A DNA stretch of 39,041 bases from Deltaproteobacteria bacterium. GTDB taxonomy: Bacteria > Desulfobacterota > DSM-4660 > Desulfatiglandales > HGW-15. The translations under genes and the position numbers were made by a program. Below the pieces are notes generated by a model. It had not been told where the DNA came from and ran no database searches. It saw only the letters and a list, made by a program, of their open reading frames with translations. Where the stretch lies: NCBI GenBank assembly GCA_016930835.1, contig JAFGGA010000221.1:1-39041 (forward strand), written 5' to 3'. Positions 1-39,041 of the stretch are shown one piece after another (position 1 is the first letter of the stretch; each line of letters starts with the position of its first letter).

Positions 1-61
1 ATAATAAAATTTTACTCCTTCTTTTTATTGATATGTAACATCAAAATCCGTATTGATTCCA

Positions 62-802
62 TCAATCTTTCTTAAAAAAAATCTTAAACAAATCCACAGG
101 TATGGGAAATAACGTGGTGGAATTATTCTCGGCTGCGATCTCCCTTAAGGTCTGAAGATATCTTAGTTGCAATGCCTCCGGGTGCTCAGATATGATGCCG
201 GCCGCTTCCGTCAATCGAGCCGCCGCCTGATATTCACCTTCTGCGTTGATGACTTTCGCCCGTCGCTCCCTCTCCGCCTCCGCCTGCTTGGCCATGGCCC
301 GCTGCATCTCCTGGGGAAGATCAATATGCTTGACCTCCACGGTGGTGACCTTGATGCCCCAAGGGTCCGTATGTTTATCCAGGATGTCTTGCAGTTGCAT
401 GTTGATCTTCTCCCTCTCGGACAGAAGGTCATCCAGTTCGACCTCACCGCATACACTCCTTAATGTGGTCTGCGCCAATTGAGATGTGGCAAAGAGGAAG
501 TTCTCCACTTCCACGATGGCCTTGGTAGGATCCATGACCCGGAAGTAGACCACCGCATTCACCTTCACGGAAACATTATCCCGTGTGATCACATCCTGTG
601 AAGGCACATCCATGGTCACCAAACGAAGGCTTACCTTGACCATTTTATCAATAATCGGGATCAGGATGATCAAGCCCGGGCCTTTGGTCTTGATGACACG
701 GCCCAATCGAAAGATCACACCTCGTTCATATTCCTTAAGAATCTTAATGGCCGAGGCCAAAAAGAAGACAACCAATATAACGACTAGAATCCACCAAGTC
801 AT
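62..802 (-). CDS. Slipin / stomatin-like SPFH-domain membrane protein
   Basis: This is a bacterial slipin (SPFH/band 7 family). The family forms membrane-anchored oligomers in lipid microdomains and is usually paired with an NfeD protease. The 246-residue product begins with one hydrophobic anchor (residues 1-22). An SPFH domain follows, with the typical segments [23 protein letters not shown] and VVYFRV. A charged helix ([24 protein letters not shown]) then leads to a short C-terminal tail, the usual order and length for the family. I place the start at 802 because GGAGGG lies five bases upstream; an in-frame ATG at 850 lacks a comparable site and would put charged residues before the anchor. 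It lies downstream of nfeD in the same orientation, as in most genomes, but here a 131-bp MITE-like element separates the two. Family assignment is secure; substrate or partner specificity is unknown. Confidence 0.93.
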
Positions 803-846
803 GATATCCCTCCTCTCTTGCCTAAAATTTTTTAGAATCAAAATTG

Positions 847-977
847 ACATACTCGTAAAAAGTCGTCACCCTGGCGAAGGCCGGTGTCCAGAGCCCATGT
901 AACTCTCTGAAAAGACTGGATTCCGGCCTTCGCCGGAATGACAAAAATACGTATTTTCTGACTTTTTTCGAGATCAT
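847..977. mobile_element. MITE-like element, copy A (131 bp, shortened)
   Basis: The ends form imperfect terminal inverted repeats: left ACATACTCGTAAAAAGTCG at 847, right the complement of a close match ending at 977. It is flanked by near-identical direct repeats, CAAAATTG (839-846) and CAAAATTTG (978-986). The core holds the GGATTCCGGCCTTCGCCGGAATGACA-type palindrome, seen around 919-943. Compared with copies B-D it lacks about 50 bp of the GGACCCCGG-containing arm. The right boundary coincides with the nfeD stop codon. No coding sequence is present, so mobility would depend on a transposase supplied elsewhere (inference). Confidence 0.8.
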
Positions 978-2287
978 CAAAATTTGCTGTTAATCGCTTT
1001 CCTCACCTTAAGCAGCAACCCTTGTATTTCTTCCACTTCCACCTTCTCGTTCGGCTCGATCCTTTCCCTTGATGCGGCCCTCCATAGCTCACCATGAACA
1101 AAGACCTTGCCTTCCGGATCAATCCGCTCTTTGACCACACCCACCTCGCCGATAAGACCCTCCATACCGCTCTGGGGCTTTGAACGATAGGCTCTGAAAG
1201 CCAAAGTCGATACCCCGATGAAAAAACCAGAGATCAAGATAATGGTCGGCGCCATTAACTTGAGGGGAACACCCACATCTTCAAAAAGCATAATGGAACC
1301 TAGGGTGAATGATACCACTCCTCCAATGGAAAGGATACCATAGCTGGTGATCTTGATCTCGGCGATAAAAAGGATGATCGCCAAAACAATCAATAACAGC
1401 CCGGTATAATTAACCGGAAGGGTTTGGATTGAGAAAAAGAAAAGGATAAGAGAGATAGCGCCAATCACACCCGGGAATATGGCACCTGGATGGGAGAATT
1501 CGAAATAAAGCCCGGCCAAACCGATAACCATAAGGAACCAAACAATATTGGGATCGCTGATGACATTCAAAAGCTTATCCCGAAACCCGGGTTGGTAAAA
1601 AATCTTTGTCAGGTTGGTCGTTTGCAGGGTAACCTTTCCAGTGATGAGGGTCACTTCCCAGCCATCCAATTGCGTTAAGAGGTCGTCCATATCTTTGGCC
1701 ACCAGATCAATTACATGGTTTTCAAGGGCTTCATCAGCGGTAATGGATACACTTTCACGGATGGCCCGTTCGACCCACTCCGCATTTCTGCCTTTTTCCT
1801 TGGCGATTCCCCTACCGTAAGAGGCCATATCATTCACGACCTTCTCGGACATGGTCTTCTGGATATCCTCTCCTCCAATGCTGACCGGATGAGCGGCCCC
1901 GATATTCGTCCCCGGCGCCATGGCCGCTACGTGGGCACTCACGGTGATTAAGACACCCGCGGATGCGGCACCCGCACCCGTTGGACTCACATATACGACC
2001 ACGGGGATCTTTGAATTGGTGATGGCTTTGACCATGGTTCGCATGGAAGATCCCAAGCCACCTGGTGTATCCAACTGAACGATAACAAGAGATGCATTGA
2101 CCGACTCGGCCTCCTTGATGCCCCGCGCTAAAAAGGTAGCGCTCCCCGGGCTGATGGGACCGTCCACCCCGATGATCATCACATCATTGGCGGCCGCGAC
2201 CATCGAAGGTGATACGAGCCCCAATAAGCACAAGATGAAAACACCGCTAAAAATACAAAGCCATCCATTCCTTTTTTCCTTATCCAT
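977..2287 (-). CDS. NfeD family membrane-bound serine protease (ClpP-like)
   Basis: This is a full-length NfeD protein of 436 residues. The family is a ClpP-class serine protease fused to membrane helices and an OB-fold domain; characterised archaeal homologues cleave the C-terminus of their stomatin partner. Residues 1-32 form a signal/anchor segment. The protease domain (about 36-210) has the oxyanion-type loop LDTPGG, the nucleophile Ser109 in GAGAASAGV, and Lys149 at the spacing expected for the Ser/Lys dyad. Four to five transmembrane helices follow (about 240-370), then a small beta-rich NfeD domain (about 380-436). The start overlaps the end of the upstream uracil-DNA glycosylase gene by 8 bases, so the two are translationally linked. 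The C-terminus ends exactly where a MITE-like element begins: the final A of the TGA stop codon is the first base outside the target duplication. Confidence 0.93.
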   Translation of the reverse strand: MDKEKRNGWLCIFSGVFILCLLGLVSPSMVAAANDVMIIGVDGPISPGSATFLARGIKEAESVNASLVIVQLDTPGGLGSSMRTMVKAITNSKIPVVVYVSPTGAGAASAGVLITVSAHVAAMAPGTNIGAAHPVSIGGEDIQKTMSEKVVNDMASYGRGIAKEKGRNAEWVERAIRESVSITADEALENHVIDLVAKDMDDLLTQLDGWEVTLITGKVTLQTTNLTKIFYQPGFRDKLLNVISDPNIVWFLMVIGLAGLYFEFSHPGAIFPGVIGAISLILFFFSIQTLPVNYTGLLLIVLAIILFIAEIKITSYGILSIGGVVSFTLGSIMLFEDVGVPLKLMAPTIILISGFFIGVSTLAFRAYRSKPQSGMEGLIGEVGVVKERIDPEGKVFVHGELWRAASRERIEPNEKVEVEEIQGLLLKVRKAINSKF

Positions 2288-3005
2288 TTCGTCTCACCTC
2301 CAAACCCAACCGGACCATGACCGCCTGAATATCTCGCCATACCAGGGCCTTCAACTCCCGCTCTCTTGCCGGGTCCTTGATGATGTGGATGGGATGATAT
2401 GTGGGCATCACCGGGATATCCATAAAATAATGCCACCGGCCCCTTTCAGAAGCCAGGCTGAATTCCTTTCCCAAGAGCCCCTGCCCGGCGGTTTGCCCAA
2501 GTGTGCAGATGACCGCGGGATGGATCATCTGAATCTGTTGTTTCAGGAAAGGAAGGCAGGCCATAATCTCGTCCTCTTCAGGGTCCCGCGAATCAGGGAG
2601 ACGGCACTTCACCACGTGGCAGATATATACATCATCCCTGGAAAGACCCATCCCGTTTTCAATGATCCTGGTTAAAAGCTCACCGGCCTCGCCCGTAAAA
2701 GGCCTTCCAACACGATCTTCGACATCACTCGGCCCATGGCCGACAAAGACCAACCGGGCATGTGGGTCCCCGTCCCCGAAAACCAAATGGGTTCGATGAC
2801 GACTCAGCTTGCATCGCCTGCAATCCGCAAGCGATTGTTTCAGATCATCTAGTGAATGAGGGGTTCGAGGCTTTCCGGATTTTTGATCAAGATATTCCAA
2901 GGTCTCCGGTGATAAACCAGGTGGATCCATCCCCATTTCCATATCCGCTTTCAATAAGCCCTTGATCTGTCCCACCACGTCTTTAAGTTCTTCCGCCAGG
3001 TTCAT
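2280..3005 (-). CDS. Family 4 uracil-DNA glycosylase, divergent active site
   Basis: This 241-residue protein belongs to the family 4 (UDGa) Fe-S uracil-DNA glycosylases, which excise uracil from DNA for base-excision repair. The four cluster cysteines are present with family spacing: Cys62 and Cys65 (CRRC), Cys134 (VKCRLP) and Cys150. GRPFTGEAGELLTRII and the TYHP motif (His204) are also typical. Two usually conserved active-site positions differ: the Glu of GEGPG is His90 in GHGPS, and the Asn before VVKCR is His130. The first 60 residues are a family-typical variable N-terminal extension. It overlaps coaBC upstream by 4 bases (ATGA) and nfeD downstream by 8. UdgX-like enzymes are an alternative, but the KRRIH insertion of that group is absent. 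Confidence 0.9.
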   Translation of the reverse strand: MNLAEELKDVVGQIKGLLKADMEMGMDPPGLSPETLEYLDQKSGKPRTPHSLDDLKQSLADCRRCKLSRHRTHLVFGDGDPHARLVFVGHGPSDVEDRVGRPFTGEAGELLTRIIENGMGLSRDDVYICHVVKCRLPDSRDPEEDEIMACLPFLKQQIQMIHPAVICTLGQTAGQGLLGKEFSLASERGRWHYFMDIPVMPTYHPIHIIKDPARERELKALVWRDIQAVMVRLGLEVRRNG

Positions 3006-4201
3006 TCTTTTTCACCGATAAGGTCCTTGATCTTATCCAGTAGATGGTCAGCCACCTCATCCTTTTTCATCAAAGGCAGGTCTTCCTGTGTCCCGTCCCG
3101 ATAAAGGATCTTAACGATATTGGTCTCCGAGGCAAATCCCGCATCTTCCCTTGAAACATCATTAGCCACAATCATGTCTATATCTTTCGCCTGAAGTTTT
3201 TCCTTGGCATTTATTAGCAAATCTTCGGTTTCAGCTGCAAATCCCACCAAAAGTGGCTTGTTGGATCTCTTTGTCCGGCCCAATTCGGCCAGGATGTCCG
3301 GGTTTTTCTCCAGATCAATGGTCATGGTTTCCGCACCTTTCTTGATCTTTTGATCCGCACGCTCCCGGGGTCTGTAGTCGGAAACCGCGGCCGCCTTGAT
3401 AATAACATCCGCTTCCGCGCTGCAATCAAGGACGGCTCGCTTCATTTCAAGGGCTGTCTGGACCCTATAAATCATCATTCCCCGGGGTGCTGTCAGTGCG
3501 GTGGGCCCGCTCACCAACGTGACGGTTGCCCCCCTTCGTCCAGCGGCCTTGGCCACGGCATAACCCATTCTGCCCGTGGACCGGTTGGAGATAAATCGCA
3601 CGGGATCCAGGGGTTCGACGGTCGGGCCGGCCGTAACCAAAATCCTCAGACCCTTCAGGTCTTGTCCGGAAATGAGGAAACGGACCTTTTCCATGATCTC
3701 CTGGGGGTCGGGCAACCTTCCTTTGCCTTCCGTATGACAGGCCAATTCACCCTCTGCAGGGTCCATGATTACGTAGCCCCTCTCCGCTATACGTTTCAGG
3801 TTCACCTGAACGGCCGCGTTGGCGAACATTTGGCTATTCATGGAGGGGCAAACAAGGATCTTGGCCGTGGACGCAATCACCAAAGTGGATAAAAAATCAT
3901 CGGCAATCCCGTTTGCGATCTTCCCGATAAAATTGGCCGTGGCCGGCGAAATGATCACCAGGTCCGCTTCCTGGGCCCAGGTGATGTGATCCAAAGGGGC
4001 CGTTGTATTGTCAAACATGTGACGGATGACCCGATTATTGGATAATGTCTCAAAGGTCAGAGGGGTCACAAATCGCGCGGCATTTCTTGTCATGGCCACA
4101 AACGTATTCGCACCTTCCTTTACCAGAAGCCTCACCAGTTCCGCGCTCTTATAGGCCGCTATGCCACCTGTGACACCGACTATGATCTTTTTCCCTTTCA
4201 T
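3002..4201 (-). CDS. coaBC: Bifunctional phosphopantothenoylcysteine decarboxylase / phosphopantothenate-cysteine ligase
   Basis: CoaBC performs two successive steps of coenzyme A synthesis: ligation of cysteine to 4'-phosphopantothenate, then FMN-dependent decarboxylation to 4'-phosphopantetheine. At 399 residues it is full length. The CoaC half (1-180) has the FMN-binding GVTGGIAAYKSAEL start, catalytic His72 (DHITWA), the PSMN motif (residues 119-122), and the substrate-clamp Cys155 in ELACHTEGKGRLPDP. The CoaB half starts near residue 185 and carries AGPTVEPLDPVRFISNRS and a KKG lysine motif in DQKIKKGAE. It sits 9 bases after the LysM/SPOR lipoprotein gene and overlaps the glycosylase gene by 4 bases, so it is inside one operon. 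Confidence 0.97.
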   Translation of the reverse strand: MKGKKIIVGVTGGIAAYKSAELVRLLVKEGANTFVAMTRNAARFVTPLTFETLSNNRVIRHMFDNTTAPLDHITWAQEADLVIISPATANFIGKIANGIADDFLSTLVIASTAKILVCPSMNSQMFANAAVQVNLKRIAERGYVIMDPAEGELACHTEGKGRLPDPQEIMEKVRFLISGQDLKGLRILVTAGPTVEPLDPVRFISNRSTGRMGYAVAKAAGRRGATVTLVSGPTALTAPRGMMIYRVQTALEMKRAVLDCSAEADVIIKAAAVSDYRPRERADQKIKKGAETMTIDLEKNPDILAELGRTKRSNKPLLVGFAAETEDLLINAKEKLQAKDIDMIVANDVSREDAGFASETNIVKILYRDGTQEDLPLMKKDEVADHLLDKIKDLIGEKE

Positions 4202-4210
4202 TTCATCCTT

Positions 4211-5044
4211 TCATTTTTCGATCACACCCAAATAACCACCGAACTCGCTCAATTCCTGTTCTCCCACCTTTGCAGGCCAAACCCCCTGAATGCGCAGGAT
4301 GGATACAATGTTTCTGCCTTCGGCGGTCGCGCCTTCCTTGGTTTTGAAAAAGCCGACCCTGAGTCTCATATAATCCACACCTTTGACATTCGTACGAGTG
4401 ATATACGTCGGATATCTATTTTCGATAAGCTTCATCGCACTTGGGACAATATCCTCGTTGGTCGTAACGGATATCACATTGATGGCCCAGAGATCCTTAT
4501 CCATCTTTTTCAAGGTCTCCTCGGCCCGTTTGGGTGTGATAATCTTTAACCGGGTTCCCGTGGGAAGTTCCTTGTCAAAAGGATCTTCTTCAACACCCAT
4601 GGTAGAAAGGACATTTCGATTGGTTAAAAATAGGATAGGCCATTTTAAAAGATCACCATAAACCTCTTTTTTGGCGGCAACCTGGGGAAGCGTCACCCTT
4701 TCTTGAATCACGTAAACCCCTTCCTCCGTTTTTACAGGTTGGACGGGTTGCTGTGGTTTTTGAGGCTTCATCGGCTCAGGCTGCGGTGGTTTGGGTTGCA
4801 CTGGGGCTGGTTTTTCCGGTTCGGTCTTCTCTGAAGGGTTGACTTGCGCAATTTTCCCCGGCTCCGGTTTCTGCGCGGGTTGCACCGGCTGATGGGGTTG
4901 GGGTTTCGGCCTTGGAATCGCCTTTCTCACAACCGCCTTTTGCTCGGGTTGTCGGGAATCAGGGACAGAATCATCCTTTGAACATCCGAACCCAACCAGG
5001 ACAAGGGCTATGCACATGGAAAGCATGATCCCTGGAATCTTCAT
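4211..5044 (-). CDS. Putative lipoprotein with LysM-like and SPOR-like domains
   Basis: This is a 277-residue secreted protein, probably cell-envelope associated. A hydrophobic signal (residues 4-20) ends at Cys21, giving a possible lipobox (VGFGC) that is non-canonical at position -3. A Pro/Gln/Lys-rich linker (about 30-106) follows, built of repeated PQP, KPE and QPV units. Residues 109-170 resemble a degenerate LysM module (YVIQ, YGDLLKWPILFLTNRN, PTGTRLKII). Residues 186-259 resemble a SPOR domain (WAINVISV, RLRVGFFKTKEGA). Both modules bind peptidoglycan in known families, so a wall-binding role is inferred. AGGAGG lies seven bases upstream of the ATG. As first gene of the minus-strand run, it shares transcription with coaBC, though I see no functional link. 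Domain calls are by eye and moderately secure. Confidence 0.75.
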   Translation of the reverse strand: MKIPGIMLSMCIALVLVGFGCSKDDSVPDSRQPEQKAVVRKAIPRPKPQPHQPVQPAQKPEPGKIAQVNPSEKTEPEKPAPVQPKPPQPEPMKPQKPQQPVQPVKTEEGVYVIQERVTLPQVAAKKEVYGDLLKWPILFLTNRNVLSTMGVEEDPFDKELPTGTRLKIITPKRAEETLKKMDKDLWAINVISVTTNEDIVPSAMKLIENRYPTYITRTNVKGVDYMRLRVGFFKTKEGATAEGRNIVSILRIQGVWPAKVGEQELSEFGGYLGVIEK

Positions 5045-5357
5045 GAAAACCTCCTATAGTATTCTTTGGGGAACCCTCCAAAATTCATAAAGCGGATAAG
5101 ATCCGGCCCTTTATAATGCAGAAAAACGAAATGACTGTATTAAAACCCAAAAATGGTTCCTTGACAACAAAAAAGTCAAAATGGTCGTCATCTAAAAATA
5201 CCGCCTTTCCAAAATGCCATGAGCGCAAAACGATACAAGTTATTCGCATCGAATCAAGGGCTTTTCGATCCTTGACACAACTACATCTCTTTTCTATACT
5301 CCGATCCCGTATTTGATCTATTGCGTATGAAAAAACTCCATTTATGAGGAAATATTC
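5045..5357. other. Divergent intergenic region between the coaBC operon and purD
   Basis: This region separates the minus-strand lipoprotein-coaBC run from purD. It contains the purD sigma70 promoter (5272-5300) and a GAGGAAA ribosome-binding site just before 5358. I could not find a convincing promoter for the minus-strand operon, although TATA-rich sequence around 5109-5116 could serve. I see no convincing gene or repeat. Confidence 0.6.
5272..5300 (+). promoter_or_regulatory. sigma70-type promoter of purD
   Basis: Consensus -35 TTGACA (5272-5277), a 17-bp spacer, and -10 TATACT (5295-5300). The -10 box lies 57 bases before the purD start codon. The match is as good as can be expected by eye; no operator is evident. 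Confidence 0.8.
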
Positions 5358-6644
5358 ATGAAGGTACTGGTGATTGGAAGCGGTGGAAGGGAACATGCCA
5401 TGGCCTGGAAAGCAGCACGGGCCAAAGGGGTTGAACGGGTCTTTGTGGCCCCCGGCAACGCAGGAACCGCCATCGATAATAGAATGGAAAATGTAGACAC
5501 TGGATCGTCCGATATTCCGACCCTTGTGGAATTTGCCCGGCAAAACAAGATCACCCTGACTATTGTCGGACCCGAGGCGCCACTGGTGGACGGCATCACG
5601 GACGCCTTTTTAAAGGCCGGCCTGAAATGTTTCGGCCCCACAAAGGGTGCAGCTCAATTGGAGGCTTCCAAGGCCTTTACCAAAGATTTTTTAGACCGTC
5701 ATCATATCCCCACGGCCGAGTACCGCCATTTCACGAATCTTAGTCCGGCCAAAGATTATATCCAGTCAAAAGGTGCACCATTGGTAATCAAAGCGGATGG
5801 CCTGGCTGCAGGGAAAGGCGTAATCATCACCCGATCAAAGGACGAGGCCATTGCCGCGGTTGAAGGGATGCTTACGGGAGGAACTTTCGGTGAGGCCGGT
5901 CGGAGGGTGGTGGTTGAAGAATTCCTTTATGGTGAAGAGGCCAGCTTCATTGTCATGGTGGACGGCAAAAACATCCTTCCCCTGGCCACGTCTCAAGATC
6001 ACAAGGCCGTTTACGATGGTGACACCGGTCCCAACACTGGCGGTATGGGGGCTTATTCACCCGCACCGGTGGTTACGCCAAAGGTCTATGACCGCGCGAT
6101 GAAAGAAGTGATCATCCCCACTGTCAAGGGAATGAATGATGAGGGTTACCCCTACACCGGGTTTCTCTATGCCGGTCTGATGATAGATCACGATGGCACA
6201 CCCAAGGTCCTGGAATATAATTGCCGTTTGGGTGATCCCGAGACACAGCCGATCCTTTTGCGTCTCAAATCGGATCTGGTGGAGTTATGCCTGGCGGCCC
6301 TTGATAAACGATTGGACAAGATTCGGGTGGATTGGGACAGCCGTCCCGCCTTGGGGGTGGTCATGGCGGCGGGCGGTTATCCTGAAAAATATCATAAAGG
6401 TGATGTGATCACGGGCCTTCCTGAAAAAGAAATGGATGGGCTCAAGGTCTTCCACGCGGGGACCCGGATCCAGGATGGCCGGGTAGTCACCAACGGTGGC
6501 CGCGTGCTGTGCGTCACAGCCCTTGGTGAAACCGTGAGCCTGGCCCAAAAAAAAGCCTATGAATGGGTTCACAGGATATCTTGGGATAATGTTTATTTTC
6601 GCACGGATATTGGATACAGGGCAGTGGAAAGGGAAAAATATTGA
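5358..6644 (+). CDS. purD: Phosphoribosylamine-glycine ligase (GAR synthetase)
   Basis: PurD catalyses the ATP-dependent joining of glycine to 5-phosphoribosylamine, the second step of purine synthesis. At 428 residues it is full length. The N-terminal domain opens with MKVLVIGSGGREHA and has the VGPEAPLVDG segment. The ATP-grasp domain follows with FTKDFLDRHHIPTAEY, VIKADGLAAGKGV and VEEFLYGEEASF. Further signatures are TGPNTGGMGAYSP and EYNCRLGDPETQ, which carries metal ligands. The C-terminal domain contains GVVMAAGGYP. The start has GAGGAAA at suitable spacing, and a strong promoter lies upstream. It appears monocistronic: a palindromic repeat begins five bases after the stop codon, and the next gene is on the opposite strand. 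Confidence 0.98.
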   Translation: MKVLVIGSGGREHAMAWKAARAKGVERVFVAPGNAGTAIDNRMENVDTGSSDIPTLVEFARQNKITLTIVGPEAPLVDGITDAFLKAGLKCFGPTKGAAQLEASKAFTKDFLDRHHIPTAEYRHFTNLSPAKDYIQSKGAPLVIKADGLAAGKGVIITRSKDEAIAAVEGMLTGGTFGEAGRRVVVEEFLYGEEASFIVMVDGKNILPLATSQDHKAVYDGDTGPNTGGMGAYSPAPVVTPKVYDRAMKEVIIPTVKGMNDEGYPYTGFLYAGLMIDHDGTPKVLEYNCRLGDPETQPILLRLKSDLVELCLAALDKRLDKIRVDWDSRPALGVVMAAGGYPEKYHKGDVITGLPEKEMDGLKVFHAGTRIQDGRVVTNGGRVLCVTALGETVSLAQKKAYEWVHRISWDNVYFRTDIGYRAVEREKY

Positions 6645-6648
6645 AAAG

Positions 6649-6737
6649 GAGCAAGGCACATGGCGCAAGGCTCAAGGTCCATAAAAAGATGGAAATCGGT
6701 TTAGATCCCTGCGCCATGCGCCTTGTACCTTGCGCCC
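6649..6737. repeat. Palindromic GCGCAAGG repeat, copy 1
   Basis: This 89-bp element has two inverted arms (6649-6677 and 6707-6737) built on the units GGCGCAAGG and CCTTGCGCC. A related 90-bp element lies at 21060-21149. It begins five bases after the purD stop, so it could form a hairpin at the 3' end of the transcript and act like a REP element (inference). Confidence 0.7.
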
Positions 6738-6808
6738 AGATCCAACCGGAGCGCTAATTACCTTCCATAGGGTTGGTATCATTGAGTATTATCACCAAAA
6801 TGGTTCTA

Positions 6809-8101
6809 TTATCTGATTGACCGGTTAAAGTATCCGAACTCGATCTCAGGACATTCCTTTTGAATCAACCCCATCATCCGCTTCATCCCGACTGCCTTTG
6901 AATCGGCCTTCGGCATCCTTTCCAGATAAAGCTGCGGATCAATATTGAGATTTTTCAGGTGGATGAAATGGACCCCCGTCTTCCGAATCAAGGCAATCAT
7001 CGTCTCGATCTCCGCCTCTTGATCCGAGATCCCTGGAAAGACCAGGTAATTGATCATGGTATATAATCCCATCTCTCGAGATAATGCAATGGATGCGACC
7101 ACATCTTCAAACACATAGTTTTTAGGACGATAGTACGATTGATAATAAACAGGCCGCGGGCTGTTCAGACTGATGCGGATGGAATCAAGACCCGCTTTGG
7201 CTAACTCGCGTACGCATTTGGGCAGGCTTCCATTGGTGTTCAGATTAATGGTCCCTTTGGCCGTTTTTCGCCTTATTTCCCGGATACTATCCGCAATCAA
7301 TCGATACTCCGTTAGAGGTTCCCCTTCACACCCTTGTCCGAAACTCACAATGGCATCTTCAGCATGGTTAAGGTGATTCAAGGCGATTCGAACAACCTCT
7401 TCTTGAGATGGCCTGAAAGATATCCTCTGATGGGATGATTCACAACCATAATCCGGCTGAAGAGAAAGGCAACCTAGACATTCGGCGTTACATACCCTAC
7501 TGACCGGTAACGGGGCTTCCCATCTTTTAAGAAACAGGTTTTTGGCTGCAAAACAATGGTTGTTGACCGCACAGTTGACGAGATGGTTCACAAGAGCTCC
7601 CCGTGCCTGGGTCTTTTTAAACAATCGAACCGCGGGAACCAACTCATGATCATCGTAATTTCTCGGATCCCATCGATGATTGTATTCCACTCGAAAGCCG
7701 GCCGCCAGGTAATGGTCATCCCGAAAACCCACCGCCGTATACCCCCACATGGGGAGGGTATAGGACTTTGCCCCGAAGTCTGCGGCAGGCAGATGGCTCC
7801 TGACAATCCCGGGCTCTAAAAATGCCGCCACGGCTTGGCACCTGGTTGTCTTATGCCCCAATCGCACGCGAGAAACGACCTTATGCTCCCCCGTGGATGG
7901 ATCAAGGCCGATAGGCGGACAATCCGGAATGTAAAATAATTTGCTGAATTCGGGCATGAGCATCAGGTCTTCATTCTGAAGTACGGCAACAGATGACCCC
8001 GAAAAACCGGCCATCCGATAGTAGGGATGATCGTAAATCCGGCCGTCGGGATCCGCATAAAGCATGTATGGGAGTTCTTTAAAATTCATATGAGACATCA
8101 T
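6809..8101 (-). CDS. Radical SAM protein with long N-terminal domain
   Basis: This 430-residue protein carries the radical SAM cluster motif CX3CX2C at Cys204, Cys208 and Cys211 (CNAECLGC). It is followed by a glycine-rich SAM-binding stretch (VSFGQGCEGEPL) and a beta-strand pattern typical of the partial TIM barrel (TINLNTNGSLP, SIRISLNS). About 200 residues precede the cluster. They contain no family I recognise, though NCAVNNHCF (177-184) offers extra cysteines. No SPASM-type C-terminal cysteine cluster is visible. The reaction is unknown. The ATG at 8101 is used, but in-frame ATGs at 8098 and 8089 are also possible and none has a clear ribosome-binding site. It has no same-strand neighbour, and a MITE-like element lies just upstream (8130-8312). 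Confidence 0.85.
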   Translation of the reverse strand: MMSHMNFKELPYMLYADPDGRIYDHPYYRMAGFSGSSVAVLQNEDLMLMPEFSKLFYIPDCPPIGLDPSTGEHKVVSRVRLGHKTTRCQAVAAFLEPGIVRSHLPAADFGAKSYTLPMWGYTAVGFRDDHYLAAGFRVEYNHRWDPRNYDDHELVPAVRLFKKTQARGALVNHLVNCAVNNHCFAAKNLFLKRWEAPLPVSRVCNAECLGCLSLQPDYGCESSHQRISFRPSQEEVVRIALNHLNHAEDAIVSFGQGCEGEPLTEYRLIADSIREIRRKTAKGTINLNTNGSLPKCVRELAKAGLDSIRISLNSPRPVYYQSYYRPKNYVFEDVVASIALSREMGLYTMINYLVFPGISDQEAEIETMIALIRKTGVHFIHLKNLNIDPQLYLERMPKADSKAVGMKRMMGLIQKECPEIEFGYFNRSIR

Positions 8102-8129
8102 TTATGGTCAATCGAAAAAACAAGATTTG

Positions 8130-8312
8130 ATGGTCTTGTAAAAAGTCGCCACCCCGGTCCCGTATCAAGTACGGGATGGACTGCGGCCGGGGTCCAGACC
8201 AATATAACTATTTGAAAAGACTGGATTCCGGCCTTCACCTGTCTGCGTGTGGACGCGCACTGGCAGGCCGGAATGACAAAAATGGGTGTTTTTTGTCTTT
8301 TTACGAGATTGT
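8130..8312. mobile_element. MITE-like element, copy B (183 bp)
   Basis: Terminal inverted repeats are ATGGTCTTGTAAAAAGTCG at 8130 and the complement of ACAATCTCGTAAAAAGACA ending at 8312. The flanking direct repeats are CAAGATTTG (8121-8129) and CAAGATTTC (8313-8321), 8 of 9 identical. The interior holds two nested palindromes, a GGTCCCGTATC / GATGGAC-type arm and a CCGGCCTTCACCTG / CAGGCCGG arm. It is inverted relative to copies C and D. It separates the divergent radical SAM and histidine kinase genes. Confidence 0.87.
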
Positions 8313-8389
8313 CAAGATTTCCCTTTTCCCCCTGTTTGATTTATAGTAGAAGCAGATCAGCGCACAATCAAAGGCCGACCTGTATTGAA

Positions 8390-9820
8390 ATGACACCCAA
8401 TCTAATAAAAAACATTCCTGAAGGCAAACAGTTTCGCCTGGTTAAATATTTCGCATTAGCCAGCTTTATTGTTCTGGTCATCTTTAGCTTTCCTTTTTCG
8501 GTCTTCATCTCCCAAAAGGCAAAAGACATCCTGATTGAAAGCTATAAAAATTATGCCTTATTGCTTGGTGAAAACCTTAACCATCAGGTTTTTGTCTATT
8601 TCAGTCTTCCTGTCGTCACGAAATATGGAAGAGTTAAACTCAGAGAAGAAGAGCAACAAAATTTAATGGATCAGGTCATTAGAGATGCGACCCATGGCTT
8701 TAACATTGATGTAGTCAATGTCTATACCGCCAATGGAATAATAGGTTATAGTACCGACTCGAGGTTATTCGGGAAAGAACCGAAAAAAACACAAGGATTT
8801 GAAGAAGCGATGAAAGGGGAGAAGTCGTCGATAGTGCTATCGGATGAAGATGATCTTTGGGGCCTTGAGATAGCAAAATTAGAAGGACGAAAAGTGATCA
8901 GAACGTATATCCCCTTTCACCCGCCTGGAACGGATTTCTTGATCGGTGTCTTCGAGATAGTCCAAGACATAACCGAGCAATATAAGTCCATAACCACATT
9001 TCAATATTATGTGTTCGGCCTCTCCATCCTCATCATGTCTCTCATTTTTTTAACCCTCCTTTTTATTGTTCACAAAGCAGAACAAATTATTCGACATCGA
9101 ACAAAGGAGCAGCAGGAACTGGAAGCCCAATTGCACTTATCGGAACGTCTGGCCTCGATCGGCGAGATGGTCGCGGGTATCTCCCATGAAATAAAAAATC
9201 CTCTGGGGATTATCCAAAGTACCGCCGAGCTGTTGGGACAACTGCCCAATACCGACGATAAAAAGAAAAGGCTTACAAACGTAATCACGGAAGAGACAAG
9301 CCGCTTGAACGAAAAAATAATGGAATTTCTAGACTTTGCCCGACCTCAGGCCCTTAACCTCCAGGAATGCCGTCTGGAAGAGATTATCAAAAAGAACATT
9401 TCCTTTTTAGGCCCTGAGTTGGAAAAAAAGCATATCCGCATAGAAAACAATCTAAACGGCAGGTCCTTTAAAATCCTGGCGGACCAGGAACTCCTCTACC
9501 GCGCCTTTTTAAATATATTTATCAACGCCATACAGGCAATGGTTGGCGATGGCACGATATCGGTACACATTTCCAAAGAAAAAGATGTTTACTTGATTGA
9601 GATAAAAGACACGGGCAGCGGTATCCCGGATAAAGCACTAAAAAAGATATTTAACCCATTTTTTACCACCAAACAAAAAGGCTCCGGGCTAGGGCTCTCC
9701 ATTGTCAAAAAGACTATTGAAGACCATCAGGGAACCCTACGGATTGAGAGCAAAGTGAATGAAGGGACGCTTGTGAGCATTCAATTGCCCAGAAGGCCGC
9801 AAGGGTCTTTCTCTTATTAA
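8390..9820 (+). CDS. Membrane-bound sensor histidine kinase
   Basis: This is an orphan two-component sensor kinase of 476 residues from the ATG at 8390. Upstream in-frame codons fall inside the MITE-like element and are rejected. The first membrane helix spans about residues 20-41 and the second about 206-227. They flank a periplasmic sensor of about 160 residues with a cache-like look (INVYTANGIIGYSTDSRLFGKEP). The kinase core follows: phosphoacceptor His266 in GISHEIKNPLG, an N-box (NIFINAIQAM), DTGSGIPD, and GSGLGLSIVKK. No response regulator is adjacent, so the partner and signal are unknown. The ribosome-binding site is weak. Confidence 0.9.
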   Translation: MTPNLIKNIPEGKQFRLVKYFALASFIVLVIFSFPFSVFISQKAKDILIESYKNYALLLGENLNHQVFVYFSLPVVTKYGRVKLREEEQQNLMDQVIRDATHGFNIDVVNVYTANGIIGYSTDSRLFGKEPKKTQGFEEAMKGEKSSIVLSDEDDLWGLEIAKLEGRKVIRTYIPFHPPGTDFLIGVFEIVQDITEQYKSITTFQYYVFGLSILIMSLIFLTLLFIVHKAEQIIRHRTKEQQELEAQLHLSERLASIGEMVAGISHEIKNPLGIIQSTAELLGQLPNTDDKKKRLTNVITEETSRLNEKIMEFLDFARPQALNLQECRLEEIIKKNISFLGPELEKKHIRIENNLNGRSFKILADQELLYRAFLNIFINAIQAMVGDGTISVHISKEKDVYLIEIKDTGSGIPDKALKKIFNPFFTTKQKGSGLGLSIVKKTIEDHQGTLRIESKVNEGTLVSIQLPRRPQGSFSY

Positions 9821-9866
9821 AATGCCCCACCATTTTTTTCACGCTAAAAAAATCTCATTATGATCT

Positions 9867-9907
9867 CAACATATTGTTTTTTCCTCTTGACAGACCGCAA
9901 TATATTG
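9867..9907 (+). promoter_or_regulatory. Pair of NrdR-like boxes upstream of nrdD
   Basis: Two decamers match the NrdR box core CWATATATWG: CAACATATTG (9867-9876, 9 of 10) and CAATATATTG (9898-9907, 10 of 10). The second is the centre of the 12-bp palindrome GCAATATATTGC. Their centres are 31 bp apart, the three-helical-turn spacing known for NrdR box pairs. The second box lies between the -35 and -10 elements, consistent with repression. No nrdR gene is in the window. Confidence 0.8.
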
Positions 9908-9915
9908 CATATTTT
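9887..9915 (+). promoter_or_regulatory. sigma70-type promoter of nrdDG
   Basis: A consensus -35 TTGACA (9887-9892), a 17-bp spacer and a -10-like TATTTT (9910-9915). The downstream NrdR-like box fills most of the spacer. Confidence 0.65.
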
Positions 9916-10060
9916 AATCATCATTCATCATCTGGCGTATGAATACGCCACTCTGTTGGTTGATACTTTTCAGTAATAATTTCTTCATTGTCCCGCTGGT
10001 CGGGGGCCTGACTTTAAACCCATTTCATCACATTTTATCATTCATTCAGGGGATTCATCC

Positions 10061-12151
10061 ATGTTCCAGGAGATCAAGAAAAGAAACGGAAGCACGGTTC
10101 CATTCGATTCATCAAAGATTACCTCGGCCGTCGCAAAAGCGGGAAAAGCCACGGGTGAATTTGACGAGCGGGAGGCAAAAAAGATCACCCTTCGAATCCT
10201 GACATTAGCCCATCAAATGCATTTGGGGCCCACACCGGACGTGGAAGAGATTCAAGATATTGTAGAAAGGGTCCTGCTGGACTCGCCATTTTATAAAAGT
10301 GCTAAGGCCTATATCCTTTACCGGGAACAACACGCGCAATTAAGGGCCATTACGACCATCACCAACTTGGATATGGTGGATCAATATATCCGAAAGCTGG
10401 ACTGGAAGATCAAGGAAAACAGCAACATGAGTTTCTCCCTTCAGGGGCTTAATAATTACATATCCTCCAATATCACATCAGAGTACTGGCTCCATCGGAT
10501 TTACCCCCCTGAGATCAGAGATGCCCACAAAAACGGAGATCTTCACATCCACGATCTAAGCCTGCTGTCGGTCTATTGTGTGGGTTGGGATTTAAGAGAC
10601 TTGCTGCGAAACGGTTTTAAAGGGGTGGAGGGCAAAGTGGAAAGCGCTCCACCCAAACACCTTCGATCAGCCTTAGGTCAAATTGTGAACTTTTTTTACA
10701 CCCTGCAAGGTGAAGCGGCCGGCGCCCAGGCCATCTCCAATTTTGATACCCTCCTTGCCCCGTTTATTCGTTTTGATCAACTCAATTATAAAAGCGTCAA
10801 ACAGGCTATCCAGGAATTTATCTTTAATATCAATATCCCGACTCGAGTTGGATTTCAGACTCCCTTCACCAATATCACCATGGATCTCTACGTACCTTCC
10901 ATCCTTAAAGATATCCCTGTCATCGTGGGTGGACAAGACAGGGAAGAACGATATTCGGATTTTCAGAAAGAGATGGACATGATCAACCAGGCCTTTGCCG
11001 AGGTGATGATGGAGGGTGATGCCAAAGGCCGCGTTTTTACCTTCCCCATCCCGACCTATAATATCACCCGGGACTTTGACTGGGACAGCCCTAACCTTGA
11101 ACTTATCTGGAAGATGACCGGAAAGTACGGGATTCCCTATTTTTCCAACTTTGTAAATTCCGATATGTCCCCTGAAGACACACGTTCCATGTGCTGCAGG
11201 CTCCGTCTGGATAACCGAGAGCTTATCAAAAGGGGAGGAGGCCTTTTCGGGGCCAATCCTTTGACCGGTTCTATAGGCGTGGTCACCATCAACCTCCCCC
11301 GCATCGGCTATCTCGCGGAAAATGAAAAGGATTTTTTCAAACGGCTTATGGAAATGCTGATGCTCGCAAAAGAAAGCCTGATCTTAAAAAGGAAGGTGCT
11401 TGAACGGTTTACCGAGAAAGACCTATACCCCTATTCAAAATTCTACCTCAGAGAGGTCAAGAAGGGCACCGGTCTTTATTGGAAGAATCATTTTTCAACC
11501 ATCGGTATCATCGGCATGAATGAGGCATGCCTGAATTTTTTGGGGGTCGATATCGGTGATGATGCGGGCCGGCGATTCTCCATCAAGGTGATGGATTTTA
11601 TCCGCGATAAGATTGCGGGCATCCAGGAGGAGACGGGTGACATATTCAACCTGGAGGCGACTCCGGCTGAAGGGACTTCTTACCGACTGGCCAACATCGA
11701 CAAGAAAAAGTTCCCCAATATCATCTGCGCTGATGAAGAGGCCGTTGAAAGAGGTGCGGATCCGTTCTATACCAATTCCTCCCAACTACCCGTAAATTAC
11801 ACGGATGATATCTATGAGACCCTTGAACTCCAGGATGAATTGCAGACCAAATATACCGGAGGGACGGTTCTTCATTTATATCTTGGGGAAAACGTCAGTG
11901 ATATAAATATCATTAAAGGGCTTATCCGGAAAATCGTAACCCAGTATAGGCTTCCTTACTTGACCCTCAGCCCGACCTTTAGCGTCTGTCCCTCTCATGG
12001 ATATCTAAAAGGCAGGCAGGAGAAATGCCCCGTCTGTAACGCAGAGACCGAGGTCTATGCCAGAGTGGTGGGTTATCTCAGGCCAGTCAAGCAATGGAAC
12101 AACGGCAAGCAGGCTGAATTCAGCATGAGGAAAACCTTTAAGGTGGCATAA
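10061..12151 (+). CDS. nrdD: Anaerobic (class III) ribonucleoside-triphosphate reductase
   Basis: NrdD reduces ribonucleoside triphosphates to deoxy forms without oxygen, using a glycyl radical installed by NrdG. The 696-residue protein begins with an ATP-cone (about 1-95, KKRNGSTVPFDSSKI), the allosteric activity site. The catalytic barrel follows, with NSNMSFSLQGLNNYI, HIHDL and SMCCRLRLDNRELIKRGGG, which holds active-site cysteines. The C-terminus carries a zinc site of Cys643, His646, Cys656 and Cys659, with His in place of one of four cysteines (seen also in some thermophile and archaeal enzymes, as I recall). The glycyl radical residue is Gly671 in RVVGYLRP. Its stop codon overlaps the nrdG start by one base (TAATG). 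Confidence 0.97.
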   Translation: MFQEIKKRNGSTVPFDSSKITSAVAKAGKATGEFDEREAKKITLRILTLAHQMHLGPTPDVEEIQDIVERVLLDSPFYKSAKAYILYREQHAQLRAITTITNLDMVDQYIRKLDWKIKENSNMSFSLQGLNNYISSNITSEYWLHRIYPPEIRDAHKNGDLHIHDLSLLSVYCVGWDLRDLLRNGFKGVEGKVESAPPKHLRSALGQIVNFFYTLQGEAAGAQAISNFDTLLAPFIRFDQLNYKSVKQAIQEFIFNINIPTRVGFQTPFTNITMDLYVPSILKDIPVIVGGQDREERYSDFQKEMDMINQAFAEVMMEGDAKGRVFTFPIPTYNITRDFDWDSPNLELIWKMTGKYGIPYFSNFVNSDMSPEDTRSMCCRLRLDNRELIKRGGGLFGANPLTGSIGVVTINLPRIGYLAENEKDFFKRLMEMLMLAKESLILKRKVLERFTEKDLYPYSKFYLREVKKGTGLYWKNHFSTIGIIGMNEACLNFLGVDIGDDAGRRFSIKVMDFIRDKIAGIQEETGDIFNLEATPAEGTSYRLANIDKKKFPNIICADEEAVERGADPFYTNSSQLPVNYTDDIYETLELQDELQTKYTGGTVLHLYLGENVSDINIIKGLIRKIVTQYRLPYLTLSPTFSVCPSHGYLKGRQEKCPVCNAETEVYARVVGYLRPVKQWNNGKQAEFSMRKTFKVA

Positions 12152-12849
12152 TGTTCATCGGTGGTATTCAAAAGAGTTCTCTAATCGATTATCCCGGAAA
12201 GATCAGTTGTGTGTTTTTTCTCAACGGATGCAACTTTGACTGTCCTTATTGTCACAATGCAGCCCTTGTAAAAGGAGGGTTGGATTGTTCTGAAGCCATC
12301 GAAGACCAAAGCGTCTTAAGTTTTCTAAGATATCGCATAGGTTTTTTGGAAGGGGTGGTCATCTCAGGCGGAGAGCCGACGCTCCAAAAGGACCTGCACT
12401 GCTTATGTGAAAGGGTAAAAGATCTGGGCTACCCCGTCAAGTTGGACACAAACGGCAGCAGACCCGAGGAATTGAAAATGTTAATCGATGATGGCCTTGT
12501 GGATTACGTGGCCATGGATATCAAGACCGATCCATTTCATTACGATCCCACCATTCACAAAGACCAACCGGCAGACGATCTGTTCTCAAGCATCCGCACC
12601 ATTATGGAGTCGGCGCCGGACTACGAATTCAGGACCACATGTGTTAAGGGCATTGTGGATGAAACCGTGATCCAAACCATTGCAAAGACGATCAAAGGCG
12701 CCAAACGTTACGTCTTGCAACCATTCCAAAACAAGAATGTCTTGCACCCCGAGTTTTTTCAGGATATTGACTCCCATTACAGGAAAGAAGAACTCTTGCA
12801 CCTCAAAACCCTTGCCGAACCCTGGGTGGTGGAGTGCAGTGTCAGATAA
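12151..12849 (+). CDS. nrdG: Anaerobic ribonucleotide reductase-activating radical SAM protein
   Basis: NrdG uses S-adenosylmethionine and a [4Fe-4S] cluster to generate the glycyl radical in NrdD. The 232-residue protein has the CX3CX2C motif at Cys27, Cys31 and Cys34 (CNFDCPYC), preceded by SSLIDYPGKISC. The SAM-binding GGEP motif follows (VVISGGEPTL), then LDTNGS and AMDIKTD. This is the longer NrdG form usual in strict anaerobes and archaea, not the roughly 155-residue E. coli type. The start overlaps the nrdD stop, so the pair is co-translated. The 3' end faces a hybrid kinase gene on the opposite strand after only 8 bases. Confidence 0.96.
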   Translation: MFIGGIQKSSLIDYPGKISCVFFLNGCNFDCPYCHNAALVKGGLDCSEAIEDQSVLSFLRYRIGFLEGVVISGGEPTLQKDLHCLCERVKDLGYPVKLDTNGSRPEELKMLIDDGLVDYVAMDIKTDPFHYDPTIHKDQPADDLFSSIRTIMESAPDYEFRTTCVKGIVDETVIQTIAKTIKGAKRYVLQPFQNKNVLHPEFFQDIDSHYRKEELLHLKTLAEPWVVECSVR

Positions 12850-12857
12850 GATAATGA

Positions 12858-15509
12858 TCAAAAACCTTCCAAGACCTTTTTCACTTTTTCGCTTAATCCA
12901 TTGATGGAAAAAGGTTTCTGAATAAAGGCTTGGGCACCGGCATCCAATATCTCTTGGGCAGGTCCATCCGATGAATAACCGCTGCATAAAATAACCTTTA
13001 TATCAGGCCTGATCTCTTTGATGACCGGATAAATGGCCTTGCCCTCCATATCCGGCAAGATGATATCGAGAATGACCAGATCAATGGCCTCGTTAAATGT
13101 CCGCACGATATCAATGGCCTCCTTCCCGGACATGGCCTCCAACACACGATATCCCAATCTTTTAAGCATGGCACAGCTCACATCCATGACCGTTTCCTCA
13201 TCTTCTACAATCAGTATTGTGCCCGAACCTTTTATCGGTCTCTCAACCGGTTCTCTTCGATCATTTTCTTTCGATTGCGCCCCGACGGCGGGTAAATAGA
13301 TGTGCACCTTGGTTCCCTTTCCTTCTTCTGACTCGATGGCGATGCAGCCATTGTGGTTATGTATGATACCATAGACCGCGGCCATACCGAGACCCCTCCC
13401 ATACAATTTGGTGGAAAAAAATGGTTCAAAAACACGATTCATGGTTTCTGTGTCCATACCTTTTCCATCATCCGCAATGACCAAATGTACATAAGGACCG
13501 GGTCTGAGTTCAGGAAATGTCTTTTGACGCTCAATTGTCATATCTTCGTTTCTGCAACTGATCCGGATTCGCCCCTGGTCTTCCATGGCCTCACTGGCAT
13601 TGGAAAGGATGGCTGAAAGCACCATCTGCATTTGAGTCAAATCGGCTTGAATACCTTGGATGTCGTTGGGAAGATCCGTCTCTATGAACACGGAAGGACG
13701 GATGGTGTGCTGAATCAGGGGGATGGTATCTCTAATAAATTGATTCGGCGTAATGAATTGGGGATGATATTTTCCTCCTCTGGCATAGGCCAATAATTGG
13801 TCGCTTAAATGGGCCATTCGATATACGGAACGTTTTACCGGACCAGAATAACGGGATATCCTTTCATTATCCGGCAGATCCATGCTCAACAATTCAAGGT
13901 TTCCGATGATGGTGGATAAGGCGTTATTGACCTGGTGCGCGACACCTCCGGCGAGCGTGGTGATGGCATCCATGCGTCTGGTTTGTTCAAGCCTGGCCTT
14001 TAGTTCTTCCTTTTCTTTTTCCATTTTTATCTGTTCACTCACATCGATACAAAAGGATTGGAAAATTTCATCACCCCCCGAGTGATGGACCTTTGTGGTG
14101 GTCAAAAGGGTATCGATAACGGTTCCATCCTTGCGCTTGAACTGTGCCGGGAAATTGAATGCAACGCCTTTTCGATTTACCAGATCCATTAACGTCTTCC
14201 TTGCCTCATAATCTGTATATAAAACCGATAAGGGTAGTTCATGGATTTCATCATATGAATATCCGCTCATATTCAAGATGGCCTGGTTGACGGTCAAAAA
14301 CCTCCCATCCATTGATGTCAGCGCGATTCCCACCGGCGAGTTTTCAAATATGGCGCGGTATTTCTCTTCACCTTCCCGAATAGCCTTTTCCCTTTCTATC
14401 CTTTCCGTAATGTCATCAACAACAGCCAACATGCAGGGTTCATCTTCAATAATGATAATATCCGCCGAGAACGATCCGTGGATCAGTCGGCCTTTCTTAT
14501 CCCGGAGATGAACCTCCAAATTATGCACGGGGCCATGCTTCAACATTTCCAAAACCCTCTGGCGGTTCTCGGAAGCCAAAATACCCAATTCGACTGCGGT
14601 GTGTCCGATGACTTCTTCGCGGTCATACCCATGGGCCTTTAAAAGGGTTTCGTTTACATCGATAAATTTACCCTCTTCCAACGTCGCGATGGACATGAGA
14701 CTCGGGCTGGAATGAAAGGCCTTGGAAAACTTCTCTTCAGACAGGCGAAGGACCTCTTGAGCCTTTTCGCGTTCCTGGATCTCTGCAATTAATCGTACAT
14801 TGACCTCTTCCAGCGCCATCGTACGTGTACGGACATGTTCTTCCATTTCATCGTATGCCTTTTGCAGGGAATCCTCGGCCCGCTTTCGATCTATGGCAAT
14901 GGCGATCTGACCGGAGACGGATTCCAGCAATTCAATATCTTTTAATTGATAACTATTCAGGTCATCGTAGTTTCTAAGGATGAGAACGCCCATCAAGTTT
15001 TTATCGATCATGAGGGGGACCCCGATCCAGGACTTGGGGATCTGGCTGGGTACCTTCACCGGCATGGTGCCGTAGATTTCATTGATTTGTTCCTCCCTAA
15101 ACAAGCAGGGCTGCTTTGAAAGAATAATCTTAGAAACAAGGGTGCCGGATTGACTCGCATTGGAGACCGACTGGACATCCAGTATGTGTCCGCTATAATA
15201 GGCGAAACGGATGGCGTCCTTCTCTCTGTCATAAAGGGATATGGAAAAGTTCCGGGCATCGATAATCTTTCCGAGAGATTGATGGATGGAGACAAAAAGC
15301 TCATCTAGGTTTTTTGTAGAACAGACAGCCTTGGAGATATCATATAAAGTAGTGATGATGTCCTCCACCCTTTTATATTCAGCCAAGTGTACAGGAGTAT
15401 CCTTTTCGAATCCTTCCACATTTTTTTCGATTTTTTCAGGTTTCTTTAGCTCTTTTTCAAGTTCTAAGATTCTCTTTTCTAGTTCTTCGTAAGTCGGTTT
15501 ATCATTCAT
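12858..15509 (-). CDS. Hybrid sensor histidine kinase (GAF-PAS-PAS-HK-REC)
   Basis: This is a soluble 883-residue hybrid kinase without membrane segments. An N-terminal coiled coil (about 4-30) precedes a GAF domain (about 50-207). A second coiled coil (about 208-258) leads to two PAS domains (about 258-372 and 382-496). The kinase part has phosphoacceptor His525 in LAGGVAHQVNNALS, an N-box around NASEAME (637-643), DDGKGMD and GRGLGMAAVYG. A C-terminal receiver domain (about 764-883) has phospho-accepting Asp815 (ILDIILPD), Ser843 and Lys865 (QKPF). An AGGTG ribosome-binding site lies upstream of the ATG. Signal and final output are unknown; no DNA-binding regulator is adjacent. It converges on nrdG with an 8-base gap. 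Confidence 0.93.
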   Translation of the reverse strand: MNDKPTYEELEKRILELEKELKKPEKIEKNVEGFEKDTPVHLAEYKRVEDIITTLYDISKAVCSTKNLDELFVSIHQSLGKIIDARNFSISLYDREKDAIRFAYYSGHILDVQSVSNASQSGTLVSKIILSKQPCLFREEQINEIYGTMPVKVPSQIPKSWIGVPLMIDKNLMGVLILRNYDDLNSYQLKDIELLESVSGQIAIAIDRKRAEDSLQKAYDEMEEHVRTRTMALEEVNVRLIAEIQEREKAQEVLRLSEEKFSKAFHSSPSLMSIATLEEGKFIDVNETLLKAHGYDREEVIGHTAVELGILASENRQRVLEMLKHGPVHNLEVHLRDKKGRLIHGSFSADIIIIEDEPCMLAVVDDITERIEREKAIREGEEKYRAIFENSPVGIALTSMDGRFLTVNQAILNMSGYSYDEIHELPLSVLYTDYEARKTLMDLVNRKGVAFNFPAQFKRKDGTVIDTLLTTTKVHHSGGDEIFQSFCIDVSEQIKMEKEKEELKARLEQTRRMDAITTLAGGVAHQVNNALSTIIGNLELLSMDLPDNERISRYSGPVKRSVYRMAHLSDQLLAYARGGKYHPQFITPNQFIRDTIPLIQHTIRPSVFIETDLPNDIQGIQADLTQMQMVLSAILSNASEAMEDQGRIRISCRNEDMTIERQKTFPELRPGPYVHLVIADDGKGMDTETMNRVFEPFFSTKLYGRGLGMAAVYGIIHNHNGCIAIESEEGKGTKVHIYLPAVGAQSKENDRREPVERPIKGSGTILIVEDEETVMDVSCAMLKRLGYRVLEAMSGKEAIDIVRTFNEAIDLVILDIILPDMEGKAIYPVIKEIRPDIKVILCSGYSSDGPAQEILDAGAQAFIQKPFSINGLSEKVKKVLEGF

Positions 15510-15652
15510 TTATAGACACCTATTGATATTTTATCCCGGGGGATCATTAATATTTCCTTTACATATTCAACACTTAAAAATTATATCAAAAATCAACTTT
15601 CAATTCCATCGGAGTTTGGGTCTGATCACGAGAGATTTTCCGGGCCCGTTAT

Positions 15653-16283
15653 ATGGATATGGATTTAAGAGAATATAACAGAGAGCATATGGATGCGATC
15701 CGGATGGTGCGGCGCCACCTGACTGCTATTTCATCGGCAGAAAAGGAGATCTTATTGAAAAAAAATCAACCCGTACCGGCAATTTCGAAAACATGTGGCA
15801 GGCTTCCAACAAAAATATCTTGGGGATATCTGCACGACAAAATGTTTTACCAGCCAAACCAGCTCATGTTGCAACAGAGAGGGCATTGCCGTGTTTTTTG
15901 CGGATATGGTGGCCAACGTCTTGACTTCCTCTGTCACCGAATTGGATGCCATGGAAGGACTGCTTTCCGAAGACCCGGGAGGATGGAAATGCGTTTATCT
16001 AACCAATGAGGGATGCGCCTGGCATCTCAAACCCATTGTTTGCGAGATGTTTATGTGTGAACACGCCAAGGATGCCTTATCCAAAAATGACCCATTGCTG
16101 ATGGCCCAGTGGAATGGCCTGCGAAAAAAGGAAAAACAATTTACATGGCCGGATCGACCGGTACTCTTTGATGAATTGGAAGAGATCTTTATAAAAACCG
16201 GCCTTGACAGCCCTCTTATGTATTTCCATAAAAGCCCGGGGCTGCTTCGCGTGAAAAACAATACACCCGCAAGCCATCTTTGA
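15653..16283 (+). CDS. Cys-rich (YkgJ-like) protein gene, apparently frameshifted at an A8 tract
   Basis: Two overlapping frames appear to be one gene. From the ATG at 15653 the first frame encodes a coherent helical start (MDLREYNREHM to AEKEILLKK). It then loses protein-like character after the eight-A tract at 15758-15765. Removing one A would continue as KKINPYRQFRKHVAGFQQKY and into the second frame, which ends at 16283. That frame has CX3C followed by a CC pair (CTTKC, SSCCNREG), then KCVYL, GCAWHLKPIVCEMFMC, and SPLMYFHKSPGLLRV. This cysteine layout resembles YkgJ-type putative metal- or Fe-S-binding proteins. The second frame alone could begin at GTG 15795, but without an upstream ribosome-binding site. 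Sequencing error, slippage rescue or true decay cannot be separated here. Function unknown. Confidence 0.65.
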
Positions 16284-16357
16284 TAACGCGGTTAAGCAAT
16301 GGTTGGCTTTACCGCCAAAAGACACGCGATCGTGGATTGGACTTTTGACGAAACATT

Positions 16358-17809
16358 TCACTGACTGTTTTTGGCTTTCATCTCATCACCATGCCCCTTT
16401 TTCCCCATCTCTTTATGCTCCACGAACAAACCCGTAAAAAGGCTGAAGGTTGCACCGGCTATGGGTCGGATATGGCTGATCCGAAAGATAAGATCACGGT
16501 GCCGGATAGGTTCCACAGACCGGACCTCCTTGAATTTCCGGAGAAAAATGCCCGCTGCGACCAGTCTCATGAAACCGGAAAGCAGAAAGATCATGGGTAG
16601 CATGAAAGCCGGAGTCCAGGTCCATGGTCCCAAAGAAATGCTGGACGGCAGATGACCAGCGGCATACCCGCCCAAGACCGAGCCCATAAAAACGAACCCA
16701 CCGTTTATCAAACCTTGATACGCCACACATCGGGCCCTTTTTGGGGGTGTGACCGCATCAAACAAAAAGTTGCCGAATGCCAGGCTGAATCCGGACCAGA
16801 CTAAGCCGCCGTAGATCTGTATAACGATCAGATAAAAAATTTGCGGGGAAACCAACCATAAAATGGGGACCACGGCCACGCCCCAACCGCAGAGATTCAG
16901 GATCTTTTTATTACCGAATCGATCGCTCAAACCGCCCCAATATCGAAAGGTCAGGAATTGGGTGACGGTGGCCGCTCCGGTGACCAACGTAAATTCAATA
17001 TATGAAAACTGAAGGTCTCTCAACATGTAAAGGGCAAAATAAGGAGCGGAGAATGCAACGCTAAAATTAATGGCACCGATAAAGAAAACGAATTTGGCAA
17101 AATTAGAATGGGGAGAACGCTTTATGAATTGACGAAAAGTAAAGACCTGATCCGCGCGAATCTGAAAATCGGGGTCCGCGTATTTTGAAAGCCAACGAAC
17201 GGAATTCAAACGGGCCAGAAACGCTATTGAAAAAATCACCAAAAAACCCCACTCCGGTATCCCAGCCCTTTCAAAGATATACAATAAGATACCCGCCGGG
17301 AGTAAAGAGCCAAACGTGGCCATCCCGGTCAATCGATTCCGATGCCCGAAAAAGCGCCCCCGGACATTCGTTGGAATCAGATCCCCGATCAGGCTGTTCC
17401 AGACCGGCACCACCCCGCCATTGGCGCCTTGGTATACCATGATCAAAGCCAATAAAAAGAGAATGGACCAGGTTCCTTTTCCAAAGATAAAAGGAAGGAG
17501 CGCCATTGGAATAAGGGTCGAGGCCTGTATGGAAGCGCCCGTGATAATGACTCGTCGCCGGCTGTGAATCCGGTCCATCTTTATGGCCCCCACCCATTGC
17601 ATGACGGCCCCGAAGAGTTGAGGCAAACTCGCCAGGAGACCGACTTGGAGGGTACTGGCACGCAGAAAAATCCCGAAAGGGCCAAGATAGGTCTCCCCGC
17701 TTCCCATCATCACGGCATGGGATACACCGTCATGAATGGATGCCCTTAAAGAAGGGGTATCCTCCGGTTTAAGATTATTCGTATCGATCGTCTGCTCTGA
17801 AGGGGTCAT
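16358..17809 (-). CDS. Major facilitator superfamily transporter
   Basis: This 483-residue membrane protein has about 12 hydrophobic helices from residue 45 on, and basic cytoplasmic loops typical of MFS carriers (KMDRIHSRRRVIITG after helix 2, RYWGGLSDRFGNKKI in the second half). A repeated MFS-like helix 2-3 loop in both halves supports the fold. The hydrophilic N-terminus is about 35 residues. AGGAAG lies upstream of the ATG at 17809. No neighbour suggests the substrate: the gene converges on the frameshifted Cys-rich gene, and a repeat-rich gap lies upstream. Drug efflux, sugar or peptide transport are all possible. Confidence 0.85.
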   Translation of the reverse strand: MTPSEQTIDTNNLKPEDTPSLRASIHDGVSHAVMMGSGETYLGPFGIFLRASTLQVGLLASLPQLFGAVMQWVGAIKMDRIHSRRRVIITGASIQASTLIPMALLPFIFGKGTWSILFLLALIMVYQGANGGVVPVWNSLIGDLIPTNVRGRFFGHRNRLTGMATFGSLLPAGILLYIFERAGIPEWGFLVIFSIAFLARLNSVRWLSKYADPDFQIRADQVFTFRQFIKRSPHSNFAKFVFFIGAINFSVAFSAPYFALYMLRDLQFSYIEFTLVTGAATVTQFLTFRYWGGLSDRFGNKKILNLCGWGVAVVPILWLVSPQIFYLIVIQIYGGLVWSGFSLAFGNFLFDAVTPPKRARCVAYQGLINGGFVFMGSVLGGYAAGHLPSSISLGPWTWTPAFMLPMIFLLSGFMRLVAAGIFLRKFKEVRSVEPIRHRDLIFRISHIRPIAGATFSLFTGLFVEHKEMGKKGHGDEMKAKNSQ

Positions 17810-17854
17810 AAAGCTTCCTGGTTATTTAGCTTGTGTTCATCCAGATATGCCTCA

Positions 17855-18037
17855 AATTCCCTCCCCTCTAACTCCCTCTCACGAGAGGCATGAGCGATAA
17901 CTTAACGAGGAAAGGAAGTTGATTTTGTGCTACCTCATCCCGGTGAAGGCCGGAATCCAGCTGTTTTTAACCTTTTGGCCCCGCTTTCCCTTGAGGTAAA
18001 AACTTAAGTTAGCGATCATGCCCACGAGGGGAGGGGG
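17855..18037. repeat. Imperfect long inverted repeat upstream of moxR
   Basis: The left arm (about 17861-17915) and right arm (about 17981-18037) are inverted and share segments such as GGCATGAGCGATAACTTAA versus, in complement, GGCATGATCGCTAACTTAA. The centre carries GGTGAAGGCCGGAATCCAG (17942-17960), which matches the core of the MITE-like family. It may be a degenerate member of a related element class. No target duplication was recognised. Confidence 0.55.
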
Positions 18038-18130
18038 ATCAACGGACGGACAGTCCGTAACCGCGTTGTCTATACGCCTGTAAGGGAGATCGGTCAATCT
18101 ATTTTGATTTGAAGATCCGTCAGACCGATC

Positions 18131-18158
18131 TTGACAAGTTTTTTTATGCTGTTATACT
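18131..18158 (+). promoter_or_regulatory. sigma70-type promoter of the moxR-bat operon
   Basis: -35 TTGACA (18131-18136), a 16-bp T-rich spacer and -10 TATACT (18153-18158), about 65 bases before the moxR start. This is the only strong promoter seen at the head of the Bat locus. Confidence 0.75.
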
Positions 18159-18222
18159 ACGCCTCATTTAATTTATACTATTGATATCAAACAGTTACAT
18201 ACCTTTTTTCAGGAGGCGTTCT

Positions 18223-19203
18223 ATGGACATTCAGGCCGTCACGCAAGAGGTCGAAAAAAAGAGTATCATCCTTCGCCAGATTATGGCGGAGATCGAAAAG
18301 GTGATCGTGGGTCAACGTTATCTGATTGAAAGGTTGCTCATCGGCATCCTATGCGATGGCCATATGCTCCTTGAAGGCCTGCCGGGCCTGGCAAAAACAA
18401 CCGCCGTAAAGACCCTGGCGGCAGCCATACGAACCTCCTTTCAACGCATCCAATTCACCCCTGATCTCCTGCCTGCCGATATCCTGGGCACCCAGATCTA
18501 CAGGACCGATAACGCCACATTTGAGATCAAAAAAGGACCCATCTTTCACAACATTATCCTGGCCGATGAGATCAATCGAGCCCCGGCCAAGGTCCAGAGC
18601 GCCCTTTTGGAGGCCATGCAGGAAAAACAGGTCACCATCGGCGAAACCACATTCAGTCTCGAAAACCCTTTCTTGGTCCTGGCCACCCAGAACCCCATTG
18701 AACAGGAAGGGACCTACCCCTTGCCCGAGGCCCAGATCGACCGATTCATGCTCAAGATCAAGGTGGATTATCCTTCCGCGGAAGAAGAAAAGGAAATCAT
18801 GTGTCGCGTCTATCAAGGGGCCGCGGAGCATATATCCGGTGTGGTGGATGTATCCCGTATTGACTCGGCCAAAGAGACCATGAGGTCCATCCATATGGAG
18901 GAAAAGATCGTGGATTATATCGTAGCCATCTCAAGGGCCACACGCTATCCAAAAGAGTTCGGCCTGGATCTGGGCCACATGATCAGTTATGGGGCCTCCC
19001 CCCGGGCCTCCATATGGTTGGGGTTGGCCGCCAAGGCCAATGCCTTCCTGAGCGGCCGGGGGTATGTGACACCCCAGGACGTGAAATCATTGGCTCCCGA
19101 TGTGCTGCGTCACCGGATTATTATCAGCTATGAAGCCGAGGCCGAGGGGAAGACCTCGGATGATTTGATCAAGATCCTATTGGAGCGCATAGAGGTTCCA
19201 TAA
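18223..19203 (+). CDS. moxR: MoxR family AAA+ ATPase
   Basis: MoxR ATPases act as chaperone-like partners of VWA-domain proteins. The 326-residue product has Walker A GLPGLAKTT (52-60), Walker B ILADEINRAP (Asp115, Glu116), sensor-1 region ATQNPIEQEGTYPLPEAQIDRF, and a C-terminal lid containing GASPRASIWL. The start at 18223 follows AGGAGG by six bases; an upstream in-frame TTG at 18181 lacks this and adds an unlikely N-terminus. It leads a cluster of DUF58 and VWA/TPR genes, the classical MoxR-Bat arrangement, and is separated from the DUF58 gene by one base. Confidence 0.96.
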   Translation: MDIQAVTQEVEKKSIILRQIMAEIEKVIVGQRYLIERLLIGILCDGHMLLEGLPGLAKTTAVKTLAAAIRTSFQRIQFTPDLLPADILGTQIYRTDNATFEIKKGPIFHNIILADEINRAPAKVQSALLEAMQEKQVTIGETTFSLENPFLVLATQNPIEQEGTYPLPEAQIDRFMLKIKVDYPSAEEEKEIMCRVYQGAAEHISGVVDVSRIDSAKETMRSIHMEEKIVDYIVAISRATRYPKEFGLDLGHMISYGASPRASIWLGLAAKANAFLSGRGYVTPQDVKSLAPDVLRHRIIISYEAEAEGKTSDDLIKILLERIEVP

Positions 19204-19204
19204 C

Positions 19205-20080
19205 ATGCTTTCCCAAGAACTGCTTAAAAAAATCCAGAGATTCCATTTTCGGACCAGCCGTCTGGCCAGCGACCTTTTTGCGGGCCAGTACGAAAGCGCC
19301 TTTAAGGGCCGCGGTATGGAATTCTCCGAGGTGCGGGAGTACCAACCCGGTGACGATGTCCGAAACATTGACTGGAACGTCTCGGCCCGCTATGGACATC
19401 CATTTGTAAAGATCTTTCATGAGGAGCGGGAACTGACCGTGATGCTTTTGTTGGACCTTTCCGGTTCCAATCGTTTTGGGACCCATGCCCGGTTTAAAAG
19501 AGAGCTTTTGGCGGAGGTGGCCGGCATGCTGGCATTCCTGGCCATACGGACCAATGATAAGGTCGGCGCCATCCTCTTTACCTCTCAAGTGGAAAAATTC
19601 ATCCCGCCCAAAAAAGGGGCATCCCACGTGTGGCGCCTCATCAAAGAGATATTCACCTATGAACCGCAGGACCTCCGAACCGACATAGACGCGGTGCTGA
19701 CCTATCTCAACCGGGTGGTCAAACGCCATGCCATCGTGTTCCTCATTTCCGATTGCATGGATAATGGCTTTGAGCACTCTTTTCGCTTGAGTGCCAAAAA
19801 ACACGACCTGACCATCATTCGAGTATCAGACCCCACTGAAGATGATATCCCAAACCTAGGGCTCATCACATGTCAAGACCCGGAGACCGGACAGGTGGCA
19901 ATTATCAATACAGCGAATAAGGCCCTAAGGAAAAAATGGCAAACATACCGGACCGAACAGATCGCCCTGCTTCATGATCTTGTGAAAAAGGTGGGCGTTG
20001 AAATAGCGGAACTGCGCACGGACGGACCTGTGATCGAGCCGTTGACGCGACTCTTCAATCAAAGGAGAAAACGGTTTTGA
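19205..20080 (+). CDS. DUF58 domain protein
   Basis: This 291-residue DUF58 protein is the standard second gene of MoxR loci. The hallmark REYQPGDDVRNIDWNVSAR is present at about residues 47-65. It is followed by a VWA-like fold start, LLLDLSGSNRFG, where the metal-site Ser positions are only partly kept. The remainder reads as alternating strands and helices (AILFTSQVEKFIPP, IVFLISDCMD). No membrane segment is visible, so it is likely cytoplasmic. It overlaps the next gene by four bases (TTGA). The role is inferred from family context: a partner of MoxR in assembly or activation of the Bat membrane complex. Confidence 0.93.
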   Translation: MLSQELLKKIQRFHFRTSRLASDLFAGQYESAFKGRGMEFSEVREYQPGDDVRNIDWNVSARYGHPFVKIFHEERELTVMLLLDLSGSNRFGTHARFKRELLAEVAGMLAFLAIRTNDKVGAILFTSQVEKFIPPKKGASHVWRLIKEIFTYEPQDLRTDIDAVLTYLNRVVKRHAIVFLISDCMDNGFEHSFRLSAKKHDLTIIRVSDPTEDDIPNLGLITCQDPETGQVAIINTANKALRKKWQTYRTEQIALLHDLVKKVGVEIAELRTDGPVIEPLTRLFNQRRKRF

Positions 20081-21096
20081 GAGGTCTATGGCTGAAAAAA
20101 AAGATATTCAAAACCGAATCAAAGGAAAAGGGGATTGAACACTGGGCCACCTTTCTCTGCTTTTCAATCTTTTTGTTCCTCTGGTTGATGAGTTATTCAA
20201 GCCCTGTCCGGGCCGTAAATAAAAACGATAGAACCCATGGTTTTTTGACCGTGAATACGGATCGTAAAGAAGTCGCGGTGGGGGGTATCATTGAACTCAC
20301 AATGGCTTACCGATTACCTGAAGGCGCCCGTATCTCTGGCAAACCGAAAATACGGGGTCTTGAAGGACTAACCATTATCGATCAGGCCATGGATGAGGGA
20401 CGAATTCGTATACGACTGCTGGTGGATCATTTGGGATCGTGGGAATCCGGAACCATTGAGCTTGAATATGTGGATAAGGATGGGGAAAAAGCGTTTCTTA
20501 CGACGGAACCTGTTTCCATTACCGTAATATCCAATCTAGGGGATAAACCTGCCGAGGCCCGACTTCGACCGATCAGGGATATTCTTCCGACTCGATCCGT
20601 ATGGAGGTCAATATTGCCTTGGGCCGCCGTGGCCTTGGCCCTGATCATCGTGGCGGCATGGTTCTTCCGGTGGATATGGAAACGACGGAACCTGAAATCA
20701 CTTGAACCATACCCTGAACCGCCTCACATCCGGGCGGAAAAAGAGATAAAGGCCTTGAATGCCCGACAACTCTTTGAAAAAGGCCAAGTAAAGATGTTCT
20801 ACTTTGGATTGTCCGAGATCCTGCGTCATTATGTGGAGGCGATCCGACAATTTCCTGCTGCCGAATCAACCACGGAAGAGATCGCGCATTACGTGAAACA
20901 CGAAGAGGACCGAAAACTTATTCCATTGCTCCGGCAGGCGGATATGGTCAAATTCGCGGATAACATCCCAACCCAAACCCGGAAGGACGAAGATATCCAG
21001 ATGGCTTTAATCTATATTAGGGAGACAAGTCCGATGCCGGAAGATAAGGGTTTAGATCAGGCGAAAGGCACAAGACGCAAGGCGCAAGGTTTTTGA
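20077..21096 (+). CDS. Short BatD-like membrane protein
   Basis: This 339-residue protein starts at TTG 20077, with AAAGGAG upstream and a four-base overlap with the DUF58 gene. A signal or anchor helix (about 25-46) leads to a single beta-rich domain (about 55-155; GIIELTMAYRLPEGARI, IRIRLLVDHLGSWESGTIEL) like the oxygen-tolerance BatD repeats. A transmembrane helix (about 178-200) is followed by a cytoplasmic helical region resembling the C-terminal part of BatD (REIL-type KGQVKMFYFGLSEILRHYVEA). The last 11 or so residues (AKGTRRKAQGF) and the stop codon are encoded by the GCGCAAGG palindromic repeat, so the native C-terminus was probably different. A DUF4381-type protein is the alternative label. 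Confidence 0.8.
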   Translation: MRGLWLKKKIFKTESKEKGIEHWATFLCFSIFLFLWLMSYSSPVRAVNKNDRTHGFLTVNTDRKEVAVGGIIELTMAYRLPEGARISGKPKIRGLEGLTIIDQAMDEGRIRIRLLVDHLGSWESGTIELEYVDKDGEKAFLTTEPVSITVISNLGDKPAEARLRPIRDILPTRSVWRSILPWAAVALALIIVAAWFFRWIWKRRNLKSLEPYPEPPHIRAEKEIKALNARQLFEKGQVKMFYFGLSEILRHYVEAIRQFPAAESTTEEIAHYVKHEEDRKLIPLLRQADMVKFADNIPTQTRKDEDIQMALIYIRETSPMPEDKGLDQAKGTRRKAQGF

Positions 21097-21149
21097 ATCA
21101 ACTAATGAGATTTTATGGGCCCTGCGCCGTGTGCCCTGTGCCTTTCGCC
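21060..21149. repeat. Palindromic GCGCAAGG repeat, copy 2
   Basis: Inverted arms at 21060-21089 and 21120-21149 pair as GGCGAAAGGCACAAGACG with CGTGTGCCCTGTGCCTTTCGCC-type sequence over about 30 bases. It is the second member of the family seen at 6649-6737. The left arm is translated as the C-terminus of the upstream BatD-like protein. Confidence 0.75.
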
Positions 21150-21206
21150 AGGTTGGTTGATAAAAAAACAAACATCGATGCGCATTTCTCAAAAAGATCA
21201 TTTTTG

Positions 21207-21389
21207 ACGATCTTTTCAAAAGTCGGAAAATACGCATTTCTGTCATTCCGGCCTGCCTGTGCGTGTCCGCACGCGGACAGGCGAAGGCCGGAATCCAGTC
21301 TTTTCAGATAGTTACATGGGCTCTGGACCCCGGCTGCAGTCTATCCCATACTTGATACTGGACCGGGGTGACGACTTTTACGAGTATGT
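21207..21389. mobile_element. MITE-like element, copy C (183 bp)
   Basis: Termini are ACGATCTTTTCAAAAGTCG at 21207 and the complement of ACATACTCGTAAAAGTCG ending at 21389. The flanking repeats are CATTTTTG (21199-21206) and CATTTTCG (21390-21397), 7 of 8 identical. Internal palindromes are a long arm around GTGCGTGTCCGCACGC and a second around GACCCCGG and CCGGGGTGA. The length matches copies B and D exactly. It splits the Bat operon between the BatD-like gene and batA. Confidence 0.85.
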
Positions 21390-21421
21390 CATTTTCGACC
21401 TTTGCACAAAAGAAAAAATAG

Positions 21422-22417
21422 ATGATGTTTCATTTTGCATATCCCGTTGTACTGATATTGCTCCTGCCCGTGGCGGCCTGGTTTGCTTATGCTTTGTTGC
21501 GCAAACCCGTTGGCATCACCTACTCCATTACATCCAAGATTGTGGAACTGGCCGGTCAAACCGGAGATATATTTCATCGAATCCCAATATTTATACGACT
21601 TGTTTGCCTGATTTTGCTGGTCCTGGCCGCCGCGCGTCCCCAATTCTTTAACGTCTCAAGGGATATCCGGTCCCCGGGTGTGGATATCATCTTGTGCCTG
21701 GATACTTCCGGTTCAATGCAGGCCCTCGACTTCGAGTTGAGCGGAAAACCGGTCTCACGCCTCACCGCCGTCAAAAAGGTCGTGAGTGAGTTTATTCAAA
21801 AGAGAGAAATGGACCGGATCGGTCTGGTGGTGTTCGGCCAGGAGGCTTTTACCCAAGCGCCCCTGACTCTGGACAAAGGGCTTCTTATGGGACTGGTGGA
21901 AAGGATGGAGATCGGCATGGCCGGTGATATGACGGCCATCGGGTCGGCCATCGCCATCGGGGGAAAACGGCTGAAGGACCTCAAGGCGAAATCCAGGATC
22001 CTCATCTTGTTGACCGACGGCAGGCACAACGCCGGGGAACTGTCACCCGAGCAGGCAGCGGAAGCCGTCCGTGCCCTGGGCGTAAAGATTTATACCATCG
22101 GCGTGGGAGGGTATGGACCGGCGCCTTTCCGGGTCAGGGACCTATTCGGGACGCGCACGGTTTACCAACAGGTGGATCTGGATGAAACCACGCTAAAAAA
22201 GGTGGCGGAAATCGGAAACGGACAATATTTCAGGGCCGCAGACAGCGAGAAGCTATCGGAGATATACGATATCATTGATAAAGAAGAAAAAGCAGAGGTC
22301 AAGGTCAAAGAATTTTTCCATTTTCGCGAACTGTATATCTATTTCCTGATACCGGCGTTGATTTTGCTTGGCTTGGAGCTGACTTTAAAAACCACCATCA
22401 TGAGAGGGATCCCGTGA
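21422..22417 (+). CDS. batA: BatA-like VWA domain membrane protein
   Basis: This 331-residue protein has the BatA layout: two N-terminal membrane helices (about 7-26 and 54-72), a periplasmic-side VWA domain (about 86-280), and a C-terminal helix (about 307-325). The metal-ion-dependent adhesion site is intact: DTSGSM (Asp94, Ser96, Ser98), a downstream Thr in GDMTAIGSAI, and LTDGRHNAG. AARPQ before the VWA domain is typical. The start is either of two adjacent ATGs (21422 or 21425). Neither has a visible ribosome-binding site, and a MITE-like element ends only 33 bases upstream. It overlaps batB by four bases (GTGA). Confidence 0.93.
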   Translation: MMFHFAYPVVLILLLPVAAWFAYALLRKPVGITYSITSKIVELAGQTGDIFHRIPIFIRLVCLILLVLAAARPQFFNVSRDIRSPGVDIILCLDTSGSMQALDFELSGKPVSRLTAVKKVVSEFIQKREMDRIGLVVFGQEAFTQAPLTLDKGLLMGLVERMEIGMAGDMTAIGSAIAIGGKRLKDLKAKSRILILLTDGRHNAGELSPEQAAEAVRALGVKIYTIGVGGYGPAPFRVRDLFGTRTVYQQVDLDETTLKKVAEIGNGQYFRAADSEKLSEIYDIIDKEEKAEVKVKEFFHFRELYIYFLIPALILLGLELTLKTTIMRGIP

Positions 22418-23433
22418 GCTTTACGCATACCTGGATGTTGCATCTTCTTTGGATCCTGCCTGTGGTCTTACTGGCCTTCATTGTGGAGAGCCGAAAAAAG
22501 GATAGGGTCCTGGCCGCATTCGCAAAAAAAGACATGATCGGACGCCTCACCGGGGAGATCCATAAGGGAAGGCGGTTTATCAAACAGCTTGCCCTCCTGA
22601 TCGCTTATGCCTTGATGATCTTTGCCTTGGCCGGACCTCGATGGGGCATCCGGTTTCAGGAGGTCAGCCAAAAAGGTGTGGATATCATGCTCCTGGTGGA
22701 TGTCTCGCCGAGCATGATGGTGGAGGATATCAAACCCAACCGGTTGGAACAGGCCAAACGGGAGATCATGGACTTTCTACGCGTGGTCCAGGGGGATCGT
22801 GTGGGACTTGTGGCATTCTCCGGCGCCGCCTTTATACAATGTCCTTTGACCCTGGATTACAGTGCCCTGGAAATGTTTTTAAGTGCCCTGGAACCGGATC
22901 TCATCCCCGTCGTGGGTACGGACCTGGGTGCGGCCATTGATACGGGCCTATCGGCATTTGATTTTACATCCGAGACCGACAAGGTCCTCCTGATGATTAC
23001 GGATGGTGAGGATAATGAAAACAAGGGCGTGGAATCGGCCCAAGAGGCTGCTCAAAAGGGTGTGAAGGTCTTTGTGTTCGGAATCGGTGATGTCTCGGGC
23101 GGCCCCATTCCGGTTGGTGATGGGAAAGGGGGATTCAAGAAAGATCATGAAGGGAAACTGGTCCTGTCCAAGTTGAACGAACAGGGCCTCAGGAGGATCG
23201 CTTCTTTGACCGGTGGTGCCTATGTGCGGTCAATCGCCGGAGATCTAGATCTGGATGCCATCTATTTCGACGGCATCCGGTCCAAGACCGATGCACAAGT
23301 CCTTAAGGGCGGCAAGATCAAGGTCTATGAAGAGCGATTCGTGCCTTTTCTCCTGGTCGCCATTGTGCTATTGATCCTGGAGGGATTGATCTGGGAGCGG
23401 AAGTCCTTGAAACCAAAAAATACAACATTCTGA
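22414..23433 (+). CDS. batB: BatB-like VWA domain membrane protein
   Basis: This 339-residue paralogue of BatA starts at GTG 22414 inside the batA stop region. Two N-terminal helices (about 7-24, 57-74) are followed by a VWA domain with a complete metal site, DVSPSM (Asp96, Ser98, Ser100), then VVGTDLGAAIDTGL and MITDGEDNENKG, and one C-terminal helix (about 314-331). FALAGPRWG before the domain is a BatB signature. BatA and BatB are thought to form a membrane complex with BatC-E; in other bacteria Bat loci are linked to envelope stress or oxygen tolerance. A 198-bp palindromic element separates it from batC. Confidence 0.93.
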   Translation: MSFTHTWMLHLLWILPVVLLAFIVESRKKDRVLAAFAKKDMIGRLTGEIHKGRRFIKQLALLIAYALMIFALAGPRWGIRFQEVSQKGVDIMLLVDVSPSMMVEDIKPNRLEQAKREIMDFLRVVQGDRVGLVAFSGAAFIQCPLTLDYSALEMFLSALEPDLIPVVGTDLGAAIDTGLSAFDFTSETDKVLLMITDGEDNENKGVESAQEAAQKGVKVFVFGIGDVSGGPIPVGDGKGGFKKDHEGKLVLSKLNEQGLRRIASLTGGAYVRSIAGDLDLDAIYFDGIRSKTDAQVLKGGKIKVYEERFVPFLLVAIVLLILEGLIWERKSLKPKNTTF

Positions 23434-23526
23434 AGGTTGCTTCCACTCATCACTTGACGGAACGATCAGACGCCTATTGACTTTGACAGGGATATCATAA
23501 ACCGTAGAATAATGAACCAGGAATAT

Positions 23527-23724
23527 CAAATTTTGTAACAATTTAGGTTTTTCTAACTCCAAACGATTGGATTCCGCGATCAAGTCGAGGAATGACCGTG
23601 CAAAAATCAGATGTGATCATTTACAGTCGCGTAACCAAAACTAGGCTGGTCATTCCGCGACTTGATCGCGGAATCCATGGGTCTGCGCCAAGTTTTTCAA
23701 AAATCTAAAATGATACCAAATTTT
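23527..23724. repeat. 198-bp palindromic element with AAATTTTGTAAC ends, copy 1
   Basis: Outer inverted ends are AAATTTTGTAACAATTT (from 23528) and, in complement, AAAATTTGGTATCATTTTA (ending 23724). An inner perfect palindrome pairs GGATTCCGCGATCAAGTCG (23572 on) with CGACTTGATCGCGGAATCC. The only other copy here (36414-36803) is interrupted by MITE copy D but has the same net length. It sits between batB and batC in a 355-bp gap that otherwise shows no gene. Confidence 0.82.
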
Positions 23725-23788
23725 AAAGTGAATACTTCATTATTCTTCAGTTCCTGGTTCGACATTCGATATTCCATGAATTAAAGCT

Positions 23789-24667
23789 ATGACTCAAATC
23801 AAACAAATATATTTGATCCTGTTCATTCTCCTCCTTTTTCCGGATCGCTCCCACGCCACTGAAGACCCGGATGACCTATACAGGCAAGGGCGGTTCAAGG
23901 AAGCCGAGGCCGCCTATGCCCAAAAGGACATGGATCATCCAAAGGATATACGTTACCGGTATAATAAAGGATGCGCGGCCTATCAGAATGCCGACCTCCA
24001 GGGCGCGGCCGCGGCCTTTTCCAGTGTCTTGAAGCGAACAACGGATGATGATGTCCGTTTTCGTACGGTCTTCAACCTGGGTAACACGGCCTTCACCCAA
24101 GGCGATTTCCAGTCTGCCGTGGAGTATTATAGACAGGCCATCCTTTTGAAGCCGGAAAATGAGGATGCCCGATACAATCTTGAATTGGCCCTGAAGGAGC
24201 GGCAAAAGCAAAAAGAAGAGGAAAGCTCCCGGCACCAAGAAGAAGATCAGGAGGACGATTCAGGTCAAAAAGGTGAGCATGGTTCTGACGACCAAAATCA
24301 GGATCAACAACAGCAAGAGCAACCTTCAGATCAAACGGATAAAGGGGATCGAGAAAATCAAACGTCTCAAGATCAGGACGGAAAAGATCAGAAAGGAGAG
24401 TCCGAACCAGGAGACACATCCGGCCAAGATCAAGATCAAAGGGCGGGGACAGAGAATCCTGAAGATCTTTCCGGTGATCTCAAATCATCCCAACAAATGC
24501 CTGGGCAAGGGCAAGAGGATAAACAAGAAAATTCCCCCACGACGATGATGGAAAGGAAAAAGGCTGAGGCCCTTTTGGATAATATCAGAGAAGATCCATC
24601 CCGGATCCTGCGTTTTCAGATCCCCGAAGAAAATAGACATGGGATTTCATCAGGGAAGGATTGGTAA
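23789..24667 (+). CDS. batC: BatC-like TPR protein with Gln/Asp-rich tail
   Basis: This 292-residue exported protein has a signal sequence (about 5-23, cleavage near SHA) and three to four TPR units (about 27-140; LYRQGRFKEAEAAYAQ, FNLGNTAFTQGDFQSAVEYYRQAILLKPEN). A strongly biased Gln/Asp/Glu/Lys/Ser tail (about 145-250) follows, then a short conserved end (LLDNIREDPSRILRFQI), typical of BatC. The tail's composition is usual for this family and need not imply transfer. It precedes batD with three bases between its stop and the batD ATG. Confidence 0.9.
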   Translation: MTQIKQIYLILFILLLFPDRSHATEDPDDLYRQGRFKEAEAAYAQKDMDHPKDIRYRYNKGCAAYQNADLQGAAAAFSSVLKRTTDDDVRFRTVFNLGNTAFTQGDFQSAVEYYRQAILLKPENEDARYNLELALKERQKQKEEESSRHQEEDQEDDSGQKGEHGSDDQNQDQQQQEQPSDQTDKGDRENQTSQDQDGKDQKGESEPGDTSGQDQDQRAGTENPEDLSGDLKSSQQMPGQGQEDKQENSPTTMMERKKAEALLDNIREDPSRILRFQIPEENRHGISSGKDW

Positions 24668-24669
24668 AA

Positions 24670-26433
24670 ATGACGTCCCGATTCCGACATATATTATTCC
24701 TATCAATGCTAGCCATTTTGATCCTATCCGCTTCCCTGGGCTACGGGGCGGATATCACCGTGACCCTGACATTGGACCGGACCGAGGCAACCACCGTCGA
24801 CTCCGTCCGAATGAAGGTGAGTGTCTCTGGTGTCCGCGAAAGCACATCTTCGCCTGGGATACAAGGTCTTGAAAACTTTTATGTCACTCAGGGTGGCACA
24901 TCCAGTCGGGTGGAGATCATCAATGGACAAATGAAGGCCGGCGTGGATTATACCTATTTTCTCCAACCCAGACAGACCGGGACATTTCAAATCGGTCCTG
25001 CTGAATTGATGATCAAGGGTAAAACCTTTCAAAGCAATACCGTTACATTGACTGTGATCAAATCGGATCAGGCGACAGGGTCGGATAAAGGTCCGCTTTT
25101 CCTGGTTTCCACATTGTCATCCAATGATGTGTATCTGGAAGAACAGGCCATTTATAGTCTTAAACTCTATATTCAGGCCAATGTTCGGGACATCTCATTG
25201 CACCCGCTTGAGATGGAAGGGATTACATTGACACAGCTCGGTGATGCCCAGGAATATCAGAGCATATACAACAACCAATCTTACAAGGTTATTGAAGTAG
25301 GATTCGCCTTGACCCCAACCAAACCCGGAGGATACGTCATTGGCCCTGCAAAAATGAGCATGACGGTCTTGGAATCACGGCGTCGATCCCCCGGAAGCCT
25401 CTTTGATGATCCCTTTTTTCATCTCACCACCGGTCGACCCGTCACTATTGCAAGTGAACCTTTGACCCTCAATGTACGACCCCTGCCGGATAAAGGCCGT
25501 CCAACGAATTACATCGGATTGGTGGGCCGTTTTGAGATGACATCCCATCTGGAGCCTTCGACCATCGAGGCCGGAGAATCAGCCACCCTCACCGTTCAAA
25601 TAAAAGGGCTTGGAAAAATCAATCTGATTCCGGACCTGAATATCCCCTCATTGAATGACACGAAAATCTATGCGGATCAGCCGGTCTTGAACGTGACCAA
25701 GGACCGCGGAGGGATCGGCGGCTCGAAAACGATGAAGTGGGCCATTGTTCCGGAAAAAGAAGGACAAACGATCATACCGTCTCTTACCTTAAGCTATTTT
25801 GATACGACCACCCATCAATATCGCACTCTAAAAACCCCGTCCTATTCACTCAATGTGTTGCCAGGTCAGGGACAACGGGACACCCCAGCCATAGGTTCCG
25901 CAAAGGATCAAGGTGCCGATAATACGGTAAAAAAGGCCATCAAGGAATTGGGCAGGGATATCCTGCCGGTTCATACATCCATCAAGGCCCTGTCTCAACC
26001 CCTTTCTCCAACTCGGATCAATCCCATGATCGGGTTGATCCTTTTCGGGCCGTTGGTTATTTATGGGGGTGTCTTCTTTATCGTCCTTTTTCGAAAGCGA
26101 TCGTTAGAGAGCCAAACAGAAATAACAGCTAAACGGGCGGCAAGAAAATTTTCAAAACAATGCCGTCAAGATGATCTCTGTGCGAACGACCTGCTCCTTG
26201 CAATAAGAGACTACCTGAACGAGAAACTGGGACTCTCCTTGGGTGCGGTCACGGCTCATGAGGCTTCTGTTATCCTGGAGTCCAGAGGAGCCAGTCATGA
26301 AGCCGTGCAATACATGCGGGATATCATTCAAAGATGTGAAGATGCAATTTACACAGGCCAAGGTCAAAGCCCCATTGTTCAAGATTTGGATATGGTCAAG
26401 CTCATCAAACGAATCGATAAGGAAATCCGATAA
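24670..26433 (+). CDS. batD: BatD oxygen-tolerance family membrane protein
   Basis: This is a full-length BatD of 587 residues. A signal peptide (about 5-25, ending SLGYGA) precedes several beta-sandwich repeats (ITVTLTLDRTEATTVDSVRM, QTGTFQIGPAELMIKGKTF, GRFEMTSHLEPSTIEAGESATLTV). A transmembrane helix (about 450-470) and a cytoplasmic helical tail (DLLLAIRDYLNEKLGLSLGAVT) complete it. I chose ATG 24670 because GGGAAGGA lies nine bases upstream; an in-frame TTG at 24661 is too close to that site. It abuts batE directly. Together with the shorter protein at 20077, the locus has two BatD-type proteins. Confidence 0.93.
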   Translation: MTSRFRHILFLSMLAILILSASLGYGADITVTLTLDRTEATTVDSVRMKVSVSGVRESTSSPGIQGLENFYVTQGGTSSRVEIINGQMKAGVDYTYFLQPRQTGTFQIGPAELMIKGKTFQSNTVTLTVIKSDQATGSDKGPLFLVSTLSSNDVYLEEQAIYSLKLYIQANVRDISLHPLEMEGITLTQLGDAQEYQSIYNNQSYKVIEVGFALTPTKPGGYVIGPAKMSMTVLESRRRSPGSLFDDPFFHLTTGRPVTIASEPLTLNVRPLPDKGRPTNYIGLVGRFEMTSHLEPSTIEAGESATLTVQIKGLGKINLIPDLNIPSLNDTKIYADQPVLNVTKDRGGIGGSKTMKWAIVPEKEGQTIIPSLTLSYFDTTTHQYRTLKTPSYSLNVLPGQGQRDTPAIGSAKDQGADNTVKKAIKELGRDILPVHTSIKALSQPLSPTRINPMIGLILFGPLVIYGGVFFIVLFRKRSLESQTEITAKRAARKFSKQCRQDDLCANDLLLAIRDYLNEKLGLSLGAVTAHEASVILESRGASHEAVQYMRDIIQRCEDAIYTGQGQSPIVQDLDMVKLIKRIDKEIR

Positions 26434-27285
26434 ATGGCAATATCATTTCATGACCGGTCACTCATATCTCCTCTGCTGATACTCTCTAAAAAGCATGTAA
26501 CCCACCAGTATTTTATACAAATGGTTTTTATCCCGTTCATAGTCTGTAGTCTTCTTTTTATCGTAACCTACGCACAAGGGCAGGACCAAACCGGGGAAGA
26601 AATCTTCTTTAAGGCCAATCTGGCATACAATGAGGGCCGATATCAAGACGCCATTGAAGGATACCACCAGCTTATCCGAAAAGGTTACCGGAGCGGCCAG
26701 GTATATTTCAACCTGGGTAACGCCTATTTCCGGGAAGAAGAATTGGGAAAAGCCATTCTTTTTTATGAGAGGGCAAAGATCCTGCTCCCGAGAGACGCGG
26801 ATCTAAACTTTAATCTGGGCTACGCCCTTGATCAGACCCAAGACGCCATACCGAAATCCTCCGATTTTATTACCCAGACCTTTTTCTGGATCAATAACCT
26901 AAATCTGGGTGAATTATTTTTGGGGTTTGCCTTACTAAATATTGTATTATGGGGTATACTCCTGATTCGATTATTCATTAAACCCGAATGGACTTATTAT
27001 GGCGTGATGATATTCCTGATCCCATGGTCTATTGCGGGGCTGTCCTTTGGTCTGAAGTGGTATCAGGTCACAATGGACGATCGGGCCGTTGTTCTGCAAG
27101 AACAAGTGAACATCATGGCAGGTCCCCATTCAGATGATACTGTCCTTTTCCAGCTTCATGAAGGCGCCGTCATTCTTCATGAACGTGTTGAGGATGAATG
27201 GGCTCTTATCCGGCTGCCTGATAATAAGAGGGGATGGGTGAAAAATGGCGCTGTGGAAAAGATTATCGGTGCTGCTTACTCTTAA
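26434..27285 (+). CDS. batE: BatE-like TPR/SH3 membrane protein
   Basis: This 283-residue protein has a hydrophobic export segment (about 30-48) after an unusually long N-terminus, then two TPR units (about 55-125; FFKANLAYNEGRYQDAIEGYHQLI, VYFNLGNAYFREEELGKAILFYERAKIL). Two membrane helices (about 157-180 and 188-208) and a C-terminal bacterial SH3-like domain (about 222-280; VVLQEQVNIMAGPHSDDTVLFQL, GWVKNGAVEKI) follow. This is the BatE order. The ATG at 26434 has AAGGAAA eight bases upstream, within batD; an internal ATG at 26521 would give a neater signal peptide but lacks a binding site. It is the last gene of the Bat cluster. Confidence 0.9.
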   Translation: MAISFHDRSLISPLLILSKKHVTHQYFIQMVFIPFIVCSLLFIVTYAQGQDQTGEEIFFKANLAYNEGRYQDAIEGYHQLIRKGYRSGQVYFNLGNAYFREEELGKAILFYERAKILLPRDADLNFNLGYALDQTQDAIPKSSDFITQTFFWINNLNLGELFLGFALLNIVLWGILLIRLFIKPEWTYYGVMIFLIPWSIAGLSFGLKWYQVTMDDRAVVLQEQVNIMAGPHSDDTVLFQLHEGAVILHERVEDEWALIRLPDNKRGWVKNGAVEKIIGAAYS

Positions 27286-27337
27286 ACGAACGTTTTTGGA
27301 CTTCCCCTTGCCTGTAATAGTTTATCATTAAGGAGAG

Positions 27338-27417
27338 GCGGCTATCAGGCATCAGCATTCGGATATCAGCAAAACTCACTAGATCGGGCTGCCGGCTGAT
27401 TGCTGAACGCTGTCTGC
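27338..27417. repeat. CAGC-rich imperfect inverted repeat, copy 1
   Basis: Arms at 27338-27362 and 27392-27417 pair imperfectly, built on TCAGC and GCTGA units. A related structure lies at 38408-38484. It occupies most of the gap between batE and the RACo gene. Confidence 0.5.
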
Positions 27418-27479
27418 TTAAAACCCCTCCTGGAAAATGCCTATTTTGGAATGAACCTTTAAGAATAATGAGGTTTTTC

Positions 27480-29336
27480 ATGACCCATCATACAAAATCA
27501 TTTCACATTGCCTTTCAACCCCTGGGCCTTCGTGCTCGATTCCCTGAAGGACAATCCATCCTGGAATGTGCCCGAAATGCGGGAGTGGATCTCGTCAGTG
27601 TTTGCGGGGGAAATGGCACTTGCGGGAAATGCAAAGTGCAGATCGTGAGCGGTGATGTTTCCGAACCAACCCAGCGTGAAACGGATGTCTTGACCGAGAG
27701 CGGGATCAACAAGGGATATCGCATGGCATGTCAAACATTTGCCAAGAGCGACCTGGTGATCAATATCCCGGCAGAATCCTTAAGCGCCCTTCAACGCCTT
27801 CAGGTGGAGGGTCTGGAAATACCTCTTTCACCCGATCCCCTTGTACAATCCTATCACCTGGAATTATCGGCACCATCCTTATCCGATCTTCGAGGGGATG
27901 ATATCCGTGTAATGGATGGACTGGGTAAACAGCATGGCATCCCTTGTCATACTATGGATGAAGCTGTATTACGTTCCATCTCCTCGACTTTGAGAACCAA
28001 TGACTGGAGAGTGTCGGCCTTTGTTCGCGAACAGGAAGTCATCTCCTTGGGAGCGGTTGATGGACCATCTCTTGGTGTGGCGATTGACCTGGGAACGACC
28101 AAAGTAGCCGGTTATCTGGTTGACCTTCAAACGGGTAAGACATTGGCCGCAAAAGGCGTCATGAATCCACAGATCGCTTATGGAGAGGACGTGATCGCGC
28201 GTATTGTCCATGCCCGAAAGTCTCCCGAAGACGCATCCATGCTTCAAGCCAAGGTCGTGGAATCCCTGAACAGATTATCCCATGATCTTTGTCGGGAAGT
28301 CACGTGCAAGCAAGAGAATATCCAGGAGATGGTTATCGTGGGCAATACAGCCATGCATCATCTTCTATTAAACCTCCCGGTTGGCCAATTAGCCAAAGCG
28401 CCCTATGTCCCTGCCGTCAGCGGGGCCATGGATGTCAAGGCACGTGATCTGGGTTTTCTCACTTCAAAAGGGGCTTATGTCCATGTCTTGCCCAATATCG
28501 CCGCATTTGTGGGCGCGGACCATGTGGCCATGCTTGAAGGGTGTCATGCATGGGATGCAAAGGGCCCCCTGCTGGCCATTGATATCGGGACCAATACGGA
28601 AATATCATTGGCTGTAGACGGCCATATTACCAGCGTCTCATGTGCATCCGGTCCCGCCTTTGAAGGTGCCCATATCTCCCACGGCATGCGCGCGTCATCA
28701 GGAGCTATTGACCATTTCCAGATAATCGACGGAAGTGTCACTTACCACACCATACAAGGGACAAAGCCCACCGGGATTTGTGGATCAGGCATCTTTGATA
28801 TCTTGGCGCAGCTTTTTCTAAATAACATCGTTGATCAAAGCGGTCGGATTATTCAAGATCATCCACGAGTACAGGATAAACAAAACATTCGCGAATTCAT
28901 TATCGTGGACAAACATGAAACCGCCAACGGTTCAAACATTTCCATAACCCAAGGGGATGTAAGAGAACTGCAACTGGCAAAGGCTGCCATCCAGACCGGG
29001 ATCAATGTCCTTTTAAAAGATCGGGGTCTGGCCCACGAGGATGTCTCGGAGGTTGTTGTCGCCGGGGCGTTTGGGAATTACCTGGACCTATCCAGCGTCA
29101 TCGCCATCGGCATGTTTCCGAATCTTACCCTGAGTCGTTTTAGACAGGTGGGAAATGCCGCGGGCATGGGGGCGAAAATCGCACTTATTTCAGGTGAGCG
29201 ACGTCAGACCATTCAGAAACTCACTCGCAAAATTCGATATATTGAATTAGCCGATTTCCCCGGTTTTAATGACATCTACATGAAGGCCATTTCATTAGGA
29301 CATAATCAAATGGGTTACTCTGATAAAATTCAATAA
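27480..29336 (+). CDS. RACo-like ATP-dependent reductive activator of corrinoid proteins
   Basis: RACo proteins use ATP to drive reduction of the inactive Co(II) state of corrinoid proteins in methyl-transfer systems. From ATG 27480 (GAGG six bases upstream; the in-frame ATG at 27468 is rejected) the protein has 618 residues. An N-terminal [2Fe-2S] ferredoxin domain holds Cys42, Cys48, Cys51 and Cys84 (CGGNGTCGKC). A linker domain precedes an ASKHA-type ATPase (from about 195) with VAIDLGTTKVAGYL, AIDIGTNTEISLAV, GICGSGIFDILAQL and VVVAGAFGNY, as in the DUF4445 family. The adjacent UroD-like methyltransferase supports a methyl-transfer role. No corrinoid protein lies in this window, so its client must be elsewhere. 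Confidence 0.92.
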   Translation: MTHHTKSFHIAFQPLGLRARFPEGQSILECARNAGVDLVSVCGGNGTCGKCKVQIVSGDVSEPTQRETDVLTESGINKGYRMACQTFAKSDLVINIPAESLSALQRLQVEGLEIPLSPDPLVQSYHLELSAPSLSDLRGDDIRVMDGLGKQHGIPCHTMDEAVLRSISSTLRTNDWRVSAFVREQEVISLGAVDGPSLGVAIDLGTTKVAGYLVDLQTGKTLAAKGVMNPQIAYGEDVIARIVHARKSPEDASMLQAKVVESLNRLSHDLCREVTCKQENIQEMVIVGNTAMHHLLLNLPVGQLAKAPYVPAVSGAMDVKARDLGFLTSKGAYVHVLPNIAAFVGADHVAMLEGCHAWDAKGPLLAIDIGTNTEISLAVDGHITSVSCASGPAFEGAHISHGMRASSGAIDHFQIIDGSVTYHTIQGTKPTGICGSGIFDILAQLFLNNIVDQSGRIIQDHPRVQDKQNIREFIIVDKHETANGSNISITQGDVRELQLAKAAIQTGINVLLKDRGLAHEDVSEVVVAGAFGNYLDLSSVIAIGMFPNLTLSRFRQVGNAAGMGAKIALISGERRQTIQKLTRKIRYIELADFPGFNDIYMKAISLGHNQMGYSDKIQ

Positions 29337-29366
29337 ATACTTATAAAAATTATAGGAAACCATAAA

Positions 29367-30305
29367 ATGCTTGATGGGGATATAAGACTCGATCTTCATA
29401 ATCCACGACAAATCGTCAGAAAGGCATTCCAGCACCAAACAACCGCTCATATCCCGAAGGGTGAATTATGGTTGGGAACCGATCTACTGAAAAAGGTCGG
29501 CCTTGAAGACAACCTCGAAGGACATCTCGAACTGATCAAACGGTTGAGGATGGATCTTTTATGCCTTCCCATCTCCACGGATGCAATCTATAATAAAACA
29601 CTTGGTTATCGTTATTTTACCATAAATGACCTAAAAGAGGCCCCTCGATTAACCGATCTTTTCGTGATGGCCGTCATTGACGGTCCATTTCAAAGACTTA
29701 CGGAAGAACAAGGTTTGATAAATCTTCTTAGCTTATGGATAAGGGGACGAGATAACATCTTGGAACAATACAACCAAGCGCGACGTAAGATTGAAGATCT
29801 CCTTGCGCAGGCCCTTGAAACCCATGTAGATGCGGTGATTATTGCGGAAGACCTGGCTGGTGAACAAGGGCCGTTGATTAGCCCAGCCGACATCCATGAA
29901 TATTTCTCCCCTTTTTATGTCAAAGCGGTTTCGGAAATTCACAAAAAAGAAATCTATACCTTATTCCACTCCTGTGGAAAGATAAACGCCTTGGTACCCG
30001 AATTGGTTTCATATGGGTTTGATGGATTGGCGGCTGTTCAGCACCGATCCAATGATCTTATCTCATTCAAAAAGGCGCATGGGTCTAACCTAACCATCAT
30101 GGCGGGAATCGACGCGGACCTTTTAGAAACGGAAAAGATCTCTTTTTCCGCTCTGGACCAATACCGGCAACTCTTACGCTCCCTCGCCCCTGGAGGTGGT
30201 TTGATCCTCTCCTCATGCACTGGGCTCTATTCAGACGATTATTATGACAGGATTCAAGAACTTTATCATATCGCGGATGACACACTGATAAAGGATCACA
30301 TCTAA
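29367..30305 (+). CDS. Uroporphyrinogen decarboxylase-like (MtaA/MtbA-type) methyltransferase
   Basis: This 312-residue protein has the UroD fold pattern, but with the zinc-binding set of corrinoid methyltransferases: His201-x-Cys203 (LFHSCGKI) and Cys284 (LSSCTGLYS). Those ligands mark the MtaA/MtbA/MtgB-type branch and are not characteristic of haem-synthesis HemE. Other conserved pieces are VIIAEDLAGEQGPLISP and AGIDADLL. It begins 30 bases after the RACo gene on the same strand, in keeping with corrinoid-dependent methyl transfer (for example demethylation of a methoxylated or methylated compound). The substrate is not deducible. A haem-related decarboxylase is less likely because the usual N-terminal Arg-rich motif is missing. 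Confidence 0.85.
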   Translation: MLDGDIRLDLHNPRQIVRKAFQHQTTAHIPKGELWLGTDLLKKVGLEDNLEGHLELIKRLRMDLLCLPISTDAIYNKTLGYRYFTINDLKEAPRLTDLFVMAVIDGPFQRLTEEQGLINLLSLWIRGRDNILEQYNQARRKIEDLLAQALETHVDAVIIAEDLAGEQGPLISPADIHEYFSPFYVKAVSEIHKKEIYTLFHSCGKINALVPELVSYGFDGLAAVQHRSNDLISFKKAHGSNLTIMAGIDADLLETEKISFSALDQYRQLLRSLAPGGGLILSSCTGLYSDDYYDRIQELYHIADDTLIKDHI

Positions 30306-30670
30306 ACATGTGCTGACTATCTGCTTATCCAAAAACGGTTTCCAGCGTTACAGGGATCTCTTTTCAAGTTCACCTCCATTAATGAGGAGGTCATAGGACG
30401 GTATCGAAATACCGCCATATGACAGCAGGCCCACACAGCATGGTCACCTGGGCGCCGTTGCCTCTTTGTGCCTGTCCCCAATTCCATTTATACATCATGA
30501 AGAGGCAGATTATCACTCCATACCAACCACTTCAAGGCTCTCAGTATAATCACCTATCTCGTTGTCATGAGGGTTTTTCATGTTTTTTGTATTGACACCC
30601 ATCCGTCCTTGTTTTAATCTCAGGCAGGCGTTTTCCTTGTAGAAAAACCTATCAGGGATCAACTGCTAAA
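30306..30670 (+). other. Intergenic region with two perfect hairpins and a promoter
   Basis: This 365-bp gap holds stem-loop ACCTCC / GGAGGT (30372-30391) and a tight hairpin CGGTAT-CGAA-ATACCG (30399-30414), extended by flanking GG/CC. Both lie upstream of the promoter at 30592-30620, so they may act at the 3' end of the methyltransferase transcript. I recognise no riboswitch class and no gene. Confidence 0.5.
30592..30620 (+). promoter_or_regulatory. sigma70-type promoter of the EntE-like ligase gene
   Basis: -35 TTGACA (30592-30597), a 17-bp spacer and -10 TAATCT (30615-30620), 51 bases before the ATG at 30671. Confidence 0.7.
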
Positions 30671-32320
30671 ATGCGTACTTTAAATGGATTTACCCATTAT
30701 AAAAAGGCGGATGCTGAGAAATATAATCGGCTTCGATGGTGGTACGGCCTGACGGTGGGTGATATCCTGGATCGCGCCGCGGACATTCACCCTGATAAAG
30801 AAGCCTTTGTGGATGGGAAAACGCGACTCACCTATGGTAAGGCCCGAGAACAAACCGATAAGTTAGCCATCGGTTTGATGGAGCTGGGCATTGAACCTTT
30901 GGACCGGGTCTTGATCCAACTCCCCAACTGGAATGAATTTGTTTTTGCCTACTTTGCACTCCAAAAGATCGGCGCCATTCCGGTCCTGCTGATCGACCGA
31001 TATCGACCTTTTGAGATAGACCGCCTCATTAGCCTCACCGGGGCCAGATCATGGATCGTTGCCTCGCGATACAAGAAAACGGATTATATTCCCATCATCC
31101 AGGATGTTTTAAACGAACATCCTGAATTAAGGCATATTATTCTCGTTCGATCGGAAACCGAGGAAAAGCCCTATATAAATCTTGAAACACTGCTCGCAAA
31201 AACGGAGTTATCTTCAATAAATAGTCATCTCCTCTCCGACAGGCGGCCGGATCCCACACAGGTGGCCCATATGGGCCCGACCGGCGGGACCACCGGTGAT
31301 CCCAAGATCGTCCCCAGAACACACAACAGCCTTCTCACCGGAACGGATTTCTGTTCCAAATCATGGGAGCAGAGCATTGAAGACATTACTCTCATCGCAG
31401 GCCCCATCGGACATGATCTTACCTTCAGCAAGGGTTTCCTAGGAAGCGTTGTGACCATGGGCAAGGTCGTATTCCTGGACTCCACAGACGACGAGGGGAT
31501 CTGCAAAACCATTGAAAGAGAAAAGATAACAGCCATTGTTTGGGTTCCCACCCTCGCGCAGCGTTTGATCCAATACGAGCACATGGACAAGCACGACTTA
31601 AGCTCTCTAAAAAAGATGCATAGCGCCGGTGGTGCCAGCCATCCCAACCTCGTTAAAGATGTCATAACAAAATTAAAAATGACATTTTTTAATGGATACG
31701 GGGCAACGGAGGGCATGACCACCATTACGCGAGCAACGGATAACTTAGAAACCATCTGCACGACGGTTGGAAGACCCACGTGCCCTTACGATCGATATAA
31801 AGTGATTGATACAGACGGGAATGAACTCCCATTGGGCAAACAAGGAGAATTGGTCCTGAAAGGCCCTGGCGTCTTTACCGGCTATTATAACAATCCGGAA
31901 GAAAACAAGAATGCCTTTACACAAGAAGGTTTTTTCAGGACGGGTGATATGGCCAGGATTGATGAAAGAGGCTATATTACCATCACCGGTCGTATCAAGG
32001 AAATGATCAATCGGGGCGGAGAAAGCATCAGTGCTACGGAAATCGAAAGGCTCATCTCCCGCCACCCGGATGTGGCGGCCGTAGCGGTTATCCCGATGCC
32101 CGACCCCCTGATGGGTGAACGAGTATGCGCTTACGTCCAAACCAAAGCCGGGGTTCATCTATCCTTTAATCAAATCATAGCCTTTTTAAAAGAGCAAAAG
32201 GCTTCTGTACTACAGCTACCTGAACGTATTGAGTTTATCGACGCCATGCCTTACACGGGCGCCCAGAAACTGGACAAGCGCTTTTTACGCGAAGATATTG
32301 CTAAAAGGCTTCAGGATTAG
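30671..32320 (+). CDS. AMP-dependent acyl/aryl-CoA ligase, EntE-like
   Basis: This 549-residue member of the adenylate-forming family activates a carboxylic acid as acyl-AMP, usually for transfer to CoA. Motifs in order are the P-loop MGPTGGTTGDPK (201-212), NGYGATEG, RTGDMARID, GRIKEMINRGGESISATEIE, and the catalytic C-terminal Lys in GAQKLDK. Overall organisation is closest to EntE/DhbE aryl-acid ligases (for instance GLTVGDILDRAAD at the start). The residue that is Asn in dihydroxybenzoate activators appears as Asp here (GPIGHDLTF), so the substrate probably differs. No carrier-protein gene is adjacent, favouring CoA as acceptor. It precedes a Crp/Fnr regulator and TRAP genes, suggesting activation of an imported acid. 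Substrate unproven. Confidence 0.88.
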   Translation: MRTLNGFTHYKKADAEKYNRLRWWYGLTVGDILDRAADIHPDKEAFVDGKTRLTYGKAREQTDKLAIGLMELGIEPLDRVLIQLPNWNEFVFAYFALQKIGAIPVLLIDRYRPFEIDRLISLTGARSWIVASRYKKTDYIPIIQDVLNEHPELRHIILVRSETEEKPYINLETLLAKTELSSINSHLLSDRRPDPTQVAHMGPTGGTTGDPKIVPRTHNSLLTGTDFCSKSWEQSIEDITLIAGPIGHDLTFSKGFLGSVVTMGKVVFLDSTDDEGICKTIEREKITAIVWVPTLAQRLIQYEHMDKHDLSSLKKMHSAGGASHPNLVKDVITKLKMTFFNGYGATEGMTTITRATDNLETICTTVGRPTCPYDRYKVIDTDGNELPLGKQGELVLKGPGVFTGYYNNPEENKNAFTQEGFFRTGDMARIDERGYITITGRIKEMINRGGESISATEIERLISRHPDVAAVAVIPMPDPLMGERVCAYVQTKAGVHLSFNQIIAFLKEQKASVLQLPERIEFIDAMPYTGAQKLDKRFLREDIAKRLQD

Positions 32321-32389
32321 GAATTGCACTTTAACGCCTAACCTGATATCATTCTAAATAACAATCATTTGATCTTCATCGGTTCAAAC

Positions 32390-33082
32390 ATGGATAACAT
32401 AAAGCGATTGGATCAGCGAATCGAACTTTTAAGACCAATTCTTGGATTCGAGGGCGTAACCTTTCAGCAGTTACGAGAAATCGCGGATTGCTCTTTCGAA
32501 AAATCTTATTCAAAAGGTGAGCTCATTTTTGACCAAGGTGAAAAGTGCGAGTTCTTTTATATTGTTATGAAAGGACTGGTCAAGGTGTCTATTTACGGCT
32601 CTTCAGGCAACAAAATCACATATCTGTTAGCCGGCACGGGTGAGCCTCTAAATCTTGTGGGTCCTTTTACCGGAAATCCACGATATTTATCCGCAGAATC
32701 GATTGAAAATACGAGTATCCTGCTTCTCAGGAATGAAGATTTTCTCGCCTATACATACAGACACCCGGTCGTCATCAAAAATATTATGTCTATATTGGGA
32801 TATGCCATAGACAGTGCCAATGATAAGATCCTTGACATGATTGAGAAAAGAGTCGAGCAACGCTTGATTAAAGTTCTCCATACCCTTCAAAAAAAATTCG
32901 GACAAAGGTTGAAATTTACCAGCAGGGATTTTGCTGAATTAGCCGGAACGACCACTGAATCAACTCTCAGGGCGATGGCCCAATTCCGCAAGCGAGGAAT
33001 GATCAAATCAAACCGCGGCGAAATCATTATCCTTGATCCGGGATTCATGGAAAATCAAGGCTTCGAGGTCTACTGGGTTTAA
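32390..33082 (+). CDS. Crp/Fnr family transcriptional regulator
   Basis: This 230-residue regulator has an N-terminal cyclic-nucleotide-binding-type beta barrel (about 25-135; YSKGELIFDQGEKCEFFYIVMKGLVKVSI), a dimerisation helix (about 140-158), and a C-terminal winged helix (about 166-222; FTSRDFAELAGTTTESTLRAMAQFRKRGMI). The Cys set that binds the FNR iron-sulfur cluster is absent, with only two cysteines in the barrel region (Cys34 and Cys53). The effector is therefore unknown; it could be an acid, a nucleotide or haem. ATG 32390 is preferred over an upstream TTG at 32369, but neither has a good ribosome-binding site. Its position between the ligase and the TRAP genes suggests local control. 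Confidence 0.9.
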   Translation: MDNIKRLDQRIELLRPILGFEGVTFQQLREIADCSFEKSYSKGELIFDQGEKCEFFYIVMKGLVKVSIYGSSGNKITYLLAGTGEPLNLVGPFTGNPRYLSAESIENTSILLLRNEDFLAYTYRHPVVIKNIMSILGYAIDSANDKILDMIEKRVEQRLIKVLHTLQKKFGQRLKFTSRDFAELAGTTTESTLRAMAQFRKRGMIKSNRGEIIILDPGFMENQGFEVYWV

Positions 33083-33155
33083 CCCTAGCTCCCTGACCAC
33101 CCATGCGGCCGAGCAATATGATGGCCGTCATAGACGAACCATTTTTTAAAGATAA

Positions 33156-33173
33156 TGATATTTTTGAATATCA
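33156..33173. promoter_or_regulatory. Candidate regulator operator upstream of dctP
   Basis: Perfect 6-bp arms, TGATAT (33156-33161) and ATATCA (33168-33173), are separated by six bases, giving an 18-bp dyad. Spacing like this suits a Crp/Fnr-family dimer, though the sequence matches neither the CRP nor the FNR consensus. It lies 63 bases before dctP and just after the regulator gene. Confidence 0.4.
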
Positions 33174-33236
33174 AGGCAGGGAACGGGATCATCCTTTCGG
33201 AGAATGTAAATTATAACCTTAGACTAGGAGGGAAAA

Positions 33237-34322
33237 ATGAAAGGTAGAAATTTTTTTATCTTGGCCGGAATCGTTTGTCTGATTTTATCCTTTTTTTCTT
33301 TTAACCCGGTTTTTGCGGCTTCCGTTAACCTGAAAGTGGCAAATTACTTTCCACCGCCTTCTTCCCAGGCTAAAATATTGGAACAATTTTGCCGTGACTT
33401 GGAAAACCGCACAAATGGTGCCGTAAAAGCTGATTACTTTGCCGGCGGGTCACTGCTTAACCCCACCGCCATGTTCGACGGAGTAAACACTGGAATAGCT
33501 GATATCGGTTATTCCCATGTATTTTACACCACAGGTCGCATGCCGGTTACTGAAGTAACGGGTTTGCCCCTCGGCTATCCAAGTGCGTGGGTTGGCGGCC
33601 ATGTACTCTGTGATTTCTACCAGGAATTTAAACCAAAAGAGTTTGAAACCGTGAAAGTACTCTGGATGAATACTTCCACCCCGAGTGGTATAGCTACTTC
33701 AAAGAAAGCCGTTCGAAAACTGGAAGACCTGAAGGGGCTCACCATCAGAGGGCCCGGCCTGGTAGGAGAGGTTATTAAGGCGCTTGGCGGAAATCCGGCC
33801 CCCACACCTATGCCCGAGGTCTATGATGCGATCTCAAAAGGTGTCCTGGATGGAGAGGCTTCAAACTTTGAAACACTGGCGACGTTTAAGTTTGGCGAGG
33901 TTGTAAAATACGAGACCTCAATATGGCAGATTACTAATCCTTATCCTTTTTATTGTGTCATGAATAAGAAAAGCTATGCCAAATTGCCGCCAGACATTAA
34001 ATCCATTTTTGATGAGCTTGTTGGTGAATATAAAGATCGATCGCAATTAATGTGGAATGCGGTTGATTTTAGAGGCCAAGCGTTCGGCAAAGAGAAAGGT
34101 GTGGAATTTATTGAATTGTCTCCATCTGAGGCGAAAAGATGGATAGCAGCTGTAGATCCGGTGATAAATGACTACATCAAAAGAGTGGCCAGTAAGGGAT
34201 ATTCTGAGACGGAAGTGAAAGGTTGGATACAATTTTTGCGGGATCGGATCCAATTCTGGACGGCAAAACAGATTGAATATAACATAATGTCAGCGGCCGG
34301 GCCTCCTGAGGTGAAACGATAA
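33237..34322 (+). CDS. dctP: TRAP transporter solute-binding protein (DctP family)
   Basis: This 361-residue periplasmic binding protein belongs to a tripartite ATP-independent periplasmic (TRAP) transporter. A signal peptide (about 6-27, cleavage near VFA-A) precedes the binding fold. Family features include SVNLKVANYFPPPSSQ at the mature start, DYFAGGSLL, GIADIGYSHVFYT, and the LKGLTIRGPG stretch whose Arg binds the substrate carboxylate in known DctP proteins. A strong AGGAGG lies seven bases upstream of the start. TRAP systems mostly import carboxylic acids; with two CoA ligases nearby, an aromatic or other organic acid is a reasonable guess. A hairpin separates it from the membrane-subunit genes. 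Confidence 0.94.
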   Translation: MKGRNFFILAGIVCLILSFFSFNPVFAASVNLKVANYFPPPSSQAKILEQFCRDLENRTNGAVKADYFAGGSLLNPTAMFDGVNTGIADIGYSHVFYTTGRMPVTEVTGLPLGYPSAWVGGHVLCDFYQEFKPKEFETVKVLWMNTSTPSGIATSKKAVRKLEDLKGLTIRGPGLVGEVIKALGGNPAPTPMPEVYDAISKGVLDGEASNFETLATFKFGEVVKYETSIWQITNPYPFYCVMNKKSYAKLPPDIKSIFDELVGEYKDRSQLMWNAVDFRGQAFGKEKGVEFIELSPSEAKRWIAAVDPVINDYIKRVASKGYSETEVKGWIQFLRDRIQFWTAKQIEYNIMSAAGPPEVKR

Positions 34323-34407
34323 GCCCGTCAAATCAAAGATGAGGGCTTTGTAGGCCAAATCCTTACACAACCTGTCAAGGTATTGATGATCGCCGACTTT
34401 TACAAAT

Positions 34408-34431
34408 GGGGGACGAATGACAACGTCCCCC
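34408..34431 (+). terminator. Hairpin between dctP and dctQ, possible attenuator
   Basis: Perfect 8-bp stem GGGGGACG (34408-34415) and CGTCCCCC (34424-34431) with an 8-base loop, followed by a weak GTTTAAAAT tail. This may reduce read-through or protect the dctP message, giving more binding protein than membrane subunits. It is too weak in T residues for a confident terminator call. Confidence 0.5.
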
Positions 34432-34514
34432 GTTTAAAATAATGATTTAAGACCTGTACGAATAACAAGAACGAACCAAAACCTTCACAACTGCCTAAAA
34501 GTCGAGGGAAAACA

Positions 34515-35006
34515 TTGTTAAGCAAAATAGAAAATTTTCTTCATCGGTTATGCAGCTGGTTTGAGTGGGTCAGCGTTGTAGCCATTCTGTTGATAATGAC
34601 AATCACCTGTGTTGATGTCGTGGGCGCGAAAGTATTCAAATCACCGGTCTTTGGTGCACTCGACATCGTCACGCTTGCCCAGCTGATAGCTATCTCTTTC
34701 GCAGCCTCCATGACTCTGAATCTGGGCAGGCATGTTCAAGTAGATTTTTTCTTTGATATATTGCCAAAGTATGCACGGACCGTAATAAATATTATTATTC
34801 TTTTACTGGGTTTAGGGCTTTTTATCATCATCATTTGGCGGCTTGGAATGCTGGGTTATTCTTTTCAAAAAACAGGCGAGTACAGCCCTACCGCATATAT
34901 ACCATTTTATCCTTTCGCTTATGGTGTTTCCTTCGGGACTATTCCTGTATTTTTGGTAATGCTAATGGACTTGGTTAAATCCTTTAAAAGGAGGGAGCCT
35001 AAATGA
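34515..35006 (+). CDS. dctQ: TRAP transporter small membrane subunit (DctQ family)
   Basis: This 163-residue protein has four hydrophobic helices (about 17-35, 47-65, 88-108, 130-151), the usual DctQ topology. Conserved-looking pieces are VDVVGAKVF, QLIAISFAASMTLNLGRHVQVDFFFD and SPTAYIPFYPFAYG. The start is TTG 34515, supported by GAGGG seven bases upstream. It overlaps dctM by four bases (ATGA), so the membrane subunits are translationally coupled. Confidence 0.92.
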   Translation: MLSKIENFLHRLCSWFEWVSVVAILLIMTITCVDVVGAKVFKSPVFGALDIVTLAQLIAISFAASMTLNLGRHVQVDFFFDILPKYARTVINIIILLLGLGLFIIIIWRLGMLGYSFQKTGEYSPTAYIPFYPFAYGVSFGTIPVFLVMLMDLVKSFKRREPK

Positions 35007-36307
35007 GCCCAGCGACTACCGGCCTGATCGGAATTGTTCTTCTTATCGTCCTTTTCATGCTCAGAATGCCGGTTTCATTTGCCATGGTCTTGGTTGGTTT
35101 CCTCGGTTTTGCCTATTTAACAAACCTGGAGGCCGCCCTGAACCTCTTGGGGCGTGATATTTTTGATACGTTTTCATCTTACCCCTTAACCGTTATCCCC
35201 ATGTTTATCCTCATGGGTACATTCGCCTTTGCTTCCGGGATCAGTCAAAGACTTTTCAAGACGACCTATGCCTGGATAGGTCATTGGAAAGGCGGCCTGA
35301 CCATTGCCACCGTCTTTGCCAGCGCGGGTTTCGGCGCCATCTGTGGGTCGAGCACGGCAACGGCCGCAACCATGGGCAAGATATCATTACCGGAGATGAA
35401 AAAATACCATTATGACGATACACTTGCCAGCGGTACCGTCGCTGCCGCCGGAACATTGGGTATCCTCATACCGCCAAGCACCATCCTCATCGTCTATGGG
35501 ATATTAACGGAGGAATCCATTGGTAAACTTTTTATCTCGGGGGTATTGCCAGGAATAATATTGAGTATTTTATTTGCCATTACAGTAGCCATTCTTTGCT
35601 GGCGCAACCCCGCCATTGGCCCCTCCGGAATCAAATCCAGCTGGAAAGAGCGACTTCGGGCAACATCGGGTATCATTGAAGCCGTCATTCTATTCGCCTT
35701 GGCCATCGGAGGATTATTTGCCGGTTGGTTTAGCCCGACTCAATCCGGGGCAATCGGGGCCGGAGGCGCCTTGATTATCGGCTTGGCCAGAAGGCAGCTA
35801 AGTTGGCAGGCATTTATCGAGGCCTGTAGAGACGGGCTACGTACGTCATGTATGGTATTGTTTATTATCATGGGGGCCACCGTTTTTACCCATTTCATGG
35901 CTGTATCAAGACTTCCTTTTATCCTGGCTGACTGGCTCGGAGGACTTCCAATACATCCCATGGCCGTTATGGCGGTCATTATCTTTATCTATTTTATCGG
36001 CGGCTTTTTTATGGACGCTATGGGCCTGATCGTGGTTACCATTCCCATCTTTTTCCCGGTTGTTATGGAGCTTGGTTTTGACCCCATCTGGTTTGGGGTG
36101 ATCGTTGTACTCGTAGGGGAAATGGGTGTCATCACGCCACCGGTAGGTGTAAATGTATTCGTCATAAAAGGCATTGCCCCTGATATCCCACTGGAAAGGA
36201 TCTTTAAAGGTATCTTTCCATTCCTCGGTGCATTGATCATCATGTTGATCCTGCTGATGGTATTTCCTCAGCTTGCCACCTTTTTACCAAGCTTTGTCAC
36301 TTATTAA
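35003..36307 (+). CDS. dctM: TRAP transporter large membrane subunit (DctM family)
   Basis: This 434-residue multispanning protein (about 11-12 helices) forms the sodium-coupled translocation channel of the TRAP system. DctM-typical segments include FMLRMPVSFAMVLVGFLG, YPLTVIPMFILMGTFA, FGAICGSSTATAATMGKI, AAAGTLGILIPPSTILIVYG, and GEMGVITPPVGVNVFVIKG near the end. It starts inside dctQ with AGGAGG upstream. No terminator with a T-run follows; two small dyads (36323-36335 and 36343-36359) lie downstream. Confidence 0.95.
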   Translation: MSPATTGLIGIVLLIVLFMLRMPVSFAMVLVGFLGFAYLTNLEAALNLLGRDIFDTFSSYPLTVIPMFILMGTFAFASGISQRLFKTTYAWIGHWKGGLTIATVFASAGFGAICGSSTATAATMGKISLPEMKKYHYDDTLASGTVAAAGTLGILIPPSTILIVYGILTEESIGKLFISGVLPGIILSILFAITVAILCWRNPAIGPSGIKSSWKERLRATSGIIEAVILFALAIGGLFAGWFSPTQSGAIGAGGALIIGLARRQLSWQAFIEACRDGLRTSCMVLFIIMGATVFTHFMAVSRLPFILADWLGGLPIHPMAVMAVIIFIYFIGGFFMDAMGLIVVTIPIFFPVVMELGFDPIWFGVIVVLVGEMGVITPPVGVNVFVIKGIAPDIPLERIFKGIFPFLGALIIMLILLMVFPQLATFLPSFVTY

Positions 36308-36413
36308 ATGTCTTGAATTCTCAGCATAATATGCTATGTCACTGAAAATATAATTTTCACAGACTGTGGTAAAAATTCAAACCAGAGGTATATACTATCG
36401 TTATTTGATTCTT
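36308..36413. other. Intergenic segment after dctM with two small dyads
   Basis: AGCATA-A-TATGCT (36323-36335) and TGAAAAT-ATA-ATTTTCA (36343-36359) are perfect inverted repeats. They could be a weak terminator pair or operators. The rest of the 512-bp gap to the PaaK gene is filled by the nested repeat elements annotated next. Confidence 0.4.
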
Positions 36414-36803
36414 GAAATTTTGTAACAATTTGGCTCTTTTTAAAACCCAAACATTGATGGTCTCGTAAAAAGTCGAAAAACACGCGTTTTTGTCTTTCCG
36501 GCCTACCTGTGCGTGTCCGCACGCAGGCAGGTGAAGACCGGATTCTAGTTTTTTCAAATAATTCATGGACTCTGGACCCCGGCTGCAGTCTATCCCATAC
36601 TTGATACGGGACCGGGGTGACGACTTTTTACGAGATCTTCAAACATTGGATTCCGCGATCAAGTCGCGGAATGACGGGCAGAAAACAGAAATGACAAGTT
36701 ACTGTTCTGTAACCGAGAACTACATAGGTCATTTCGCGACTTGATCGCGGAATCCATGAATTTGACCAAAGTTTTTCAACACTCTAAAATCATACGAAAT
36801 TTC
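36414..36803. repeat. 198-bp palindromic element, copy 2, interrupted by MITE copy D
   Basis: Ends GAAATTTTGTAACAATTT (36414) and, in complement, GAAATTTCGTATGATTTTAG (ending 36803) match copy 1 at 23527-23724. The interior palindrome, GGATTCCGCGATCAAGTCG and its complement, is kept. The span is 390 bp; removing the 183-bp insert and one 9-bp target duplication leaves 198 bp, the length of copy 1. The right end lies just before the AAGGAG binding site of the PaaK gene. Confidence 0.85.
36457..36639. mobile_element. MITE-like element, copy D (183 bp), nested
   Basis: Ends ATGGTCTCGTAAAAAGTCG (36457) and, in complement, AAGATCTCGTAAAAAGTCG (ending 36639) form a 19-bp inverted repeat with only a few mismatches at the outer edge. 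A perfect 9-bp target duplication, CAAACATTG, flanks it (36448-36456 and 36640-36648). Internal palindromes occur around GTGCGTGTCCGCACGC and around GACCCCGG and CCGGGGTGA. It is the best preserved copy in the window and has no coding capacity. Confidence 0.92.
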
Positions 36804-36819
36804 AATAAAAGGAGTAGCC

Positions 36820-38154
36820 ATGTATTCCGACCAGAAATATTGGAATCCTATTCTGGAAACGCTTCCACATGAGAAGCTTCGAGATCTCCAATTAAAAAAA
36901 TTCAAACGGATATTTCGGTGGGGTTATGACCATTCGAAATTTCATCGGGCTCTATATGATAAGGCAGGAATCAAGCCGGATGATATTCGGTCCTTTGATG
37001 ATATCCGGAAGATCCCGGTCGTCGAAAAATCCATGATGAGGGAGATTCAACGGAAGGACCCATTCCCTTATGGTGATATGCTCTGCGTACCGCTTGAGGA
37101 GGTTTCCGAATACCGCCAGACTAGCGGCACCACAGGACAACCCGTGTATCAGGCCGATACCTGGCAGGATTGGGAATGGTGGTCCGAGTGCTGGTCCTTT
37201 ATCCTATGGGCTCAAGGCTATCGACCAAAGGACCGTGTTTTTCTCCCCTTTGGATATAATGTCTTTGTCGCTTTTTGGGCCGGTCATTATGCGGCCGAAA
37301 AGATCGGGGCCGAAGTGGTTCCCGGTGGGGTTCTAGATACCCAGGCAAGGATACTGAAGATCCAAGAAATTCACGCAACCGCCATGATGGCCACGCCGAC
37401 CTATGTTCTTGGCATGGCCGATACCGCCAAAAATAAAATGGGTATTGATCCCAGATCATTAACCATTAATAAAATCACATGTGCGGGTGAACCCGGGGCC
37501 AGTATTCCAACAACCAAAGCAAGGATGGAAGAGGCATGGAACGCGAAAGTCTATGACCATGCCGGTGCGACGGAAATCGGGGCCTGGAGTTTTGAATGCA
37601 TTGAGCAATCCGGTGGGTTGCATGTCAACGAAGCCTTTTTTCTGGTGGAGATCCAGGATATTGAGACCGGGGAATATATAGAGGAGCCTGGCCGTCGAGG
37701 CAAGATGATCATTACTGCTCTTGACAGGATCGGGCAGCCTTGCATCCGCTTTGATTCCAAAGACGTGATTATGTGGGCTTCAGACCCCTGCCCATGCGGC
37801 AGAACTTTTCGTCGAATCAAGGGGGGCGTGATAGGTCGTGCAGACGACATCACTAAAGTAAAAGGCGTTCTCCTTTCACCCGCCGCAATAGAAGAGGTGG
37901 TAAGAGGGATCACAGGCCTAAGTGATGAATTCGAGGTTATTGTGGATAAAAAAGGGGATGTGGATCGGATTACACTTAAAATTGAACTCATGCCCGATGC
38001 GGTCAACCGGAAAGACCCTATTGAGGCGGAGCTCAAAGATCAACTCCGATTAAAAACAAACCTCGGGTATATATTGGAGTTTCATGAATTCGGGTCTTTG
38101 CCCAGGTATGAAGTGAAAGCGAAACGATTTAAAGACCTCAGAGAAAAACATTAG
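36820..38154 (+). CDS. Phenylacetate-CoA ligase family protein (PaaK-like)
   Basis: This 444-residue adenylate-forming enzyme is of the PaaK type, which activates phenylacetate or related aryl acids to CoA thioesters. The ATP motif is SGTTGQP (102-108), followed by AGEPGASIP, HAGATEIG, FDSKDVIMW and CPCGRTFRRIKGGVIGRADD, the usual PaaK C-terminal hinge. The N-terminus YWNP, RDLQLKKFKRIFRWGYDHSKFHRALYDKAGI is also characteristic. AAGGAG lies eight bases upstream. Length is normal. Benzoate or other aryl substrates are equally possible. It stands 0.5 kb downstream of the TRAP genes, beyond a repeat insertion, and is followed by a small ORF with its own binding site. Confidence 0.92.
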   Translation: MYSDQKYWNPILETLPHEKLRDLQLKKFKRIFRWGYDHSKFHRALYDKAGIKPDDIRSFDDIRKIPVVEKSMMREIQRKDPFPYGDMLCVPLEEVSEYRQTSGTTGQPVYQADTWQDWEWWSECWSFILWAQGYRPKDRVFLPFGYNVFVAFWAGHYAAEKIGAEVVPGGVLDTQARILKIQEIHATAMMATPTYVLGMADTAKNKMGIDPRSLTINKITCAGEPGASIPTTKARMEEAWNAKVYDHAGATEIGAWSFECIEQSGGLHVNEAFFLVEIQDIETGEYIEEPGRRGKMIITALDRIGQPCIRFDSKDVIMWASDPCPCGRTFRRIKGGVIGRADDITKVKGVLLSPAAIEEVVRGITGLSDEFEVIVDKKGDVDRITLKIELMPDAVNRKDPIEAELKDQLRLKTNLGYILEFHEFGSLPRYEVKAKRFKDLREKH

Positions 38155-38180
38155 TCATTAATAAATAATAAGAGGTGATC

Positions 38181-38354
38181 ATGATTGATCAAATAAATAT
38201 AAAAGAAATTGATAAAAAGTTACAACAAATAAAAAAATTAGCAGAGGATTTAGCTGATAAAGGTAAAAATTTCCCATCCCTGTATCGAAACAGCCGTCGA
38301 ATCCTCGCCGGCATTAAAATGCTAGAGCTCAATATCTCGGATCTTAAGGACTGA
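38181..38354 (+). CDS. Small conserved-looking protein downstream of PaaK
   Basis: This 57-residue reading frame starts with MIDQINIKEIDKKLQQIK and ends RILAGIKMLELNISDLKD. An AGAGGTG ribosome-binding site lies five bases before the ATG, and it follows the PaaK stop by 26 bases on the same strand. The N-terminal half is a charged helix with heptad-like spacing of Ile and Leu; the second half is basic (YRNSRR) and then amphipathic. No signal or cysteine is present. It may be a partner or regulatory peptide of the ligase module; I cannot name a family. The good binding site and even codon usage support a real gene. Confidence 0.65.
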   Translation: MIDQINIKEIDKKLQQIKKLAEDLADKGKNFPSLYRNSRRILAGIKMLELNISDLKD

Positions 38355-38407
38355 ACTGTTTAATTCGTATTCATCCGGAAATAGGCAATTTCAGGACGAA
38401 GCCTTTG

Positions 38408-38484
38408 GCAGTCAGCAATCCGCCCTCAGCCCACCATTTGTTTTGGGGACTTCGGCTGACTGCTGAAAGCTGATGGCTGGTGGC
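38408..38484. repeat. CAGC-rich imperfect inverted repeat, copy 2
   Basis: Arms at 38408-38431 (GGCAGTCAGCAATCCGCC) and 38451-38484 (GGCTGACTGCTGAAAGCTGA) pair imperfectly. It is related to the structure at 27338-27417 and lies between the small gene and the rRNA terminator. Confidence 0.5.
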
Positions 38485-38535
38485 GTGAGTCCAGAAACCT
38501 CATTTTATGAATGCGCACAAATGTTATATTGCCAG

Positions 38536-38569
38536 ATAAAAAAAGGCCCCTCAAAATTTGAGGGGCCTT
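38536..38569 (-). terminator. Intrinsic terminator of the rRNA operon
   Basis: A 13-bp perfect stem, AAGGCCCCTCAAA with TTTGAGGGGCCTT (38543-38569), is followed on the minus strand by seven T residues. It lies just beyond the 3' end of 5S rRNA. Confidence 0.9.
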
Positions 38570-38578
38570 GATATTTAA

Positions 38579-38695
<117 letters not shown>

Positions 38696-38791
38696 AAACC
38701 ATATATCTCATCTAGATTTTCTCTTCTTCATTTACTTAGAAAAGAACTAAAATACAGGGCCTAAAAATTCAAAACACATAAATGGTAGATA

Positions 38792-39041
38792 TGGCCAAGC
38801 CTCACGACCAATTAGTACCAGTTAGCTTAATGTGTTACCACACTTACACATCTGGCCTATCAACCTCGTAGTCTACGAGGGGTCTTCAGCTCTCCCTGAC
38901 AAGTCAAGGAGAAAGGGATATCTTATCTTGAGGTTGGCTTCCCGCTTAGATGCCTTCAGCGGTTATCCATTCCGAACATAGCTACCCAGCAATGCCGCTG
39001 GCGCGACAACTGGAACACCAGAGGTTCGTCCATCCCGGTCC
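38792..39041 (-). rRNA. rrl: 23S ribosomal RNA, 3' end (partial)
   Basis: The minus-strand sequence ends with the typical 3' tail GTACTAATTGGTCGTGAGGC. Further inside are CGAACCTCTGGTGTTCCAGT and GCTGAAGGCATCTAAGCGGG, conserved in domain VI. The gene runs off the right edge of the window. A spacer of about 96 bases separates it from 5S. The 3' end is estimated. Confidence 0.95.

Follow-up and report, generated by a model that had tools for sequence, protein, structure and literature searches.

The IS66 family of insertion sequences is characterized by GTA- ends; the elements of the ISDol1 group, named after a sulfate reducer, are 1.6-1.9 kb long and generate duplications of 6-7 bp. Duplications of 8 bp have been described for ISPpa7, a member of the IS66 family (PMC3281130), and the ISDol1 group is a named subfamily within the ISNCY set of ISfinder (PMC8147514). 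Among the smaller elements, the ISMac2-related MITEs of Methanosarcina acetivorans are 160-169 bp long and have a partner in the IS1182 family, and nested ('Russian doll') elements were separated by the pipeline of the same study (PMC3852290). The dRS3 repeats of Neisseria, 20 bp in length with the structure ATTCCC(N8)GGGAAT, have been described together with intergenic mosaic elements (PMC3898611).

Here, we analyze a composite of two short repeats, denoted E1 and E2, in a 39,041-nucleotide stretch of a Deltaproteobacteria bacterium genome (the window; assembly GCA_016930835.1, contig JAFGGA010000221.1), the relatives of which are named Desulfobacteraceae/Deltaproteobacteria. We consider it highly probable that E2, a putative IS66-type element, landed first and that E1, a putative IS1182-like element, entered it later, at a site that is hit recurrently.

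Ends, targets and copy numbers of E1 and E2

The consensus ends of E1 are GAYnnnCTCGTAAAAAGTCG. Independently of the target, 38 of the 40 copies checked start with GAT or GAC; at the far end, the last base is almost always C, and the mirror of GAT/GAC is present in most of the 40 copies, with the bases beyond the duplicated target varying among copies. Duplications were scored as exact matches flush with the GAY...RTC ends in 64 copies: 26 of these are flanked by a 6-bp duplication, 7 by a 7-bp duplication and none by a duplication of 8 bp or more, compared with chance levels of 2.6% (6 bp) and 0.8% (7 bp) obtained when the left flank of one copy was paired with the right flank of another. The target pattern is (C/T)AAnnTT(G/A), with 6-7 bp duplications of AAnnTT sites. 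The genome contains 40 long matches to E1, and the 14-nt core of the E1 end occurs 236 times compared to 3 occurrences of the reversed control; the statistics for individual copies refer to those listed and retrieved rather than to a full genome census. At 185 bp, E1 is far below the size that could accommodate a transposase gene. Thus, E1 is a MITE: a short, gene-less element with inverted ends, target duplications and a high copy number.

The termini of E2 are GTAWCA (GTAACA...GATAC in the uninterrupted copy in the window and GTAACA...CATAC in the interrupted one; Table 1). Duplications of 8 bp that are at least 7/8 identical surround 30 of the 39 E2 copies, and when the flank comparison is offset by 1-3 bases, at most 3 copies pass; a chance origin of these duplications is excluded. 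The main type of E2 is 181-185 bp long, and additional types of 53, 73 and 123 bp have the same kind of duplication; the E2 end sequence occurs 164 times in the genome, compared to 3 occurrences of the control. Hence, E2 is also a MITE, short, with inverted ends, target duplications and many copies.

Table 1. Coordinates of E1, E2 and associated features in the window
Feature	Coordinates	Strand	Details
E1 (putative IS1182-like MITE)	36456..36640	+	185 bp, ends GATGGTCTCGTAAAAAGTCG / CGACTTTTTACGAGATCTTC, 18/20 nt complementary
Left 7-bp target duplication of E1, inside E2	36449..36455	+	AAACATT
Right 7-bp target duplication of E1	36641..36647	+	AAACATT
E1 copy, short 133-bp type	846..978	+	target duplication AAAATT
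E1 copy, 185 bp	8129..8313	+	target duplication AAGATTT
E1 copy, 185 bp	21206..21390	+	flanks ATTTTT/ATTTTC
E2 (probable IS66-type MITE), interrupted copy	36422..36795	+	374 bp with E1 and its duplication counted, 182 bp when both are excluded
Left 8-bp target duplication of E2	36414..36421	+	GAAATTTT
Right 8-bp target duplication of E2	36796..36803	+	GAAATTTC, 7/8 match to left
Uninterrupted E2 copy, 182 bp	23535..23716	+	different subfamily, 80% identical
Left 8-bp target duplication of uninterrupted E2	23527..23534	+	CAAATTTT
Right 8-bp target duplication of uninterrupted E2	23717..23724	+	CAAATTTT
Pair of inverted hairpins of E2	36647..36756	+	TGGATTCCGCGATCAAGTCGCGGAATGAC ... GTCATTTCGCGACTTGATCGCGGAATCCA

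These boundaries required small corrections to the exact ends that the sequence-only reading had assigned to both elements. That reading described a 183-bp element at 36457-36639 between perfect 9-bp copies of CAAACATTG. The letters are present as described (36448-36456 and 36640-36648) and the element is real, but the actual duplication is the 7-bp AAACATT because the outer C and G of the 9-bp repeat are the end bases of E1 itself that match the flanks by coincidence; accordingly, E1 extends over the 185 bp from 36456 to 36640. The length calculation, 390-183-9 = 198, holds, and the corrected ends give the same result (390-185-7 = 198); however, the 198 bp that were taken for the length of the element include, in each unit, the two 8-bp duplications of E2, which itself spans 182 bp.

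The E1 copy at 8129-8313 is located just upstream of a histidine-kinase gene (8249-9820 in the window), the upstream region of which it may affect. The GTG start of the listed open reading frame falls within this E1 copy, so that the true start is probably located further inside. The only known structured RNAs detected in the window are 5S and 23S rRNA. Plasmid searches yielded no homologues of the 390-bp unit, and only chance matches were obtained with the E1 end (weak ones) and with the hairpin modules.

Empty sites and the order of insertion

The nesting of one mobile element within the other is borne out by the target duplications of both elements and by empty copies of E2. The comparison proposed at the outset, between the composite from which 36457-36648 were removed and positions 23527-23724, yields 157 identities in 197 columns with a 1-nt gap on each side, so that the equality of the 198-bp lengths is partly luck, resulting from two compensating indels. 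The 23527 copy, considered to be the intact counterpart, is indeed an uninterrupted E2, but it belongs to a different subfamily and, in the E2 trees, falls outside the subfamily of the window copy.

A search with the right E2 arm from the window identified closer copies. E2 elements of the same subfamily that lack E1 and are continuous through the site were found on contigs C142, C107, C45, C132, C127, C170 and C144. The best empty site is that on C132, where an E2 of the same subfamily, with its own 8-bp duplication AAAAATGT, reads GTAACAATTTGGATCTTTTCAAAACCCAAACATTGGATTCC without interruption (also given as CCCAAACATTGGATTCC) and aligns with the window copy base by base around one clean gap. 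Removal of E1 and one copy of AAACATT restores the 182-bp E2, and in the uninterrupted E2 copies the duplicated bases are present exactly once. Thus, true empty sites for the E1 insertion exist in the same genome. Together, the E1 duplications, the E2 duplications outside the composite and the same-subfamily E2 copies without an insertion uphold the order proposed previously, with E2 inserted first and E1 later.

E1 is found at the same position in about nine to ten copies of E2, as would be expected if the 183-bp segment simply belonged to the interior of a larger palindromic element, with the shorter copies derived by deletion. Nevertheless, this interpretation has next to no probability; it is refuted by the existence of empty sites and by the occurrence of E1 at the site in both orientations. 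Most E2 copies lack the segment, the duplicated bases are single in the uninterrupted copies, E1 is also inserted at other E2 sites, and most E1 copies (dozens) lie outside E2, with target duplications of their own.

An artefactual join of two high-copy repeats during assembly would be in line with the many contigs that end within E1 or E2. Such an error appears very improbable given that each of the two elements has matching duplications at its two sides, that the joint is located well inside the contig, and that the same kind of gene pair, dctM and the ligase gene, is found in a genome of the same family (L138). In the latter, about 100 bp separate the two genes and neither element is present; the locus is too diverged to serve as an empty site at the base level. 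Many contigs (such as C34, C35, C83, C103 and C105) start approximately 64 bases inside the E1 end, indicating that the repeats broke the assembly and that recent, nearly identical E1 copies are under-counted.

Recurrent insertion of E1 at one E2 site

The E2 site that is interrupted in the window (C65) is filled by E1 in the same orientation (+) on C101, C196, C19 and C215, and in the opposite orientation (-) on C59, C39, C207 and C123; on C100, E1 occupies the equivalent site of another E2 subfamily, and E1 is also present at other E2 sites. In the tree of 62 E1 copies, which is weakly resolved (38 of the 59 inner branches open), the nested copies are scattered, and a single clade of the site-sharing E1 copies is rejected (p-AU of 0.0002 for the + set, 0.01 for the - set and 1e-6 for both together). 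Filled and empty copies are intermingled in the E2 tree (p-AU 6e-54), with the + copies in one sub-clade and the - copies in another. The non-monophyly of the nested E1 copies and the interleaved E2 tree indicate that the E2 site was hit repeatedly; derivation of all composites at this site from a single composite is ruled out by the tree tests. Thus, this site is a recurrent landing site of E1, with about nine copies in both orientations that result from several independent hits, rather than the record of a single transposition event that the sequence-only reading had seen in it.

Roughly half of the checked copies of the window-type E2 subfamily are occupied at the same place. That E1 is steered to the CCAAACATTGG palindrome of this E2 subfamily as a preferred landing pad, rather than its insertion being merely tolerated in intergenic DNA, seems doubtful, although conceivable.

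Two potential pairs of filled and empty loci were rejected. On C123, E1 lies beside the right arm of E2 and the left arm is absent, a pattern suggestive of a deletion adjacent to E1; the flanks on C144 are similar and its E2 is uninterrupted, but the lack of the left arm on C123 disqualifies the two as filled and empty paralogues. The loci L010 (C39) and L054 (C114) share the flank GAGAAATC, but the similarity soon ends.

Once formed, composites can apparently spread. At a second E2 site, E1 is inserted at AAAGGT, close to the E2 midpoint, in composites on C157 (L026/L087), C75 (L086), C121 (L079) and C138 (L017). Because these are 91-95% identical across the joined E1 and E2, with a supported group (97/82) formed by the E1 copies of three of the four, this composite was apparently amplified as a whole.

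These second-site composites lend some substance to an alternative scenario for the window, under which the composite formed once elsewhere and was copied whole to the present locus by an E2-type transposase, without an E1 insertion here. Over 375 bp, the window copy and that on C101 show 89% identity, and grouping of their E1 copies is compatible with the tree (p-AU 0.24); it is possible that these two composites derive from one composite ancestor. Against this scenario, the E1 copies at the window's site do not form one clade (p-AU 0.0002), the filled E2 copies are interspersed with empty ones of the same subfamily, and the duplication is 6 bp on C101 (AACATT, in a CCCC context) compared to 7 bp in the window (AAACATT), unequal lengths that favour separate hits. 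On balance, we regard the arrival of a ready-made composite as rather unlikely, and infer that E1 was inserted at the present locus rather than brought in with E2.

Candidate parental transposases

A weak profile match led to locus L104 (G004:C244), where 20-nt ends GATAAGTCCGTAAAAAGTCA surround a transposase, with AACCTT/AAGCTT outside, and the L104 protein was then used as the query for relatives. Partners with E1-type ends were identified in related genomes at L119/L132, L120/L130, L122, L124, L131 and L135. The autonomous elements among these encode transposases of 559 aa (L119/L132, with AATATT on both sides) and 582 aa (L120/L130) or, in the case of L131 (MVDB01000012.1), have AACCTT on both sides; L122 and L124, the latter with AAGCATT, are pieces of such elements. 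The autonomous partners are about 1.85 kb long and agree with E1 in the end sequence, the target and the duplication length. At L131 (140-2220), an E1-like MITE directly adjoins the autonomous IS, the two having three AACCTT copies in common.

The partner proteins match PF13751 (DDE_Tnp_1_6) and PF05598 (DUF772) above the cut-off. Their best family is IS1182 (NF033551), with E values of about 1e-50 to 1e-53 and scores of 173-182 bits relative to a cut-off of 270; with the ISNCY profile NF033593, they score 58-64 bits, far under its cut-off of 325, and this family was rejected as the parent of E1. Taken together, the ends, target and duplications suggest that E1 was moved by an IS1182-like DDE transposase.

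The parent of E2 was sought via pairs of E2 end sequences in related genomes. At L142 (G028:C307), E2-like ends that are 2364 bp apart enclose an IS66 DDE transposase (PF03050, 129.7 bits); the ends match those of E2 in 19 of 23 nt, and the element itself lacks a clear target duplication. Upstream of the transposase ORF, and overlapping it, is an ORF for a DruA-like protein (536-1414; PF14236, 124 bits). In another genome (G042), E2-like MITEs (L145 and L146) have perfect 8-bp duplications. The parent of E2 is likely to be of the IS66 type.

In the window's own genome, none of the IS1182, ISNCY or IS66 transposases was found; however, many of the 224 contigs of the assembly end within these repeats and identical IS copies may have dropped out of it, so that the absence is unproven. 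The assignments accordingly draw on matching ends and duplications of autonomous elements in other genomes. Conceivably, the nesting is real but E1 or E2 was mobilized by a different IS family whose ends are similar: the IS1182 scores are below the cut-off, and the 19/23 match between E2 and the IS66 element involves a single element with no visible duplication. We deem such a misassignment unlikely because several autonomous E1-type elements have the ends of E1, its AAnnTT target and duplications of matching length, and the 8-bp duplication and GTA- ends of E2 fit IS66.

Under the preferred scenario, with E2 followed by E1, an IS66-type transposase would have inserted E2 between dctM, a TRAP-transporter gene, and a paaK-like ligase gene, with duplication of 8 bp. 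An IS1182-like DDE transposase, acting on the GAYnnnCTCGTAAAAAGTCG ends and joining them to AAnnTT sites with a stagger of 6-7 bp, would then have placed E1 in the CCAAACATTGG palindrome of E2, duplicating AAACATT.

Comparison with known systems

Nested MITEs and MITEs with an IS1182 partner have been reported already (PMC3852290). The present analysis adds the exact ends, likely parents, targets and empty sites, along with the evidence of a recurrent landing site; for two abundant repeat families, the ends, target, duplication length and likely parent are now defined. The repeated occurrence of E1 at one exact E2 site, with composites that then appear able to spread as units, provides a small, well-bounded example of target choice that can probably be attributed to an IS1182-like transposase.

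Hairpins with GTCATTCC...GGAATCCA arms are present in the window at 36488-36548, 36571-36624 and 36647-36756, so that E1 and E2 have an internal hairpin module in common despite the different IS parentage suggested for them. These hairpins resemble the dRS3 motif and, like dRS3, E1 and E2 are high-copy intergenic palindromes; however, both have ends of their own that dRS3 lacks, and the likeness is one of motif only. E2 is similar to the IS66 family in its 8-bp duplications and in the DDE_Tnp_IS66 domain of the candidate parent, and differs in being a 182-bp gene-less derivative and in the DruA-like ORF of that candidate. The autonomous partners of E1 fit the ISDol1 group at the level of its general description and are unlike ISNCY in their profile scores. 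Like the ISMac2-related MITEs, E1 has inverted ends, no genes and a candidate IS1182-like partner, although it comes from another lineage, has a different end sequence and generates 6-7 bp duplications of AAnnTT that are distinct from the direct repeats of those MITEs. Essentially, the locus consists of two MITEs, one nested in the other and both of generally known kinds, and reflects ordinary transposon biology.
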